Assembly (NCBI RefSeq): GCF_900113045.1
Contig: NZ_FONY01000001.1
Coordinates: 62,001-126,000, forward strand
Direction of reading: 5' to 3'
DNA from: Thermoflexibacter ruber
GTDB taxonomy: Bacteria > Bacteroidota > Bacteroidia > Cytophagales > Thermoflexibacteraceae
DNA: 64,000 nucleotides
Shown here in pieces: positions 1 to 64,000 of the stretch. The position numbers were made by a program, and so were the translations under genes. Positions within the stretch are counted from its first letter, which is position 1; each line of letters begins with the position of its first letter. The notes beneath the pieces are model-generated. The model saw nothing but the letters and a program-made list of their open reading frames with translations. It was not told the DNA's origin and did not search any database.

Positions 1-498
1 GTCCTACCTATTGTTATTTTCTGTGCCAGAGTAACCGATGTTTCTCTCTCTACTCTTCGCGTAATGTTTGTAGCTGGCGGCAGACGGAAAATTGCCCCGC
101 TTTTGGGTTTTTTTGAAGCCATGATTTGGATACTGATGATAGGGCAAATTATGAAAAATTTAGGCAATGTGCTAACATATTTTGGCTATGCGGGCGGTTT
201 TGCTACAGGAACTTTTGTAGGAATGTATATTGAAAACAAATTGGCATTGGGCAAGGTAATTGTAAGAATTATTACTAAAAACGAAGCCGTAGAGTTAGTT
301 AAAATGCTGACTGTGTCTAAGTTTGGCTTTACCAATATCAAAGCAGAGGGCAAATATGGAGATGTAAACGTAATTTTTTCTGTCCTGAAACGCCAAGATT
401 TGCCTGAGTTTGTTGCTTTGATAGACAAACACCACCCCAACGCTTTTTACACAATCGAGAATGTTCGCTATGTACGAGATTTAAAAAATTTGATATGA
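1..498 (+). CDS. UPF0316 / DUF2179 membrane protein, 5' end cut by the window
   Basis: The reading frame is open from base 1, so the gene starts upstream. Its first visible residues (VLPIVIFCARVTDVSLSTLR) match the N-terminal part of the UPF0316 family, in which a membrane segment and DUF5698 precede a C-terminal DUF2179 domain. An ATG at 64 is internal to that conserved block and is not the true start. Two hydrophobic segments lie before the GTFVGMYIENKLALG motif, and the soluble DUF2179 part occupies roughly the last 80 residues. The function of the family is unknown. It overlaps the next gene by 4 bases (ATGA at 495), suggesting translational coupling with the EI24 protein. Confidence 0.85.
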   Translation, partial: VLPIVIFCARVTDVSLSTLRVMFVAGGRRKIAPLLGFFEAMIWILMIGQIMKNLGNVLTYFGYAGGFATGTFVGMYIENKLALGKVIVRIITKNEAVELVKMLTVSKFGFTNIKAEGKYGDVNVIFSVLKRQDLPEFVALIDKHHPNAFYTIENVRYVRDLKNLI

Positions 499-1250
499 GG
501 CAGTTCTTCAGAGAATTTTGGCTGGGTATCTCGACTTATTCCTCAGCGATTGACTTTATCAAAAAACATAAGCTAAGAACTTATTTTTTGCTTCCTGCTA
601 TTTTCAGTGTCTTGATTTTCATTGGATTAGCCTTTGTGGCTTACTTTTATATAGAAGAACTGATGACTTACTTAGACCGTCTGCTCAACAAGACCTCTCT
701 GGAAGGTTTTTGGTACAAAATAGCCCAATGGATAGTCAATACCTTAGTTTGGTTATTTGCAGGACTTGCCTACCTCAAACTTTATCGCTACCTCATGCTT
801 ATCTTGCTTTCTCCTTTTCTGGGCTTGATAGCCAATAAAGTGCAAGACATTTTACACCAACAAGAAGCCCCTTTTGACCTTCCTCAGCTACTCAAAGATG
901 TACTCAGAGGAGTGTTGATTAGCTTACGAAATTTGGTTTGGGAACTACTTTTTACCTCTATTCTCATGTTTTTGAGTCTTGTTGTTCCTTTCCTGTCCCC
1001 TTTTACCATAGTACTGATTTTACTAATAGAAAGCTATTATATAGGCTTTTCTATGATAGACTACCGCAACGAGTACAAAAAGATTCCCTTTCGCCAAAGT
1101 ATTCTCATCGTAAGGAAGCACAGAGGTTTTGCCATCGCTAATGGATTGGTTTTCAACTTACTCATTCTTATTCCTGTGGTAGGTGTGCTTTTCGCTCCTG
1201 CCCTGAGTGCGGTAGCCGCAGGCATAGGGATAGAGAAAATAGAACATTAA
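495..1250 (+). CDS. EI24-domain (CysZ-like) integral membrane protein
   Basis: This 251-residue protein has several long hydrophobic segments (about residues 30-55, 85-115, 145-180 and 215-245). The motif GLIANKVQDILHQQ after the second segment is typical of the EI24/CysZ family. CysZ proteins take up sulfate in proteobacteria, but many Bacteroidetes homologues have no demonstrated substrate, so a transport role is inferred only. The ATG overlaps the stop of the UPF0316 gene, so the two are probably one operon. A 64-base gap of weak coding potential separates it from the TPR gene. Confidence 0.75.
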   Translation: MRQFFREFWLGISTYSSAIDFIKKHKLRTYFLLPAIFSVLIFIGLAFVAYFYIEELMTYLDRLLNKTSLEGFWYKIAQWIVNTLVWLFAGLAYLKLYRYLMLILLSPFLGLIANKVQDILHQQEAPFDLPQLLKDVLRGVLISLRNLVWELLFTSILMFLSLVVPFLSPFTIVLILLIESYYIGFSMIDYRNEYKKIPFRQSILIVRKHRGFAIANGLVFNLLILIPVVGVLFAPALSAVAAGIGIEKIEH

Positions 1251-1347
1251 AAATCGTTAAGAAAATACTTTTGCCAAACGATTTATTTCTAAAATCCGTT
1301 TTGTTAAGATAAATTTGAACCTGCATTTTTTAGAGCCAATACAAGTT

Positions 1348-2529
1348 ATGAGAAAAAATATTTTTCTGTATCTCCTTCTTATACTCACTTTCAATGACTT
1401 ACACGCTCAGCGATTGCCTGAAATGGACAGTGTAGATATGTTATTGACCAATATGGCTATTCAGATAGAATGTACGGCAGGCGTAAATGACTTATACAAT
1501 TTTAAATTCAGTCGCGCAGAAAGCCAATTTGGCTGGCTCAGACGTAAGTACCCAGAACATCCGCTTCCCTACTTCCTTATGGGTTTGAGCAACTGGTGGA
1601 AGATAGTACCTAACATAGACAATGAAAAATACGATGCTAAGTTTTTAGCTTATATGGACTCCTCTATCGCCAAAGCTGAGGCTTTATACGAAAAAAATAA
1701 TAAAAACCCCGAAGCCGCTTTTTTCCTTGCTGCCGCTTATGGATTCAAAGGAAGGCTTTTTTCTGAAAGAAAGCAGTGGACAAAAGCTACTTTTGCAGGA
1801 AAAAATGCCATTAAATACATGGAAAAAGCCATAGATAAAAGCGAACTAAGCATTGAGTTTCTGTTTGGCGATGCCCTTTACAACTACTTTGCAGAATGGA
1901 TACCTCAGAATTATAAGTTTTTAAAACCCGTGTTATGGTTTTTTAGGAAAGGAGATAGAAAAAAAGGATTGCAACAGTTAGAAAAAGTTGCCAGTGATGC
2001 TTTTTACACCAAAACGGAAGCCCAATACTTTTTGATGCGTATTTATCCTGACGAAGAGATGAGTCATAAGGCATTTGAAATGTCTAAATATCTATATAAA
2101 ACTTTCCCTGACAATGCCTACTTCCATCGCTACTATGCCAGAATGTTGTACCAAAATGGTGAAATGCACGAGTTAGAACCTGTTTCCTTAGATATTATCA
2201 GTAAAATTGACTCAAATAGAGTAGGCTACGAGGAGATTAGTGGTCGCTATGCTGCCTTTTTCTTGGGACACATCTACCGCATCAAAGGTGATAAGGAAAA
2301 AGCAAAGCATTACTACCAAAGAACCGTACAATTTACAGAGAAAACTAAATCTTTTGATGCAGGCTACTATCACTATGCAATGGCGGAGCTGGCTCACTAT
2401 GCTGATAAAGAAAAAAATATCTCTTTGGCAAAGCAATATTATGAAAAAATTAAAGAGCATACCGACAAAAATCATATCTTGCATAAGGAAGCTAAAGAAT
2501 ATCTGAAAAAAAACAAAAAAAATAGTTGA
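1348..2529 (+). CDS. exported tetratricopeptide-repeat protein
   Basis: The ATG at 1348 opens a clear signal peptide (MRKNIFLYLLLILTF, cleavage near LHAQ). The frame could extend to a TTG at 1315, but that would put charged residues ahead of the signal, so 1348 is preferred. The mature protein of about 375 residues is rich in aromatic, alanine and lysine helices of TPR type, such as AEALYEKNNKNPEAAFFLAA and GDKEKAKHYYQRTVQF. No catalytic motif was seen; the role is probably a periplasmic scaffold. Only 12 bases separate it from rffA, so co-transcription is likely. Confidence 0.75.
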   Translation: MRKNIFLYLLLILTFNDLHAQRLPEMDSVDMLLTNMAIQIECTAGVNDLYNFKFSRAESQFGWLRRKYPEHPLPYFLMGLSNWWKIVPNIDNEKYDAKFLAYMDSSIAKAEALYEKNNKNPEAAFFLAAAYGFKGRLFSERKQWTKATFAGKNAIKYMEKAIDKSELSIEFLFGDALYNYFAEWIPQNYKFLKPVLWFFRKGDRKKGLQQLEKVASDAFYTKTEAQYFLMRIYPDEEMSHKAFEMSKYLYKTFPDNAYFHRYYARMLYQNGEMHELEPVSLDIISKIDSNRVGYEEISGRYAAFFLGHIYRIKGDKEKAKHYYQRTVQFTEKTKSFDAGYYHYAMAELAHYADKEKNISLAKQYYEKIKEHTDKNHILHKEAKEYLKKNKKNS

Positions 2530-2541
2530 TTCCCTGTTTTT

Positions 2542-3675
2542 ATGCACATTCCGTTTAATAAGCCTTACCTTTCTGGCAAGGAAATAGAATACATCATAGA
2601 GTCTGTTAATTCTTTGAAAATCTCGGGCGACGGGCTATTTACCAAGAAATGTCATCAATTTTTCGAGCAAAAATATGGATTCTCCAAATGCCTACTTACT
2701 ACCTCTTGCACAGATGCACTGGAAATGGCGGCACTACTCATAGACATTCAGCCCAATGATGAGGTCATCATGCCCTCTTTTACTTTTGTATCCACAGCAA
2801 ATGCCTTTGTACTGAGAGGAGCAAAAATCATATTTGCTGACAGTCTTGCCTCTCACCCCAATATTGACGCAGACGCTCTCGAGGCTCTCATTACGCCTAA
2901 GACTAAAGCTATCGTAGTCGTACACTATGCAGGGGTGGCTTGTGAAATGAACAAAATCAATGAATTAGCCCAAAAATATAATTTGTATGTCATCGAAGAT
3001 GCCGCCCAAGCCATAGATTCTTTTTATCAAAATAAACCTTTGGGTAGCATTGGACATTTTGGGGCGTTCTCTTTTCACGAAACCAAAAATTTGATTGCTG
3101 GCGAGGGAGGCATGCTGACTATCAATGCCCCCCAATTCATAAAAAGAGCTGAAATAATCCGAGAAAAAGGAACAAATCGCTCAGCTTTCTTTCGCGGCGA
3201 AGTGGACAAATACAACTGGGTGGACTTAGGTTCGTCTTTTCTTCCTTCGGACATTATTGCCGCTTTTTTGTACGCTCAGTTAGAAAACTTGGAGGACATT
3301 CAAAACAAAAGAAAACACATTTGGCAAACCTATTTTTCTCACTTTCAAGAACTCAAAGAAAATTGCCAAGTGGATTTACCTTATATTCCTGATTATGCGA
3401 CCAATAATGCACATATCTTTTATTTGGTATGCAAGGATATAGAGCAGAGAAACCAACTCATTCAGTTTTGTAAACAACAGGATGTAAACTTAGTTTTTCA
3501 CTACATTTCTTTGCATAAAAGTCCTTTTTATGTTTCTAAACATGGCTTGCGAGAACTTCCCAATGCGGATAGGTTTTCTGATTGCTTAGTACGTCTGCCT
3601 TTATTCTATGAGATGAAGGATAGTCAGTTAGAAAAAGTTGTCCAGTGTGTTATAGATTTTTTTAAGAAGAAATAA
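2542..3675 (+). CDS. rffA: dTDP-4-amino-4,6-dideoxygalactose transaminase (DegT/DnrJ family)
   Basis: This is a PLP-dependent sugar aminotransferase of 377 residues, the full family length. The N-terminal IPFNKPYLSGKE and the block TTSCTDALEMAALL are characteristic of RffA/WecE. Asp153 in VIEDAAQAIDS should contact the pyridinium nitrogen. Lys182 in FHETKNLIAGEGG is the expected Schiff-base lysine. The family converts dTDP-4-keto-6-deoxyglucose to the 4-amino sugar used in surface polysaccharides. No other dTDP-sugar gene is adjacent, so the final polysaccharide is unknown. A perfect hairpin terminator starts at the stop codon. Confidence 0.88.
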   Translation: MHIPFNKPYLSGKEIEYIIESVNSLKISGDGLFTKKCHQFFEQKYGFSKCLLTTSCTDALEMAALLIDIQPNDEVIMPSFTFVSTANAFVLRGAKIIFADSLASHPNIDADALEALITPKTKAIVVVHYAGVACEMNKINELAQKYNLYVIEDAAQAIDSFYQNKPLGSIGHFGAFSFHETKNLIAGEGGMLTINAPQFIKRAEIIREKGTNRSAFFRGEVDKYNWVDLGSSFLPSDIIAAFLYAQLENLEDIQNKRKHIWQTYFSHFQELKENCQVDLPYIPDYATNNAHIFYLVCKDIEQRNQLIQFCKQQDVNLVFHYISLHKSPFYVSKHGLRELPNADRFSDCLVRLPLFYEMKDSQLEKVVQCVIDFFKKK

Positions 3676-3715
3676 AAAGAAGTTCTACCTGTTAAAGCAA
3701 GGTAGAACTTCTTTT
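3675..3715. terminator. bidirectional intrinsic terminator between rffA and the MFS gene
   Basis: A perfect 16-bp stem (3675-3690 with 3700-3715) has a 9-base loop. The arms begin with AAAA and end with TTTT, so the hairpin works on both strands. It lies between convergent genes. Confidence 0.85.
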
Positions 3716-3779
3716 ACTGAATTGCTGTATTTATCTAATTGCTAAGTTTCTAATGGATAAACTTGGACTTATCACCTAA

Positions 3780-4976
3780 TCAATGACTTGCAGATGCTAA
3801 ACTCTCAGGAGCTTTCTTGCGATATACAGCGTGCAAAGCACCAAAAGCCACTATAAGAATCATAGGTAGAAAAGAAGTATAACGCATGGCAGTTTGTCCC
3901 CCCATTTCTCCAAAGACAGAACCCATGATAGGCAATACGATTGAAACAGAAAACATACCAGCCCCACCCATAATTGCCAAGCCAAGCGCACCTGTCTTAG
4001 GCATATACTCTGAAACAAAGCCCAGCATAGTAGGCCAGAAAAAGCAAATACCTACTGCAAAAATACCTGCTGCCACAAAAGCCGTCATGCCACTTGCGCT
4101 GCTCAGCCAGAAAAGTCCTATCGCAGAGAAAATAGCAGAGAAAAGCAACATACCCGTAGTAGAAAGCCTATGTACCACTTGCCCTGCAAAAGTTCTGCCT
4201 ATAGCCATGATACCATTGATAAATGCCAATACTAAAATACCTGAAACCCCTGCACCCTGAAGCAAGGCATCTATCCATTGATTGGTGCCTAATTCTGTAG
4301 CAGCAGTTAAAAACATACAGAGTACCATGAAAATAAATAAAGGCTTCACACACTCTTTGAACATATCGCCTGTAGATACGCCCATAGCTACGCGTTCAGT
4401 TTCAGGGAATTTTTGTTTCCAAAATAAGTACGCATAGATAGCCGCAGGAATCAGCATAGTGAGCATGTGTATTTTCCAACCTAAGCCTATTTCTCTGAAC
4501 AGAGCTACTACAATACTACCGATTACAATGCCTCCGGGAAACCATACGTGAAAGGCGTTTAGTTTTTCCACTTTCTTGTCAGGATAAAGAGTAGCTACTA
4601 AGGGGTTGCAAGCGGCTTCTACTAAACCATTTCCTACCCCTACCAACAAGGTAGAAATAAATAGCGGATAGAAACCTCCTAAAGGTGCAGAAAAAATAGT
4701 AAGGATAATTCCCAATACGTGTCCTGCAAAGGCAAACCACAATAACCTACCCATGCCCAAAATGTCGCAAAGTGGTCCTCCAAAAATCATAGCCAAAGTG
4801 AATCCCCAAAAAGCAGGAGCAAAGGCAAGACCATACTCGGCTTCTGAAAGATTAAACTCAGCTCTGAAATCGGCATCTCCCAATAGCCCTCCACGAATAG
4901 CAAAAGACATGGCTGTAACGATGAGTGCAATTCTACTTGCTAAAAATAAACGATTAGCGTTCACATTCATTTCCAT
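3780..4976 (-). CDS. MFS transporter, sugar-permease-like
   Basis: This 398-residue protein has about twelve hydrophobic segments with the two-halves pattern of the major facilitator superfamily. GGPLCDILGMGRLLW after the second segment is the loop 2-3 motif A region. The sequence GNGLVEAACNPLVATLYPDKK is typical of the FucP-like/sugar MFS group, in which an N-P pair in the fifth helix is conserved. The substrate cannot be read from sequence. The start is the ATG at 4976, with a second ATG two codons later also possible. A good promoter is seen upstream (5031-5062). It is a single-gene unit ending at the shared terminator. Confidence 0.8.
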   Translation of the reverse strand: MEMNVNANRLFLASRIALIVTAMSFAIRGGLLGDADFRAEFNLSEAEYGLAFAPAFWGFTLAMIFGGPLCDILGMGRLLWFAFAGHVLGIILTIFSAPLGGFYPLFISTLLVGVGNGLVEAACNPLVATLYPDKKVEKLNAFHVWFPGGIVIGSIVVALFREIGLGWKIHMLTMLIPAAIYAYLFWKQKFPETERVAMGVSTGDMFKECVKPLFIFMVLCMFLTAATELGTNQWIDALLQGAGVSGILVLAFINGIMAIGRTFAGQVVHRLSTTGMLLFSAIFSAIGLFWLSSASGMTAFVAAGIFAVGICFFWPTMLGFVSEYMPKTGALGLAIMGGAGMFSVSIVLPIMGSVFGEMGGQTAMRYTSFLPMILIVAFGALHAVYRKKAPESLASASH

Positions 4977-5030
4977 ATTTTTATTTCATTTTAAGTTTAG
5001 TATGTAAGTAATTTTCAAAATAAAATTTCT

Positions 5031-5062
5031 CAAATCTAAAACGATTGCAAAATAAAATTCAA
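5031..5062 (-). promoter_or_regulatory. Bacteroidetes-type promoter for the MFS gene
   Basis: On the minus strand a -33 TTG (5060-5062) and a -7 TAGATTTG (5031-5038) are separated by 21 bases, inside the 17-23 range of the phylum consensus. The predicted start of transcription is near 5024, giving a leader of about 48 bases. Confidence 0.6.
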
Positions 5063-5220
5063 CAATTTTTTCAAAATATTTGAGCATTTGGCAAAATAAT
5101 TTTTAAAAATTTACTTTCTTTATCTTCTGCCAATTTGTCATAGAAAAGTAGGGAGGTGCAAGATTTGTGAAAGGCATTGGGAAGTCAAAGAATCTAAACT
5201 TTAATTTTATTCAAAAACAC

Positions 5221-5790
5221 ATGGAATTAGAAAATCTCGTTGAAAAAATAGGTAGTTTTCCCAGTATTGAAAAAAAGCTGCTTGAGCAACGCAAAATCTT
5301 TCTTTGGGGCGTAGTAGATGATAACTCGGCGAAACACGTCATAGACCGACTTTTCTACTTAGAACTCGAGAAGCCCGGAGAAGAAATTACCCTCTATATC
5401 AATAGCCCTGGTGGCATGGTTACTTCAGGTTTTGCCATTCACGATTCTATGAAAGCCATTACCTCCCCTGTTTCTACGGTTTGCATGGGTTTAGCCGCCT
5501 CTATGGGGTCTATTTTGCTCTCCGCAGGTGCAAAAGGCAAGCGTTTTGTTTATCCTTACGCCCGAGTAATGATTCACCAACCAAGCGGAGGAGCGCAAGG
5601 GACAACTTCAGATATAGAAATTGCAACCAAAGAAATATTGAAAATCAAAGAATTAGGTGCAAAAATCTTATCTGAAAACTGTAACCAACCCTATGAGCGA
5701 GTGATGAAAGACATGAATCGCGATTATTGGATGAATGCAGAAGAATCTGTTGCTTATGGCATTGTGGATGGCATTTTAACAAAGTTTTAG
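5221..5790 (+). CDS. clpP: ATP-dependent Clp protease proteolytic subunit
   Basis: This is the serine peptidase ring of the Clp protease, which degrades unfolded or tagged cytoplasmic proteins with ClpX/ClpA-type unfoldases. From the ATG at 5221 it is 189 residues, close to the normal mature size. The catalytic triad is visible: Ser95 (GLAASMGS), His119 (MIHQPSGG) and Asp168 (MNRDYWMNAEE). A GTG at 5167 would add 18 residues unlike the family and is rejected. No clpX or tig lies next to it. Several Bacteroidetes carry more than one clpP, so this may be a second paralogue. Confidence 0.9.
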   Translation: MELENLVEKIGSFPSIEKKLLEQRKIFLWGVVDDNSAKHVIDRLFYLELEKPGEEITLYINSPGGMVTSGFAIHDSMKAITSPVSTVCMGLAASMGSILLSAGAKGKRFVYPYARVMIHQPSGGAQGTTSDIEIATKEILKIKELGAKILSENCNQPYERVMKDMNRDYWMNAEESVAYGIVDGILTKF

Positions 5791-5905
5791 GTCAATCTAA
5801 TTTCTCGACTCTGTACCCTAATAACGTTTGTAAGTCTGTGGTCTTATGAACGTTATTTGTTTTCACTATATTCAAAATCGCATATTTAAAACTTTATCAG
5901 TATTC

Positions 5906-6616
5906 ATGAAAAAAGTTGATATTTGCCTTTCCCCTAATCTACTGAATTTATACAAATTGGAAGAAAAAATAGTGGTAATAGTAGATATACTCAGAGCTAC
6001 TTCTTGTATGGTAGCGGGTCTGGCAAGTGGTGTAAAAAGCATTACCCCTGTCGCAAGTTTGGAAGAGTGTACTAACCTAATGGAGCAGGGTTTCATAGGA
6101 GCGGGAGAACGCAATGGACACAGAGTAGAAGGATTTGACTTAGGAAATTCACCTTTTGAGTACATGAGTGAGGCAGTCAGAGAGAAGAAAGTTGCTATGA
6201 CTACCACCAACGGCACGCAAGCCTTAGTGCTTTCCAAAGGAGCAGAGCAAATACTTATCGGTGCGTTCTTAAACCTTTCTTTTTTAGCTAATTATTTAAA
6301 AAAGCAAAATAACGATGTACTAATCGTTTGTGCAGGCTGGAAGGGCAAGTTTTGCATAGAAGATACGCTTTTTGCAGGTGCCTTGGCAAAAGAACTTGAA
6401 AATGACTTCCACAGCGAAGATGACAGCGTACTGGCGGCCCAAACACTTTATGAAGTAGCTCAAAATGATATGTACAGTTACTTACTCCAATCCTCTCACT
6501 ACAAACGCCTGAGCCACTTAGAAGGAGGAAAAGATGTAGAATTTTGTATCCAAAAAGACAAATTTGAGGTAATCCCCGTACTGAAAGGGCAGGAAATTGT
6601 ACTTTGGGAAGGCTAA
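5906..6616 (+). CDS. comB: 2-phosphosulfolactate phosphatase family (ComB)
   Basis: This 236-residue protein carries all the main ComB motifs: VDILRATSC (Asp27, Arg30), GERNGHRVEGFDLGNSP, MTTTNGTQAL and CAGWKGKFCIEDTLFAGAL. ComB hydrolyses (R)-2-phospho-3-sulfolactate to sulfolactate in the archaeal coenzyme M pathway. In bacteria without coenzyme M it is linked to sulfolactate or other sulfonate metabolism, and the Bacteroidetes role is unproven. The ATG at 5906 is chosen because the upstream ATG at 5846 adds 20 residues outside the family. The stop codon overlaps that of the convergent prmA gene. Confidence 0.85.
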   Translation: MKKVDICLSPNLLNLYKLEEKIVVIVDILRATSCMVAGLASGVKSITPVASLEECTNLMEQGFIGAGERNGHRVEGFDLGNSPFEYMSEAVREKKVAMTTTNGTQALVLSKGAEQILIGAFLNLSFLANYLKKQNNDVLIVCAGWKGKFCIEDTLFAGALAKELENDFHSEDDSVLAAQTLYEVAQNDMYSYLLQSSHYKRLSHLEGGKDVEFCIQKDKFEVIPVLKGQEIVLWEG

Positions 6617-7449
6617 TATTTTTTCATCAATAGTGCCGTCCAGTTATTTTTTACTAAGTGTTTTTGCAAATTTAAGCCAAGTTTTCCCCCTTCTGTTACT
6701 ATTTGGGGGATTTCATGCTCATAAAACCCACTCAAAAGGAGTAGCCCTCCTTTGAGCAAAAGTTGGCTGTAAATCGGCATTTCAGCAAGCAGAATATTCA
6801 AATTGATGTTAGCTAATACTACATCAAAATCACAAGTCTGAATCTGAGCAGCAGTACCATGAAAGACGTAAAACTTACTCAAAGAGAATCCATTGACTTG
6901 TATGTTTTCCTTTGCATTGGCTACTGCCCAGTCCTCTACATCACAAGCAATGACTTCTTTTGCTCCTTTTTTTAAAGCCATAATGGAGAGAATACCCGTC
7001 CCACAGCCGATGTCAGCTACTTTTTTCCCTTCTAAGTCCAAGTTCATCAGCTGTTCCACACACAAAGCAGTCGTTTCGTGATGACCTGTGCCAAAAGACA
7101 TTTTAGGATTGATAATAATATCGTACTCAAAGTTTTTATCTAAAGCATGAAAATCTGCTCTAATAACACAATTTTCTCCAATAAAAACAGGCTCGTAGTT
7201 CTCTTCCCAAGTCTTATTCCAGTTTTGCTTAGGTTCTCGCTCAAGCTGGTATTCTAATTTAGTGAGTTGCTTATATTTTTCTAAAATAACCTGTGTGGCT
7301 TCTTGGTCAAATTTTTCTTCTTCTATGGACGTAAAAAAAACACCCTCGCTTTCTTCCCAAAAGCTATCAAAGCCAATTTCTGCTAATTCAAATTGGAGCA
7401 GATCTGCAAAATCTCTATCAATAAAAACTTTGAGTAGGATAAAAAACAT
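6613..7449 (-). CDS. prmA: ribosomal protein L11 methyltransferase
   Basis: This 278-residue class I SAM-dependent methyltransferase has the PrmA-specific SFGTGHHET (118-126), motif I VADIGCGTGILS (144-155), the acidic CDVEDWAVANAKEN and the ANINLNILL loop (about 213-221). PrmA trimethylates lysines and the N-terminus of ribosomal protein L11. The N-terminal 100 residues form the substrate-recognition domain. It ends head-on against comB with the two stop codons sharing bases 6614-6615, and it lies 26 bases downstream of the thiolase gene, probably in the same transcript. Confidence 0.92.
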   Translation of the reverse strand: MFFILLKVFIDRDFADLLQFELAEIGFDSFWEESEGVFFTSIEEEKFDQEATQVILEKYKQLTKLEYQLEREPKQNWNKTWEENYEPVFIGENCVIRADFHALDKNFEYDIIINPKMSFGTGHHETTALCVEQLMNLDLEGKKVADIGCGTGILSIMALKKGAKEVIACDVEDWAVANAKENIQVNGFSLSKFYVFHGTAAQIQTCDFDVVLANINLNILLAEMPIYSQLLLKGGLLLLSGFYEHEIPQIVTEGGKLGLNLQKHLVKNNWTALLMKKY

Positions 7450-7475
7450 GACTTTTCTTTGTGCTAAAAACCTTA

Positions 7476-8654
7476 TTATAACCTTTCAATTATCATGGCA
7501 GAAGCCCCACCACCCCCATTGCAAATAGCTGCTAAGCCATATTTACCATTTTTTTGATGCAAGACATTGGTCAAAGTGCCTACTATCCTCGCTCCAGAGC
7601 AACCCAGAGGGTGTCCAAGAGCCACAGCTCCCCCAAAAACATTCACTTTGGCAACGTCTATTCCCATAATTTTGTTAAAAGCCAAAGCTACCACAGCAAA
7701 AGCCTCATTGACTTCAAAATAATCTATTTGAGCAAGGTTCATTCCTGCTAATTGCAGGGCTTTATTGGCGGCAAGGGTCGGGGCTGTTGTGAACCACTCT
7801 GGCTCTTGTGCAGCATCGGCAAAAGCAACTATCCTTGCCAAAGGCTTCACATTGAGTTCTTTAACTTTGTCCTCACTCATCACTACCAAAGCGCATGCTC
7901 CATCGTTAATCGTAGAGGCGTTGGCGGCGGTTACTGTCCCATCTTTAGAAAAAACAGGTTTTAGCGTAGGTATTTTGGCAAAATCTACATTTTTATACTC
8001 CTCGTCTTCGAGTAGTTGTATAGGCTCGCCTTTGCGTTGAGGCACACTTACGGCTACCATTTCATTTCTGAGCCAAGCGTTTTGTGTAGCCTCAGCAGCG
8101 CGCTGATAGGATTGGATAGCGTAGGCGTCCTGCTCCTCTCTGCTAATATCATATTTCTTAGCGGTATTATCTGCTGAGATGCCCATAGCTGTTTTATTAT
8201 ATACATCAGTTAGCCCGTCAAAAGCCAAACCGTCTATTAGCTCAGCATTGCCGTATTTGTAGCCAAAGCGTGCCTTAGGTACGTAGTAAGGCACATTGCT
8301 CATGCTTTCCATGCCGCCTGCCACCATGATGTCTGCACCACCCGTCATAATGTTTTGAGTAGCGAGCATAATAGCTTTCATTCCAGAAGCACAAACTTTA
8401 TTGATAGTAGTGCAAGGAGTATGTTTGCTCAAACCTGCAAATATAGCTGCTTGACGTGCAGGGGCTTGCCCTAAACCTGCCGAGATGACATTGCCCATAT
8501 AAACTTCATTGACTATATTAGGGTCTATCCCTGCCTTTTCTACCGCTCCTTTGACGGCAATCGCCCCCAATTGGGTAGCGGAAAAACCTGCTAATACACC
8601 TCCAAAACTGCCCATTGGCGTTCTTACTGCCGAAACGATATATACGGATTTCAT
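7476..8654 (-). CDS. acetyl-CoA C-acetyltransferase (thiolase)
   Basis: This is a full-length 392-residue thiolase of the AtoB/ThlA type. The nucleophile is Cys88 ([10 protein letters not shown]), the second active-site histidine is His348 ([16 protein letters not shown]), and the acid-base cysteine is Cys378 (CNGGGGAS). It condenses or cleaves acetoacetyl-CoA. No beta-oxidation or butyrate partner genes are adjacent, so the pathway direction cannot be decided here. It appears to be the first gene of a transcript continuing into prmA. Confidence 0.9.
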
Positions 8655-8730
8655 ATCATTGTTGATTGGTTAAGTGATTGTAAAAGTTAATATTAAGTAC
8701 TTGTTAAACAGCTAAAACTAAACGTCTTGC

Positions 8731-9762
8731 TTAATCCTCTAAGGCATTGGTCAAAAAAGTATTTTTTAGTAATATCCAGAGTAAAAAAACAAGTAAGCCC
8801 CACATGAGATAAATTTGATAAAAGTCTTTGGTGTCTTTGAAGCGAGTTTCCTTAATCTCAGCTTTTTCATAACGGTCTATGCGGGCAAAAACCTCTTGAA
8901 GGGTCTTGTTATCCTCAGCCCTAAAATATTGTCCATCGCCTATTTGAGCAATCCTTCTGAGGGTAGTTTCGTCCATAGTATTTTCTACGTAGCGAGTACG
9001 TCCAAACATATCTGTTCCAAAGGGAACGGGACCTTCCTTACCTACGCCGATAGTATAAAGTTTGCAACTATAAGCATGAGCTAACTCTGCCGCTGTAATA
9101 GGGTCTATACTTCCTGCTGTATTTTCACCGTCGCTCAGTAGAATAATCACTTTTGACTTGGCAGAGGATTCTCTCATGCGATTAGTCGCTACTGCTAAGG
9201 CACTTCCAATAGCAGTTCCCCGATTCTGCACCATGTCAAAATTTATCTCACTGACATAAGTTTTGAGCAAATTGTAGTCAGTAGTAAGCGGAGCAAGCGA
9301 ATAAGCATCTCCCGAGAAAACTACTATTCCTATCCTATCTTGGAATCTGCCTTTGATAAAGTTCAATGCCACATTTTTGGCGGCTTCCAGACGATTAGGC
9401 TTAAAATCCTCGATTTGCATAGACTCTGAAATGTCTAAGGCTAATATGATGTCTATGCCTTCTGTAAATCTATCTACTTTTTCATCAGTAATTTGAGGAC
9501 GTGCCAAAGCTACTAAAATCAAGGCTATGAAAATCAGCATAAGCATACTCGGGATATGCCTTAGAAAAGCCACAGGACTTGAAACTACTTCTCTTTCAAT
9601 CAGTGCTATCTCTAATTTTTGTCGTGATTTGAAGTGCAAGAGCCACCTCATAATGTAGGGCAAGGGGAGCAGCAAAATTCCATACAAGTAGGCAGGGCTC
9701 TCCCAAGAAAACTGCTGAATTTGGGAAGGTAAAAACCATTGTAAAGAAAACCACTCAAGCAT
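8731..9762 (-). CDS. batA: BatA-like membrane protein with VWA domain
   Basis: This 343-residue protein has hydrophobic segments near 25-42 and 70-88, then a von Willebrand factor A domain and a final transmembrane helix near 318-336. The metal-binding MIDAS motif is intact: ILALDISESMQIEDF, with Asp110, Ser112 and Ser114. A second MIDAS region is LLSDGENTAGSIDP. This arrangement is that of BatA from the Bacteroides aerotolerance operon, where VWA proteins work with a MoxR AAA ATPase. It overlaps the upstream gene by 8 bases. The usual moxR, DUF58 and batB genes are not adjacent. Confidence 0.82.
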   Translation of the reverse strand: MLEWFSLQWFLPSQIQQFSWESPAYLYGILLLPLPYIMRWLLHFKSRQKLEIALIEREVVSSPVAFLRHIPSMLMLIFIALILVALARPQITDEKVDRFTEGIDIILALDISESMQIEDFKPNRLEAAKNVALNFIKGRFQDRIGIVVFSGDAYSLAPLTTDYNLLKTYVSEINFDMVQNRGTAIGSALAVATNRMRESSAKSKVIILLSDGENTAGSIDPITAAELAHAYSCKLYTIGVGKEGPVPFGTDMFGRTRYVENTMDETTLRRIAQIGDGQYFRAEDNKTLQEVFARIDRYEKAEIKETRFKDTKDFYQIYLMWGLLVFLLWILLKNTFLTNALED

Positions 9763-10702
9763 TTTTCACCTCCTCTATTTTTAGTTGATACGCTTTTTGG
9801 GCATATTGGAATAGAAAGTTCAAGGCTGGTTTAATACTTTCGTCAATCATGTTTCCATAAATAGCGCGGTCTAAATGTCTTAGCGAAAGCGTCAAGTCTT
9901 TATCATGTATCTTTTCCTCTATTTCTTTTGAGGTATAGGTAGTATAGGGAATATCTTGTAAATTTTCTAAGTAAGACTTCCATATTCCTAAACCCTTTTC
10001 AGTCTGCTTATTATCCAAAGTATTTTGCAGATATTTTTCAAATTGGGTAGCAAAACGCTCGTGATTGCGTTTTAAGCGGCTTAAGTAATAAGCCTTTCTG
10101 ATGCGTTCCCCAAAAATCAGGTATAAAGCCAACGCCAGCACAACCAAAATACCTACTCCAATGATAATATAAGGATAGTTGATTAGCCGCTCAACTGCGT
10201 TGTAGTTAGTATTAGAAATGAGTTTGACTGTATCTGAAAGCGTAACTATCAAGGGTTTAATGATTACGCTATCTGTATTGGTGTATATCAAAGTAGTATC
10301 CCCATTGGTGAGTACATAGATAGGCAAAGTAAGACTTTGTATAGAATCTGTTTGATAAGTAGCTAATTGGTAAATTGTACTATCAGTGCTAATCTTATCC
10401 TTAGTAACGGTAGGGAAGTATCTTTTTTTTATAAACTCAAAAGGAGCATAATTGTATGATGAATCAGGGAAGCGTAATTCCATATTTTCTGGATATTTCA
10501 CTACCAGTTCGTAATCTATATACTCCCCTACTTTCACTGATATTGGTTTTGCTTTGGCATCGGGCTGGGCAGGGAGAAAACTACCTTTGAGCGTTATCTG
10601 CCTTTGGATAGCTTGCTGTTGGGCTGTGTTCTGTGCCTTAGCTGGACAGAGGCATACCCACGCCAAGATACAAACGAGAACAATATGAAATGGTAAAGAC
10701 AT
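9755..10702 (-). CDS. Bat-operon exported/membrane-anchored protein (family uncertain)
   Basis: The start is set at the ATG at 10702, which opens a signal peptide (MSLPFHIVLVCILAW, cleavage near PAKAQ). A longer version from 10726 would add eight residues before it. An extracytoplasmic beta-rich domain runs to about residue 175, followed by a transmembrane helix (IIIGVGILVVLALALYLIF) and a cytoplasmic helical tail. The same layout is seen in the protein upstream of batA in Bacteroidetes Bat operons. No catalytic motif was recognised. The 8-base overlap with batA implies coupled translation. Confidence 0.7.
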   Translation of the reverse strand: MSLPFHIVLVCILAWVCLCPAKAQNTAQQQAIQRQITLKGSFLPAQPDAKAKPISVKVGEYIDYELVVKYPENMELRFPDSSYNYAPFEFIKKRYFPTVTKDKISTDSTIYQLATYQTDSIQSLTLPIYVLTNGDTTLIYTNTDSVIIKPLIVTLSDTVKLISNTNYNAVERLINYPYIIIGVGILVVLALALYLIFGERIRKAYYLSRLKRNHERFATQFEKYLQNTLDNKQTEKGLGIWKSYLENLQDIPYTTYTSKEIEEKIHDKDLTLSLRHLDRAIYGNMIDESIKPALNFLFQYAQKAYQLKIEEVKNA

Positions 10703-10777
10703 GTTTCTTGCACCAAAATATCTCACAAAACAAGCTAATTAGTAGAATTTTACTTAAAAAATAGATTTTGTACTTTG

Positions 10778-10805
10778 CAAAGATAAATATTCAGGAAGTT
10801 TACAA
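10778..10805 (-). promoter_or_regulatory. Bacteroidetes-type promoter for the bat genes
   Basis: On the minus strand a -33 TTG (10803-10805) is followed after 17 bases by -7 TATCTTTG (10778-10785), a full match to TAnnTTTG. The predicted leader to the ATG at 10702 is about 70 bases. Confidence 0.6.
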
Positions 10806-10822
10806 GACGTACTTAGCAATTT

Positions 10823-11572
10823 TTAACTTTTACGGTGAAAGGTTCTAAACAAACTTCTGAGCTTCATCTGAATAACACCTAAGAAGGCTTCGTTAAAAAT
10901 TTTGGTGGACATTTTAGAAACGCCTTTGGTACGGTCTTGGAAAATAATAGGTACTTCTGTAATGCTAAATCCATACTTCCAAGCTAAAAATTTCATCTCT
11001 ATTTGAAAGGCATAGCCTATGAACTTTATTTGGTCTAACTCAATGGTTTCTAATACTTTGCGATGATAACATTTGAAGCCTGCTGTAGTATCCATGATAG
11101 GCATACCCGTAATAAAACGCACATACCAACTTGCAAAATATGACATGAGGACTCTGCCTATAGGCCAATTAATTACTGTAACCCCGTTACTATAGCGCGA
11201 ACCTATAGCTAAGTCTTTTTTTTCTTGCTTGCAAGTCAAATATAATTGTAATAAATCTACGGGGCGATGCGAAAAATCTGCGTCCATCTCACAAATATAC
11301 TCATAGCCCATTTGCAAGGCAATCTTAAACCCATGAATGTAAGCCGTACCTAAGCCCAGTTTACCTTGCCGTTCCTCCAATAAGATTCTATTAGGAAATT
11401 CTTTTTGCAACTCCTTGACCTTATTGGCAGTCCCATCAGGGGAGCCATCATCTACTATCAAAATATCAAATACGCTATCATTTTTATGTGTTAAGCATAA
11501 GACTTCCTTGATAATACCTTCAATATTCTCAATTTCATTATACGTAGGTATAATTACGATGCAGTTTTTCAC
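10823..11572 (-). CDS. polyprenol-phosphate mannosyltransferase-like GT2 glycosyltransferase
   Basis: This family 2 glycosyltransferase of 249 residues has the dolichol-phosphate mannose synthase signature. It shows IVIIPTYNEIENI at the N-terminus, ILIVDDGSPDGTA, GLGTAYIHGFKIAL, the metal-binding EMDADFSHRP and TAGFKCYHRKVL. It probably transfers a sugar from a nucleotide donor to a polyprenyl phosphate at the inner membrane. No transmembrane segment follows the catalytic domain, so it is the short soluble type. A GTG at 11572 (VKNCIVIIP) is chosen as the start; the frame extends to a TTG at 11620 that would add residues outside the family. Confidence 0.85.
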   Translation of the reverse strand: MKNCIVIIPTYNEIENIEGIIKEVLCLTHKNDSVFDILIVDDGSPDGTANKVKELQKEFPNRILLEERQGKLGLGTAYIHGFKIALQMGYEYICEMDADFSHRPVDLLQLYLTCKQEKKDLAIGSRYSNGVTVINWPIGRVLMSYFASWYVRFITGMPIMDTTAGFKCYHRKVLETIELDQIKFIGYAFQIEMKFLAWKYGFSITEVPIIFQDRTKGVSKMSTKIFNEAFLGVIQMKLRSLFRTFHRKS

Positions 11573-11644
11573 TTTCAACAAACCTATATTTAATTCTTGC
11601 GTTAATAAAAATAATCGCAAAATAAAGAATAGAACTAAACAAAC

Positions 11645-11684
11645 AAAAAGCTATTGCCGAATATGTTTTCAGCAATAGCTTTTT
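11645..11684 (-). terminator. intrinsic terminator downstream of the DUF3276 gene
   Basis: A 13-bp perfect stem (11645-11657 with 11672-11684) contains AGCTATTGC/GCAATAGCT flanked by A and T runs. Read on the minus strand it is followed by a T-rich tail, and it separates the DUF3276 gene from the glycosyltransferase gene. Confidence 0.75.
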
Positions 11685-11723
11685 ATGATAGTTTTTCAAG
11701 TAGTGTTGAGCCTCGTATGTCCA

Positions 11724-12077
11724 CTAATCCCAACGCAATCTTCCATTTACCTCCTCGTCTATTTCATCTTCCAACACTTCTTCTACTTCTTCGTTGGATT
11801 TCTCAAACTGCGAGAAGTCGAAATCTGGCATCAAATCTCCCTTTACGTGTGCAATAGTTTCATTCAAAGCCTCTAAAAACTTTGCAAAGTCCTCTTTGTA
11901 AAGGAAAATTTTATGTTTCTCGTACACAAAACCATCATCTTTAAAACGTTTTTTGCTTTCTGTGATGGTCAAATAATAATCGTTAGAACGTGTGGACTTC
12001 ACATCAAAGAAGTACGTTCTTTTTCCTGCCCTTACTCTTTTTGAGTAGATTTCATCTTTTGATTTATTCTCTTCCAC
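11724..12077 (-). CDS. DUF3276 / PUR-alpha-like nucleic-acid-binding protein
   Basis: This 117-residue protein matches the Bacteroidetes/spirochaete PUR family. It has the basic start YSKRVRAGKRTYFFDVKSTR, then SNDYYLTITESKKRF and HKIFLYKEDFAKFLEAL, which form a PUR-repeat-like fold that binds single-stranded DNA or RNA. The last 25 residues are strongly acidic (SNEEVEEVLEDEIDEEV). The specific target is unknown. It is a single-gene unit with a terminator directly after it. Confidence 0.85.
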   Translation of the reverse strand: MEENKSKDEIYSKRVRAGKRTYFFDVKSTRSNDYYLTITESKKRFKDDGFVYEKHKIFLYKEDFAKFLEALNETIAHVKGDLMPDFDFSQFEKSNEEVEEVLEDEIDEEVNGRLRWD

Positions 12078-12370
12078 GTGTCCAAAATTTAGTTTTACAA
12101 CGGTAAAATTAGAATATTTATTTATTCCAAAAAAGTGATAGGCTTATAAATTTATTGTTAATTTTTTTTATATTTTTTTAAAAGATTGATTATTTGAAAG
12201 ATATACTTAAGTGATATAAAAATTATATTTGAAATTAAAGTTTTCACTTACGTAATTAGCCAATAAGTAATTTACTTTTCACATATTTTTAAAGGTTTGT
12301 TGATGTAGGAAATTTCCCTTTGCAAAGATAGTTTCCTAATATTGAATCAAACTTAAAACAAATCAAAGAT

Positions 12371-12586
12371 ATGAAAAAGGCAATTTTAAATCCTACTTTG
12401 TTGGTAGGAGAACAAGCAAAACAAATGGAAGTTTTCATCATTGGTATTGGTGGTCTAACTATCAAAGCAAGTGATGAAGAGGAGGAAACTGAGGAAGCCG
12501 AGGAGGTGGACGAGGATTTTGATGAGCAAGAAGAAGATTTAGAAGAGGAAGAGGGAGAAGAAGAAGAGGAAGGTGAAGCAGAATAA
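12371..12586 (+). CDS. small protein with hydrophobic head and polyacidic tail, unknown
   Basis: This 71-residue reading frame starts with ATG and is followed by a good terminator. Residues 1-33 are ordinary, with a short hydrophobic stretch (VFIIGIGGLTI). Residues 34-71 are almost all Glu or Asp. It is preceded by about 290 bases without a gene and is not in an operon. I do not recognise a family. It could be a nucleic-acid mimic, a metal- or protein-binding tail protein, or less likely a peptide precursor. No modification enzyme lies nearby. The tail could also be low-complexity translation, but the start, spacing and terminator support a real gene. Confidence 0.55.
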   Translation: MKKAILNPTLLVGEQAKQMEVFIIGIGGLTIKASDEEEETEEAEEVDEDFDEQEEDLEEEEGEEEEEGEAE

Positions 12587-12650
12587 TTTGCTGAGGCTGT
12601 ATAAAAGGGTTCTTTAATAATAAAATTTTTATAGTAGCCTCATTATCAAA

Positions 12651-12690
12651 GAATAAACCTATAGATTTCTAAAATCCTATAGGTTTATTC
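12651..12690. terminator. bidirectional terminator between convergent genes
   Basis: A perfect 14-bp stem (12651-12664 with 12677-12690) has a 12-base loop and is followed by TTTATTTTT. It serves the small acidic gene on the plus strand and probably the DUF1080 gene on the minus strand. Confidence 0.8.
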
Positions 12691-12697
12691 TTTATTT

Positions 12698-13456
12698 TTA
12701 CAACTCTCTAATCCATATATTTCTATAGCTTACAGGGTTGCCGTGGTCTTGAAGGCGAATGCCTCCTTTGCCGTGAGCAATATTTTTAGGTGTGCCGATA
12801 TACTCTGTTGTACCATGAATGACTGTATTATTTTGAATAAGTACCCCGTTATGGATTACAGTAACTCTTGCAGGAGATTCCAAAGAGCCATTCCAACGAA
12901 AGCGAGGCGCAGTATAGATGATGTCGTAGGTTTGCCACTCTCCGGGTTTTCTGCAAGCATTGACCAAAGGGATAGACTGCTTGTAAAGGCTACCTGCTTG
13001 ACCATTGGAATAAGTGCGGTTTTGGTAAGAATCCAACACTTGCACCTCGTAGCGTTCCTGTAAGAAAATCCCACTATTGCCTCTGCCTTGTCCTTCTCCT
13101 TCTACTTTATCTGGGGTTCTCCACTCTATATGTAACTGAAAATCGCCAAAAGTTTGCTTAGTAACTATATCCCCAGTTCCTCTTTCTACCACCATAGCTC
13201 CGTCTTTCAGCGTCCATTTAGGTGCGCTTCCGTCTTTGGCACTTACCCAATTGGAAAAATCCTTCCCATCAAAAAGTACAATGGCATCAGAAGGCGGTTT
13301 TGTCCCATCGCCTGGGGTTACTACCTTAGGCTCTGGTTCCCATACTTCGGTAGCTTCGGGCTTAGGCTGGTTTTGTTGCTGACCAAAGCAACTTGCTGAT
13401 AAGCATACGCCACAGGTTAAAATCAGTAGTAAGATATTGATTTTCTTCATTTTCAT
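12698..13456 (-). CDS. DUF1080 (3-keto-disaccharide hydrolase family) exported protein
   Basis: From the ATG at 13456 the protein is 252 residues with a signal peptide (MKMKKINILLLILTCGV). The frame continues upstream but encodes no signal-like sequence. The DUF1080 fold follows after a proline-rich linker: AIVLFDGKDFSNWVS, then FGDFQLHIEWRTP, GNSGIFLQERYEVQVLDSY and GGIRLQDHGNPVSYRNIWI. These are hallmark strands of the concanavalin-like DUF1080 domain, some members of which cleave 3-keto-glycosides. It is a single gene; the substrate is unknown. The cysteine after the signal (SASCFGQ) is a poor lipobox. Confidence 0.85.
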   Translation of the reverse strand: MKMKKINILLLILTCGVCLSASCFGQQQNQPKPEATEVWEPEPKVVTPGDGTKPPSDAIVLFDGKDFSNWVSAKDGSAPKWTLKDGAMVVERGTGDIVTKQTFGDFQLHIEWRTPDKVEGEGQGRGNSGIFLQERYEVQVLDSYQNRTYSNGQAGSLYKQSIPLVNACRKPGEWQTYDIIYTAPRFRWNGSLESPARVTVIHNGVLIQNNTVIHGTTEYIGTPKNIAHGKGGIRLQDHGNPVSYRNIWIREL

Positions 13457-13605
13457 TGTTTTAAAAGTTTTGTAATAATATAAATTAGAATTATGTTTTG
13501 TAAAAATATAAAAGTACACAAACGATTCCAAGTTAGAAATCATATATTTGCAAGCAAAATTTTATTTGGCTTAGTTTTTTGCCTATTTATAATTAGCAAT
13601 TCACA

Positions 13606-14877
13606 ATGAACGACTTACTGCTCAAATCAGTACAAATTATTGATAAACAAAGCCCTTTCCACTTACAAAGAAAAAATATAGGGCTAAAAAATGGATTCAT
13701 TACCTCTATTACTGATACAAACGAACTCGTAGAAGCCCATAAAACATTGGATTGTAGCCAAGCCTCCCTCTCTGTGGGTTGGATAGATATGCGTGCTTCT
13801 GTGCCTGAACCAGGGTTGGAATACAAAGAAAGCATAGACTCTGCCTGCCAAGCGGCTATGCGTGGAGGCTTTACCGAAGTAGCTGTTTTGCCTGTTAGTC
13901 AGCCCCCTATCCAGAGCAAAGAAGCCGTACACTTTTTAATCAAACGCACTGAAAATAAGTTATGTAGCTTTTATCCTATTGCCTCCTCTTCCAAAGACCT
14001 CAAAGGCGAGGAGATGACTGAAATGTATGACCTTTTTATCGCAGGGGCAGTCGCTTTTTGTGATGGGACTAATCCAACTACCAACTCTGCTTTGATAGTT
14101 AAAATTTTACAATACCTACATCAGTTTGACGGCTTATTTATCAATATGCCTGATGAGAAAAATCTGAGCAAAAATGGCATGATGCACGAAGGAATTAGTA
14201 GCACGTATTTAGGAATGAAAGGCATACCTGCTCTTGCAGAGCAAATGGGCATCATCAGGGACTTAGAACTGATGAGCTACGCTGGCGGAAAAATTCATTT
14301 TTCAGGTATTTCTACGGAAAGGTCAGTCCAACTCATCAGGGAAGCCAAGGCAAAAGGAATGGCAGTTACTGCGGACATTGCGGCGCATCACTTGGCTTTT
14401 ACAGACGAAGATTTGAAGGATTTTGATACCAACTTAAAAGTAAAGCCTCCTTTTAGGACAGCCAAAGACATTGAGGCACTTATAGAAGGCTTAAAAGATG
14501 GAACGATAGATGCGATTACCTCTGACCACCAGCCACAAGACGAAGAGAGCAAGCGATTGGAGTTTGACATGGCGGAGTTTGGCATCATTGGCTTAGAAAC
14601 AGCTTTTGCAGTGGCAAATACTTTTAGAAAAGATTTGGATTTAACCCAACTCCTTGAAAAGTTCACTATCAATCCACGAAAGATTTTAAAAATCCAGCAA
14701 CCTATAATCGCAGTGGGACAAATCGCTAATCTTACGTTGTTTGCTCCTGAACAAACTTGGACGTATCACTTACAAGAGGTTCAATCTCAATCTAAGAACT
14801 CCCCTTTTATAGGTAAAGAGTTGAAAGGCAAAGTATTAGGTGTTTTTAATAAACAACGCCAGCAAGTATTTATTTAG
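13606..14877 (+). CDS. dihydroorotase-like protein lacking the HxH metal site
   Basis: This 423-residue protein has the amidohydrolase fold of multifunctional-type dihydroorotases: GGFTEVAVLP, GKIHFSGISTERSV, ADIAAHHLAFTDEDL and ITSDHQPQ. At the metal site the usual DxHxHxRxPG reads DMRASVPEPG (61-70), so both histidines and the substrate-binding arginine are absent. This resembles the inactive PyrC' partner of aspartate carbamoyltransferase in some bacteria. A structural or altered role is therefore more likely than normal dihydroorotase activity. A TATATTTG box lies at 13543-13550, but no good -33 element was found. Its stop overlaps that of murB. Confidence 0.8.
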   Translation: MNDLLLKSVQIIDKQSPFHLQRKNIGLKNGFITSITDTNELVEAHKTLDCSQASLSVGWIDMRASVPEPGLEYKESIDSACQAAMRGGFTEVAVLPVSQPPIQSKEAVHFLIKRTENKLCSFYPIASSSKDLKGEEMTEMYDLFIAGAVAFCDGTNPTTNSALIVKILQYLHQFDGLFINMPDEKNLSKNGMMHEGISSTYLGMKGIPALAEQMGIIRDLELMSYAGGKIHFSGISTERSVQLIREAKAKGMAVTADIAAHHLAFTDEDLKDFDTNLKVKPPFRTAKDIEALIEGLKDGTIDAITSDHQPQDEESKRLEFDMAEFGIIGLETAFAVANTFRKDLDLTQLLEKFTINPRKILKIQQPIIAVGQIANLTLFAPEQTWTYHLQEVQSQSKNSPFIGKELKGKVLGVFNKQRQQVFI

Positions 14878-15896
14878 ATAATATTTACCTCCATACTCAA
14901 ACAAATCCCAAATTTTTCTACGACAGATTGTTGGATTTGCTCTGCTAAAGATTTGATTTCCTGTCCTGTAGCTCCTCCGTAGTTTACCAAGACTAAAGCT
15001 TGGTCTTTGTGCGTCCCTGTATTGCCTATGCGTTTACCTTTCCAACCGCACTGCTCTATGAGCCAGCCCGCAGGTACTTTTACTCTCTGCTCGTCAATAG
15101 GATAGCTGGGAATAGAAGGATATTTTTCTTTGAGTTCCTCAAATAGTTGCTTGCTGATTTCTGGATTTTTAAAGAAACTTCCTGCATTACCAATCTGCTC
15201 AGGATTAGGGAGTTTACTTTGGCGAATCTTAATGACAGCTTGGCTAATTGCTTTGGCTGAGAGGGTAGTAACGCCCATATCTGCTAAGGTCTGGGCAACC
15301 GCTCCATAAGAAATATTAAAATTAGCTTTTTTAGTAAGGCGAAAAGTTACATTGACGATGGCATACTGATTTTTTAATTCATTTTTAAAAATGCTTTCCC
15401 GATAGCCAAACTTACATTCTTCCTTAGTAAAAGTTCGCAGCTCTCCATTCGTCATATTTATAGCGACTAAGGAGTCAAATACTTCTTTGATTTCTACCCC
15501 ATACGCTCCAATATTTTGCATAGGGGCGGCACCTACCGTACCCGGGATTAGCGAAAGATTCTCTACTCCATTCCACCCATTATCAAGGCAGTACAGCACA
15601 AACTCGTGCCAATTTTCCCCTGCTCCTACGTTTACCCATACGCTTTCCTCATCTTCCCTAATTTTCTCTATGCCCTTGATACCGATTTTGATAACCAGCC
15701 CCTCAAAATCCTGAGTCAGCAAAATATTACTTCCCCCGCCTAAAATAAGTCTATGAATGTTTTTAAAGCCCTTAAAGAAAAGAAGGCTCATTAAATCTTC
15801 ATTGCTTTGCACCTCAGCAAAAAAGCGGGCTTGGGCTTCTATGCCAAAAGTATTGAAGGCTTGTAAGGAAAAATCTTGTTGGATAGGTAAAGTCAT
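14874..15896 (-). CDS. murB: UDP-N-acetylenolpyruvoylglucosamine reductase
   Basis: MurB performs the NADPH- and FAD-dependent second committed step of peptidoglycan precursor synthesis. The 340-residue length and motifs fit the type I enzyme. They are LILGGGSNILL (FAD binding), SLIPGTVGAAPMQNIGAYG, Arg166 in FGYRESIF, the proton donor Ser240 in GNAGSFFKNP and Glu336 near the C-terminus (SMEVNII). It converges on the dihydroorotase-like gene with the stop codons overlapping by 4 bases. No other cell-wall genes are adjacent. Confidence 0.93.
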   Translation of the reverse strand: MTLPIQQDFSLQAFNTFGIEAQARFFAEVQSNEDLMSLLFFKGFKNIHRLILGGGSNILLTQDFEGLVIKIGIKGIEKIREDEESVWVNVGAGENWHEFVLYCLDNGWNGVENLSLIPGTVGAAPMQNIGAYGVEIKEVFDSLVAINMTNGELRTFTKEECKFGYRESIFKNELKNQYAIVNVTFRLTKKANFNISYGAVAQTLADMGVTTLSAKAISQAVIKIRQSKLPNPEQIGNAGSFFKNPEISKQLFEELKEKYPSIPSYPIDEQRVKVPAGWLIEQCGWKGKRIGNTGTHKDQALVLVNYGGATGQEIKSLAEQIQQSVVEKFGICLSMEVNII

Positions 15897-16014
15897 GAAG
15901 GTTAAAGTGTTTATTTATCAATCGCTTTTTTCTAAGTCTAATTTTTCAAAATCTATATTCCAGCTATTTATGAAACACAGAATTGCTATTTACAAAAAAG
16001 AGATTTTATTGCTC

Positions 16015-16422
16015 TTACTCATGTCCCGCTCCGAGCAGTTCTCTGAGGTTGTAAATCAAATTATCCCAAAGTTCTCTTAAGTCTTTTTCATTGTTCATTT
16101 CGGAATAATCAATGATTTTCAGGAAAGTAGTATCGGTCATTTCGCTATGAGATAGCTTGAATTCCAGATAGGAAGGGTCTTCCGAGTCCTCTGCATTAAG
16201 AGGAGAAAAGACATACTTGATGTGGCTATTGGTGCGTGCAGAAACTAACTTAGCGGGGTGGCTTTGCCCATCCCAAACTATGTCAAAGGTCTTATCTTCT
16301 AAGGTTTTGACCTCCTCGGCAAACCACTCTGCCAGTCCACTTGCCGTAGAAAGGTAGGGATATATCATTTTTACGCTTGCATGAATTTCATATTCTATTA
16401 CAAATTTGTACTTACTACTCAT
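16015..16422 (-). CDS. START-like (SRPBCC) domain protein
   Basis: This 135-residue protein starts at the ATG at 16422, directly behind an AAGGAGAT Shine-Dalgarno-like sequence, which is unusual for this phylum and decides the start over the ATG at 16446. The sequence KFVIEYEIHASVKMIYPYLS, then GLAEWFAEEV and FDIVWDGQSHPA, matches the START-like/AHSA1-type helix-grip fold that binds hydrophobic ligands. It is common as a short conserved protein in Bacteroidetes, with no assigned function. It lies 118 bases upstream of murB on the same strand. Confidence 0.72.
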   Translation of the reverse strand: MSSKYKFVIEYEIHASVKMIYPYLSTASGLAEWFAEEVKTLEDKTFDIVWDGQSHPAKLVSARTNSHIKYVFSPLNAEDSEDPSYLEFKLSHSEMTDTTFLKIIDYSEMNNEKDLRELWDNLIYNLRELLGAGHE

Positions 16423-16775
16423 ATCTCCTTGACGTTTTTTTGGCAATATACTATTTTTTGAAACTGAAAAGGTATTTGATAAAATTTTTCTCCATTGCTT
16501 ACCTTCATCAGTTTGATTGATTGGTGATGTAAATAGATTAAAAAATTAGTACGTTCTTTCCACTCAATGTATTTAAAATTTAATTTTACCATGTTTTACA
16601 TTGATTTAGAATACTTTATACAGTAGATACGCAAAAAAATTTATCAGCAAGTAAGCAAATTTTTTGTAGGAAGTCAAAAATTTCCTCTAATTTTAAAGCG
16701 TCAAATGCTAATTTTTATTGCTCTTTCATGCACTTCTTTTCAGCAAGATATTTATTTACAATAAATTAACTAACA
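16423..16775. other. 353-base intergenic region with no gene
   Basis: This is very AT-rich DNA between the divergent START-like gene and gpsA. I found no convincing coding frame, RNA structure, terminator or complete promoter. It probably contains promoters for both neighbours that deviate from consensus. Confidence 0.5.
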
Positions 16776-17789
16776 TTGGCTACTACTTATCAACATTCCC
16801 CGACTCAGATTGCCATGATAGGCGGTGGCAGTTGGGCGACAGCGATTGTGAAAATGCTATGTGAGAATAATGTGTATGTTCATTGGTGGATGCGTTCTCA
16901 AACTGATATAGCACACATCATTCACTATCGGCACAACCCCAGTTACCTGAGTGGAGTAGAAATTAATTTGGAAAAAGTAAATCCTACCTATGACTTGCGG
17001 AAAAGCATAGCAGAAGCAGAAATAGTGGTTTTGGCTGTGCCTGCGGCTTTCATTGCAGATGTTTTAAAACGCCTCGCCATAGATGATTTGAAAAATAAAG
17101 TCGTAGTTTCTGCTATCAAAGGCATGATTCCCATAGAAAATTCACTCATCACCAAGTATGTAATGAGAAAGTTCAACGTTCCTGCCTCTCATCTTTTAGC
17201 CATAGCAGGACCTTGTCATGCGGAGGAGGTTGCCTTAGAAAAACAATCTTACTTGACCATAGGTGGGCAAGACATAGACAAGGCACAGCAGTTTGCCAAC
17301 CTGCTCAAAGGTCGCTACATCAAAGCAAGTGTAGTTACAGACATAGATGGAGTGGAATACTGTGCTGTAATGAAAAATGTCATTGCACTTGCTTGTGGGA
17401 TAGCTCATGGTTTGGGCTATGGGGACAACTTTCACGCAGTCTTGGTTTCTAATGCCATGCAGGAAATCAGGCGTTTTCTCGATGTCATAGAGCCGCACCC
17501 ACGCGACTTGAATGGTTCTGCCTACTTAGGAGATTTGCTGGTAACTACTTATTCGCAATTTAGTCGGAATAGAACTTTTGGAAGCATGATAGGGCGCGGC
17601 TACTCCGTCAAGTCTGCCCAATTGGAGATGAAAATGATAGCAGAAGGTTATTATGCTGTAAAAATTATTTACGAAATCAACAAAAAGTATAAGGTGAATA
17701 TGCCTATTACAAAGGCAGTTTATCATATCTTGTATGAAAAAGCACTGCCTACTGCGGAGTTCCAACTGCTCAAAGATGTGTTAAAGTAG
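16776..17789 (+). CDS. gpsA: NAD(P)-dependent glycerol-3-phosphate dehydrogenase
   Basis: GpsA reduces dihydroxyacetone phosphate to sn-glycerol-3-phosphate for phospholipid synthesis. The 337-residue protein has the dinucleotide-binding loop MIGGGSWATA, then SAIKGMIPIE with Lys115, IAGPCHAEEV, and the catalytic Lys200 in AVMKNVIALACG. A TTG at 16776 is used as the start: an in-frame TAA lies 9 bases upstream, and the first ATG would cut off the first beta strand. It is a single-gene unit. Confidence 0.9.
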   Translation: MATTYQHSPTQIAMIGGGSWATAIVKMLCENNVYVHWWMRSQTDIAHIIHYRHNPSYLSGVEINLEKVNPTYDLRKSIAEAEIVVLAVPAAFIADVLKRLAIDDLKNKVVVSAIKGMIPIENSLITKYVMRKFNVPASHLLAIAGPCHAEEVALEKQSYLTIGGQDIDKAQQFANLLKGRYIKASVVTDIDGVEYCAVMKNVIALACGIAHGLGYGDNFHAVLVSNAMQEIRRFLDVIEPHPRDLNGSAYLGDLLVTTYSQFSRNRTFGSMIGRGYSVKSAQLEMKMIAEGYYAVKIIYEINKKYKVNMPITKAVYHILYEKALPTAEFQLLKDVLK

Positions 17790-17852
17790 TGTTTCTGAGC
17801 AGTCAAATTTGCTAAAATCAATCAAAAGATAGATTTTGAGAGAGAATTTTAC

Positions 17853-17860
17853 TATATTTG
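17853..17860 (+). promoter_or_regulatory. possible -7 element for the large outer-membrane gene
   Basis: TATATTTG matches TAnnTTTG and would place transcription start about 12 bases before the TTG start codon. The nearest TTTG upstream (17835-17838) leaves only a 14-base spacer, so this is tentative. Confidence 0.3.
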
Positions 17861-17878
17861 AAATAAAAGTTCACAAAG

Positions 17879-20800
17879 TTGCTCAAATACTTTTGCATCA
17901 TATTTCTCTGTCTTTCAACTTCTCTCGCCAATGCCCAACTCTCCAACAAGCGTTGCAAATGGCTAATTATCAATTATCAGTTATCAATTAACAATAATCA
18001 AACAACCAACAACCTCAAACAATCTCAAACAACCAACAACCAACAACCTCAAACAATCTCAAACAAAATTGTATTTACCCTTGATACCCTCTCCCTCGTC
18101 CCTGACAGCATCAAAATCATCAGTATTTTGCCTAAAAAACAGGAAATTAAACTCTCTTATAGCCTGACTACCAATGAGCTTACTTTGGAAGGAGAAAACT
18201 TAGCGCTAATAGACTCTATTTTAATTTGTTACAGAGTTTTTCCTTTTTTGTTTAGCAAAACGCATTACAAGCGAAGCCAAACCCTTTACGATTCAGGCTT
18301 TTATACTTTAAAAAACAAGGAAAACTTCCAATCTCCTCTTTTGCAACAAGTTCAGGAAAGAGAAGAACTTTTTAGCTATGAAGGACTGAGCAAAAGCGGA
18401 AGCCTGACAAGAGGCATTTCCTTTGGGAATCGCCAAGATGTTTTTGTTAATTCTGCCCTGAACCTGCAATTGGACGGAAAAATCTCGCCAGATATTCACT
18501 TGACTGCGGTCATGACCGACCAAAATGTACCTTTCCAACCCGAAGGCAATACGCAACAGTTACAAGAGTTTGACCGAGTTTTTATCAAACTTTCTCACAA
18601 GGCAGTTTCGCTAAGTGCGGGAGATGTGGTGTTGCAAAACTCGCCGTCCCAATTTTTGCGTTTTTACAAAAACGTCTTGGGTGGCTTGATAGAAACCAAC
18701 TATGGGGCAGCAGTGGACAGTACCAAAAAGTTAGCAGAACAAAACTTGCCAAAAAATAGGGCTAATAGTAAATTGGGGTTTGCAGTGGCAAAAGGGCAGT
18801 TTTATTCCTACCAAGTGCCTATCAATGAGGGAGTTCAAGGTCCTTATCGGCTAAGAGGACAGGGCAATGAACGCTTTATCATCATTATTGCCAACTCGGA
18901 AAAAGTCTATGTGGACGGAAGGCTTTTGATGCGGGGATTTAATTATGACTACGTAATTGACTACAATACAGCAGAAATTACTTTTACCCCCAAGGTTATT
19001 ATTACTCAGTTTACACGTGTGCGTGTTGATTTTGAGTATTCTACACAAAATTATAGCCGCACTATTTTGACTGCGAGTCATCAGCAGGAAATCGGGAAAC
19101 TCTCCCTTTTTGGCAGTTTTTATAGAGAAAAAGACAATCCTAACAACCCGATTTTAGCCCAATTAGATACGGCTAACAGAAGATTGCTCTCTGAAATTGG
19201 AGATGATTTGACTTTGGCTGTCGCCCAAAGTGCGGTTAGAGTTCCTGATTTCCAAGAAGATAGGATTTTATATACAGAAAAAGACACGATACTGAATGGA
19301 ACGATTAAAAAAATTTATGTGAGGGCAAAAAGAGGAGATAGCCCACTTTATAACGTGAGTTTTTCAGAAGTCGGGCTGGGCAATGGCGATTATGAGATAG
19401 GAAGCCCAACTGCCAATGGGCGGGAGTATCAATGGGTTGGGAGTGGACAGGGAAGCTACAGCCCAGTGCGCCAACTGCCCGCCCCTAACCAAAAGCAAAT
19501 GACCGTCTTAGGCGCAAGTTACCAAGTGCGCCAAAACGAAAAAGTCTTTGTAGAAACCGCTTTGAGCAATCATGACAACAATCTTTTTTCTGCAAAAAGC
19601 ACCTTACCCAATGAAGGTTGGGCGGTAAAAGTGGGGTACATGGGAGAGAGAGAGTTGTTGGTGAAAACGCCAACAACGGCGAGAACTGCCCTACCCCCTG
19701 CCCCCTCCCCGAAGGAGAGGGGGCAGGGGGTAGGGCAGACTATGCTTTCCTACTCCATTGACTACGAATACGATAACTCCTACTTCCGTCCCATAGACCG
19801 CTTTCGTTATGTAGAATTTGACAGAGATTGGTCAGCCAATACCGACCTGCCCAATAGCGAACACATTTTGAATGCAAGCATAGGTTTGAAAAAAGACTTT
19901 AACAATTTTATTTCCTTAAAACATACAAGGCGAAACAGAGGTACACAAGTCAATGGTTTTCAACAATATATAGATGGAGCTTGGTCTTGGAAGCGTTTTT
20001 TTGTGCGAAGTAATTTTTTCTTGATGAAAAACCAGCAAGACAGCGCAAGGGCAGATTGGGTGCGTTGGCTTACAGATATTTCTCACAAAAGCAAGCATTT
20101 AGTAACAGGCTACGTTTATTCTATAGACAAAAATGCAGTTCGGCAATCTGCCAATGATTCTATTTTTGCAACTGCGATGAACTTTGATGAGCATAAGTTT
20201 TACCTCAAAAATGGGGACTCGACCAAGTGGCAGTATGGAGCAGATTACAGTTTCAGGGAGGACAATACGCCCCAAAATGGAGAGTTGGCAAAGGCTTTTC
20301 GTGCCAATACTTTCAATATCAACTTGCGAAGGCAAACGACTTCCCAACTTTTTAACCTCCAATTTACTTATAGAAAATTTGATAACTTGCAGAAGAATAG
20401 TACGCCTACTCAAATCCCAGAAGAAACCATTATGAATCGCTTGGATTGGAATTTTGACTTGGGCAAAGGGATAGTGAAATCAGAATTTACTTTGGTGAAT
20501 GGGACAGGACGAGAATTAAGACGAGAGTTTGTCTATTTGCAAGTAAACCCAGGAACGGGTACACACACTTGGCGAGATGATAATGGTGATGGCGTACAGC
20601 AGTTGAATGAGTTTTATTTGGCAATCAATCCAGATGAGAAAAATTATGTCAAATTTTTTACCCCTACTGATGAATATTTGCTTGCCTATACCAACAATTT
20701 TAGCTATCGTCTGAACTTCAACCCGCCTCGTACTTGGCTGAAAACCAAAGGCTTCAAAAGGTTTATCAGCAAGTTGAGTAGTGTTACCTCGTGGACTATC

Positions 20801-21529
20801 AATCGCCGCACTACGGACAGCGACTTGTTGCCTCGCTTTGCCCCTTTTATCAGTGTGGCAGATGAGGGAAAACTTCTTTCTGATTTGGCAAACTTGCGGA
20901 CTACTTTTTTCTATGACCGCACCGCTACCAAATTTGGGGCGGATTTTACTTTTTTGCAAAATACAAATAAACAACTACTTACCAATGGTTTTGAGGCAAG
21001 AAGCCAAAGTGAATTGCAGTTCAATGCCCGCTATAACTTAGCGGCTACTTGGAATGTGCGTTTGCTCTTAGCCGATGAGAGCAAAAGCAACCGTTCAGAT
21101 TTTTTAGAAAACAGGAACTATGTGATTAAAAATCACAAGTTTAGACCTGAAATTTCATACCAACCTTCTCAAAATCTTCGCTTTACCTTGACTTATTTTT
21201 TTCAAAACAAGCAAAACACTTTGGGAGAAACAGGGGAAAAAGCCACTTTGAACGAACTAAGTTTAGAAAGCAGAATTGCCAAAGCGACCAGTAGAACTAT
21301 CTCTGCAAGAATGAGATACGTCAATATTGCTTACAATGGACAAAGCAACTCTCCTTTGGGGTATGAGATGTTAGAAGCCTTGCAAGTAGGGCAAAACGTG
21401 CAGTGGTCAGTGAATTGGCAACAGCGGCTCAGCAATGGCTTGCAACTCATTTTCCAATACGAAGGCAGGAAATCTGAAAGCAATGCAGTGGTGCATATCG
21501 GGAGAATGCAGGTGTCAGCTTTGTTTTGA
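17879..21529 (+). CDS. large outer-membrane beta-barrel-like protein of unknown function
   Basis: This 1216-residue protein begins at a TTG (an in-frame TAA lies five codons upstream) and has a signal peptide (MLKYFCIIFLCLSTSLANAQ). The body has alternating polar/aromatic strands ending in a basic, Phe-terminated C-terminus (MQVSALF), as in outer-membrane barrels. Recognisable blocks include GLSKSGSLTRGISFGNRQD and VDFEYSTQNYSRTI. Homologues are widespread Bacteroidetes hypothetical proteins; I know no function. Residues about 26-62 are low-complexity Asn/Gln/Thr encoded by a direct repeat. Residues about 602-620 come from a palindromic element. Both look like in-frame insertions, and the frame stays intact. 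Confidence 0.72.
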   Translation: MLKYFCIIFLCLSTSLANAQLSNKRCKWLIINYQLSINNNQTTNNLKQSQTTNNQQPQTISNKIVFTLDTLSLVPDSIKIISILPKKQEIKLSYSLTTNELTLEGENLALIDSILICYRVFPFLFSKTHYKRSQTLYDSGFYTLKNKENFQSPLLQQVQEREELFSYEGLSKSGSLTRGISFGNRQDVFVNSALNLQLDGKISPDIHLTAVMTDQNVPFQPEGNTQQLQEFDRVFIKLSHKAVSLSAGDVVLQNSPSQFLRFYKNVLGGLIETNYGAAVDSTKKLAEQNLPKNRANSKLGFAVAKGQFYSYQVPINEGVQGPYRLRGQGNERFIIIIANSEKVYVDGRLLMRGFNYDYVIDYNTAEITFTPKVIITQFTRVRVDFEYSTQNYSRTILTASHQQEIGKLSLFGSFYREKDNPNNPILAQLDTANRRLLSEIGDDLTLAVAQSAVRVPDFQEDRILYTEKDTILNGTIKKIYVRAKRGDSPLYNVSFSEVGLGNGDYEIGSPTANGREYQWVGSGQGSYSPVRQLPAPNQKQMTVLGASYQVRQNEKVFVETALSNHDNNLFSAKSTLPNEGWAVKVGYMGERELLVKTPTTARTALPPAPSPKERGQGVGQTMLSYSIDYEYDNSYFRPIDRFRYVEFDRDWSANTDLPNSEHILNASIGLKKDFNNFISLKHTRRNRGTQVNGFQQYIDGAWSWKRFFVRSNFFLMKNQQDSARADWVRWLTDISHKSKHLVTGYVYSIDKNAVRQSANDSIFATAMNFDEHKFYLKNGDSTKWQYGADYSFREDNTPQNGELAKAFRANTFNINLRRQTTSQLFNLQFTYRKFDNLQKNSTPTQIPEETIMNRLDWNFDLGKGIVKSEFTLVNGTGRELRREFVYLQVNPGTGTHTWRDDNGDGVQQLNEFYLAINPDEKNYVKFFTPTDEYLLAYTNNFSYRLNFNPPRTWLKTKGFKRFISKLSSVTSWTINRRTTDSDLLPRFAPFISVADEGKLLSDLANLRTTFFYDRTATKFGADFTFLQNTNKQLLTNGFEARSQSELQFNARYNLAATWNVRLLLADESKSNRSDFLENRNYVIKNHKFRPEISYQPSQNLRFTLTYFFQNKQNTLGETGEKATLNELSLESRIAKATSRTISARMRYVNIAYNGQSNSPLGYEMLEALQVGQNVQWSVNWQQRLSNGLQLIFQYEGRKSESNAVVHIGRMQVSALF
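18001..18066 (+). repeat. two-copy 32-bp direct repeat inside the barrel gene
   Basis: Bases 18001-18032 and 18035-18066 are identical 32-mers at a 34-base period, made of CAAAC/AACAACC units. A run of TTATCAATT-type repeats lies just upstream (17967-17995). Together they encode an Asn/Gln/Thr-rich stretch directly after the signal peptide. Confidence 0.85.
19686..19738. repeat. 53-bp GC-rich palindrome inside coding sequence
   Basis: Perfect 22-bp arms (19686-19707 and 19717-19738) flank a 9-base centre. The core is CCCCCTGCCCCCTC with its complement. It encodes LPPAPSPKERGQGVGQ within the large barrel protein without breaking the frame. Its composition is far more GC-rich than the gene around it. 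Confidence 0.92.
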
Positions 21530-21804
21530 GGGGAAAATAGACTACCCCTACGGGGTTTGAGTATCATAGCATTAGTTGTTTTCTATCAATATGTTATGCC
21601 CAAAGGCGTTTATTGTGTAGCCTGCTGGCTATGTGCCATCAAATGAAAAATTAAGTTTTGTGATAAAATCCATGATGAGCCAAAAACTTCTATGAACGAA
21701 AATATAGAAATCAAGGTTTCTTTTCGCTAACATTTTTTTTAGAAAAAGTATTTTAATTCATAAAGATTTCCTAATTTTGCGGTTCAAAAAATCAGAGTAA
21801 GAAA

Positions 21805-22557
21805 ATGGCAAAGACAAAAACAGATACAGTGCAAACTGAAGTAAAGAAAACAGCAACTTCCAAAGAAAATACTAATTTGGAAATATTTGAAAGTGCGGAG
21901 GCTCTGCAAAGTCGTTTGAGCAAGACTGAAGAATTTGCTAAAAACAATCAAAAGCTACTTGCAGGTGTCGGAATAGGGATTGTTGTGATTGTATTGGGTA
22001 TTATTCTGTATCAGTGGAACATTCAATCTCGCAATGCAGAAGCCCAAAAGGAACTTTTCCCTGCTCAATTTTATTTTGAAAAAGATTCTATCAGAAAAGC
22101 ATTAAAAGGAGATAACGCCAACACTACCATAGGTTTAGAAGCTATTGCAGAAGAATACGGAAGCACAAAAGCAGGTAAGTTAGCTAACTTCTATATTGGA
22201 ATAGCCAAACTCAAAGAAGGCAAGTACGATGAGGCAATTGAGGCTTTGGAAAATTTTAATCCGGGAGATTTACTTTTGCAAGCCAGAGTTTACAGTTTGA
22301 TTGGCGATGCGTATATGGAAAAAAATGACTTCGTTAATGCGATTTCTTACTACAAAAAAGCCTCTAACTACAATCCTAATGAGTACTTTACACCTATCTA
22401 TATGAGTAAGTTAGCTTTGGCTCAGGAGCAGAACAAAGACTTAGAAGGAGCAAGAGAAACCTACAAACGCATCGTAGATGAGTTTGAACAATCTTCTGAA
22501 AAAGCCAATGCACAGAAAAGATTGGCTATGTTAGACCAAAAACTTGGTAAAAAGTAA
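21805..22557 (+). CDS. membrane-anchored TPR protein (YfgM-like)
   Basis: This 250-residue protein has a charged cytoplasmic N-terminus of about 50 residues, one transmembrane helix (LLAGVGIGIVVIVLGIILY) and a TPR region with units such as GKLANFYIGIAKLKEGKYDE and ARVYSLIGDAYMEKNDFVNA. The layout resembles YfgM, an ancillary membrane-anchored TPR protein that works with periplasmic chaperones. A TAATTTTG -7-like element lies at 21772-21779, with no clear -33 partner. A terminator follows directly, so it is a single-gene unit. Confidence 0.8.
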   Translation: MAKTKTDTVQTEVKKTATSKENTNLEIFESAEALQSRLSKTEEFAKNNQKLLAGVGIGIVVIVLGIILYQWNIQSRNAEAQKELFPAQFYFEKDSIRKALKGDNANTTIGLEAIAEEYGSTKAGKLANFYIGIAKLKEGKYDEAIEALENFNPGDLLLQARVYSLIGDAYMEKNDFVNAISYYKKASNYNPNEYFTPIYMSKLALAQEQNKDLEGARETYKRIVDEFEQSSEKANAQKRLAMLDQKLGKK

Positions 22558-22593
22558 GTAGATGTAATCAGTTTGCACGCTCTATAAAAGTAG

Positions 22594-22641
22594 GCTACAA
22601 ATTCACAAATCATTTCAAATTGGTGGATTTGTAGCTTTTTT
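22594..22641 (+). terminator. intrinsic terminator after the YfgM-like gene
   Basis: A 13-bp stem (22594-22606 with 22623-22635, one G-U pair) is followed by six T. It overlaps the promoter proposed for nuoM. Confidence 0.8.
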
Positions 22642-22652
22642 ATTTACTTTTG
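22620..22652 (+). promoter_or_regulatory. promoter for nuoM
   Basis: A -33 TTG (22620-22622) and -7 TACTTTTG (22645-22652) are 22 bases apart. This fits an independent transcription start for nuoM just after the upstream terminator. Confidence 0.45.
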
Positions 22653-22694
22653 CGAAAAACAAAACCACAAGACAGACAAATTCTGACTAATACG

Positions 22695-24278
22695 ATGACT
22701 TATTTGCTTTCTATCATTGTTTTTCTTCCTTTATTTTTCTTGCTTATCTTTTGCTTTGTCCCCTCTCAGCAAAGCAAAATTTTTAAAATGGGGAGCGTTG
22801 CCGTTACTTTTATTCAGTTTGTGCTTAGCTTAGTTGCCTACTTGGTTTTGCCCAAAGGGGAGCAGGCTTTAATAGGCATTACTGATATGGCTACACTTGG
22901 TCTGGTAGAAAAATATACATGGATAGACGTACAGATAGGTCAGTTAGGAAGATTTAAAATAGACTATTTTTTAGGCATCGATGGGCTAAATGCCGCACTT
23001 TTTGTACTAAGTACTTTTGTACTTTGGATAGGGTCGGTGAGTTCTTGGGAAATCCAAGAAAAAGAAAAGGGCTATTTTTCTTTGTATATGCTCTTATCTA
23101 CTTCTGTAACAGGTTGTTTTGTTGCTTTGGATTTCTTCTTATTTTTCCTATTTTTTGAGTTTATGCTCCTGCCTATGTATTTTTTGATAGGCTTATGGGG
23201 AGGCAAAAGGAGAGAGTATGCGGCGGTTAAGTTTTTCATTTACACCTTTTTAGGCTCTATCTTTATTTTGATAGTCTTGATAGGCTTATATCTCTCCACA
23301 CAAAGTTTTGATATGTTAGCCATGACCCAATTAGCCAATTTCAGACCCGATACAGTCTTTCACCCCGCTAATGATTTTACTTTGTTTTCTTTTTCAACAA
23401 GAGAGTGGGCGTTTATACTGCTTTTCTTAGGTTTTATCATCAAACTTCCTGCTGTTCCTATGCATACTTGGTTGCCTGATGCTCACGTAGAAGCCCCTAC
23501 TCCTATCTCAGTGGTTTTAGCAGGAATATTGCTAAAAGTGGGTGGCTATGGACTGATACGTACTGCTTATTGCATTTTTCCTGAGATTGCTTTTCAGTTC
23601 TCTTTCTATGTAGCTTTGATTGGTGTTTTGTCTATGCTTTATGGGGCTTTTGTTGCCTTAGGGCAGACTAACCTAAAACGCATGATAGCCTATTCCTCTG
23701 TTTCTCACATGGGTTTTATCCTTTTAGGACTTGCCTCCGCCACCGTAGAAGGTATCAATGGAGCGATTTATCAGCTATTTAGCCATGGGATTTTGTCCTC
23801 TATGCTTTTCTTGTGTGCGGGAGTAATTTACAGCCGAACTCACCACTTGGAAATGGAAAATTACAGAGGTTTGGCAAGTAAAATGCCCCAATATGCCGTG
23901 TTAGTAACGCTTGCTTTTTTTGCTTCTTTGGGCTTACCTACTTTCTCAGGCTTTATTGGGGAACTGATGGTTTTCTTAGGAGCATTTGAGGCAGGTGCAG
24001 TAGGAACGCTTCCCCTGTGGTTGCCCATGTTGAGTATTTTTACTTTACTGATAGGGGCAGGTTACTTTCTTTGGACATTGCAAAAAATGTTTTTTGGTAA
24101 GTTTTCTGTGAAAGAATCTATCCGAGTAGAGGCTTTGACCGACTTAACTATCAGAGAAAAACTCATGTTGGTTACTTTGGGAGTATTGGCAGTAGTTTTT
24201 GGTCTTTTCCCAAGTTTGATTTTAAATGTTAGCAATAGTTCAGTAGAATATTTAGTAAAAATTTTGCAAGCAAAGTAG
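22695..24278 (+). CDS. nuoM: NADH-quinone oxidoreductase subunit M
   Basis: This 527-residue antiporter-like subunit of complex I has about fourteen membrane helices. The proton-channel residues expected in the family are present: Glu155 in LFFEFMLLPMYFLIGLWGG and Lys250 in FIIKLPAVPMHTWLPDAH, followed by VEAPTPISVVLAGILLKVGGYG. The start is the ATG at 22695 (MTYLLSIIV); the frame extends to 22650 but adds a non-membrane leader. It stands alone here, with neither nuoL nor nuoN on either side, so the other complex I genes must be elsewhere. Confidence 0.9.
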   Translation: MTYLLSIIVFLPLFFLLIFCFVPSQQSKIFKMGSVAVTFIQFVLSLVAYLVLPKGEQALIGITDMATLGLVEKYTWIDVQIGQLGRFKIDYFLGIDGLNAALFVLSTFVLWIGSVSSWEIQEKEKGYFSLYMLLSTSVTGCFVALDFFLFFLFFEFMLLPMYFLIGLWGGKRREYAAVKFFIYTFLGSIFILIVLIGLYLSTQSFDMLAMTQLANFRPDTVFHPANDFTLFSFSTREWAFILLFLGFIIKLPAVPMHTWLPDAHVEAPTPISVVLAGILLKVGGYGLIRTAYCIFPEIAFQFSFYVALIGVLSMLYGAFVALGQTNLKRMIAYSSVSHMGFILLGLASATVEGINGAIYQLFSHGILSSMLFLCAGVIYSRTHHLEMENYRGLASKMPQYAVLVTLAFFASLGLPTFSGFIGELMVFLGAFEAGAVGTLPLWLPMLSIFTLLIGAGYFLWTLQKMFFGKFSVKESIRVEALTDLTIREKLMLVTLGVLAVVFGLFPSLILNVSNSSVEYLVKILQAK

Positions 24279-24301
24279 TATTAATGGACTTTGGCAAAGT
24301 C

Positions 24302-27300
24302 TTATAACCTTACTCCTAAAATCGTAATGTCATCTCGCTGATAAGAGTCATCTATCATGTACTCGCTTAGTTTGGTAAGTAATTCAATATCTTGGAGATG
24401 CAATTCTTTTTCTGCAATGTCTTGCAACCATTCTTTTAGTTTTGGAGAGCCTATTTTTTCTTTTGCAGGGTTGTTTTGGTCAGCAAAGCCATCAGTAGTA
24501 AGATAAATCATTGCCCCTTTGGGCAGATAAATGGTTTCTTGGGAGAAAGGTAAATAGGCAACGTTTCGTCCACCTCCAAGCGATCTTTTGTTTCCTGCTA
24601 AAGTTTCCAACTGTCCATTCACCACGTAATAAAGCGGTCTTTTCGCTCCCGCATAGGTAACTTTGGTTTGATTTTGCCCGTTTTCATCATTTTGTTTTTC
24701 TAATAAACAAAGCCCTATGTCCATACCGTCATCATTGACCTTGTTATCTTGTTTGAGAGCTAACCTTATGCCCATGTGTAGCTCCTCCAAAATTTGTGAA
24801 GGTTCGTAAATTCTTCTTGATACTATATCATTGAGTAGGGTATTGCCAATGATAGACATAAAGGCACCCGGTACCCCATGCCCTGTGCAATCTACCACTG
24901 CCAGAAAGGTTTTATCCTCTATTTGCTTGCACCAATAAAAATCACCTGAAACTATGGCTTGCGGTAAAAAAATTACAAAATAATCTCCTAAGACATTTTT
25001 TAGCAAATGGTCATCAGGGAGGATAGCCTGTTGGATTTTCTCGGCGTAGCGGATACTGCTCAAAATGTTCTCATTGTTTTGGGCTATTTTTTTGTTTGCC
25101 TCTTGTAAGTTATTGTGATTGGCGTAGTTATCCAAAGCGATAGAAGTAAAGGTACTGAGCGTTTTTAGTATGCTCAAATTTTCTTGGGTGTAAGCGTTTT
25201 TCTTATAACTCTGCAAGGTCATTACCCCTATGCACTCTTCTTCTATCATCAGTGGCAAGTAAATCAATGACTTAGGTTGATTTTTGATAGAGGCATTGAG
25301 TTTCCCATTTGGAATGTATAGATTATATTCTTTGTCAAAGTCATTGATAAAAATTTCTTTTTTATTCTCGATACACCATAGCGAAAGATGCTGCCCTTCG
25401 CTGGTAGAAAAATCATGGTAATAAGTGGTGATTCGCTTTTTTTCTGAAAACCCTTGGAAAACAATTTTCTTAGTCTGTTTATCTATGACCCCTACTCTAA
25501 ACATATCTACCTCTACTAAGTCAGAAATATTGTCAAAAACCGTTTCTATAAAAAATTCGTGATGTGAGAGGCTGGTAATTTTTTGCCCTATCTCACTGAT
25601 GACTTGAATATCGTGCAATGCTTTCTCGATTTGATTTCTCTGTTCGGAGATAGCCTTGTTCGCCTCTTCCAAGTATTCATTTTTAGCAATAATATCTTGT
25701 TTTTGTGCTAAAATTTCTTCTTGTTTAGTTTGTAACTCCTCGTTGATTTTCAAAATTTCATCTTTTTGTTGAGAAATCTCCAAAGTGCGCTCTTTGACTT
25801 GCTCTTCCAATCGCTTGTTTTGCAGTTCTATCTGGTAAACTCTTACTTTGTAAACTCCAAAAACCACTGCTCCAATGACTAATAAAACCAACAGACGAAA
25901 CCACCAAGTGTCCCAAATAGCTTTTTGAATTTCTACTGCAATTTGGGCAGGAACTTCGCTCCAAACACCATCATTGTTGCTTGCTCTGACTAAAAACGTA
26001 TATTTCCCGCTCGGCAAGTTGGCATACGTGGCAGTTCTTGCCTTGCTTGGTTTTGTCCAGTCTTGGTCATATCCGTCCAATTTCCACTGATATTCATTTT
26101 TTTCACTATGCCGAAAATTTAAAGCGACAAAATCAAAAGTAATCGTATTTTGCTCATGCGTTAAGGAAATTTTTTCGGTAGCTGAGATATGAAATTTTAA
26201 AGGAGAATCGGGCGTGCCTACTTCTACCTTTTTCCCATTGATACGCAAATGAGTGAAGTAAACCAGCGGCTTAATCATATTATTTTCTACAGAATCAGGT
26301 AAAAAAGCATTGAAGCCCATGTTCCCACCAAAATACATCTTGCCCGCATGGTTCTTAAAAAATGCACCTGTATTAAACTCATTAGACTGTAGGTTGTCGT
26401 ATTGGTCGTAGTTGTGAAACTGGTTTTCTTCTGTCCAAAAATGAGAAATTCCCATATTGGTACTTAGCCACAAATAACCTTTTTTGTCCTCTAAAATGCC
26501 ATGAATGATATTGCTGGGCAATCCGTCATTGCGATTAAAATTAGAAAAAATACCCTTTTTTTTGTCCAATTTATCTAAACCACCATGCGTACCTATCCAT
26601 ATATTTCCTTGCTTATCTTCATAAAGGCATTTGATACTATTGTGGCTTAGCGAAAGAGAATCGCCTGCTTGGTTCTTGAATATGGTAAATTGTTCTGTTT
26701 TTTTGTCAAATCGGTTTAACCCTCCCCCGCTTGTCCCTATCCACAAGATGCCTTCTCGGTCTTGGAGAATGGCTTGCACGGTGTTATCACTCAAGGAGTT
26801 ATTTGGATTTTGGGTAATATTTTGGAATATAGTAAAGGTATTTTTTTCAGGATTGTATTTATTTAAGCCTCCTTCCAAAGTCCCTATCCACAAGATGCCC
26901 TGCTCATCTTCCCAAAGCGAAAGGATGTGGTTATCGTTAAGCGTTTGCTGTTTGTCGAGGTCTTTTTTAAAAACTTGGAAAGTTCCTCTTTTTTCATCAA
27001 AATAATTTAATCCGTTGCTTGTGCCTATCCAAAGTCCACCTTTTTTGCTTGGAAAAATACAGGTAATATAGTCATCACTTAGCGTATTTTTGTTAGCAGG
27101 ATTATGTTTGAAAACAGTAAATTTCTTATTTTTTAAGTCGTATCTATTCAGTCCTCCCCCTGTCCCAATCCACAAAACGGCATTTTTTTCCTCATAAAAA
27201 GCATTGACTATGTTGTTTGATAGAGAGTTGGGATTTTCTGATTCGTGTCTAAAAAGTTCAAACTTATCTCTGCCCTCGTCGTATATGCTTAGTCCTCCGC

Positions 27301-28312
27301 CTTGCGTACCTACCCAAACCGTACCTGTTTTATCTACAAAGATTTGATTTACCAAATCTCTGCTAAGTGTTTGCGGATTTTTAAAATCATTTTTATACAC
27401 TTGAAACTTCATTTTAGCAAATTGGGTCGGAGCGTAAATTTTTACTATCCCGCCGCCCAGCGTTCCCAACCAAAGATTTTGCTCGGAGTCTGCTACTATA
27501 CTTGTAATTTGGTTAAAATCGAGGTCTTCTGTATGATTAGGATAAGGTTTAAAAGTAAAAAATTGATTATCAGGAGTGATAATTCTCAATCCTTTAATAG
27601 AGCCAATCCAATAGTTGCCTTTGGTGTCTTGGTAAATACTCTGTATAAACTCGTATTTGAGGGAATCGGGATAAAGCGAGAAAGATTGAAAATCCTTCCT
27701 GTCTGGAGTGCATATCATGATGCCTGAGCCGTAGGTGCCTGCCAAAATATTACCAGCTTTGTCTTGAAACAGTGCTTTGACGGTAGCATACTTTTCTATG
27801 TCATAAAAAGAGGAGAACTGAAAGTGCGTAAATTTTTTTCTTTCTTTGTCTAAGCGAGAGATGCCTTCTTCTGTCCCCACCCACAAGTAGCCTTCTCTAT
27901 CTTCTAAAAGGCTATATACTTGGTTATTAATCAGACTTGCCGCAGAGTCTTGGTAGTGCTTGTAGGTGATAAAAGTATAAGTTTTTCGGTCAAAACGATT
28001 CAAGCCATTTTGCGTTCCTATCCACAAATTTCCTGCTCGGTCTTCATGAATTGCCCAGATGACATTATTAGAAATGCTTTTCGGGTTTTTAGGGTTGTGC
28101 TTAAAATGTGTAAATTCATAGCCGTCATATAGGTTCAATCCATCATGTGTGCCTATCCAAATAAAGCCTTTTGAATCTTGGAAAATGCAAGTAGCATTAT
28201 TGTTAGAAAGTCCATCTTCTACGGAAAGTTGATAAAACTTGGGTGCTTCTTCCTGAGCCAGTAGCAAGGAGCAAGAGAGCAAAGAAAATATGCAACCCAA
28301 TAAGTATTTCAT
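24302..28312 (-). CDS. Reg_prop beta-propeller sensor with GAF and SpoIIE phosphatase domains
   Basis: This is a 1336-residue membrane sensor. A signal peptide (MKYLLGCIFSLLSCSLLLAQ) is followed by about fourteen Reg_prop repeats of the type GNLWIGTQNGLNRFD (residues 25-680), a Y_Y_Y domain and one transmembrane helix (LLVLLVIGAVVFGVYKV). A coiled coil near 830-900 (EEILAQKQDIIAKNEYLEE) leads to a GAF domain, then a PP2C-type SpoIIE phosphatase with VSGDFYW, VDCTGHGVPGAFMS and LTTDGFADQ. The likely role is to convert an extracytoplasmic signal into dephosphorylation of an anti-sigma antagonist or other partner. It has no histidine-kinase or DNA-binding domain. The ATG at 28312 is preferred over a TTG two codons earlier. 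Confidence 0.88.
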   Translation of the reverse strand: MKYLLGCIFSLLSCSLLLAQEEAPKFYQLSVEDGLSNNNATCIFQDSKGFIWIGTHDGLNLYDGYEFTHFKHNPKNPKSISNNVIWAIHEDRAGNLWIGTQNGLNRFDRKTYTFITYKHYQDSAASLINNQVYSLLEDREGYLWVGTEEGISRLDKERKKFTHFQFSSFYDIEKYATVKALFQDKAGNILAGTYGSGIMICTPDRKDFQSFSLYPDSLKYEFIQSIYQDTKGNYWIGSIKGLRIITPDNQFFTFKPYPNHTEDLDFNQITSIVADSEQNLWLGTLGGGIVKIYAPTQFAKMKFQVYKNDFKNPQTLSRDLVNQIFVDKTGTVWVGTQGGGLSIYDEGRDKFELFRHESENPNSLSNNIVNAFYEEKNAVLWIGTGGGLNRYDLKNKKFTVFKHNPANKNTLSDDYITCIFPSKKGGLWIGTSNGLNYFDEKRGTFQVFKKDLDKQQTLNDNHILSLWEDEQGILWIGTLEGGLNKYNPEKNTFTIFQNITQNPNNSLSDNTVQAILQDREGILWIGTSGGGLNRFDKKTEQFTIFKNQAGDSLSLSHNSIKCLYEDKQGNIWIGTHGGLDKLDKKKGIFSNFNRNDGLPSNIIHGILEDKKGYLWLSTNMGISHFWTEENQFHNYDQYDNLQSNEFNTGAFFKNHAGKMYFGGNMGFNAFLPDSVENNMIKPLVYFTHLRINGKKVEVGTPDSPLKFHISATEKISLTHEQNTITFDFVALNFRHSEKNEYQWKLDGYDQDWTKPSKARTATYANLPSGKYTFLVRASNNDGVWSEVPAQIAVEIQKAIWDTWWFRLLVLLVIGAVVFGVYKVRVYQIELQNKRLEEQVKERTLEISQQKDEILKINEELQTKQEEILAQKQDIIAKNEYLEEANKAISEQRNQIEKALHDIQVISEIGQKITSLSHHEFFIETVFDNISDLVEVDMFRVGVIDKQTKKIVFQGFSEKKRITTYYHDFSTSEGQHLSLWCIENKKEIFINDFDKEYNLYIPNGKLNASIKNQPKSLIYLPLMIEEECIGVMTLQSYKKNAYTQENLSILKTLSTFTSIALDNYANHNNLQEANKKIAQNNENILSSIRYAEKIQQAILPDDHLLKNVLGDYFVIFLPQAIVSGDFYWCKQIEDKTFLAVVDCTGHGVPGAFMSIIGNTLLNDIVSRRIYEPSQILEELHMGIRLALKQDNKVNDDGMDIGLCLLEKQNDENGQNQTKVTYAGAKRPLYYVVNGQLETLAGNKRSLGGGRNVAYLPFSQETIYLPKGAMIYLTTDGFADQNNPAKEKIGSPKLKEWLQDIAEKELHLQDIELLTKLSEYMIDDSYQRDDITILGVRL

Positions 28313-28412
28313 TATCAAGCGATAGTGAGTAAAATGTATAATAAAAGTAACCTCCCTAAGAAGGTAGCCTTTGAGTTGGCAGGGTAAAAATACAATAAAA
28401 CAATCTAAAAAT

Positions 28413-28447
28413 ACAAGCTGACAGTAGGCAAAACACTGCCAGCTTGT
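28413..28447 (-). terminator. intrinsic terminator downstream of hppD
   Basis: Eight-bp outer arms ACAAGCTG/CAGCTTGT (28413-28420 and 28440-28447) enclose a further CAGT/ACTG pairing. Runs of A and T flank it on both sides, so it could act in either direction. Confidence 0.65.
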
Positions 28448-28466
28448 AAATTTTTTTACAAAGAAA

Positions 28467-29570
28467 TTATAAATTCCCTCTCAACGCCTGCTCTCTCTCA
28501 ATAGACTCAAAAAGTGCTTTAAAATTTCCTTTGCCAAAAGAGGTAGCTCCTTTGCGTTGGATTATTTCAAAAAACAAAGTAGGTCTATCCACCAAGGGTT
28601 TTGTAAAAATTTGCAGTAAATAGCCCTCCTCGTCCCTATCTACTAAGATATTGAGTTTCTTTAATGCCTCTAACTCCTCATCTATCTTTCCTACACGCTC
28701 AAAAAGGTCATCATAGTAGGTTTCAGGAACATATAGAAAATCCACCCCTCTATCTCTTAGGCTACTTACCGTACTGATAATGTCATCAGTAGCAATGGCA
28801 ATGTGCTGCACGCCTGCTCCTTCGTAAAACTCCAAATACTCCTCTATTTGAGATTTTCTTTTTCCTTGTGCAGGTTCGTTGATTGGGAATTTGACATACC
28901 CTGAGCCATTAGCAACTACTTTGGACATCAAGGCACTGTATTCGGTGGAAATATCTTTATCGTCAAAGGTAATCAGTAGCTTGAATCCCATGACCTTTTC
29001 GTAAAATTCTACCCACTTATTCATCTCCCCTAATTGGACGTTGCCTACGCAATGGTCGACGTGCTTCAAACCAATAGGATTGACGTTCATTCTGGATTTG
29101 ACGGGTATATAGCCCGGCATAAATGCTCCTTTGTAGTGAGTTCTTTCTACGAAAGTATGCAAAGTTTCACCGTAAGTATGAATACTTGCCACTACCACCT
29201 CCCCAAATTCGTCTTTGAGGGTATGTGGAGGCATGGCTTCTTTTGCACCGCGACTCATGGCATTATAAAAGGCACTTTCCGCATCATCTACCCACAAAGC
29301 CAAAACTTTTACTCCGTCACCATGCTTTTTTACGTGTTCGGCAATAGGCGAATGAGAGTGCAAAGCCCCTGTGAGTACAAATCTCAGCTTGTTTTGTTGG
29401 AGTACATACGAAACTTTGTCTTTTACTCCTGTTTCCGGACCGCAATAAGCTACCAATTCAAAGCCAAAAGCACTTTGATAATAGTAGGCGGCTTGTTTAG
29501 CATTGCCCACATAAAACTCTATGTGGTCTGTGCCGTTCAAAGGCATAAAATCTTGCGTTGTCATTTGCAT
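28467..29570 (-). CDS. hppD: 4-hydroxyphenylpyruvate dioxygenase
   Basis: This Fe(II)-dependent enzyme converts 4-hydroxyphenylpyruvate to homogentisate in tyrosine breakdown. The 367-residue length is normal. The three iron ligands are visible: His173 (LKHVDHCVGN), His256 (GVQHIAIAT) and Glu335 (LFFEIIQRKG). The N-terminal vicinal-oxygen-chelate repeat GTDHIEFYVGNAKQAA is also typical. Homogentisate dioxygenase is not adjacent, so the pathway is dispersed. ATG codons at 29570 and 29564 are both possible starts. Confidence 0.95.
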   Translation of the reverse strand: MQMTTQDFMPLNGTDHIEFYVGNAKQAAYYYQSAFGFELVAYCGPETGVKDKVSYVLQQNKLRFVLTGALHSHSPIAEHVKKHGDGVKVLALWVDDAESAFYNAMSRGAKEAMPPHTLKDEFGEVVVASIHTYGETLHTFVERTHYKGAFMPGYIPVKSRMNVNPIGLKHVDHCVGNVQLGEMNKWVEFYEKVMGFKLLITFDDKDISTEYSALMSKVVANGSGYVKFPINEPAQGKRKSQIEEYLEFYEGAGVQHIAIATDDIISTVSSLRDRGVDFLYVPETYYDDLFERVGKIDEELEALKKLNILVDRDEEGYLLQIFTKPLVDRPTLFFEIIQRKGATSFGKGNFKALFESIEREQALRGNL

Positions 29571-29649
29571 TTATTGGTTAGTTTGATTTATGCCGCAATG
29601 TACGCAAAATTTTAGATTAAATTAAATAGCCTGCATCATTATTCTATAT

Positions 29650-31329
29650 CTATTTGATTAGCATGACTTTATCAGAAAAAGGATACTGTTCCGTCATCTG
29701 CCACTGAGCAAGCACTACGGGAATATTTCCTATGGCATTGAACTGGTCTAAGAAAGTTTTGATTTGAAAGGGCTTGTTTTCTTCTTCTTGTTTTTTTGCA
29801 AATTCCATGATAGCATTTTCTATCAAATACTTACCTGTAATGTAGCTTGTTCCATAACCCGGCTGGCGCATGTAAAGGTGTTGCTCAAAAATACGTAGTT
29901 CTTTTTCTGTTTTCATCCAGCCTCTTGGTGTGTATTCGGTATGAATGTTTCCTGCCTCTTCCATAGTCATTAGGTTGGCGTGGGCATACAACGAACCCAA
30001 GCCACGCGCAGCACGCTGGGCAAGCATGATATAGACGATTTCTTTCACCCTTGGAGCGTCATCGTACAACCCTGCTTGCATAAACATCTCCTCTACCGCA
30101 GTCGCAATGCCCTCATTATGAGAATCAAAAATGTTGTATAACAAGGGACTGCGGCGAATTTCGCTTTGATGCGGTTCTTTGTCCATCTGGGCTAACTCAA
30201 ACCAATGATAAAAGTGTGAGTAAAGAGGACGGGGGTCATAGTGAGCAGTAATCCAAAAGAAATGTCGTTTTTCTTTGGGAATGTATTTTCCCAAATGCGC
30301 TCTTAACGCAGGCTCAAAATAAGGTTTCGTACTAAGTATTTCCTCTTTTTCCAAAAATTTTAACAAACTTTGGGCAGATTGTTTAGCTAATTTTTGGTAG
30401 GCTTCTGGCGAATCTGCATCGATAAGTTCAGGCAGTTTCCTATTCCGATGCTCTTCCAGTTTCAAGGCAGACCAAGCGCGAGCAAGTTCTCTTTTGAGGA
30501 GCATAACTTCCTGCTCCCAAGTAAGTGGTACTAAATGCACATTTTGCTGATACCAAGTGTAGTTCTCTTTTCCGATGCCCGATGCCCCATTTTTTGACTT
30601 GGCTTGTGCTTCTAACCAACTTACCAGTGCCTCGGTGGACTGTATCGCTTGATTGATTGTTGCGACCAACTCATTATCTTCTTTGACAGAGGGGAAATTG
30701 AGCAGTTCTTGCAAATCTTTACTTTGAGAGCGAATATCCCTAATCCCAGCAATCCATAAATCTTTGGCATTGCCTACTAAGTTTACCTTTGCTTGTTCGT
30801 TGAGTGGCGGAATCACTTGCAAGGCTTTGATTAGCTTCTTTTTTTCCTCTTCGCTCAAAGGGAAAGTATAAGTCCAAAGGTCAATAATGGCATGATGAAT
30901 AGGTCCTTCATGGGCGGGAACATCGCTGCGTTCTGTCCAAACGGACTTGTAGAAAGCAGGGTCTCTTTCCCAAGGTCTAAGTATGCGGTAGTTAAAATCA
31001 AAACCGTTCATCTCTGCCTTTACGATGCACCAGTCCACTTTCTGCTCCACTGTCCACTTTGCTGTGTCCATAGACAAAAGTTTGGCTTGCAAGTGTTTGA
31101 AAGTAGGCATTCTCTGCTCAAAAGTAGAAACGGTATAATCAGGCGCCCCCTCACGAAGCGGAGGTGTTTCAAAGTTTCTCCATTCCCTAAACAATGCTAC
31201 CAAATCTTCATATTTGGCTGGGACTAATTGTGGTAGGGCAGTCTGTGGCAAAGTAGATGGCTCGTTGGCACAGCTTTGTAACACCAGATAAAGAAACCAC
31301 AGCGAAAAAAGTTTGAATAGATGTTTCAT
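29650..31329 (-). CDS. DUF885 family lipoprotein, predicted metallopeptidase-like
   Basis: The start is the ATG at 31329, which opens a lipoprotein signal ([20 protein letters not shown], lipobox LQSC). The frame extends to 31371 but without signal character. The mature protein of about 540 residues is mainly helical. It carries the DUF885 signature [14 protein letters not shown], where the helix with spaced Glu residues is thought to bind metal, and [20 protein letters not shown]. Some DUF885 proteins are carboxypeptidases, but activity here is inferred. It follows the S10 peptidase gene on the same strand after a palindrome-containing gap. Confidence 0.8.
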
Positions 31330-31438
31330 GTGCAAATCAGAGATTAGATACTCAAAAGAACATATTTGCATTTATGCGAAAGGCTTACTTTTCAGTTATT
31401 TAGCATCGCATAAATGCAATTTTATATTCAGATTAGAC

Positions 31439-31513
31439 TTCTTGCGAAAGTGTTTTTTTATCGCCTTTCCCCTGCCTCTCCTTTTGAGAGGGAAATAGGC
31501 GCTTTCGCAAGAA
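31439..31513. repeat. intergenic palindromic element
   Basis: Perfect 12-bp outer arms TTCTTGCGAAAG/CTTTCGCAAGAA (31439-31450 and 31502-31513) enclose an imperfect inner hairpin with CCCCTGCCTCTCC against GAGAGGG. The inner part resembles the core of the palindrome at 19686-19738. It lies between two same-strand peptidase genes and could also act as a transcript-end structure. Confidence 0.75.
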
Positions 31514-31532
31514 CTCTTTTGTAAAAGATTAT

Positions 31533-33041
31533 TTATTTCAAGGCTTCTTTCATAAAGCTACTTACATCGTCTTTCATTTTTATTAGCGAAGGCTTGTGAA
31601 TATACATCATGTGTCCAGCCTCATAATAAGTCATTTTGATATTGTTTCTCAATGACTTGTCTAAAAAAAGGTGATTCATGGTATAGTCCGTAGCAAAGTA
31701 GGGCGTTGCCAAGTCGTAGTATCCATTGCAAACTAATACCTTGAGGTAAGGATTTTTTGATATGGCACTTCGCATCGTTTCTGCTACGTTTAAGTATTGA
31801 TTTTGTACGTTGTTGTAATTCCAAGGTTGTACTCTGCTGGTCAAGATTTCATAAGGTAAGTCGTTTTCGTATTTCAAAACCCTACGTACATAGTCATTAA
31901 TCGCCATAGTGTAAGGACCTGAAATCGCTCCCGCCAAACTTGGGTCGTACTCGTTGCGTTCTCCTGCATAGTCATAGTCTTTGCCTTTGATTCTGCTGTC
32001 CAGTCTGCCTACGGTTTCGGAGTCCTTGCGTTTGAGTTCCTTGCAAAAGCGTTGGATTTCTATACGCAAGTTGGTTTGCTTGATATACTCAGGTGATAAG
32101 CCTGTGTATTTGGCTAACTTATTGGTGATATTAGTTTCTTCTGCCTCAGTGAGCTTTTCTCCTTTCATGAGGGCAAGCGTATATTCGCCCATAGCAAACT
32201 GCTCTACCTCAGCTAAGAAGGCTTTTAAGTCTTTGTATTCAGGGCTTACTTTTTTATGATACCAAGCGGTAGCGGCATAGGTAGGCAAAAATAAGATAAA
32301 AGGTAGGTCATTCCCTTTTTCAAAACGAGCAGTTTGGAAATTGAGAATGGAAGAAATCAAAACTAAGCCATTGAGATACAAGCCGTGACGGTCTTGCAGA
32401 TAGCCTGAAAGTCCTGCGGCTCTGGTAGTCCCGTAGCTTTCTCCTGCCAGAAACTTAGGAGAGTTCCAACGCTGAAAACGCGTAGTAAATAATCTGATAA
32501 AATCTCCCACAGAGGTAATATCCTCTACATATCCGTGGAACTCTTTTTTATCTACTCCTTCGGCTGGGCGGCTGTAGCCTGTAATCACAGGGTCTATGAA
32601 AACCAAATCTGTTTCATCAAGCCAAGTGTATTCGTTATCTACTACCTCGTAAGGCGGTTTAGTCATTTCCCCTTCGTCGGTCATTAGGATTCTCTTCGGT
32701 CCTAAAGCCCCCATGTGTAACCATACAGAAGAAGAACCCGGACCTCCATTAAAAGAAAAAGTGATAGGACGGGTGCGGGGGTCAGTAACGCCTTCTTTGG
32801 CATAGTAGATAAAGAAAATGTTAGCTTTAGGCTTACCATCTTCCTCACGCATGAGCATATAGCCCGTAGTAGCTTTGTAGTTAATTACTTGACCTTTGAC
32901 CCTGATACTGTGCGAAGTAACAGAAAGACTTGGCTCTGGTGTGTTTTTGTCAGCTACAGCAGTCTTGGGCTTATCCTGAGCCTCTAACTGCCAAATAATA
33001 AATAGATTAAGCAACAAAAAGTATATTTTTCTCATCGGCAT
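31533..33041 (-). CDS. S10 family serine carboxypeptidase, exported
   Basis: This 502-residue protein has a signal peptide (MRKIYFLLLNLFIIWQLEAQ). The S10 landmarks are in order: FNGGPGSSSVWLHMGALGP (oxyanion region), the nucleophile Ser202 in FLAGESYGTTRAAG, Asp443 in CNGYYDLATPYFA, and His477 in YYEAGHMMYIHKP. It should remove C-terminal amino acids from peptides in the periplasm or outside the cell. Start codons at 33041 and 33035 are both possible. With the DUF885 gene downstream it may form a small peptide-degradation unit. Confidence 0.9.
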   Translation of the reverse strand: MPMRKIYFLLLNLFIIWQLEAQDKPKTAVADKNTPEPSLSVTSHSIRVKGQVINYKATTGYMLMREEDGKPKANIFFIYYAKEGVTDPRTRPITFSFNGGPGSSSVWLHMGALGPKRILMTDEGEMTKPPYEVVDNEYTWLDETDLVFIDPVITGYSRPAEGVDKKEFHGYVEDITSVGDFIRLFTTRFQRWNSPKFLAGESYGTTRAAGLSGYLQDRHGLYLNGLVLISSILNFQTARFEKGNDLPFILFLPTYAATAWYHKKVSPEYKDLKAFLAEVEQFAMGEYTLALMKGEKLTEAEETNITNKLAKYTGLSPEYIKQTNLRIEIQRFCKELKRKDSETVGRLDSRIKGKDYDYAGERNEYDPSLAGAISGPYTMAINDYVRRVLKYENDLPYEILTSRVQPWNYNNVQNQYLNVAETMRSAISKNPYLKVLVCNGYYDLATPYFATDYTMNHLFLDKSLRNNIKMTYYEAGHMMYIHKPSLIKMKDDVSSFMKEALK

Positions 33042-33188
33042 ATAATTTAGAGTGAATCAAAAATAAAAGTAAAGAATAGTTTTAATTTCGGTGTAATTTT
33101 AGGTGAAAATTATTCTAATATAAAGAACTTATCTGTATTTTGTCTGTTTTATCAGCAATAGAGATTTTTCTAATAATTTTAAAACCTT

Positions 33189-34352
33189 ATGAACCATTAC
33201 GATTATATCATTATTGGAGGAGGGTGCGCAGGATTGAGTTTAGCTTATCAACTGAATCAGAGCAAATTAAAAGACAAAAAAATATTAATCATAGACAAAG
33301 AGCAGAAAAACAAAAACGACCGCACTTGGTGTTTTTGGACTGATGAAGCTACTCCTTTTGACCATATTGTTTTTCGTCAATGGAAAATTATAGAATTTCT
33401 TAGCGATGATTTTACTCTCCATGCTCCCCTGAAAAACTTTACCTACAAGATGATTCGCGGGATTGATTTTTACCAAGAGTGTTTGCAAAAAATCGCAGCA
33501 AATCCCAATATAGAGATAGTAAATGATGAAGTAGTGGATTGGCAGGAAGATAGTGAAAAAGTAATGGTTCAGACTTCTCAACAAGGCTACTCTGCGGACT
33601 GGGTATTTGATTCTCGCTTTGACGGAAGGCAGTTTTCTGCGGATATGCCTCACAATCACTACCTTATTCAGCACTTCAAAGGTTGGGTAGTGGAAACTGA
33701 GGAGAAAAGTTTTGATACGAGCAGAATTAGAATGTTTGATTTTCGCACTGAGCAGAGCAGAGAGGTACGCTTTTTTTATGTGCTTCCTTTTTCTGAAACG
33801 GAAGCCTTAGTCGAATATACCTTATTTTCTAAAAATCTTCTGCCCCATGAAGAATATGATGAGAAATTAAAGGATTATTTCTCCTATCAGCTTAAAATTA
33901 GTCAATACCAAATCAAAGAAATTGAATTTGGTACTATTCCTATGACAGATTACAAATTCCAAAGAAAACAAGGCAAAAGAATGATGAAAATTGGGGTAGC
34001 AGGAGGCAGAGCCAAACCCTCTACAGGTTATGCTTTTTTGCGGATTCAACAAGACACCGCTGAGATAATCAATTCATTAGTACAAAGCGGACACCCTTTT
34101 TATAAAGAAAAAAATGGAAAGCAGTTTGAGATTTACGATGCAATGATTTTGAATATTATGAATCGCAAAGGAGAGAGTATCAAGGAAATTTTTACAGATT
34201 TGTTCAGAAATAATCCTATTGAGCGGGTGCTGGCTTTTCTAAATGAAAAAACAAACTTTGTTACCGACTTGCAAATCATGGCTTCCGTGCCACCTATGCC
34301 TTTTTTAAAGTCTATACAAAATATTTTTTTGAGTAAAACTTTGGTCAAATAA
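33189..34352 (+). CDS. crtY: lycopene beta-cyclase, CrtY type
   Basis: This 387-residue flavoprotein begins with YDYIIIGGGCAGLSLAYQL, a dinucleotide-binding fold, followed by KNDRTWCFWTDEATPFDHIV, the R-T-W-C-F-W motif of bacterial CrtY cyclases. VFDSRF and the GVAGGRAKPSTGYAFLRIQ block near the C-terminus are also conserved in the family. It closes the ends of lycopene to beta-ionone rings, consistent with a carotenoid-pigmented bacterium. The other crt genes are not in this window. It starts from a clear ATG, divergent from the S10 peptidase gene. Confidence 0.9.
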   Translation: MNHYDYIIIGGGCAGLSLAYQLNQSKLKDKKILIIDKEQKNKNDRTWCFWTDEATPFDHIVFRQWKIIEFLSDDFTLHAPLKNFTYKMIRGIDFYQECLQKIAANPNIEIVNDEVVDWQEDSEKVMVQTSQQGYSADWVFDSRFDGRQFSADMPHNHYLIQHFKGWVVETEEKSFDTSRIRMFDFRTEQSREVRFFYVLPFSETEALVEYTLFSKNLLPHEEYDEKLKDYFSYQLKISQYQIKEIEFGTIPMTDYKFQRKQGKRMMKIGVAGGRAKPSTGYAFLRIQQDTAEIINSLVQSGHPFYKEKNGKQFEIYDAMILNIMNRKGESIKEIFTDLFRNNPIERVLAFLNEKTNFVTDLQIMASVPPMPFLKSIQNIFLSKTLVK

Positions 34353-34360
34353 GCGCTAAG

Positions 34361-36247
34361 TTAGGCTAATTTTAGAGAGAAGACGATGGTAGTTCCTTTA
34401 TAGAGCGTGCTTTGTACGTTGATTTTCCCGCCGTTGTTTTCTACGAACTCTTTGCAAAGCAGTAAGCCCAAACCTGTTCCTTTTTCTCCTGAAGTACCGG
34501 GTGTGGAGCGGTTAGCAGGCGAAAATAAGTTTTTGAGCTGCTCCTCTGTCATGCCTATCCCTGTATCGCTTACTGCTATTTCTACTTCTTTGCCGTTGAT
34601 GATATATGAAAAGCTAATACTTCCTTTGATAAAAGAAAACTTAATTGCATTATTTAATAAGTTTCTCAGAATAAGCCTCAACTGATTTTTGTCAGCCAAT
34701 ACAAACATAGGACTATCTATCTGATTGACTATTTGCAAGGCTTTTTGCTTAGCTACTTCTTGGTAAAAGTTAATGGTTTCGGTGATGATTTCACCCAATT
34801 CTACTTTTTCTATGTTGGTATTTCCTCCCTTCATCTGCGAAAGCGACCATTGCAGGAGATTGTCCAAAGTGTAAGAAATGCTTTCTATATTTTTCTGCAT
34901 TTGCTTGGAAACCAATTCTATTTCTTTGGGAGAGAAGGCATTTTCCTTCATCAGTTCCAATGTGCTTTTAAGTGTGTTAAAAGGGCTACGAAGGTCATGC
35001 GAGATAATAGAAAATAGCTTATCTTTGGTGGCATTGAGGTTTTTAAGTGCCTCATTTTTAGCATTTAATCTGTCATTGATTTTCTTTCTTTGGTAGTTAG
35101 AATAGAACAATACGGCTATAAAAGCCAAAGTAACTCCCAAGCTAAAAATCCATATATTCCTCCAAAGATTTTGATTTTCAATTTCTTGCTGTTTAATAAT
35201 GTTATCTTTTTGCAAGGATTCTATTTCTGATTGTTTTTTGTCCAATTCAAATTTCTGCTGTAACTGATTGATTATTTTATTTTTATCTTCGCTAAAAAGG
35301 CTGTCCATCATGGTCAGAGCCGAGTCTGCATAGAGAAAAGCCTTTTTAAAATCTCCTTTTTTGTAGAAAAGCTCTTTCAAAGTTTGCAGATTGTCTTTAA
35401 CTTGTGGATTAAAGCCAAATTTTTTATTGAACTCAAGTGCTTTCTGTGCGAAATACTCTGCTGAGTCAAATTTACTCAATTCTGTGTATGTTTTGGCAAG
35501 TGCGTTATACGAATAGGCTATTCCCTCGTAGTCTTGTATTTCTTGCTCTACTTTGAGGGCTTGGTACTGAAAAAGATTAGATTTTTGGTATTCACCAATA
35601 TCATAATACACATCGCCAATATTGTTGAGAGAAACTCCGACACGGTGCTTATCTTGTTGCTTCTCTGCCTCTATTAAGCCTTTCCAAAAATAATCTAAGG
35701 CTTTACTAAGCTGTTTTTTTTGATAGTAAATAACCCCAATGTTATTGAGTGTGATAGATAGTTTTGAATTATCATTAATAAAATGGTCTATTTTGAAAGA
35801 TTGCTCATAGTATTTTAAGGCTTTGTCTATTTCTCCTTTGGCAGAGTAAACCACGCCCAAATTGTTCAAATCTCGGGAGATTCCTGTTTGATTGCCTAAC
35901 TCTTCATCTATTTTCAAGGCTTGGAGCGTGTATTCTATGGACTTAGGATAATCGCCTATGGTTAGATTAAGACTCCCCCAATGAGCTAAAAATTCTGCTT
36001 CTTTTAGAAGATTATGATTTTTTTGGGCTAAAGTTAATCCTTTTTGAATGAATTGGAGGCAGTTGGCAGATGTATGCTGACAGTTTTGCAATAAGCTACT
36101 CAGTATTTCTAAGTGCAAGCTATCTGAAAGTTGCTTTTTTTCCAATAAAGCTTGTAAGCTATCCACCTTCTTGCTGTTTTGAGCAAAAGCAAGAAAGAAA
36201 GAACATAAAAAAAACAACGACAATATGAAATCCTTTTTGAAATACAT
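34361..36247 (-). CDS. TPR-containing sensor histidine kinase
   Basis: The ATG at 36247 opens a signal peptide (KKDFILSLFFLCSFFLAFAQ). About 330 residues of tetratricopeptide repeats follow, for example GDYPKSIEYTLQALKIDEEL. Then come a coiled coil, one transmembrane helix (IWIFSLGVTLAFIAVLFYS), a HisKA domain with the phospho-acceptor SHDLRSPFNTLK, and a HATPase domain with NLLNNAIKFSF, DTGIGMTEEQ and GTGLGLLLCKEF. All ATP-binding boxes are present, so it should be active. No response regulator is adjacent (an orphan kinase). A CAAACTTA element (minus-strand TAAGTTTG) lies at 36278-36285 without a good -33. Confidence 0.88.
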   Translation of the reverse strand: MYFKKDFILSLFFLCSFFLAFAQNSKKVDSLQALLEKKQLSDSLHLEILSSLLQNCQHTSANCLQFIQKGLTLAQKNHNLLKEAEFLAHWGSLNLTIGDYPKSIEYTLQALKIDEELGNQTGISRDLNNLGVVYSAKGEIDKALKYYEQSFKIDHFINDNSKLSITLNNIGVIYYQKKQLSKALDYFWKGLIEAEKQQDKHRVGVSLNNIGDVYYDIGEYQKSNLFQYQALKVEQEIQDYEGIAYSYNALAKTYTELSKFDSAEYFAQKALEFNKKFGFNPQVKDNLQTLKELFYKKGDFKKAFLYADSALTMMDSLFSEDKNKIINQLQQKFELDKKQSEIESLQKDNIIKQQEIENQNLWRNIWIFSLGVTLAFIAVLFYSNYQRKKINDRLNAKNEALKNLNATKDKLFSIISHDLRSPFNTLKSTLELMKENAFSPKEIELVSKQMQKNIESISYTLDNLLQWSLSQMKGGNTNIEKVELGEIITETINFYQEVAKQKALQIVNQIDSPMFVLADKNQLRLILRNLLNNAIKFSFIKGSISFSYIINGKEVEIAVSDTGIGMTEEQLKNLFSPANRSTPGTSGEKGTGLGLLLCKEFVENNGGKINVQSTLYKGTTIVFSLKLA

Positions 36248-36357
36248 GAGTTTAGGTGCGTAGGATTGAGCAGACTTCAAACTTATTGATGAATAAAGAT
36301 AAAAAAATATAGCCATTTTTATTGAAGCAGGAAAACTTATTTATCAGCCCCAAAAGG

Positions 36358-39291
36358 TTACATCAATAACCGCTCAATGTCTGCCTGTGTTAGCTGTTTT
36401 ACAAAACTTTCCTCTGTAGTAATTAGTTCACTTGCTAACTTGATTTTGCCTTGCTGAAGAAGTAAGATTTTTTCTTCAACTGTATTTTTAGTAATAAATT
36501 TATAAATAAGTACCTTGTTTTCTTGTCCTATCCTATGCGCTCTGTCTATGGCTTGGGCTTCTACGGCTGGATTCCACCAAGGGTCGAGCAGGAAAACGTA
36601 GTCTGCCGCAGTCAGGTTTAGCCCTGTACCTCCTGCTTTCAAAGAAATCAGAAAAACAGGGATACAGGCATTTTTTTGGAATAAGTCCACTTGCTCTTGT
36701 CTATCTTTGGTCGCCCCGTCTAAGTAAGCATAACGCACATTCCTTTTTTCTAATTCTTGGCGAATGATGGTAAGATGCTTAACAAATTGGCTGAAGATAA
36801 GCACTTTATGCTTTTCGCTCAGAGCAGTTTCCAATTTATGCAGTACATCTCTTAGCTTGCCAGAGTCGCCTTCATAGCCTTCTTCTATCATGCGGGGGTG
36901 ATTAGCCACTTGACGAAGTTTTGTTAAGCCCTGTAAGACAATGAGTTGGGACTGTGCCAAGCCTTGCTTTTCTATCAGGTCTAAGATTTGGTTGCGGTAG
37001 TGCGACTTGATTTCTTCATATTTTTTCTCTTGCAATTCACTCATTTCTGAGTAGTGGATATGCTCCTCTTTGTCTGGCAAGTCTTTGGCTACTTGGGATT
37101 TATGCCTTCGCAATACAAAAGGTTTGATGATAGTCTGTAACTTTTGCAATTTGCTCAGGTCTTGGTTTTTTTCTATAGGTTGTAAAAATTCTTTTTGGAA
37201 AAAAGACTGACTACCCAGCAAACCTCCATTCACAAAGGACATTTGCGACCACAAGTCCATAGTGCTGTTTTCTATGGGCGTACCTGTAAGCACCAGTCGG
37301 AATTTTGATTTTAACTCTCTGACAAGCTGCGAAATAGCAGATTCAGGATTTTTAATCGCTTGGGATTCGTCCAAGATAACATAATGAAAATAAAACTGTT
37401 TGAGTATTTCTATATCCAAACGCACTATGCCATAAGAAGTTAAAACAAGGTCATAGTAGTTGAAAATTGCGGTATTTTTAATTCGATTGGTTTTGTTATA
37501 GATAAGGATTTTTAGCTTTGGCGTGAACTTGTTTGCTTCCATTTCCCAGTTGTAAAGCAAGGAAGTAGGCATAACGAGCAAAGAAACAGGTTTAGTTTCT
37601 CCATTTTTTTCTGCATTTTCTTTTTGTGCTTGAAGGAGAGCTAAGGTTTGTACGGTTTTCCCCAAACCCATGTCATCAGCTAAGCATCCTCCAAAGCGAT
37701 ATTGATTCAAAAACATCAGCCAGTTGAAACCCGCTTTTTGGTAAGGGCGAAGTTCTCCTCTGAAATGCACAGGCAGCTGGCTATCTTCTATTTGCTCAAA
37801 ATCACGCAGTTGTTCTAATTTTCTGCTCATAGCTACCTGAGCATAGCCTCCCGTCTGAAGCTCTTGCACAAGCGATAAGTGGTGTTTTTTTAAGGTAAAG
37901 GCATCTGTTTTTTCATCTATAAAATGCATCAAATCGCCATATTGGGTAAACCACGCTTCTGGAATCACCGCAATTTCTCCATTGGGCAGAGTAAATTCGT
38001 ACTTGCCGCTTAAAATCAGTTTACGGATTTTTAAGAAAGGAATTTCAAAATCTCCAAAAGTAACTTTGGCATTGATATCGAACCAATCATAATTTTCTTT
38101 AATTTCCAAATTGATGTGAGTTTTACCTACAAAATACCTTTTTTCTTCCTTGCCTTGTTGATAAATAACGATTCCTTCTTCTCTGAGCCATGTCTGATGT
38201 TCACTAAGCCACTGAAAAGCAAGGGTTTTTTCTAAGGCAACTTTGCCATTTTTTAAGGGTAAACCCTGAGCTATTAAACTAATTTGTATGCCTTCTTCTT
38301 TGAGCAGATTTCGCTTAACCCTGTAAAAAGTATAATTTTCCTGATATTTTTCTAACTGCACATTCACAGGGTTTAGGTTATCTGCCTTGAATCTGTATCC
38401 CTTGTAATCAAAAATTAATTCAAAAACAATCTTGCCAATGTTGCTTTCTAACTCTCTGTCTCCACCAAAAAGCGAAGTCGTGCTATTCCCTGCCAGCTCA
38501 TAAAAATATAAAATGGGTTTTAACTCAGTTTCTATCGTTTTGATTTCAAAGCCTTTGGCATATACGTCAAAGCTTTCAATGAGAGGGGTAACAAATTTTT
38601 TGTAATAATCTTCTTCTAATTTTCTGGGGACAGCAATAAATTTTTTGTTCAAAAAAGGTTTTAGCTTATGCCCATCTACTTCTTTTTCAAAATGATATAA
38701 ATGCCCTTTTAGTAATAGCCATGCAGGTTCGCTACAAATAAGCATAGCGTTTTGGTATTGGAACTCCAGTTTTTCTCCTTTGTGCTTAATAGTAGGGAAA
38801 TAGTGTGTATCTTCCTCATTTCTACGGAAATGGAAAAGCACAGTAGCTTTTTCTTTTTCTATGTGTATTCTTTTGTTAGTGGGGTTGCCGTCATTGCCCA
38901 TCTCAAAAAGCAACTTCCCTTTGAGCTTTTCTAAAATCAAGGCTCGCTTTCTCTCTAAACTTTGGTGAATGGTATTTTGCAAGACTTTGTCGCCCGTTTT
39001 CGCATCATATACTTTGAGGAAAAAGGCATTGGGCAGCATTTTTTTATTGGAATACTGGCGCGTAACTGCATCTTGCTGAATAGAATCCATGAGTTTGATG
39101 AGTTCATAATCCGTTTCATTTAGCCCACTTGCAAACTCTGCTGCATTTTGTGAAGAGATGTTTTGGTACTTCAAAGTCAGACGCCTATTGGCATCTAATT
39201 GCACCACAAAAGACTCAAAAAGAAAACCTAAAAATTGGTGCTGAAACAGAGAATAAACTATTTGGAATGGTTCTAATGGTGAAACTATCAT
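36358..39291 (-). CDS. SNF2-family DEAD/DEAH helicase-like ATPase
   Basis: This 977-residue protein has a poorly conserved N-terminal half and a full SNF2 ATPase core. The core shows CLADDMGLGKTVQTLALL (motif I), VILDESQAIKN (motif II, DESQ rather than DEAH), LTGTPIENS (motif III), ISLKAGGTGLNLT (motif V) and DRAHRIGQ (motif VI). It should translocate on double-stranded DNA and remodel protein-DNA complexes. No SWIM zinc motif was seen in the N-terminal region. Bacterial SNF2 proteins of this type are often single genes, as here, but some belong to defence systems. No partner gene is evident. Confidence 0.88.
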   Translation of the reverse strand: MIVSPLEPFQIVYSLFQHQFLGFLFESFVVQLDANRRLTLKYQNISSQNAAEFASGLNETDYELIKLMDSIQQDAVTRQYSNKKMLPNAFFLKVYDAKTGDKVLQNTIHQSLERKRALILEKLKGKLLFEMGNDGNPTNKRIHIEKEKATVLFHFRRNEEDTHYFPTIKHKGEKLEFQYQNAMLICSEPAWLLLKGHLYHFEKEVDGHKLKPFLNKKFIAVPRKLEEDYYKKFVTPLIESFDVYAKGFEIKTIETELKPILYFYELAGNSTTSLFGGDRELESNIGKIVFELIFDYKGYRFKADNLNPVNVQLEKYQENYTFYRVKRNLLKEEGIQISLIAQGLPLKNGKVALEKTLAFQWLSEHQTWLREEGIVIYQQGKEEKRYFVGKTHINLEIKENYDWFDINAKVTFGDFEIPFLKIRKLILSGKYEFTLPNGEIAVIPEAWFTQYGDLMHFIDEKTDAFTLKKHHLSLVQELQTGGYAQVAMSRKLEQLRDFEQIEDSQLPVHFRGELRPYQKAGFNWLMFLNQYRFGGCLADDMGLGKTVQTLALLQAQKENAEKNGETKPVSLLVMPTSLLYNWEMEANKFTPKLKILIYNKTNRIKNTAIFNYYDLVLTSYGIVRLDIEILKQFYFHYVILDESQAIKNPESAISQLVRELKSKFRLVLTGTPIENSTMDLWSQMSFVNGGLLGSQSFFQKEFLQPIEKNQDLSKLQKLQTIIKPFVLRRHKSQVAKDLPDKEEHIHYSEMSELQEKKYEEIKSHYRNQILDLIEKQGLAQSQLIVLQGLTKLRQVANHPRMIEEGYEGDSGKLRDVLHKLETALSEKHKVLIFSQFVKHLTIIRQELEKRNVRYAYLDGATKDRQEQVDLFQKNACIPVFLISLKAGGTGLNLTAADYVFLLDPWWNPAVEAQAIDRAHRIGQENKVLIYKFITKNTVEEKILLLQQGKIKLASELITTEESFVKQLTQADIERLLM

Positions 39292-39391
39292 AATCAGGTA
39301 TAGATGGATACAATTAAAATACTGTCATACAAGGTATTGCATTTAGTAGAGATGTTAAAAGGAAAGAGATAGAGAAAAAAAAACTATACTC

Positions 39392-39411
39392 ATTCTCCAA
39401 AATTGGAGAAT
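39392..39411 (-). terminator. possible terminator after the DUF2141 gene
   Basis: A 9-bp stem ATTCTCCAA/TTGGAGAAT with a very short loop is followed, on the minus strand, by a run of eight or more T within about ten bases (39375-39385). Confidence 0.4.
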
Positions 39412-39452
39412 TTTCGTAGAAAATGCAAACTACACAAGAGAAAAAACTTTAT

Positions 39453-39887
39453 TTAATCCAAAAGGGCAATGGATATTTCATTTTTTTCTGCCTTGTAGTC
39501 AAACTTGCAATCACTATACTTAGGGGCAGAAAAGGTTGGTTTGAAGTTATTGGAAAAGGCATAAGGCTCTTTGGGAATCCCAAACATTCCTGTATTGAGC
39601 TTTTTATCTCCATTTTTATCTTGGTAAACGGCGATAGCGTATTCTCCATATTCCAAATCTGTAATGGAAAGCACCACAGTATTTTTCCCTTCAGGTTTGA
39701 TTTCATAACCCTTGTAAGCGATGTCGCCTTTGGGAAAGTTGTCTTGTGGGCGATATACACCTACCCGAATGGTCGCTTGTGTGTCTTTGACGTTGGTAAA
39801 AGTGATTTTCAAAGGTTTGCGTTCTTGCTTGTACGCACAGAGAAACAAAAATAAAGAAAGATAGATGAGATAGTGAAGTGCTTTCAT
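39453..39887 (-). CDS. DUF2141 exported protein
   Basis: This 144-residue protein has an N-terminal hydrophobic signal (MKALHYLIYLSLFLFLCAY). The DUF2141 pattern follows: TIRVGVYRPQDNFP, then SITDLEYGEYAIAVYQDKNGDKKLNTGMFGIPKEPYAFSNN with the invariant aromatic/Asp-Asn-Gly core. The fold is a small beta sandwich in the cell envelope; function is unknown. It is a single-gene unit upstream of, and co-directional with, the SNF2 gene. Confidence 0.85.
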   Translation of the reverse strand: MKALHYLIYLSLFLFLCAYKQERKPLKITFTNVKDTQATIRVGVYRPQDNFPKGDIAYKGYEIKPEGKNTVVLSITDLEYGEYAIAVYQDKNGDKKLNTGMFGIPKEPYAFSNNFKPTFSAPKYSDCKFDYKAEKNEISIALLD

Positions 39888-40048
39888 AAGTATTTCAAGA
39901 TTTAGGCATTATATTATTTGTTATAAACCAATTAAGATAATTTTAGTTCAGAAGTAAGAGTTTCTATGCAAAAGAAAATTTACACAAGTACTTGCTTTTA
40001 TATCCAATATTTTTCTGTTATTTTAGAACATTAGATTGCTATGTTTTA

Positions 40049-42130
40049 ATGCAAAAATATTGGTTAAGTGCAGTACTGTTGCTGTTATTTATATCTGCTA
40101 AGGCACAAGACGTTATCCAAATCAATGGTGAGCAGAAAACCATTGATTTGGGTAAGTACGTGCAGTACTATGAGGATAAAAGCAGAAAGTTAGTATTTAA
40201 TGAAATTAGACAAGTTACTTTTCAGAAGTTTGCGCAACAGTTTCCTGAGGAGATACTCAATTTAGGAGCAACTGCTTCTGCTGTTTGGATAAAGATAATT
40301 CTTGATAAAAAAAGTAAGGAGCGGTATTACTTGCAAATTGATAACACTAATCTTGACAGCGTACTTTTCTATTTTCCAGATGCAGAGGGTAAGTATCAAG
40401 TGAAAATGACGGGTAAAAAGTTCCCTTTGACGAGCGAAGATATACCCTCTACGCATTGTATCATCGCTTTGCCAGAAGTCCATAGTGAGCAACCTCAGAC
40501 TTACTACTTGCGGCTCACCTCAGTCCGCTATATGAACTTAGAAATGCAACTAATATGTACTGACTTATTACCCACTGTGCTGATACAGCGTTATGCCTTA
40601 GAGTTATTATATTTTGGTATCATCATTTTAGCTATTATTTACAATTTGTTCATCTATATTTCGCTTAGGGACATCGCTTATCTGTACTATGTCATCTATA
40701 CTTTTATTATTGCTTTTAATGTCTTTAATACGCGTGGTTACTTGAGCCTTTTTTTCCCTGACTACAGAGAAATTATTAATCAATATACTTATCTTTCCAG
40801 TGTTCTATATATTCCCTTTATCACTTTATTTACCATTCATTTTTTACACATCAAGCAATATAGCCAAGTTTTTTATCGCCTCTTACAAGTGCTTCTATGG
40901 ATTGCTTGCCTGCAAGTCGTACTGACTTTGTTTAGAAAGGGGGATTTTATTTTCCAAAGTACGATTGGCTTTGTAGTTTTTAATATGATGTTTTATGTAA
41001 CTACGGGAGCTTACTTTTTAGCCCAAAAACAGCCTTATGCAATTTACTACTTCAGTAGCTGGGGAATTTTTACTTTACTAACCATAGTAGGAGTATCTTT
41101 TTACATGGATTTTTTGCCATTTTACAGTTTTGTGAAGTACCTATACCCTACGGCTATTGTGTTGGAAACAGTCATTTCTTCTATGGCTATTTTTAATAGA
41201 ATACAAATACTGAGAAAAAATAATGAGGAGATACAAAAGAAGAATATGGAACTCATCAAAGAGCAAAACCAAGTTTTAGAAGCAAAGGTAAAAGAAAGAA
41301 CGGCGGAATTAGAAGGGAAAAATAAAGAAATAGAAACACAAAACTACGAACTTGCTGTGCAGAAAGAGGAAATACAAGCCTTTAGCGAGTTTTTGGAGGA
41401 AAAAGTCAGCGAGCGCACTCAGGAATTGCAGTTGGTTTTGGAAAATATCGTCAAGCAAAATCAAGACTTAGCACAGTTTTCCTACATCGTTTCGCACAAC
41501 CTACGCGCACCAGTGGCACGTATTACAGGTTTGGTCAATATCTTTAACTATGAAAACTTTAATGATAATTTCAACAAGGAAATTTTACAAAAGCTTAAAG
41601 ACACGTCCTTAGACTTAGATACAATCATCAAAGACCTCACCCAAATTGTTTCTATCCGCAATAGCTTGGACAAGACAAAGGAATATGTGGAATTGGACGA
41701 CATTTTGGACATTAGCAAAGATATGCTTATAGACGAAATACAAAAGTCTAATGCCCAAATTACTTCGGATTTTTATATAGTGAGCAGCCTATATACGGTA
41801 CGCAGCTACGTACAGGATATTTTTTATCAACTACTTTCCAATGCTATCAAGTACAGAAAAAATGGGCATGAATTAAAAATTCATTGTAGAACTGAATTAA
41901 TAAATAACTATATTTGCTTGTCTGTTGCTGACAATGGTATAGGCATAGATTTGCAAAATATCGATAAATACAAAATTTTTGGGCTTTACCAACGCATGCA
42001 CGACCATGTAGAAGGCAAAGGCATGGGACTTTTTTTAGTAAAAACGCAGATAGAATCCCTCAACGGACTGGTAGATGTGCAAAGCCAAGAAGGTGTAGGA
42101 AGCGTATTCCAAGTTTACTTCCCTAAGTAA
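40049..42130 (+). CDS. 7TMR-DISM sensor histidine kinase
   Basis: The ATG at 40049 opens a signal peptide (MQKYWLSAVLLLLFISAKAQ). An extracellular 7TMR-DISMED2 domain (about 30-175), seven membrane helices (about 180-385) and a long coiled coil (EVLEAKVKERTAELEGKNKE type, about 390-485) follow. The HisKA domain has YIVSHNLRAPVARITGLV, and the HATPase domain shows QLLSNAIKYRKNG, VADNGIGIDL and GKGMGLFLVKTQIE. It probably senses a periplasmic carbohydrate-like ligand. No response regulator is adjacent. A TTG-to-ATG extension upstream to 39992 lacks signal character. Confidence 0.88.
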   Translation: MQKYWLSAVLLLLFISAKAQDVIQINGEQKTIDLGKYVQYYEDKSRKLVFNEIRQVTFQKFAQQFPEEILNLGATASAVWIKIILDKKSKERYYLQIDNTNLDSVLFYFPDAEGKYQVKMTGKKFPLTSEDIPSTHCIIALPEVHSEQPQTYYLRLTSVRYMNLEMQLICTDLLPTVLIQRYALELLYFGIIILAIIYNLFIYISLRDIAYLYYVIYTFIIAFNVFNTRGYLSLFFPDYREIINQYTYLSSVLYIPFITLFTIHFLHIKQYSQVFYRLLQVLLWIACLQVVLTLFRKGDFIFQSTIGFVVFNMMFYVTTGAYFLAQKQPYAIYYFSSWGIFTLLTIVGVSFYMDFLPFYSFVKYLYPTAIVLETVISSMAIFNRIQILRKNNEEIQKKNMELIKEQNQVLEAKVKERTAELEGKNKEIETQNYELAVQKEEIQAFSEFLEEKVSERTQELQLVLENIVKQNQDLAQFSYIVSHNLRAPVARITGLVNIFNYENFNDNFNKEILQKLKDTSLDLDTIIKDLTQIVSIRNSLDKTKEYVELDDILDISKDMLIDEIQKSNAQITSDFYIVSSLYTVRSYVQDIFYQLLSNAIKYRKNGHELKIHCRTELINNYICLSVADNGIGIDLQNIDKYKIFGLYQRMHDHVEGKGMGLFLVKTQIESLNGLVDVQSQEGVGSVFQVYFPK

Positions 42131-42175
42131 ATCAAAGATGATGGTTTTTTTTACAAGTTAAACACATTTATCTTG

Positions 42176-43297
42176 ATGAATATAGCTTTTGTAGGTAACT
42201 ATGAAGAAAATGCCGTTAATGGAGTCGTTGTTTCTGCTTATATGCAAGCAAAAATACTTGTTAGCTTAGGTCATAAAGTGTATTTTTATTTTCGTTCTCC
42301 ACGAGCTTTTATAGAAACGAACAAAGATAACATTACGAAGAGAGGTTTTGAGGGACAGACTCTTTTTACCTTTCTCCCCAATATTTATCGTTTTCTCCAA
42401 CAAAATCCTGATAAAATTGATATTTTTCATATACACAGTGTTTTTATTCCGCTCAATAAACTTTTTGCTTTTTGCTTCAAAAGACTTCATTACAAGTATG
42501 TGATTACGCCTCACGGTGGCTATGACCCCAATATCCTCAAAAGAGATTGGCTCAAAAAACAAGTCTATTACTTTTTCTTTGAAAAATCTTTGATTGGCAA
42601 TGCCAATGCCATTTTTTGTGTTGCCGAAAAGGAAAAATTGAGCATAGAGAAATTGAGTTATAAAGGATTGGTTTTTACTATTCCTAATCCAATTGATTTA
42701 GAAAATGATTGGATAGATTCTACCCATTATACTGATTCACAATCACTTCAAGAGAAGTACATTGTGTATATGGGACGTTACGATATGCAACACAAAGGCT
42801 TAGATACTCTGCTCAAAATATTTAAAGCAATAGAAGAAAAGCAAGTCAATTTATCACTGCACTTATACGGCATGGGAGAGGATTTAGTAAATTTGAAGTG
42901 TATAATTCAAGACTTGCAACTGCGTAAGGTATTTCTCCATAACCCTGCTTTTGGGGAGGAAAAATTAAATGTTTTTCAAAACGCTACCGCTTATATTCAA
43001 AATTCGCGATGGGAAGCCTTTGGCATATCTATCTTTGAGGCAGCAAGTGCGGGGCTTCCTTTGATAGTTTCCGAAGGAGTATATATGAAAGATTTTATCT
43101 CGAGGCATGGTATAGGCATTGTTTTAGAAAATAACATAGGTAAAGCCGCAGACCAAATCATCAAGTTTTGTGCTGATACAGACAAATTAAAGGAGATTAG
43201 CCACAGAATCAGAGGAGTAGTAGAAAATCATATGTCGGCTCGTGTAGTAGGGAAATTATTAGAGCATGCTTATTCAGAAGCAATCAAAAAGTACTGA
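42176..43297 (+). CDS. GT4 family glycosyltransferase
   Basis: This 373-residue GT-B fold enzyme has the glycosyltransferase 4 motifs. The N-terminal domain contains NIAFVGNYEENAVNGVVVSA and a conserved VITPHGGYDPNILKRDW. The C-terminal domain has YIVYMGRYDMQHKGLDTLL, and the donor-binding E-x7-E motif appears as SRWEAFGISIFEAASAGLPL. It likely adds a sugar to a surface polysaccharide or glycolipid. The ATG at 42176 follows the kinase stop by 45 bases. A weak hairpin (43326-43347) without a T run lies after the stop. Confidence 0.85.
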   Translation: MNIAFVGNYEENAVNGVVVSAYMQAKILVSLGHKVYFYFRSPRAFIETNKDNITKRGFEGQTLFTFLPNIYRFLQQNPDKIDIFHIHSVFIPLNKLFAFCFKRLHYKYVITPHGGYDPNILKRDWLKKQVYYFFFEKSLIGNANAIFCVAEKEKLSIEKLSYKGLVFTIPNPIDLENDWIDSTHYTDSQSLQEKYIVYMGRYDMQHKGLDTLLKIFKAIEEKQVNLSLHLYGMGEDLVNLKCIIQDLQLRKVFLHNPAFGEEKLNVFQNATAYIQNSRWEAFGISIFEAASAGLPLIVSEGVYMKDFISRHGIGIVLENNIGKAADQIIKFCADTDKLKEISHRIRGVVENHMSARVVGKLLEHAYSEAIKKY

Positions 43298-43441
43298 AAA
43301 TCAAGTATTTATAAAATTTATAAACAGGTGGATTGAATTTTCCACCTACCTTTCCACCCTCTTTCCGCCTCTCTGCATAGGAATAATCACACACGCCGAG
43401 TATATTTTTGCCTCATGTTTCACACAAAAAAGAAAAATAAT

Positions 43442-43819
43442 ATGAACACAAAAAATTCAACTTCAGGACTGTTGTTTGGCTTAGCCATTTTTGTCGGATT
43501 AATGCCGCTGACATTTACATTTTCCACAGAAAATACACAACTACTGCTGGACACCTCTTTTAAATATGCCGTTTGGGCTGGGCAGACATGTATTTTGATT
43601 TTACTACTTCTGACCAAGCACAACCTAAGCAAAAACCAACTTATTGCTTTGGCAGTGCTTTATCTTGTTGTGCCTTTTACCTTTATTTTCAATGAAAGTG
43701 GGGCTTATTTTCTAATCCTGAACAAGTACACAAGCTCTATTCTTTCGTGGGCAGTAGCAAGTGTATTAATTGGCAAATTGCTATTTTTACAAAAATTGAA
43801 AGAACATTCTAATCTTTAG
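43442..43819 (+). CDS. small four-helix membrane protein, partner of a LuxR-type regulator
   Basis: From the ATG at 43442 this protein has 125 residues and four hydrophobic segments (GLLFGLAIFVGLMPLTFTF and three more), with no known motif. The frame begins at another ATG (43415) that would add nine polar residues. Its last codons (LKEHSNL) lie in a 32-bp sequence repeated at 45388-45419, immediately upstream of the LuxR-type gene. This indicates that the two genes were once adjacent. It could be a membrane sensor or anchor for that regulator. A TATTTTTG element lies at 43403-43410. Confidence 0.65.
   Translation: MNTKNSTSGLLFGLAIFVGLMPLTFTFSTENTQLLLDTSFKYAVWAGQTCILILLLLTKHNLSKNQLIALAVLYLVVPFTFIFNESGAYFLILNKYTSSILSWAVASVLIGKLLFLQKLKEHSNL
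43787..43818 (+). repeat. 32-bp direct repeat, left copy
   Basis: It is identical to 45388-45419. It covers the last codons of the membrane protein gene; the stop codon uses the first base after the repeat. Confidence 0.95.
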
Positions 43820-43925
43820 ACTATGTTTAGAAAATAGCGAGCCATTTTTTGAAAAATACGAAAAGGCTGTTCTGAACACCTTAGGCATGGAATCTTGGTA
43901 GAAAATACACATGCTCCATTTCTTG

Positions 43926-43952
43926 AAAAGCCCCTATGGGGCTTTTATTTTT
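43926..43952 (+). terminator. intrinsic terminator within the insertion
   Basis: A 9-bp stem AAAAGCCCC/GGGGCTTTT with loop TAT is followed by ATTTTTG. It should stop transcription coming from the truncated operon before it reaches the zinc-finger gene. Confidence 0.8.
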
Positions 43953-44117
43953 GCCATTTATGAAAAATCAATGCCTTAAATTTCTAAACACTTTATCATT
44001 TTTGTAATTTTTTCTTTATTGATAAATTTTTACCCTCCAATTTTTTGAAATTCATGCTTTTTTGGATAACTTGTATAGTTTTTTCCTGAACCTATTACCC
44101 AGAAAAATACTATCAAC

Positions 44118-44125
44118 AAAGGAGG
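44118..44125 (+). promoter_or_regulatory. strong Shine-Dalgarno sequence deciding the zinc-finger gene start
   Basis: AAAGGAGG lies 8 bases before the ATG at 44134. Such a full match is unusual among the genes of this window and rules out the upstream TTG at 44062. Confidence 0.7.
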
Positions 44126-44133
44126 AACTCGAT

Positions 44134-45240
44134 ATGAGCATCAGAGTCGGAAGGTGGGACTGTCCCGCTTGCGGGCATAAAGCAAATTTAGGACCCTCGA
44201 CACATTGCGAAAGTTGCGGCGCACCTCGCGACCAAAAGGTAAAGTTTTATCTTTTGGACGATGAGGGCGAGGTAAAAAATGAACAAAAGATTAGGGAGGC
44301 TAAATCGGGCGCGGATTGGGAGTGCAACTATTGCGGTGCAGAGAACAAAGCAATTAACTCTGCGTGCAAATCTTGTGGCAATGCACGCGACCACCATGAC
44401 AAAAATAGGGAGCAGAAAGTCATTTACAACCAAGATAGCGTAGAATACCACGAGGAGCGCTTGCGTAAGCAGTATGCAAGCGAAGAGGAAATGATAGAAG
44501 CATTGCTTAAAAAGCACAAAAATTCAGGGCAGGAAGCTAAAAAAAAGTCGTGGAAAGGCACTGTTATCTTTCTGATGTTTGCTGCGATTATTGGTTTCTT
44601 GGGCTGGTACTACCTCATTCGTACCGAGAAGTTCACAGTTACAGTCGACAAGCACCTTTGGGTGTATTCTTTGCAAGTGCAGCAGTACAAAAAAGTAACC
44701 GAAAGCAGTTTCGACGTACCCGATGGTGCTAAGGTCATAAACAGTGAATTACATTTCCATCACTACGACCAAGTACCCAATGGAACGATAGCAAAAACAA
44801 GGCAAGTAAAAGTACAAACAGGGACTAAGAAAGTAAAAGTAGGGGTAAAAGACTTGGGGAATGGTTACTTCGAGGATGTATATAAAGACGAACCCGTATA
44901 TGGTTATAAGACGGAAACCTACCATGAGGTACAATACAAACAAGTACCCGTCAAGAAGCGTTACTATACCTATGAGGTCATGAAGTGGGTAGATGTGGGC
45001 AAACGCGATACCTTGCAAGGTTACGACCTCAACCCGCGTTACCCCGACACTAAACTTCCTAACCAAGAAAACTGGAGAGAGGTAGATAAAATGGAAAACT
45101 TCTACCTCGTTGTAAAAGACCATACGGGCAAATCTTACACTACTCCCGTCAATTATCAGTTTTGGAAAAAAATCAAGGACGGCGAGCAGATGGAAGCAAA
45201 ACGCAACAAAATTGGCAATATGTGGTTAGACGATGAGTAA
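44134..45240 (+). CDS. membrane protein with two RanBP2-type zinc fingers, unknown function
   Basis: This 368-residue protein begins with two zinc fingers of RanBP2 pattern (W-x-C-x2-C-x3/4-N-x6-C-x2-C): WDCPACGHKANLGPSTHCES, then WECNYCGAENKAINSACKSC. Between and after them are charged, coiled-coil-like residues. A transmembrane helix (VIFLMFAAIIGFLGWYYLI, about 167-185) leads to an external domain rich in Tyr, Val and Lys that I cannot assign. It is the only gene in the 1.6-kb insertion. Its codons use CGC, GAC and ACC more than neighbouring genes, consistent with transfer. The fingers face the cytoplasm in the simplest model and could bind nucleic acid or protein. Confidence 0.72.
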   Translation: MSIRVGRWDCPACGHKANLGPSTHCESCGAPRDQKVKFYLLDDEGEVKNEQKIREAKSGADWECNYCGAENKAINSACKSCGNARDHHDKNREQKVIYNQDSVEYHEERLRKQYASEEEMIEALLKKHKNSGQEAKKKSWKGTVIFLMFAAIIGFLGWYYLIRTEKFTVTVDKHLWVYSLQVQQYKKVTESSFDVPDGAKVINSELHFHHYDQVPNGTIAKTRQVKVQTGTKKVKVGVKDLGNGYFEDVYKDEPVYGYKTETYHEVQYKQVPVKKRYYTYEVMKWVDVGKRDTLQGYDLNPRYPDTKLPNQENWREVDKMENFYLVVKDHTGKSYTTPVNYQFWKKIKDGEQMEAKRNKIGNMWLDDE

Positions 45241-45387
45241 AAAATCAAAAATAAAAGATAAGTCCATAAAAAGACAAAGGGAATTTTCACTGTTAAAAAG
45301 GTAGTTTATAGAAACTAATACATTGATTATCACTTCTTAACACCTCTCTTGAGTGGGGTGCGCCACAGGTCAAATATTTGTTGAAAC

Positions 45388-45419
45388 TTACAAAAATTGA
45401 AAGAACATTCTAATCTTTA
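45388..45419 (+). repeat. 32-bp direct repeat, right copy
   Basis: It is identical to 43787-43818. Here it is followed by TAA-type stop context and AAAGGAAG before the LuxR-type gene, so it is probably the original junction. Confidence 0.95.
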
Positions 45420-45428
45420 AAAAGGAAG

Positions 45429-45866
45429 ATGACCGCAAAACGCAAACAAGAATTGCTCATCGCATTGAGTATTTTCTTGGCACTATGCTCTATTGGATTT
45501 TCATTTGATGGAACTGCTTTCTTGTGGTTTTGGCAGATGTACCCCATCATTGCTGTATTTCTGCTCTTGTTTGCGTTTTTTGCAGTTAGGTATTGGCTAA
45601 AACTCGAAATACAAAAGCAACGGCAAAATATCCTCGCAGCATACACTCAAAACCTTGAAGCCAGAGAGCAAAATAATTTCACTCATTTGCTTTCGCCAAG
45701 AGAAATAGAAGTATTAGTACTGATAAAGGAGGGACTGAGCAACAAAGAAATTGCTGAGAAGCTCTTTATTTCTCTTTCTACAGTAAAAACGCATATCAAT
45801 AACATTTACAAGATTTTGGAAGTAAAAAATAGGCGGGAAGCGATTGAAAAAATGAATGAGAAATGA
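45429..45866 (+). CDS. membrane-anchored LuxR-type HTH protein
   Basis: This 145-residue protein has two N-terminal transmembrane helices (LLIALSIFLALCSIGFSF and IIAVFLLLFAFFAVRYWL), a short linker and a C-terminal GerE helix-turn-helix. The latter reads LSPREIEVLVLIKEGLSNKE followed by IAEKLFISLSTVKTHINNIY. It lacks a receiver domain, so signalling must come through the membrane part or a partner, most simply the small membrane protein now 1.6 kb upstream. An AAAGGAAG Shine-Dalgarno lies directly before the ATG. Confidence 0.82.
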   Translation: MTAKRKQELLIALSIFLALCSIGFSFDGTAFLWFWQMYPIIAVFLLLFAFFAVRYWLKLEIQKQRQNILAAYTQNLEAREQNNFTHLLSPREIEVLVLIKEGLSNKEIAEKLFISLSTVKTHINNIYKILEVKNRREAIEKMNEK

Positions 45867-46180
45867 AAAGGGTGCAAGTTTTTAGCAAGCATTTCTAAAT
45901 AAGATAGTTAAAAATGTTATTTTGAGATTTTCAGGTATCTTTGAAAGTAAATTACCTTCATAGAATAAAAGCAATACAGAGTGATTTTTAAAGGGGAGAG
46001 AAAGTCCGCTTTTTATTTTCTTTAAGCAAATTTACAATATTTATTTACTTTATACATAATTATTAAATTTACTTGTTTCTTTGCATTGCATTTTTGTATC
46101 TTTGTGAAAATAAAAATAGTTGAATCGTTACATTTCAAACTATTTGACTTTCAAAACTATTTAACCATTGATTGATAAAA
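45867..46180. other. 314-base AT-rich intergenic region upstream of parE
   Basis: No gene or terminator was found after the LuxR-type gene. The region holds the parE promoter (46073-46104) and a leader of about 70 bases. Confidence 0.6.
46073..46104 (+). promoter_or_regulatory. Bacteroidetes-type promoter for parE
   Basis: A -33 TTG (46073-46075) and a perfect -7 TATCTTTG (46097-46104) are separated by 21 bases. Confidence 0.65.
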
Positions 46181-48067
46181 ATGCAAGAGGTAATCTATAA
46201 CGAAGACAGCATCAAATCCTTAGATTGGCGTGAGCATATTCGCTTGCGCCCAGGCATGTATATTGGCAAACTTGGCGACGGCTCGGCGGCAGATGACGGG
46301 ATTTATGTCTTGGTCAAGGAAATTTTGGATAATAGCATTGACGAACACGCTATGGGCTACGGCAAGCAGATTCGTATAGATATTCACGAAGGGCGAGTTA
46401 CGGTGCGCGACTACGGGCGTGGGATTCCTTTGGGCAAGGTAATAGACTGCGTGTCAAAGATTAACACAGGAGGAAAGTACGACTCTAAGGCTTTCCAAAA
46501 ATCAGTGGGCTTGAACGGCGTGGGTACAAAAGCGGTGAATGCCCTTTCTTCTTATTTCAGGGTACAATCTTTTCGCGAGGGAGAAAGCAAAACTGCTGAG
46601 TTCCAATTTGGGAACTTGCTCAAAGACCACCCCATAGAAAAAACAACAGAAAAAAACGGCACACTCATCATTTTTGAGCCTGACGATGCCATTTTTAGGA
46701 ATTATCGCTTTATTCCTGAGTTTCTTGAAGACCAGATTTGGAACTATGCTTTCTTGAACTCAGGTTTGAAAATCTATTTCAATGGCAACGAATACTATTC
46801 TGCCAAAGGCTTAGCTGACCTCTTGGGACGAAAAACCAACGAAGACAATCGCCGCTACCCTATTATTCATCTCAAAGGAGAGGACATAGAGGTAGCTATC
46901 ACACACACCGACCAATACGGCGAGGAGTATTACTCTTTTGTCAATGGACAATACACTACACAAGGAGGTACGCACTTAGCCGCCTTCAAAGAGGCACTTG
47001 TCAAGACAGTCAGAGAATTTTATAATAAAAACTATGAGCCTGCCGATGTGCGCATGGGCATTGCCGCCGCAGTAAGTATAAGGGTACAAGAGCCTGTGTT
47101 CGAATCGCAAACCAAAACCAAATTAGGCTCTATTAATATCGCTCCCGAGGGACAGTCGATTCGCTCTTTTGTCAATGACTTTTTGAAAAAGCAATTGGAC
47201 GACTATTTGCATAAAAACCCTCAGACTGCCAAAGCTTTAGAGGAAAGAATCCAACAGTCTGAGAAAGAGCGTAAAGACATCGCAGGCATACAAAAATTAG
47301 CCAATGAAAAGGCAAAAAAAGCCAATCTGCACAATAAAAAACTCAGAGATTGCCGTATCCACTATACTGATGTAAAAAATGAAAAACGCTATGAAAGTAC
47401 GCTTTTCATTACCGAAGGCGACTCGGCAAGTGGTAGTATTACCAAATCCAGAAATGTAGAAACACAAGCCGTATTTAGTTTGAGAGGTAAGCCCTTGAAC
47501 TGCTTTGGTTTAACTAAAAAAGTGGTCTATGAAAACGACGAGTTCAACCTCTTGCAACACGCCTTAGACATAGAAGATGGCTTAGAAAAGTTGCGTTATA
47601 ACCGCATTGTGTTGGCGACTGATGCTGATGTGGACGGTATGCACATTCGCTTGCTAATGCTGACTTTTTTCTTGCAATATTTCCCAGATATAGTCCGCAA
47701 TGGACACTTGTATATCCTTGAAACTCCCCTGTTTAGAGTGAGAAATAAGCAAAAAACTATCTACTGCTACTCAGAAGAAGAAAAACAACAAGCTATTAAA
47801 AAGTTAGGAGGGAAGCCAGAGATTACACGCTTTAAAGGATTAGGCGAGATTTCTCCTGATGAATTTGGTAAGTTTATTGGCGAAGATATGCGTTTAGAAC
47901 CCGTGATGCTCCGAAAAGAAACACATATCAGCAAGCTACTTTCTTATTACATGGGTAAAAATACACCTGAACGTCAGCAGTTTATCATTGAGAACTTGAA
48001 AATAGAAAAAGATATAGTAGAAAATGCCCTAACAGAAGTGCCTGTATTGGAAATGGTAGGAGTCTAA
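46181..48067 (+). CDS. parE: DNA topoisomerase IV subunit B
   Basis: This 628-residue GHKL ATPase subunit of a type IIA topoisomerase separates replicated chromosomes with ParC. The ATP site shows [17 protein letters not shown] (Glu47, Asn51), [13 protein letters not shown] and [14 protein letters not shown]. The TOPRIM domain has [11 protein letters not shown] and [15 protein letters not shown]. The C-terminal [18 protein letters not shown] is standard. The length and sequence fit ParE of Bacteroidetes better than GyrB, which is usually longer, but the distinction is not absolute. The ATG at 46181 is used over a TTG at 46172. No parC follows; a restriction enzyme gene begins 22 bases downstream. 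Confidence 0.88.
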
Positions 48068-48089
48068 CAATTACAAAATCGCGCTACTT

Positions 48090-51000
48090 ATGCCCTTGCC
48101 TATTGACCAATTTATTGATAATAACTACTTCAACTCTTACTTTGTCGAGTATGAGATGCCTAAGTATTTCCAAGGGGGAGAGCCTGAAACTGCCTTTGAA
48201 AATATCAAAGCGATGTACCATGCCTTAGACTTGGCAGACCTTACTGAAGCCCAATTGGAGCAGGAGTTTATCAAAAAAGTCTTAGAAAACTTGGGCTATT
48301 CTTTTGCTTATCAAGTTAATAAGAAAGTCTTTGGAAAAAACTACAAGCCTGACTTTGCCCTGTTTGAAAGCGAGGAGATAAAAAATGCACACTACAAAGA
48401 CGACAAAGCAAGCAATGAGAACATCTTGGCACTTTGTGAGAGCAAGGCGTATCCCGTGGCTTTGGATAATAAAAAAACAAATGAAGACAACCCTCATTTT
48501 CAGTTGATTAGGTATTTGAAAGATTTGAATTTGGGCTATGGGTTTTTGACCAATGGGCGTTTGTGGCGTTTTTATGATGTAAAAATTCAAAACAAAGATA
48601 AAATTTTTTATCAGATTGATTTACAGTGGATTATAGAAAACAACCAAATAGAAGCCTTCCATTATTTTTATTATATTTTTCATAAAAACTATCTTTTACA
48701 ACTCGTAAAACCTTTACCAGAAACTCAACAAGCCAACTTTGAGGAACTGAGCAAAGGGTATATCTTGCAAGTAGAAAACGACTTGAAAGAATTGATTTAC
48801 GGAGATAATTCTATCATAGAGAAAATAGGGCAAAACCTCTTTGCAAAGTATCAACATCAATACTCCATTCGGGAGATTTACGCTAACTCTTTGTTTTTTG
48901 CCTTCCGCTTGCTTTTCATTGCCTACTTTGAAAATAAATTTTCTCAGATTCTTTTCGGGCAGCACAAAAACTACAAATACTATTCTCTTCGCAGTATCCT
49001 GAAAAAATTAGAAAGTAACAAATTTGATAGTGAAGATTTTGAAGCATGGAATGACCTCAAAACCCTTTTCCAATATTTGGACAAAGGCAATCCTGATTTG
49101 AGAATTCCTTTGCTGGACGGGGGATTGTTTGCGGAGGCGAAAGCCCCCTTGCTCGCGATGCCTTTGGTACTCAATAACCAAGAACTCTACCAGATACTCA
49201 GCCAACTACTATACCACCAAGACGCAAAGGCGTGGCGCGACTTCAAAACGCTTTCTGTTACTCACATCGGCAATATTTACGAGGGGCTGCTCGAGTCCGA
49301 GTTCAGACCTGCCTTTGAGCCTACTTACTACTTGGTCTATCAGCAAGGGAAAAACCTAAGCGAAGGTTACTTTGATAGTTATGATTACCAACGACTTAAA
49401 AGCGATAAGAAAGTAAAAATACTTACTGAAAGAACTTATCATCGCAACGAAATCTATCTTTCCAACCAGTCCAATACCCGCAAAACTACGGCTTCGTATT
49501 ATACGCCTTCTGACATTACCAAATTTATGGTTACAGAAGCGATAGAAAAGGCATTGGTGCAGAAAGAAAGCATTTTGGACATCAGGATAATGGACAATGC
49601 TTGCGGGAGCGGACATTTTCTAATTGAATGTTTGTATGTACTTACCGAAAAGGCGATTCAAAGGCTCTTGGAAGGGAAAGACGAAAAGCTAAACCGAACC
49701 CTGCAAACAGAGCGGAAAATCATAGAGCAGGGTTTGGTCGGGGTACTCAAAAACATAGAACTTGATGAGTACACACTGCTGAGGCGTATCTTGCTCAAAA
49801 AAATCATCTTTGGCGTAGATTTGAACAGCTTTGCTATCGAGCTTACTCGCCTTTCCCTTTGGCTCGATACCTTCATCTTGGGTACGCCTTTGAGCTTCAT
49901 AGAGCATCACATCAAGCAAGGGAACGCACTGATAGGAGGTACGAAAAAAGAATTGTTTGATAACTTAACCGACCCGCATGACCTTTTTGCTACTCAATTG
50001 AGGGATAAAATAAAAAAACTCATAGAGCAGCTTAATGTGCTGAGCGAACTCAAAGACTCTACCGCCCAAGAAATAGAAAAGTCTAAGCAGATTTACAAGG
50101 ACATAGAGCCTGCCTTGGAGCAACTCAATTTAGCCATCAACTTTCATACGTATCGCCGTTTTGTTCCTATTTTGTTTGACAAAGAAAAAGCAAAGGAAAA
50201 GCAAATAGAATTGCAAAACGCATTAACAGGCTTTGAAAAGGCTATTTTCAAAGGAGAGAACCACGCACTAATCCAAGAAATCAGCCAAACAGCCCAAAAG
50301 TTTAGTTTCTTTAACTACGAAATAGAATTTGCCGAAGTTTTCCAAAATGGACACGCAGGTTTTGACATGATTATAGGCAATCCGCCTTGGGACAAGACCA
50401 AGTTTGACGACAAAGACTTTTTCCCTATGTGGCGCAGTTCGTACCGCACCATGAAACAGTCTGAAAAAGAGGAAGTAAGGATTACCGTCTTGGACTACAA
50501 AGGCGTAAAGGAAGAATACGAAGCCAAAAAAGATTTTATTACGCAAAGCAACGAATATTTCAAAGCACACTACCCCTATAATGCAGGCGTAGGCGACAAC
50601 AACCTATTTCGCTTCTTTATAGAGCATAATTTAAGATTGCTTGCTAAAAATGGCTCTCTCACCTATGTAACGCCTTCTGCATGGATATACGAGGACAGTT
50701 CGCTTACGCTCCGCAAGCACATTTTTAAGAATTATCATTTGCATTTTTTCTATCAGTTTGAAAACAGAAAGGGCATTTTCCCTGATGTGGATAGTCGCTA
50801 TAAATTTGCGATTTTTCAAATTACCATTAGCCCCGCTCAAACCCTCCCCAAAGGAGAGGACTTAGAGGGTAGGCATCTCCCTGTTCGCTTTATGCAAACG
50901 GATACAGATATACTCTACCGCAACGGTGGGAAAGATGAAATCCTGCACTACCCTATGGCAGACATTGTAGAGCTTTCTCCTGAGCATTGGGCTTTGTTTG

Positions 51001-52013
51001 AGGTCAGGACTGCACAAGATTTGGAGATTATCCGCAAGTGTTACCAAAAATTTGAGCCTATTTCTCCTGAATTTATAGATTTTAGGAATGAAATACACAT
51101 GACTGCCGATAGAGATATTTTCAAAGAAAAGCCCGACGATTTGGTGCTTTACGAAGGCAAAATGATACATCAGTTTGATAGCAAGTTTGGAGAGGCACAG
51201 TATTGGGTAAACAAAGAAGATTTTGAGAATAGGCTGATAGACACAGAGATAAGCCGTCTCGTAAGTGATATTTATCCGCAAATTCCCATAAAAAATGGCA
51301 AGGATAACCAGCGTGCCTTTGTGATGAAATACTTAGACATGAGCTACGAAGACCTGAGGAAAGCAGTGATTTTTGACACTGAATTTCCAAGATTGGTATT
51401 TAGAGGAATAGCAGGAGGTACAAATGAACGCACGCTAATTTCTACAATTTTGCCTCCTCATCAAACCTTTGGACATTCTATGTTTGCGCATATTCCAAAA
51501 CAGTATGTATTAGAAGGTAAAAATATCAAAGTAAGAGCCATTCCCATAGAACGTGTGCTGTTCGTCAATGCTGTATTCAATGCTTTGGTAGTAGATTTTC
51601 TTATTCGTTTTTTGGTGGATATGAATGTAGTCAAGTCTATCGTCATGCGTTTGCCTATTCCTCAGCCAAGTGATGAGGAACTGTTGGAAAATGAGGTGTA
51701 TCAAAAACTCATCATCAATGCTTGGAAGCTCAACGTGGCGAACAATCCTCAGTTGAAAGAAAGTTTAAACCCGCAAGGTTTTAAAAACCTTGCGGGTTTG
51801 AGTGGGGCAGCAATAGAACTTCCCAAAACCGACAAGCAAAAAACCTTTTTGCAGATAGAAATAGACTGTTTGGTCGCTCAGCTTTACGACATTACGCATG
51901 AGGAGTTAGCGCACCTGACCAGCCCTACGTATTTCAAAGTGTTGAATGAAAAAAACAAGGCGTATGTGAGTGCTTTGTTAGAAACTTACCAAACCTATCA
52001 GCAAGCAAGATGA
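48090..52013 (+). CDS. type IIG restriction-modification enzyme (Eco57I-like)
   Basis: This 1307-residue protein combines nuclease and methyltransferase. The N-terminal PD-(D/E)xK nuclease is indicated by Pro87-Asp88 and Glu117-Ser-Lys119 (KPDFALF and CESKAYP). SAM motif I is MDNACGSGHFLIE (about 501-513) and catalytic motif IV is IGNPPWDK (about 762-769), which predicts N6-adenine methylation. The remaining C-terminal 500 residues should hold target recognition. Two palindromic elements lie in frame, at about residues 913-924 and 1226-1237. It is 22 bases after parE and overlaps the glycosylase gene by 4 bases. Confidence 0.85.
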   Translation: MPLPIDQFIDNNYFNSYFVEYEMPKYFQGGEPETAFENIKAMYHALDLADLTEAQLEQEFIKKVLENLGYSFAYQVNKKVFGKNYKPDFALFESEEIKNAHYKDDKASNENILALCESKAYPVALDNKKTNEDNPHFQLIRYLKDLNLGYGFLTNGRLWRFYDVKIQNKDKIFYQIDLQWIIENNQIEAFHYFYYIFHKNYLLQLVKPLPETQQANFEELSKGYILQVENDLKELIYGDNSIIEKIGQNLFAKYQHQYSIREIYANSLFFAFRLLFIAYFENKFSQILFGQHKNYKYYSLRSILKKLESNKFDSEDFEAWNDLKTLFQYLDKGNPDLRIPLLDGGLFAEAKAPLLAMPLVLNNQELYQILSQLLYHQDAKAWRDFKTLSVTHIGNIYEGLLESEFRPAFEPTYYLVYQQGKNLSEGYFDSYDYQRLKSDKKVKILTERTYHRNEIYLSNQSNTRKTTASYYTPSDITKFMVTEAIEKALVQKESILDIRIMDNACGSGHFLIECLYVLTEKAIQRLLEGKDEKLNRTLQTERKIIEQGLVGVLKNIELDEYTLLRRILLKKIIFGVDLNSFAIELTRLSLWLDTFILGTPLSFIEHHIKQGNALIGGTKKELFDNLTDPHDLFATQLRDKIKKLIEQLNVLSELKDSTAQEIEKSKQIYKDIEPALEQLNLAINFHTYRRFVPILFDKEKAKEKQIELQNALTGFEKAIFKGENHALIQEISQTAQKFSFFNYEIEFAEVFQNGHAGFDMIIGNPPWDKTKFDDKDFFPMWRSSYRTMKQSEKEEVRITVLDYKGVKEEYEAKKDFITQSNEYFKAHYPYNAGVGDNNLFRFFIEHNLRLLAKNGSLTYVTPSAWIYEDSSLTLRKHIFKNYHLHFFYQFENRKGIFPDVDSRYKFAIFQITISPAQTLPKGEDLEGRHLPVRFMQTDTDILYRNGGKDEILHYPMADIVELSPEHWALFEVRTAQDLEIIRKCYQKFEPISPEFIDFRNEIHMTADRDIFKEKPDDLVLYEGKMIHQFDSKFGEAQYWVNKEDFENRLIDTEISRLVSDIYPQIPIKNGKDNQRAFVMKYLDMSYEDLRKAVIFDTEFPRLVFRGIAGGTNERTLISTILPPHQTFGHSMFAHIPKQYVLEGKNIKVRAIPIERVLFVNAVFNALVVDFLIRFLVDMNVVKSIVMRLPIPQPSDEELLENEVYQKLIINAWKLNVANNPQLKESLNPQGFKNLAGLSGAAIELPKTDKQKTFLQIEIDCLVAQLYDITHEELAHLTSPTYFKVLNEKNKAYVSALLETYQTYQQAR
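50831..50862. repeat. imperfect palindromic element inside the type IIG gene
   Basis: ACCCTCCCC pairs with GGAGAGG and outer ACCCTC with GAGGGT. It encodes QTLPKGEDLEGRHLP, proline/glycine-rich and unlike its surroundings. It is related in style to the palindromes at 19686 and 31439. Confidence 0.6.
51767..51799. repeat. perfect 33-bp palindrome inside the type IIG gene
   Basis: Sixteen-base arms (51767-51782 and 51784-51799) are exact reverse complements around one central base, with core AACCTTGCGGGTT. The length is a multiple of three, and it encodes NPQGFKNLAGL without disturbing the frame. Confidence 0.95.
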
Positions 52014-52609
52014 AAAAACTTTTGCCTTCTTTTTACTTGAACCCTGACGTAGTAGAGGTCGCTAAGCAACTCTTGGGCAAATATCTCTGCACGGATTTTG
52101 GAGAGGGGCTGACCATAGGCAAAATCGTAGAAACCGAAGCCTACTGCGGGGCTACCGACAAAGCCTGTCATGCCCATTTCAAAAGGACAAGACGAAATTC
52201 TATCATGTTTGCCAGAGGTGGGGTGGCTTATGTATATCTTTGCTATGGGGTACATCACCTTTTCAATGTAGTTACTAACCAAGAAGGTTTAGCCGATGCA
52301 GTGCTTATCAGAGGCATAGAACCCATCGAGGGCATAGAGTTGATGTTGAAAAGGCGAGGCTTCTCCCACTTGGCTCATTCGCTCACCGCAGGACCTGGGG
52401 CTATGTCCAAAGCCTTAGGCATTACGACCGACTACTACGGCACAGATTTGTGCGGTAACAAGATTTGGATAGCAGACGAAGGGATAGCTATTCCTGAAAA
52501 TCAAATCATTGCCAGCCCAAGAGTAGGGGTAGCTTATGCGGAAGAAGATGCCCTGCTCCCTTGGCGATTCCGAATCAAAGGCAATCCTTGGAGCAGTAAA
52601 GCGAAATAA
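52010..52609 (+). CDS. mpg: 3-methyladenine DNA glycosylase (AAG/MPG family)
   Basis: This 199-residue base-excision repair enzyme removes alkylated purines. Family motifs are IVETEAYCGATDKACHAH with the general-base glutamate, MFARGGVAYVYLCYGVHHLFNVV with the intercalating and base-stacking aromatic residues, AVLIRGIEP, and TAGPGAMSKALGIT. The length is normal for bacterial members. It overlaps the type IIG gene by ATGA, so its translation is probably coupled to a DNA methyltransferase, an unusual partner for it. Confidence 0.9.
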   Translation: MKKLLPSFYLNPDVVEVAKQLLGKYLCTDFGEGLTIGKIVETEAYCGATDKACHAHFKRTRRNSIMFARGGVAYVYLCYGVHHLFNVVTNQEGLADAVLIRGIEPIEGIELMLKRRGFSHLAHSLTAGPGAMSKALGITTDYYGTDLCGNKIWIADEGIAIPENQIIASPRVGVAYAEEDALLPWRFRIKGNPWSSKAK

Positions 52610-52705
52610 ATTTACGATGCCTCCTTGCCACTATTCGCTTGTCAAATCCGTATCTATATATAGTAATGCTTTTCCTTTTTCAAAACTTTAACCCAATTTT
52701 TATCT

Positions 52706-53215
52706 ATGAAAAACCTACAATATGCTTATTATCTGTCTCTCCTGCTCTTTTTAGGCTTGTCCGCCTGTGAGTTTAGAGTTACAGTAAACAATGTTTCCGA
52801 GTATGACCCTGTTTATATTAGCAAGAGCGAACTGCCAAACTCGGTGTTCTGGGCTAATACTTCTGTAGATTTGAAAGAAGTAGGGAAGATATACACTAAG
52901 GGTAATTTACTATTCATCAATGAATTGTATAAAGGGGTGCATGTTTTTGACAACAGCAATCCTGCCTCTCCTCAAAAGATAGGCTTTTTGCACATTGCGG
53001 GAAATGTGGATATTGCGATAAAAAATAACTTTTTGTATGCAGACAATGCCACCGACTTAGTAGTCGTGGATTTGAGCGAACTTCCTAACAAGGTCAGTGT
53101 AGTAGCACGCAACGAGGGCGTTTTTCCCCCTATGACTACTGCTCCTGATGGACGCATCGTCAGCAATCCTTTCAAAGATAAAGTCATTATGGCTTGGAAA
53201 AAAAGAGCTAAGTAA
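52706..53215 (+). CDS. LVIVD-repeat lipoprotein, N-terminal half only
   Basis: This 169-residue lipoprotein (lipobox LSAC at residues 18-21) matches the N-terminal half of the Bacteroidetes LVIVD beta-propeller lipoproteins. It has YDPVYISKSEL, GKIYTKGNLLFINELYKGVH with VFDNSNPASPQKI, and LYADNATDLVVVDLSELP. Family members that I recall are single proteins of about 430 residues, whereas here the second half is a separate gene 25 bases downstream with its own lipobox. It is the first gene of a four-gene operon. Confidence 0.72.
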   Translation: MKNLQYAYYLSLLLFLGLSACEFRVTVNNVSEYDPVYISKSELPNSVFWANTSVDLKEVGKIYTKGNLLFINELYKGVHVFDNSNPASPQKIGFLHIAGNVDIAIKNNFLYADNATDLVVVDLSELPNKVSVVARNEGVFPPMTTAPDGRIVSNPFKDKVIMAWKKRAK

Positions 53216-53240
53216 GAACCACCAAAAAAATTAGAAAACC

Positions 53241-53999
53241 ATGAAAAATTTATATAATAAGTATTTGATAATCATTAGTTTATTTTTAAGCGTATGCTAT
53301 TTGTGGTCATGCACCAAAGAGGGTTTTAGCGGCGAGGGGAGCAGTACAGGCAAAGGAGGTTCTTTGGCACGCTTTGCCATAGTAGGCAATCACCTCTACA
53401 CCGTAGATAATACCAGCCTGAGAGTCTTTGACATCAATAACCCACAAAACCCACAATTTATTAAAAGGCAGGATTTAGGTTTTGGCATAGAAACGATTTT
53501 TCCCTACCAAGACAAATTGTTTTTAGGAGCGAATGCGGGCATGTATATCATAGACATCTCCTCCCCCCAATTTCCCCAAGTGCTGTCTATTTATCAGCAC
53601 GTATTGAGTTGCGACCCTGTAGCCGTGCAAAATCAGTGCGCCTACGTAACGCTCAGGGACGGCACAAACTGTCGGCAGGGGCAGAACCTCTTAGAAGTCA
53701 TAGACATTAGCAATCTGATAAGCCCCAAGTTGTTAGCGACTTATCCAATGGAAAATCCTAAGGGCTTAGGCGTAGATGGCTCGCAACTTTTTGTGTGCGA
53801 CCAAGGATTGAAAGTATTTGAGATAGATATGTCAAAACCTTGGCAACTCAACCAACGCCAAAAACTCAACATTTCTAATGCGTATGACGTGATTCCTCTG
53901 GGAGGCAGGCTACTCCTGATAGGTTCAGATGGTTTGTACCAGTACAGCTACCGAGCCAGCCAGTTGGACTTCATCAGCAAGATTGCAGTAAAAAAATAG
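53241..53999 (+). CDS. LVIVD-repeat lipoprotein, C-terminal half
   Basis: This 252-residue lipoprotein has signal MKNLYNKYLIIISLFLSV and lipobox LWSC. It continues the LVIVD propeller after a Gly/Ser linker (GEGSSTGKGGSLARFAIV). The repeats include GMYIIDISSPQFPQVLSIYQ, VIDISNLISPKLLATYPMEN and GLKVFEIDM. It should lie on the same membrane face as the upstream half, and the two may pair to complete one propeller. The next gene follows after 32 bases. Confidence 0.75.
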   Translation: MKNLYNKYLIIISLFLSVCYLWSCTKEGFSGEGSSTGKGGSLARFAIVGNHLYTVDNTSLRVFDINNPQNPQFIKRQDLGFGIETIFPYQDKLFLGANAGMYIIDISSPQFPQVLSIYQHVLSCDPVAVQNQCAYVTLRDGTNCRQGQNLLEVIDISNLISPKLLATYPMENPKGLGVDGSQLFVCDQGLKVFEIDMSKPWQLNQRQKLNISNAYDVIPLGGRLLLIGSDGLYQYSYRASQLDFISKIAVKK

Positions 54000-54031
54000 T
54001 TATTATAGCAAATTTATCTACATTTTCACTT

Positions 54032-54670
54032 ATGAAAAACTTATTTTTTAGTTTAGTGTTTCTGGCGGTAAGATTAAACGCTTACTGCCAAGAGGCTACC
54101 TCTGAGAGTAGCCAAGGTATGCTAAACAATGTCATTACCTTTAATCTACTTCCCCTTTTTGCCAATGGCATGGAGTTCAACTATGAGAGATTCATCAAAG
54201 AAAGGCAATCTATCCGCTTTACTTTGGGCTATTATTTGGCAGAAAAACCGTACTTCTATACTTCCTTTGACGGGTTCAACGGTTTAAAAGTAGAAATCCA
54301 GCCTCGTTTTTATTTTGATGATTTAGTAAGGGGAAAAGGAAGATTGTACGCAAGTCCTTACCTCCAATACAAACACATCAATCTTTATAAAAATATTTCC
54401 TATTTGCTTTATGAAGGGAATCCACCCGTTGAAAAGCAAGTAAATGAAAGAGAAAACACCTTTGCAAGCGCAGGGGTAGTAGGCATCTTGGTTGGTTCGC
54501 AAAAAGTAGCTCGCCACTCTCGCTATGTACTCGATATTTATTTAGGCACAGGGCTACTGCTCCCCCTCAATGACTACCCAAGAAGCACCCCCTCGCTATT
54601 TTTGGTCAATCCTTACGAGCAGGGTTTTTTCTTTAAGACAGGACTATCTATGGGCTTTGCTTTTCATTGA
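54032..54670 (+). CDS. small outer-membrane beta-barrel-like protein
   Basis: This 212-residue protein has a signal peptide (MKNLFFSLVFLAVRLNAYC). The mature part has strands such as MEFNYERFIKERQSIRFTLG and LYASPYLQYKHINLYKNISY, and ends in FFFKTGLSMGFAFH, the alternating pattern and aromatic end of a barrel. No specific family is recognised. It is third in the LVIVD operon; its stop overlaps the frame of the fourth gene, whose likely ATG is at 54727. Confidence 0.65.
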   Translation: MKNLFFSLVFLAVRLNAYCQEATSESSQGMLNNVITFNLLPLFANGMEFNYERFIKERQSIRFTLGYYLAEKPYFYTSFDGFNGLKVEIQPRFYFDDLVRGKGRLYASPYLQYKHINLYKNISYLLYEGNPPVEKQVNERENTFASAGVVGILVGSQKVARHSRYVLDIYLGTGLLLPLNDYPRSTPSLFLVNPYEQGFFFKTGLSMGFAFH

Positions 54671-54726
54671 GTAATTATGTAAGTTTGGTGAAAATCTCTC
54701 ATGAGCTAATTTTAATGCTTTCTGCT

Positions 54727-55926
54727 ATGCAAAAATTTTTAGTGTTTGTTTTTATCATATTGGTTCAGTTTGTCCAAGCACAGTCTATCAATATTCGTTT
54801 TTCGAGTGTTTATCAATTAGACCTTTCCGAAACCTCAAAAGCAAGCGTAGTAATTCCTTTGCAATTTGGAGAAATGGACTTCCCCCCACCCTACGAAACG
54901 CTCGCTGCAAAATTGGAATCAGCGGACAGTATTTTGATTAGAATGTATTATTCCAAGTATCCACAAACCGCAGACTATCAGGTAAATCAGCAAAAAATGC
55001 TCAATGATGGACGAGTAACAAATTTGTTGAAGCACTTACCTATCTTAAAGACAAAATATATTGATTTGGAAGTAATTAGGCAGGAAAACTGCAAGAATGA
55101 ATCAGAGGCACGTCAGTTATTTCATGGCTTTTTGTTTTTTTATAAGGACAAAGAAAATGCAAATACTAAAACAAAATCCCCAACAGCTAAAGAAACCAAA
55201 GAAGAATTTTACAAGCAGTACAAGCACTTCAATATCAAAGAAATAGACAATGAATTTGCAAAGGAAATCAAGCGAATGTCTGTGGGCAGGGACTCAACTA
55301 CCTATCATATTTTTGAGCGAAATTTTGCAGGTTTAGACAGTATAGTCATTATTGCGGATTGGACTTCGAGCATGTATCCCTATACGCTCCAACTGTTAGT
55401 CTGGCAAGTAAAACGCGCTACCAAAGCCAATTATGTAATAGGGTATGTCTTTTTTAACGATGGAGATACTACCCCTGACCGCGAGAAGAAAATAGGAAAA
55501 ACAGGAGGCATATACGTAAGTAGGTCGGCAGATTTTGCTGAGGCACTTCAAAAAATGGAAGAGTGCAAAAAAAATGGCAATGGAGGAGGAGATATAGAAG
55601 AAAATGACGTAGAAGCATTGCTCAAAGCTACAGAGGAGTTCCCTTATGCCAAACATTTCATTATGATTGCTGATAATTTTGGCAAAATCAGAGATATAGA
55701 ACTTCTGAATAAAATACAAAAACCTATACATGTCATCTTGGCAAGAGTGCCTAAGCCCAATATGATAACCACCGACTACGTCCAAGTTGCACTTCAGACT
55801 GGCGGTTCTTTGCATCTGAAAAACGATGACTTTTCTACCCCAGAGCAGTTAAAATCCTTGCTTGTTTGGCTAACACCCAATAACGGAAGCAAACAGAAAA
55901 AAAATAAGAAACAAGCAAATCATTAA
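54727..55926 (+). CDS. exported VWA-like protein
   Basis: From the ATG at 54727 this 399-residue protein has a signal peptide (MQKFLVFVFIILVQFVQAQ). The N-terminal 170 residues resemble an OmpA-like or stand-alone envelope domain that I cannot name. A VWA-like domain starts near residue 200, with the MIDAS variant IIADWTSSM (Asp211, Thr213, Ser215), and continues with GGGDIEENDVEALLKATEEF and HFIMIADNFGKIRD. An ion-dependent protein-protein contact role is inferred. The frame extends back to 54667, overlapping the barrel gene, but that extension lacks signal character. Confidence 0.65.
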   Translation: MQKFLVFVFIILVQFVQAQSINIRFSSVYQLDLSETSKASVVIPLQFGEMDFPPPYETLAAKLESADSILIRMYYSKYPQTADYQVNQQKMLNDGRVTNLLKHLPILKTKYIDLEVIRQENCKNESEARQLFHGFLFFYKDKENANTKTKSPTAKETKEEFYKQYKHFNIKEIDNEFAKEIKRMSVGRDSTTYHIFERNFAGLDSIVIIADWTSSMYPYTLQLLVWQVKRATKANYVIGYVFFNDGDTTPDREKKIGKTGGIYVSRSADFAEALQKMEECKKNGNGGGDIEENDVEALLKATEEFPYAKHFIMIADNFGKIRDIELLNKIQKPIHVILARVPKPNMITTDYVQVALQTGGSLHLKNDDFSTPEQLKSLLVWLTPNNGSKQKKNKKQANH

Positions 55927-55942
55927 CCAATAATGCTAAGCA

Positions 55943-57334
55943 CTAATCAAAATACTTACCATTTCCCCAATACCTACAAGCCCAAGCAATCCAAGTACTC
56001 CAATTAGGTCCTGTACTATGCCCGCCTGCATGTTGGCGAAATGCAATTTCCCCATTGACTAAGGGCGTACCCAAAGGAGGAAATTCTGCACTTTCTAAGC
56101 CTTTTTTCCCCAAGAGTTTGTAAACACCTCCAGCATGTACGCCTCCTAAAAACATTCCTTTGGCATCTACCCACTGCCCCTCTACGTGTGGAGAACCAGC
56201 ACTGATAAACACAGGTCTGGGGGCGCAGAGGGCAACTAATTCGTGAGCATCTACGGGCATATCGTTGGGGGTAAGTATGCTTGCATATTTGATAAAATTA
56301 CCACAGAACCAGTGATACTCAGCAGAAGAAGCCAGATTCTCTACCTGTTCTCCGAAAACTCTCCTCAAAATTTTGGCACCTCCCGCACCTGACGACCCTA
56401 TGAAGCCCAAAGAAAAGCGAGGTTCGAAAGCCATAGCTACTAACGCAGCTTTTCCGTACCTTGACAGCCCTTCTATTGCTAAACGCTTTGCATCTACGTC
56501 TTTGTCCGTTTCCAAATAGTCTATGGCTCTGCTTGCGCCCCAAGCCCACGCACGCAAGGCACCCCAGTCGTCAGGTTTGCGAGGCTGCCCCTTATTGACC
56601 AAGCCAATAATCCCCTCGCTTAGCCCCGCCCCGCTATCCGCTTGAATACTGTTAGGTACAATGACAGCATATCCCCAACCTTTTGATAAAAGTTGTTCTT
56701 TCCACGTAGGTTCGCCTGCCGAGCCAAGCCCGATAGGGGTAATTGGAGGCATGTTGCCAAAAGGAGACCTAATAAAACCAAACTCTATCACCACAGGTAC
56801 TGCCTCTTGCTGCTTAGCGGGTGTAACTAATACCATTTCTATTTCTACCTTGATTGACGGAAAAGCAGCGTTATCCACTACGCCTTTGAGCGTTTTTTCT
56901 TTCCCTAAAAAAATACCCACTATTGTATCTTTGACAGCTACGACCTGCCAACTTACCGAGGGAATATTTTGTGGTAAGCGGCCATAGATTTCTCTTTCGA
57001 AATCTTCCACAATCTCTGGTCGCCTCTGTTCCCACCAAGTTTTGGCATCTTTTACTTTTTTCCCATTTTTGAGTAGCAAAGGGTCTGGCAAAGTGTACGA
57101 ATTGACTTTACTTTCTTCTCTATTAGCAGCATTAGGAGCGTCTGGATTGCCAGAGGGCCCGGGACGATTAGGCACGGTAAGTCCCAACTGCTTTCGCATC
57201 TGTTCGAAATCTGCTTGCGTTTTTCTTTGCATGCGTGCAAAAAGACTGTCTTGTTCTGGAGTTCGCTGGAATTGGGCTTGGGCAAAGTGAAACAAAAAAA
57301 TACTTAAACTGACGATACAGATTATGTTTTTCAT
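55943..57334 (-). CDS. CE15-like glucuronoyl esterase family protein, exported
   Basis: From the ATG at 57334 this 463-residue protein has a signal peptide (MKNIICIVSLSIFLFHFAQA). It carries the alpha/beta-hydrolase core of carbohydrate esterase family 15: nucleophile motif GLSRYGKAALVAMA (usual G-C-S-R-x-G-K), then FIGSSGAGGAKILRR, AEYHWFCGNF and a late His in FRQHAGGHS. Such enzymes cut ester links between lignin and glucuronoxylan. The cysteine before the serine is Leu here, as in many bacterial members. An approximately 70-residue charged linker with many Asn/Pro precedes the domain. It shares direction with the lipoprotein gene 51 bases upstream. Confidence 0.82.
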   Translation of the reverse strand: MKNIICIVSLSIFLFHFAQAQFQRTPEQDSLFARMQRKTQADFEQMRKQLGLTVPNRPGPSGNPDAPNAANREESKVNSYTLPDPLLLKNGKKVKDAKTWWEQRRPEIVEDFEREIYGRLPQNIPSVSWQVVAVKDTIVGIFLGKEKTLKGVVDNAAFPSIKVEIEMVLVTPAKQQEAVPVVIEFGFIRSPFGNMPPITPIGLGSAGEPTWKEQLLSKGWGYAVIVPNSIQADSGAGLSEGIIGLVNKGQPRKPDDWGALRAWAWGASRAIDYLETDKDVDAKRLAIEGLSRYGKAALVAMAFEPRFSLGFIGSSGAGGAKILRRVFGEQVENLASSAEYHWFCGNFIKYASILTPNDMPVDAHELVALCAPRPVFISAGSPHVEGQWVDAKGMFLGGVHAGGVYKLLGKKGLESAEFPPLGTPLVNGEIAFRQHAGGHSTGPNWSTWIAWACRYWGNGKYFD

Positions 57335-57385
57335 TTTTATACTCAAAAAATTAAGACAATAAATAAACAAGTTCAATGCACTCAA

Positions 57386-58006
57386 CTATTCCATTTCATA
57401 AACTTTTTTCAAATCCTCCATATAATGTTTTACTATCGCAACGTCCTCTTCTGTAGCATATTTTTTGATTTGTTCTAAGTACTGTTGCATACTGTTTTTA
57501 CTTTGGGAAAGTGAACTATTCATTAGCTCGCGGGCTTGCTCTAACTGTTTTTTAGCCTCTTCGGTCAAATTTGGGTCTTTAAGCGCTTCTTCTAAACTCT
57601 TTTCACTTTCACTTTTGGCTTTGTCATAGTCTATATTTTTTATCTCCTCTCCGCTCTGAAAGCTAACCATAGACCAAACTACTTTGGTATGAACAGCTAC
57701 AAATTCATTGATATTCTTGAACCCTGTTTCCTTTACCAAAGATTCTATCTGACTGTATTGGTAGAGTGAACTGATAGCATTGGCATTGTTATCGATTTCT
57801 TGCCCTTTCTCTTTCAAGACCTTGATAGCATTGATGTATTTTTTCATCAAGTCGTCATTCAACTTGATTTTGACTATGGCTTCTTCTGACATCGGATTGT
57901 CGGCGATTTCCTCCTGAGCGGCTTCTGTTCCTTCATTTTTGCTACCACAAGAGGCTAATACTAACAAGCATATTAGCAAGAACATGCACATTTGTAAGTT
58001 TTTCAT
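57386..58006 (-). CDS. putative lipoprotein of unknown function
   Basis: This 206-residue protein has a clear lipoprotein signal (MKNLQMCMFLLICLLVLASC, lipobox LASC). The mature part is helical and charged, with coiled-coil stretches (EEAKKQLEQARELMNSSLSQ), and has no recognised domain. It is transcribed just before the CE15-like gene. It may be an envelope helical bundle. Confidence 0.65.
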   Translation of the reverse strand: MKNLQMCMFLLICLLVLASCGSKNEGTEAAQEEIADNPMSEEAIVKIKLNDDLMKKYINAIKVLKEKGQEIDNNANAISSLYQYSQIESLVKETGFKNINEFVAVHTKVVWSMVSFQSGEEIKNIDYDKAKSESEKSLEEALKDPNLTEEAKKQLEQARELMNSSLSQSKNSMQQYLEQIKKYATEEDVAIVKHYMEDLKKVYEME

Positions 58007-58196
58007 AAGTAAAAATATTAGAAGTAGTTAATAATTTATTGTCCAAATGCTACCTTAGCCTCCCTATTGGGAAACTTTACTGCGCTATTCTATCTACCTC
58101 TACAAATATATGTTTTTTTGGTGAAATTTTTGTTCTATACAAGTTTAATTTCTACCTAATTTTTACGATTTTGCGACTTTACCCTTTGTCACTTTT

Positions 58197-59195
58197 ATGA
58201 CTATCCAGAAAACAAATGCTCAAATACAACTGTATCAAAATGAGTACAGCATTTTGAATGAATCTAAGCATCTCCTTGCTCAAAAAGATGTATCGGAAGA
58301 GGTGATGAGAAAGGCGTATGCACTGCTGGTTACAAGGTATGAAAGCCTCTTGGAAGAGGTGAGGATTCATACGAAAGTAGGCGATAAGCTACAATCGAAA
58401 CTCTATGACATGAACGAGGAGTTGGAAGCAGCAAAGGCAAATCTGGAAAAAATAGTAGAAGAACGCACCCAAGAACTCAAACAAGCCAATATAGAACTGC
58501 TTGCTATTAACGAAGAATTGGACAGTTTTGTGTATAGAGCCGCACATGACATCAGAGGGCCGTTGGCTACATTGTTAGGTTTGTGCAATTTAGCTAAAAT
58601 GGAAATTGAAGACACTTATTCTTTATTTTATTTTGACTTAATTTTAAAGACAACCAAGCGTTTAGACAATATCCTCTCAAAATTGATGATTATTAACAAG
58701 CTGAAGAATACATTTGTTTCCCCTCAACAGTTTCGTATTCAAACACTTATCAATGAAGTCATCAACCAATATGCCTACAAGAATGAGATTTTTATTGGGG
58801 TTCGCTTTGAAGTCTTTGTCGTAGATGATTTTGATTTATATTTAGACAAAAATATCCTTGAAATATTGCTTTACAATCTACTTGAGAATGCCGCCTACAC
58901 ACTGACAACCCCTGTTAATGAGCGAATTGACCCAGAAATAATACAAATTAAAACAGTACTAAAACAAACTCATTTTGAGATTTTTGTGAGCCATAAAGGG
59001 CATGAAATTCCTTTGGAAGCGAGTGATAAAATTTTTAATATGTTTTATCGCTACGAACACTCAGAAAATACAGGACTGAAACTTTATACCGCAAAGCGAG
59101 CTACTGAAAAGCTCAAAGGACGTATCTGGCTGGTAGATTCTACCAAAGAGCTGACTACTTTTGGGGTTGCCTTACCTTTGAGTTTAGCTATTTGA
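58197..59195 (+). CDS. soluble histidine-kinase-like protein with degenerate ATP site
   Basis: This 332-residue protein lacks membrane segments and a sensor domain. A coiled coil (EELEAAKANLEKIVEERTQE) precedes a HisKA-like segment with RAAHDIRGPLATLLGLCNLA, where the phosphorylatable His is present. In the HATPase region the N-box is kept (NLLENAAYTLT). The G1 box DxGxG is replaced by VSHKGHEIPL, and the G2 loop is TGLKLYTAK without GxGxGL. ATP binding or catalysis is therefore doubtful; a docking, phosphotransfer or pseudokinase role is possible. It converges on the second type IIG gene with a 12-base overlap. Confidence 0.72.
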   Translation: MTIQKTNAQIQLYQNEYSILNESKHLLAQKDVSEEVMRKAYALLVTRYESLLEEVRIHTKVGDKLQSKLYDMNEELEAAKANLEKIVEERTQELKQANIELLAINEELDSFVYRAAHDIRGPLATLLGLCNLAKMEIEDTYSLFYFDLILKTTKRLDNILSKLMIINKLKNTFVSPQQFRIQTLINEVINQYAYKNEIFIGVRFEVFVVDDFDLYLDKNILEILLYNLLENAAYTLTTPVNERIDPEIIQIKTVLKQTHFEIFVSHKGHEIPLEASDKIFNMFYRYEHSENTGLKLYTAKRATEKLKGRIWLVDSTKELTTFGVALPLSLAI

Positions 59196-62100
59196 TACCC
59201 ATTTTTTTTCCTCCTCACTTAGTCCATACAAGTCAAATATCCTCTCATCTATCTCCCTTTCCAATTGGCTGGTGTCTTGCCCTTGCTTTTTCTTAGTTAA
59301 AATCTGCTCTACCAAATCAACAAAGAGAACTTGCTCTGCGGCAGAGAGTTGGGGAATAGGGATTTGTTTTAAATAAGTTGGGTTAAGACTTACTTCTGTA
59401 TGATTCTTCTTATAGTAGAAATTGGCAGTACTTGAATTTAAAACGGCTAAAAGAAATTTTAAATCATAGTCTTGAGTTTTTAGAATAACTCCACAAAGAT
59501 TATCTTTGTAATAATAGCCTTGATTATCATAAGTTGCTATTATTCTTGTTTTTAATGTAGGATTTCTATGCCTTTGAATTAAAATTTTTTCATTTTCATA
59601 AAACTTAGGATGATTAGCTGTATATAACCAACTACCAAACTTAACGTAAAGTCCATTCCAAGTCAGTGAATACTTACCAATACAGTTTCCTCTATCTAAA
59701 AAGGGCTTCCAAGTTTCGTCTTGGGGTTCAGTGCTTATGTAAGGATTCAGCAAGCTCTGCTCCCTTTTATTGTAAGGGATAAGCCCTTGACTAATCTCTG
59801 TGATAGAACCTAACAAAATAGATTTGGATAATAATTTTTCAATGATTACTTTTTCATTGCTATCTATATGAATATCAAATATATAATTTTTATTTTTAAA
59901 CCAATCATTCGGATTTTTATAAAAGAGTTTTTTGTAATTAATGATTCTCAAATCCTTTTCTTTTTCGTTAGAAGCATCTGTAATTTTGACTTCTTTTATT
60001 GGATTAAAATTGTTCAAGGAAACTATACAAGTATCTACATTTGCTTTGGGGAATACATCTCTTCCAAGATTTGTAATAAACTCAATATGAGTTTTATTGA
60101 GTAAAAAATGACGTAACTTGGAGAATGTATCTGTATTAAGCCAAGTATTTGGAACAATCATATTGAGCCAGCCTTCTTTGTATAACAAATGTGTGCCCCG
60201 CTCTATGAAAAATACAAATGGGTCTATTTTATATTCACTTGTTTCAAATAATTCGTCAAAAAACTTTTTTAGGCGAGACAGATAATCTCTACTATACGGG
60301 GGATTACCCACCACAAAGTCAAAGCCTTCAAAATCACCGTCTTCGTTTAGCACTTCGGGAAACTCAAACCGCCACTCAAAAGCCTTGCCATAGACCGTTT
60401 GCAGTTTCTCTTCGTGTTTTTTTCTCAGTGCTTCTACCTCCTGAGTCAATTTCTGGGTATTTTCTATCCAAGTTTCCTGCTCTTTTCTGTCAAAAAACAA
60501 GGGCATTTCACCTAACTGTGCTTCTTTTTCTTTGAGCAACTGATAGTCTTTGTCATAGGGGTTTGCCGTAGTAGAAAATAGCTTTTTGATATTGGCTATC
60601 TCCTTTTCAGCATTTTGCTTGGTTTGTGGGTCTGTGGTATTTTTGTAGATGATGACCTGTTCCTTGTATTTTTGAGTAGCTAAGCGTAGTTTCTGCCTTG
60701 CACCATTGGCTAATTTTTGGTACTTGTCGTCAAGGGCAAAGCGGCTAATGAGCGAATTGCCTACCTTGATATTGATGTCTATGTTGGGCAGGGTCTCGAG
60801 TTCGGTGTATCGGAAACCTTTGGGCGTAGGCTCGGCTTGGTAATAGGCATTTTTCAATAACTCTATCCAAAGTCTTAAACGGCAGATTTTGACAGAGTTA
60901 GGGTTGATATCCACTCCAAACAAGCAGTTTTCTATCAGTGTTTTTTTCTCATGGAAAAGCGTTTCTTGAATAACTTGGTAATAAGGTTTTTGAGTAAAGT
61001 TTTGAGGCGGTTTTCTGTATGCGTGTTCCTCGTTTAACTGCAAGTTTTTAACCCTCAATTCATCATTTTGTATTTCTATTTGCAAAAAGCCTAAAAGCAT
61101 ATTTTCAGGACTTGCAATGATTTGAAGTTCTGATTTACAAGCAATTAATTCGTTCAAAGCAGCAACTAAAAAGTGTCCTGAACCAACTGCGGGGTCGCAA
61201 ATTTTAATGCTATTAAAAACTTGATTGTATAGCCTTAACCTGTCTGATTTATAATTGTCCTTAGACAAAAACATCTTCAAATCTTCGAAGCTATCTCCTT
61301 CAAAACCAATATTTGCCTGTTTGAACTTCTGCACTACGACTTTTCTAATCGTTTCTCTACACATATACATCGTGATAAAACTTGGAGTAAAAAACGAGCC
61401 TTCCTTGTAGCCGTTGAGCTGCTCGAAGACCAAGCCCAAGACAGCAGAGTTAATAAGGTCTTTGCTTTCCTCTTGGATTTTATTTTTTTCTGTTTTGGCA
61501 AAATCAAAAGCCCCCAAAAAATCAAATAAGTATTCCAATGCCCGCTTTTTACCCGTCAGCCTTTTTCCATTTTTTTTCAGTACAGTTTGACTATAGAGCG
61601 GTATCTCCAGTCTATTTTTTAACTGATTGATTTTTAATACTTTTTCTTCTAATTCTATTTCCTCGAACAGAGAACTGTTCAGGTAAGGAATTTCTCCAAA
61701 TTTCTCGCTGACTACCTTGTTTCGCTCGTGCTTTTTTACTGCTAAAACTTCAAAAAATAGTTCGTGCAGTTCGTCAAAATCTTTGATTTGGGTGGTGTGC
61801 AAAAACCTTACCTTGCTCAAATCCACAGGATTAGCACTTTTCCCTTGCTCTTTTTCATTTATCACCTGCTCGTTGATTTTGTAGGTAAGTAGCTGACCTT
61901 CTAAAAGTTTTAAAAACAAAATCCGATTGAGCCAAGTGATACAAAGCGAAATCGCAATTTCTTCTAACTGCTCTTGGGGCGTATCTCCGTATTCGCTCAG
62001 GTTAGGCAAGTGTTGCCATTTTTTGTCCAAACTTATTATGTAAAGGACATTTTCCATCATACTTCCCTCGCTTCTTTCGCTTTCTTTTTGGATTCGCTTG

Positions 62101-62915
62101 ATAAGTTTCTTGCCCCCTTGCGATTTGTCTATAACCTCCTCCAAGCCCAAAATGTGCAGTAACTCATTGTAAAAAGGCTGATTAAGCGTATTGGCATCGT
62201 TGCTCAAAGGGAGTTTGAGCAGGTGAGCAGGAGAAAGCACCTTCCACAGATGCTCAAAAACAAGGTCTTGTTCATCGTCAGGTGGGAGGGCGGCGACTTG
62301 CTGGTAGTCTTTGAGGTTAAAATAGGTAACTTTTAGGTTATCATCAACTTGGCTGAGTATTTTAGCCAATTCTGTATAAAAAAAAGGATTGTCCTTGCCT
62401 TGTTCTTTTTTGCTTTTGTAAAGTTTTTTTATTTCTGTATTTCTATAAAAAGCCTTGTCAAACCCATTTTCATCAAAAATAAACCACTCATACAAATTAG
62501 TGATAATGAGATACTTGATTTCTATATTGTCTTTTTCTTCTCTCTCCTCAAAGTAGTCCAGAATCAACTCATGCAGGGCTTTTGCATTGGGTTTTTCTGC
62601 ACTAAACATCTCTGCCTTATTGCTTGGCTTTTTTGCTTCTATGATTACCCCTACGGCATCTTTGACCGACTTGCCGTTGTGAATGACCAAATCTTTGCGA
62701 TTTTTGGTATTTACCTCATAGTCAGTCTTGTAAAAAACAGTTTTCAAAAAATCAGCAGTAATATTTTTAAAGTGTTCCTCCGATTCGTTTTCATCAATCC
62801 TGCTAAAAAGCCTGCCCAATTCGCTTTTGAGCAAGTCGATTTCTCGGCGGACTAAGTAATGCGCCTGATAGATTTCACTAATAGATTGCTGAGGAGTAAG
62901 GACTTCTACTGTCAA
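59184..62915 (-). CDS. second type IIG restriction-modification enzyme
   Basis: This 1243-residue protein has an N-terminal PD-(D/E)xK-like site (Asp75 in RKDLVIHN, then Glu93-Ala-Lys95 in VIIEAKKP). A helical region follows. SAM motif I is CDPAVGSGHFLVAALNEL (about 570) and catalytic motif IV is VVGNPPYSRDYL (about 870), which predicts N6-adenine methylation. The C-terminal part (GLYVKFGSWLYTA, LKQIPIPQLSAAEQ) is a target-recognition domain like those of the TaqI/type IIG group. It is only distantly similar to the first type IIG enzyme in this window. A consensus promoter lies upstream. Confidence 0.85.
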   Translation of the reverse strand: MTVEVLTPQQSISEIYQAHYLVRREIDLLKSELGRLFSRIDENESEEHFKNITADFLKTVFYKTDYEVNTKNRKDLVIHNGKSVKDAVGVIIEAKKPSNKAEMFSAEKPNAKALHELILDYFEEREEKDNIEIKYLIITNLYEWFIFDENGFDKAFYRNTEIKKLYKSKKEQGKDNPFFYTELAKILSQVDDNLKVTYFNLKDYQQVAALPPDDEQDLVFEHLWKVLSPAHLLKLPLSNDANTLNQPFYNELLHILGLEEVIDKSQGGKKLIKRIQKESERSEGSMMENVLYIISLDKKWQHLPNLSEYGDTPQEQLEEIAISLCITWLNRILFLKLLEGQLLTYKINEQVINEKEQGKSANPVDLSKVRFLHTTQIKDFDELHELFFEVLAVKKHERNKVVSEKFGEIPYLNSSLFEEIELEEKVLKINQLKNRLEIPLYSQTVLKKNGKRLTGKKRALEYLFDFLGAFDFAKTEKNKIQEESKDLINSAVLGLVFEQLNGYKEGSFFTPSFITMYMCRETIRKVVVQKFKQANIGFEGDSFEDLKMFLSKDNYKSDRLRLYNQVFNSIKICDPAVGSGHFLVAALNELIACKSELQIIASPENMLLGFLQIEIQNDELRVKNLQLNEEHAYRKPPQNFTQKPYYQVIQETLFHEKKTLIENCLFGVDINPNSVKICRLRLWIELLKNAYYQAEPTPKGFRYTELETLPNIDINIKVGNSLISRFALDDKYQKLANGARQKLRLATQKYKEQVIIYKNTTDPQTKQNAEKEIANIKKLFSTTANPYDKDYQLLKEKEAQLGEMPLFFDRKEQETWIENTQKLTQEVEALRKKHEEKLQTVYGKAFEWRFEFPEVLNEDGDFEGFDFVVGNPPYSRDYLSRLKKFFDELFETSEYKIDPFVFFIERGTHLLYKEGWLNMIVPNTWLNTDTFSKLRHFLLNKTHIEFITNLGRDVFPKANVDTCIVSLNNFNPIKEVKITDASNEKEKDLRIINYKKLFYKNPNDWFKNKNYIFDIHIDSNEKVIIEKLLSKSILLGSITEISQGLIPYNKREQSLLNPYISTEPQDETWKPFLDRGNCIGKYSLTWNGLYVKFGSWLYTANHPKFYENEKILIQRHRNPTLKTRIIATYDNQGYYYKDNLCGVILKTQDYDLKFLLAVLNSSTANFYYKKNHTEVSLNPTYLKQIPIPQLSAAEQVLFVDLVEQILTKKKQGQDTSQLEREIDERIFDLYGLSEEEKKWVSNS

Positions 62916-62942
62916 GTGTTAAATGAGTTTGGTTTTTATTTT

Positions 62943-62976
62943 CAAATTTAGTGAAAAGTTCTTAACACCTGCCAAA
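62943..62976 (-). promoter_or_regulatory. Bacteroidetes-type promoter for the second type IIG gene
   Basis: On the minus strand -33 TTTG (62973-62976) and -7 TAAATTTG (62943-62950) are 22 bases apart. The predicted leader is only about 20 bases. Confidence 0.68.
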
Positions 62977-63058
62977 GGTTTACTTTTCTTCTTTATTAAA
63001 CCGTCTGAGCTTTCGTCTTGAAAATTGCTCTATAGTCTTACTTTTCTGAAATGATAAT

Positions 63059-63090
63059 TTTGCATTTTTATTATAAATGTACTAACTTTG
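63059..63090 (+). promoter_or_regulatory. Bacteroidetes-type promoter for riboswitch and metE
   Basis: A perfect -33 TTTG (63059-63062) and perfect -7 TAACTTTG (63083-63090) are 20 bases apart. Transcription would start near 63097, just ahead of the riboswitch. Confidence 0.72.
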
Positions 63091-63124
63091 ATTTGTTTTT
63101 ATTTTTTCAAGATTTCATCAACAC

Positions 63125-63296
63125 TTTGCAGGTTCAGCCGAGAGGCTGATGAAAAAGGAATCGTGTGCAAATCGCGAGCTGTCCCGCAACTGTAAGTAAC
63201 ACACCAAAGGCTTTTGCCCTTGCGTACCATTGCTCAAAATGTTTTGAGTGAGAAGGTCGGCAGAAGCCGTTACGAGCCAGGAGACTTGCCTACAAA
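63125..63296 (+). promoter_or_regulatory. cobalamin riboswitch upstream of metE
   Basis: The conserved B12 box AGCCAGGAGACTTGCC is at 63275-63290. The core GAGCTGTCCCGCAACTGTAA is at 63174-63193. The closing P1 helix pairs 63125-63132 with 63289-63296. The element sits between a consensus promoter and metE. Adenosyl- or methylcobalamin binding should lower metE expression when B12 is available. About 190 bases of leader follow before the start codon and should contain the expression platform, which I could not resolve into a clear terminator. Confidence 0.93.
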
Positions 63297-63485
63297 GGAT
63301 TGACAAATGCCCTCGTGGATTGGGGCGGAGAGTCAGGTCTGATGAGTAGTGTTTCGTATTTTGCCTATACAGGTAAAATGTGTTCCTATTCGTTTATGAC
63401 TTTTATTCTACATTTCCCAAAACACGAGTGCATTGCGAAGTTTTTGAAAAGTATTTTTCAAACCTTTTAAAAACACAAAAAAGCA

Positions 63486-64000
63486 ATGCAAAATCACAAC
63501 TTAGGCTATCCGAGGATTGGTAGCCAACGTGAACTTAAAAAAGCCTGCGAAGCCTATTGGACAGGAAAAATCTTGCTAAACGAACTGCTTGAAACTGCCA
63601 AAAAAATCAGAACACAAAACTGGCAAACGCAACAAACGGCAGGTATAGAGCTAATTCCTGTCAATGATTTTTCTTTCTACGACCAAGTGCTGGATATGTC
63701 CTTGCTCTTAGGCAATATCCCAGACAGGTATCAGCCTCTACGTTCCACCCAATCAAATTTAGATTTGTATTTTGCGATGGCTCGCGGCTATCAGAGAGAT
63801 GGCTACGACCTTACCGCTATGGAAATGACCAAGTGGTTTGATACCAACTACCATTACATTGTCCCTGAATTTAAAAAAAATCAAACTTTTCAAGTTTTTG
63901 GAACAAAAGTTTTTGAGGAATTTGCCGAAGCCAAAAATTTGGGATTTAATGCCAAACCTGTACTGATTGGGGCAGTTTCTTATCTACTTTTAGGAAAAGA
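63486..64000 (+). CDS. metE: cobalamin-independent methionine synthase, 3' end cut by the window
   Basis: The frame is open from the ATG at 63486 to the window end (171 codons). The N-terminal sequence NLGYPRIGSQRELKKACEAYW is diagnostic for MetE, followed by IELIPVNDFSFYDQVLDMSL, AMARGYQRDGYDLTAMEMTK and KWFDTNYHYIVPEF. MetE methylates homocysteine with methyltetrahydrofolate without B12. Its position behind a cobalamin riboswitch fits repression when B12 is present, which implies that a B12-dependent MetH exists elsewhere in the genome. The catalytic C-terminal domain lies outside the window. Confidence 0.95.
   Translation, partial: MQNHNLGYPRIGSQRELKKACEAYWTGKILLNELLETAKKIRTQNWQTQQTAGIELIPVNDFSFYDQVLDMSLLLGNIPDRYQPLRSTQSNLDLYFAMARGYQRDGYDLTAMEMTKWFDTNYHYIVPEFKKNQTFQVFGTKVFEEFAEAKNLGFNAKPVLIGAVSYLLLGK

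Follow-up and report, generated by a model that had tools for sequence, protein, structure and literature searches.

Organization of the split operon

The window analysed here, a stretch of 64,000 nucleotides from the Thermoflexibacter ruber contig NZ_FONY01000001.1, contained a two-gene operon interrupted by a composite insert. The first gene of the operon, M (43442-43819, + strand), was an open reading frame (ORF) encoding a 125-aa membrane-type protein that matched Pfam entries solely under the curated cut-offs, and its 3' end coincided with a duplicated 32-bp sequence. The second gene, LuxR (45429-45866, + strand), encoded a 145-aa LuxR/GerE-type regulator (PF00196, E = 9.2e-20) with a hydrophobic N-terminus, whose best identity to relatives reached 81% among the best 80 loci. 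The insert between them consisted of a 174-bp MITE-like repeat followed by 1,392 bp of cargo.

The 32-bp direct repeat described in the initial annotation was confirmed as exact, with a left copy at 43787-43818 and a right copy at 45388-45419 (both on the + strand), while no direct repeat longer than 18 bp arose in 30 first-order Markov simulations of 64 kb. In the complete assembly of the organism (G000; 5.5 Mb in 123 contigs, 99.6% complete), the 32-mer occurred exactly twice with up to three mismatches allowed, ruling out that it is a common dispersed repeat, a possibility that the initial annotation had itself raised against its own reading. Elsewhere in the window, exact repetition over 32 bp or longer was seen at just one place, a tandem direct repeat of 34 bp at 18001-18066. 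The idea that the 32-mer, which comes after GTTGAAAC, might be CRISPR-spacer-like was abandoned for lack of a repeat behind it. On the inner side of the left seam, positions 43998-44007 formed a perfect 10-nt reverse complement of the start of the 32-mer (43787-43796), this initial 10-mer having one + strand occurrence in the window; the inverted copy could be a fold-back scar or a product of chance.

Empty site and host origin of the duplicated 32 bp

Excision of 43819-45419 rebuilt the compact operon that the initial annotation had described, in which the stop codon of M is followed by AAAAGGAAG and the ATG of LuxR. The same arrangement was found in other genomes. A two-row LuxR alignment was searched against genome contigs, the best 80 loci were kept, and 22 of these 80 were examined for M. 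Both genes were present in 12 of the 22 (L105, which is the G056 locus with the same junction sequence, being counted once), with M homologues upstream of LuxR at 23-70% identity, and in all 12 the two genes stood side by side without an insert, with at most 36 nt between the M and LuxR matches or an overlap of at most 8 nt. No credible M match was detected at the remaining 10 examined loci.

The closest of the loci examined (L095) belonged to a Saprospiraceae MAG, with amino-acid identities of 70% for M and 81% for LuxR. At the DNA level, its M 3' end aligned to the 32-mer without gaps, with several mismatches and in one copy, and the same was observed for L101, the other locus aligned in this way. 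As the 32-mer aligns to a single M 3' end in both loci, the left copy, which encodes the C-terminus of M, is the native M 3' end and the right copy is the duplication. M and LuxR were originally contiguous, and were separated by an insertion accompanied by a 32-bp target duplication.

Relatives of the M-LuxR pair were found in Saprospiraceae, Chitinophagaceae and Ignavibacteria MAGs (L095-L106), with identities of up to 70% and 81% for the two proteins. Within the order, 3 of 390 genomes had M, counting its own genome, and one of these three matches was weak and contained two stops. Searches of the two other genomes of the genus (one of them just 62% complete) yielded no M, and the LuxR matches in both were confined to the HTH part. 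Given such kin in these groups and this distribution within the genus, the M-LuxR operon itself looks horizontally spread.

A MITE-like element at the left seam

The left end of the insert was not specific to this locus, as its first 87-113 bp matched four further loci of the genome, on contigs 54, 123, 35 and 80, with 86-90% identity (a match on contig 113 was taken as an overlap with contig 80, because its flanks read the same). Alignment to these dispersed copies delimited a MITE-like element of 174 bp (43819-43992, + strand) with a degenerate right inverted repeat. Its left boundary was sharp and preceded by T(T/A)A in all five copies. Complete copies were restricted to contigs 35 and 80, where they measured 244 bp and carried the inverted ends GAGTATGTTTAGAAA and TTTCTAAACATACTC (the right end being degenerate in contig 35), contigs 54 and 123 had the left part alone, and the copy in the window was internally deleted relative to the 244-bp copies. 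The window element ended in GACTATGTTTAGAAA and TTTCTAAAC-ACT, compared with the intact GAGTATGTTTAGAAA and TTTCTAAACATACTC of contig 80, and thus has terminal inverted repeats of which the right one is degenerate.

Target-site copies flanked the element on both sides, as TTA in the window and in contig 35 and as TTAA in contig 80. In the window, the left TTA (43816-43818) formed the final three nucleotides of the 32-mer, whose right counterpart was placed at 43993-43995 by an alignment in which the placement of the gap is not unique. When aligned to contig 80, both ends of the window element were paired, with an internal deletion between them and a degenerate right end followed by TTA, whereas with contig 35 the right ends stayed unpaired. 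The right half of the element scored 26.5 against contig 80 and 22 against contig 35, the maximum of 1000 single-base shuffles being 21 in each case, and a pattern search for the element ends with one mismatch returned 9 sites.

MITEs that carry short inverted repeats and make TTA-type target duplications are non-autonomous derivatives of DDE insertion sequences. The 43819-43992 element resembles them in its related terminal inverted repeats, its TTA flanks, its several dispersed genome copies without coding capacity and its lack of an ORF of its own; it differs by the degenerate right inverted repeat, and it accounts for just 174 bp of the insert. This sequence is most simply read as having landed separately on the seam: because the native 32-mer itself terminates in TTA, transposition of the element into a left seam that had already been duplicated is the most economical scenario. 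The initial annotation was correct in seeing an insertion into the operon, but the insertion is not a single one, a separate MITE-like element with TTA flanks being present at its left seam. Similarly, the terminator attributed to the insert was recovered as a terminator-like hairpin at 43926-43946 (+ strand; 9-bp stem followed by a T-rich tail), but this hairpin belongs to the MITE-like element. As a statistic the hairpin is weak, with two terminator-like hairpins found in the region against 2.0 expected from shuffles.

At the other copies of the element, no direct repeat longer than 10 bp was detected between the 60 nt to its left and the downstream sequence (about 4.2 kb each for contigs 54, 35 and 80; 0.7 kb for contig 123). 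Sequences related to the core of the element (43858-43907 in the window) were also observed at no fewer than 15 places in a genome from another genus of the same family (G003), where the cores that were read (L046, L050, L052, L056, L060) sat in longer palindromic repeats containing words such as GGTAGAAA and CGCCGTAGGCG.

The cargo segment and its zinc-ribbon gene

Once the MITE-like element and its TTA are set aside, the rest of the sequence between the two 32-mers formed a captured segment of 1,392 bp (43996-45387, + strand). It carried a zinc-ribbon gene (44134-45240, + strand), preceded by the ribosome-binding site AAAGGAGG (44118-44125, + strand). The encoded 368-aa protein, identified through Pfam (PF00641, E = 1.4e-10, in two stretches) and its homologues, possessed two RanBP2-type zinc ribbons near its N-terminus, a single hydrophobic segment recognized by eye, and a large C-terminal region; its single match in NCBIfam lay far under the cut-off.

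The unusual codon use and strong ribosome-binding site pointed out in the initial annotation were both recovered quantitatively. Among the window's 39 ORFs of 150 aa or longer, the zinc gene had the lowest codon score (0.018), the other 38 having a mean of 0.077 (sd 0.021) and a minimum of 0.040. Its GC3 was 0.50 compared to a mean of 0.39, one other ORF reaching 0.506. An AGGAG or GGAGG motif was present within 20 nt of the first ATG in only 2 of the 39 ORFs, the zinc gene included, although translation may truly start elsewhere than at the first ATG. The gene was single-copy in its own genome. Overall, an atypical origin of the zinc-gene cargo is strongly supported.

A first scan of the genome contigs collection with the zinc protein alone returned no match. 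Homologues were present in 6 of 39 genomes among relatives and in 6 of 390 across the order, both figures including the organism's own genome. In a sample of the phylum, 13 of 395 genomes matched the zinc protein, own included; three others had E-values below 1e-100, while the remaining nine matches were weak and covered only part of model positions 10-195. The nearest homologues were 41-43% identical (BLASTP, 364 columns). In a tree of eight rows, from which the G008 homologue was left out, the window protein was on a long branch, making its placement unsure.

The neighbourhoods of the homologues in four same-family genomes (13-14 kb) were the same in G006 and G010, shared on one side by G012, and different in G011. 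In two genomes of another family, the homologue was located 10-11 nt downstream of an SPFH-type gene (PF13421 was confirmed for L176, and the other genome was read by eye). In Bacillus subtilis, YdjG is described as a membrane protein encoded together with the SPFH protein YdjI and with PspA in the pspA-ydjGHI operon (PMC8581546), with no mention of zinc in the text consulted. The zinc-protein homologues of these two genomes share this SPFH linkage, whereas the insert in the window has no SPFH gene; the likeness comes from gene context, and YdjG may serve as a functional lead for the zinc-ribbon protein.

Downstream of the zinc gene, a repeat-like stretch (45287-45365) matched the sister species G002 at two places (C194, E = 9.8e-6; C343, E = 7.7e-4) with 74-80% identity. 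Both places hold palindromic, hairpin-like words (by eye), and the stretch had no strong second copy in its own genome. A REP-like tail motif was not enriched in the window (3 matches, itself included, compared to 2.2 expected), and its exact form was present at 1 of 187 loci. The resemblance to the G002 repeats faintly suggests that the donor of the captured segment may have been a related genome.

Ends of the insert and search for mobile relatives

The initial annotation had suggested that the mechanism may be unusual. The insert was inspected for the features of known mobile elements. No terminal inverted repeats scoring above shuffles were detected, whether the left end was placed at 43819 or at 43996 (352 and 222 of 500 shuffles, respectively, scored as high). 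Besides the zinc gene, the insert contained no ORF of at least 50 aa that was not within or across that gene; the zinc gene is thus its sole independent ORF of this size, leaving no room for a transposase, in agreement with the initial annotation. Over 43819-45387, there were accordingly no terminal inverted repeats, no transposase-sized ORF and no second copy of the cargo, so that an unusual transposition mechanism is not supported by these tests. Features of a tyrosine-recombinase element were likewise missing, with no integrase-sized ORF in the insert and no further copy of the 32-mer in the genome.

When further occurrences of the insert ends were sought in the genome, as the initial annotation had suggested, the left end returned at the four other loci and the right end gave weak matches. 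Besides the query, 10 such matches were obtained for 45241-45400 (E = 0.001-0.76), of which 8 were inspected and 6 fell on one word at the right seam. These short AT-rich matches are probably due to chance; in a window control, the 17-nt word of the right end had 2 matches, itself included, compared to 0.74 expected.

No phage, plasmid or viral-contig relatives of the insert were found at the sensitivities used, in collections that may omit the records nearest to the genome of the window, and the 32-mer had no exact match in viral contigs. Known RNA families were not detected in 43000-46200 at the gathering threshold, nor was a tRNA that might have served as an integration target found within the window.

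Origin of the insertion

A nested insertion, ordinary in kind and made of a foreign gene and a MITE, is well supported by these results. The detailed course that we consider moderately probable is a capture with a 32-bp step back, followed by the insertion of the MITE. Initially, an illegitimate event at the 3' end of M would have taken up the 1,392-bp foreign segment with its zinc gene, host sequence being re-entered 32 bp upstream of the point of exit, either through fill-in of a staggered break and end joining or through template switching. Its traces would be 32 bp of duplicated host DNA, without inverted repeats. The MITE-like element would then have transposed into the terminal TTA of the left 32-mer and brought in its terminator-like hairpin. 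Illegitimate capture is favoured because there are no inverted repeats, no other ORF, no phage, plasmid or viral kin, and no long repeats in the downstream sequence examined at the other copies of the MITE; the event was probably an ordinary gene capture with an unusually long scar. Owing to the duplication, LuxR retains its native upstream 32 bp and ribosome-binding region. M and LuxR are nevertheless likely to be separated in transcription now, and it may be the MITE that cut the LuxR regulator off from its partner gene.

Against this course stand the six weak own-genome matches on one word at the right seam, although these are probably chance. Two further observations speak against the independence of its two steps. 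The boundary of the MITE is the exact end of the 32-mer, which for unrelated events would have a chance of perhaps 5-10% (an estimate, not a computed value), and the window copy of the MITE differs by 10-14% from the others and carries a deletion, whereas the two 32-mers match perfectly, so that the MITE may not be younger than the duplication. Both of these would be accounted for if the MITE had come with the donor or preceded the capture in the operon, and if the repair of a break at the MITE had copied the zinc gene and re-entered a MITE-free sister chromosome 32 bp upstream. Such a repair is an unlikely course, as the right junction would have to come from an allele lacking the MITE, or the MITE would have had to be excised precisely afterwards, and as the TTA on both sides of the MITE is what transposition in place would be expected to leave. 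The 32-mers might instead be the attL and attR sites of a small non-autonomous element that a tyrosine recombinase supplied in trans had integrated where a gene ends. Insertion at the 3' end of a gene that restores this end is typical of att sites, and is what is observed here with an exact repeat of 32 bp; M is, however, a rare accessory gene (in those 3 of 390 genomes of the order) and an unlikely att target, no integrase-sized ORF lies beside the zinc gene, and neither a further 32-mer, in the genome or as an exact match in viral contigs, nor a plasmid or phage relative of the insert was found, which makes this reading doubtful. An assembly artefact, with false joins at a repeat, would fit a left seam that is a dispersed repeat in a genome of 123 contigs. 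It is highly improbable: the other MITE copies are merely 86-90% identical, two independent false joins would be required, and among the matches listed the right end has no exact word longer than 17 bp in common with the rest of the genome.

Long target duplications are known from insertion sequences of the IS1634/IS1549 type, with direct repeats that range in length between 8 and 514 bp, and for which the available text of PMC2266710 offers no model. The insertion in the window resembles them in that long direct repeats of host DNA (32 bp) flank it, and differs in having no inverted repeats, no transposase-sized ORF and a single copy. A non-autonomous transposon moved by a transposase of this type would benefit from these long variable duplications being on record without a mechanistic model (in the same text), and from the left end of the insert being a genuine MITE-like terminus. 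It is nonetheless quite improbable, given that no terminal inverted repeats were found for either definition of the left end, that the ends of the insert do not have the initial C given for IS1634 (PMC2266710), that the two full MITE copies show only TTA or TTAA at their ends, and that there is no second copy of the cargo. Very unlikely, in turn, is a mobile cassette without inverted repeats or an enzyme of its own, moving within the genus by an undescribed mechanism that duplicates a target of about 32 bp, for which the 10-nt inverted copy would be a guide to fold-back or template switching and the MITE end an entry point.

Duplications of recipient sequence at the junction have also been described in Escherichia coli for integrated conjugated plasmid DNA, where they measured 109-950 bp in 14 sequenced clones and were explained by a single crossing-over on the cloned homology (PMC3240628). 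That system, as described there, shares with the window foreign DNA flanked by duplicated recipient sequence, whereas the duplication in the window is 32 bp long and involves no known donor homology.

With a well-defined empty site, a 32-bp scar of host origin and a seam marked by a MITE, the locus combines features that make it a clean, dissectible case of a single foreign gene settling in a bacterial operon without an evident transposon. Should the same scar recur elsewhere, the locus would become relevant to the problem of long target duplications. Further downstream in the window, a 1307-aa ORF with an NPPW motif was present at 48090-52013. From its motifs, it may be a large adenine-specific DNA methylase or restriction protein, and the gene just upstream of it is presumably topoisomerase-B-like.
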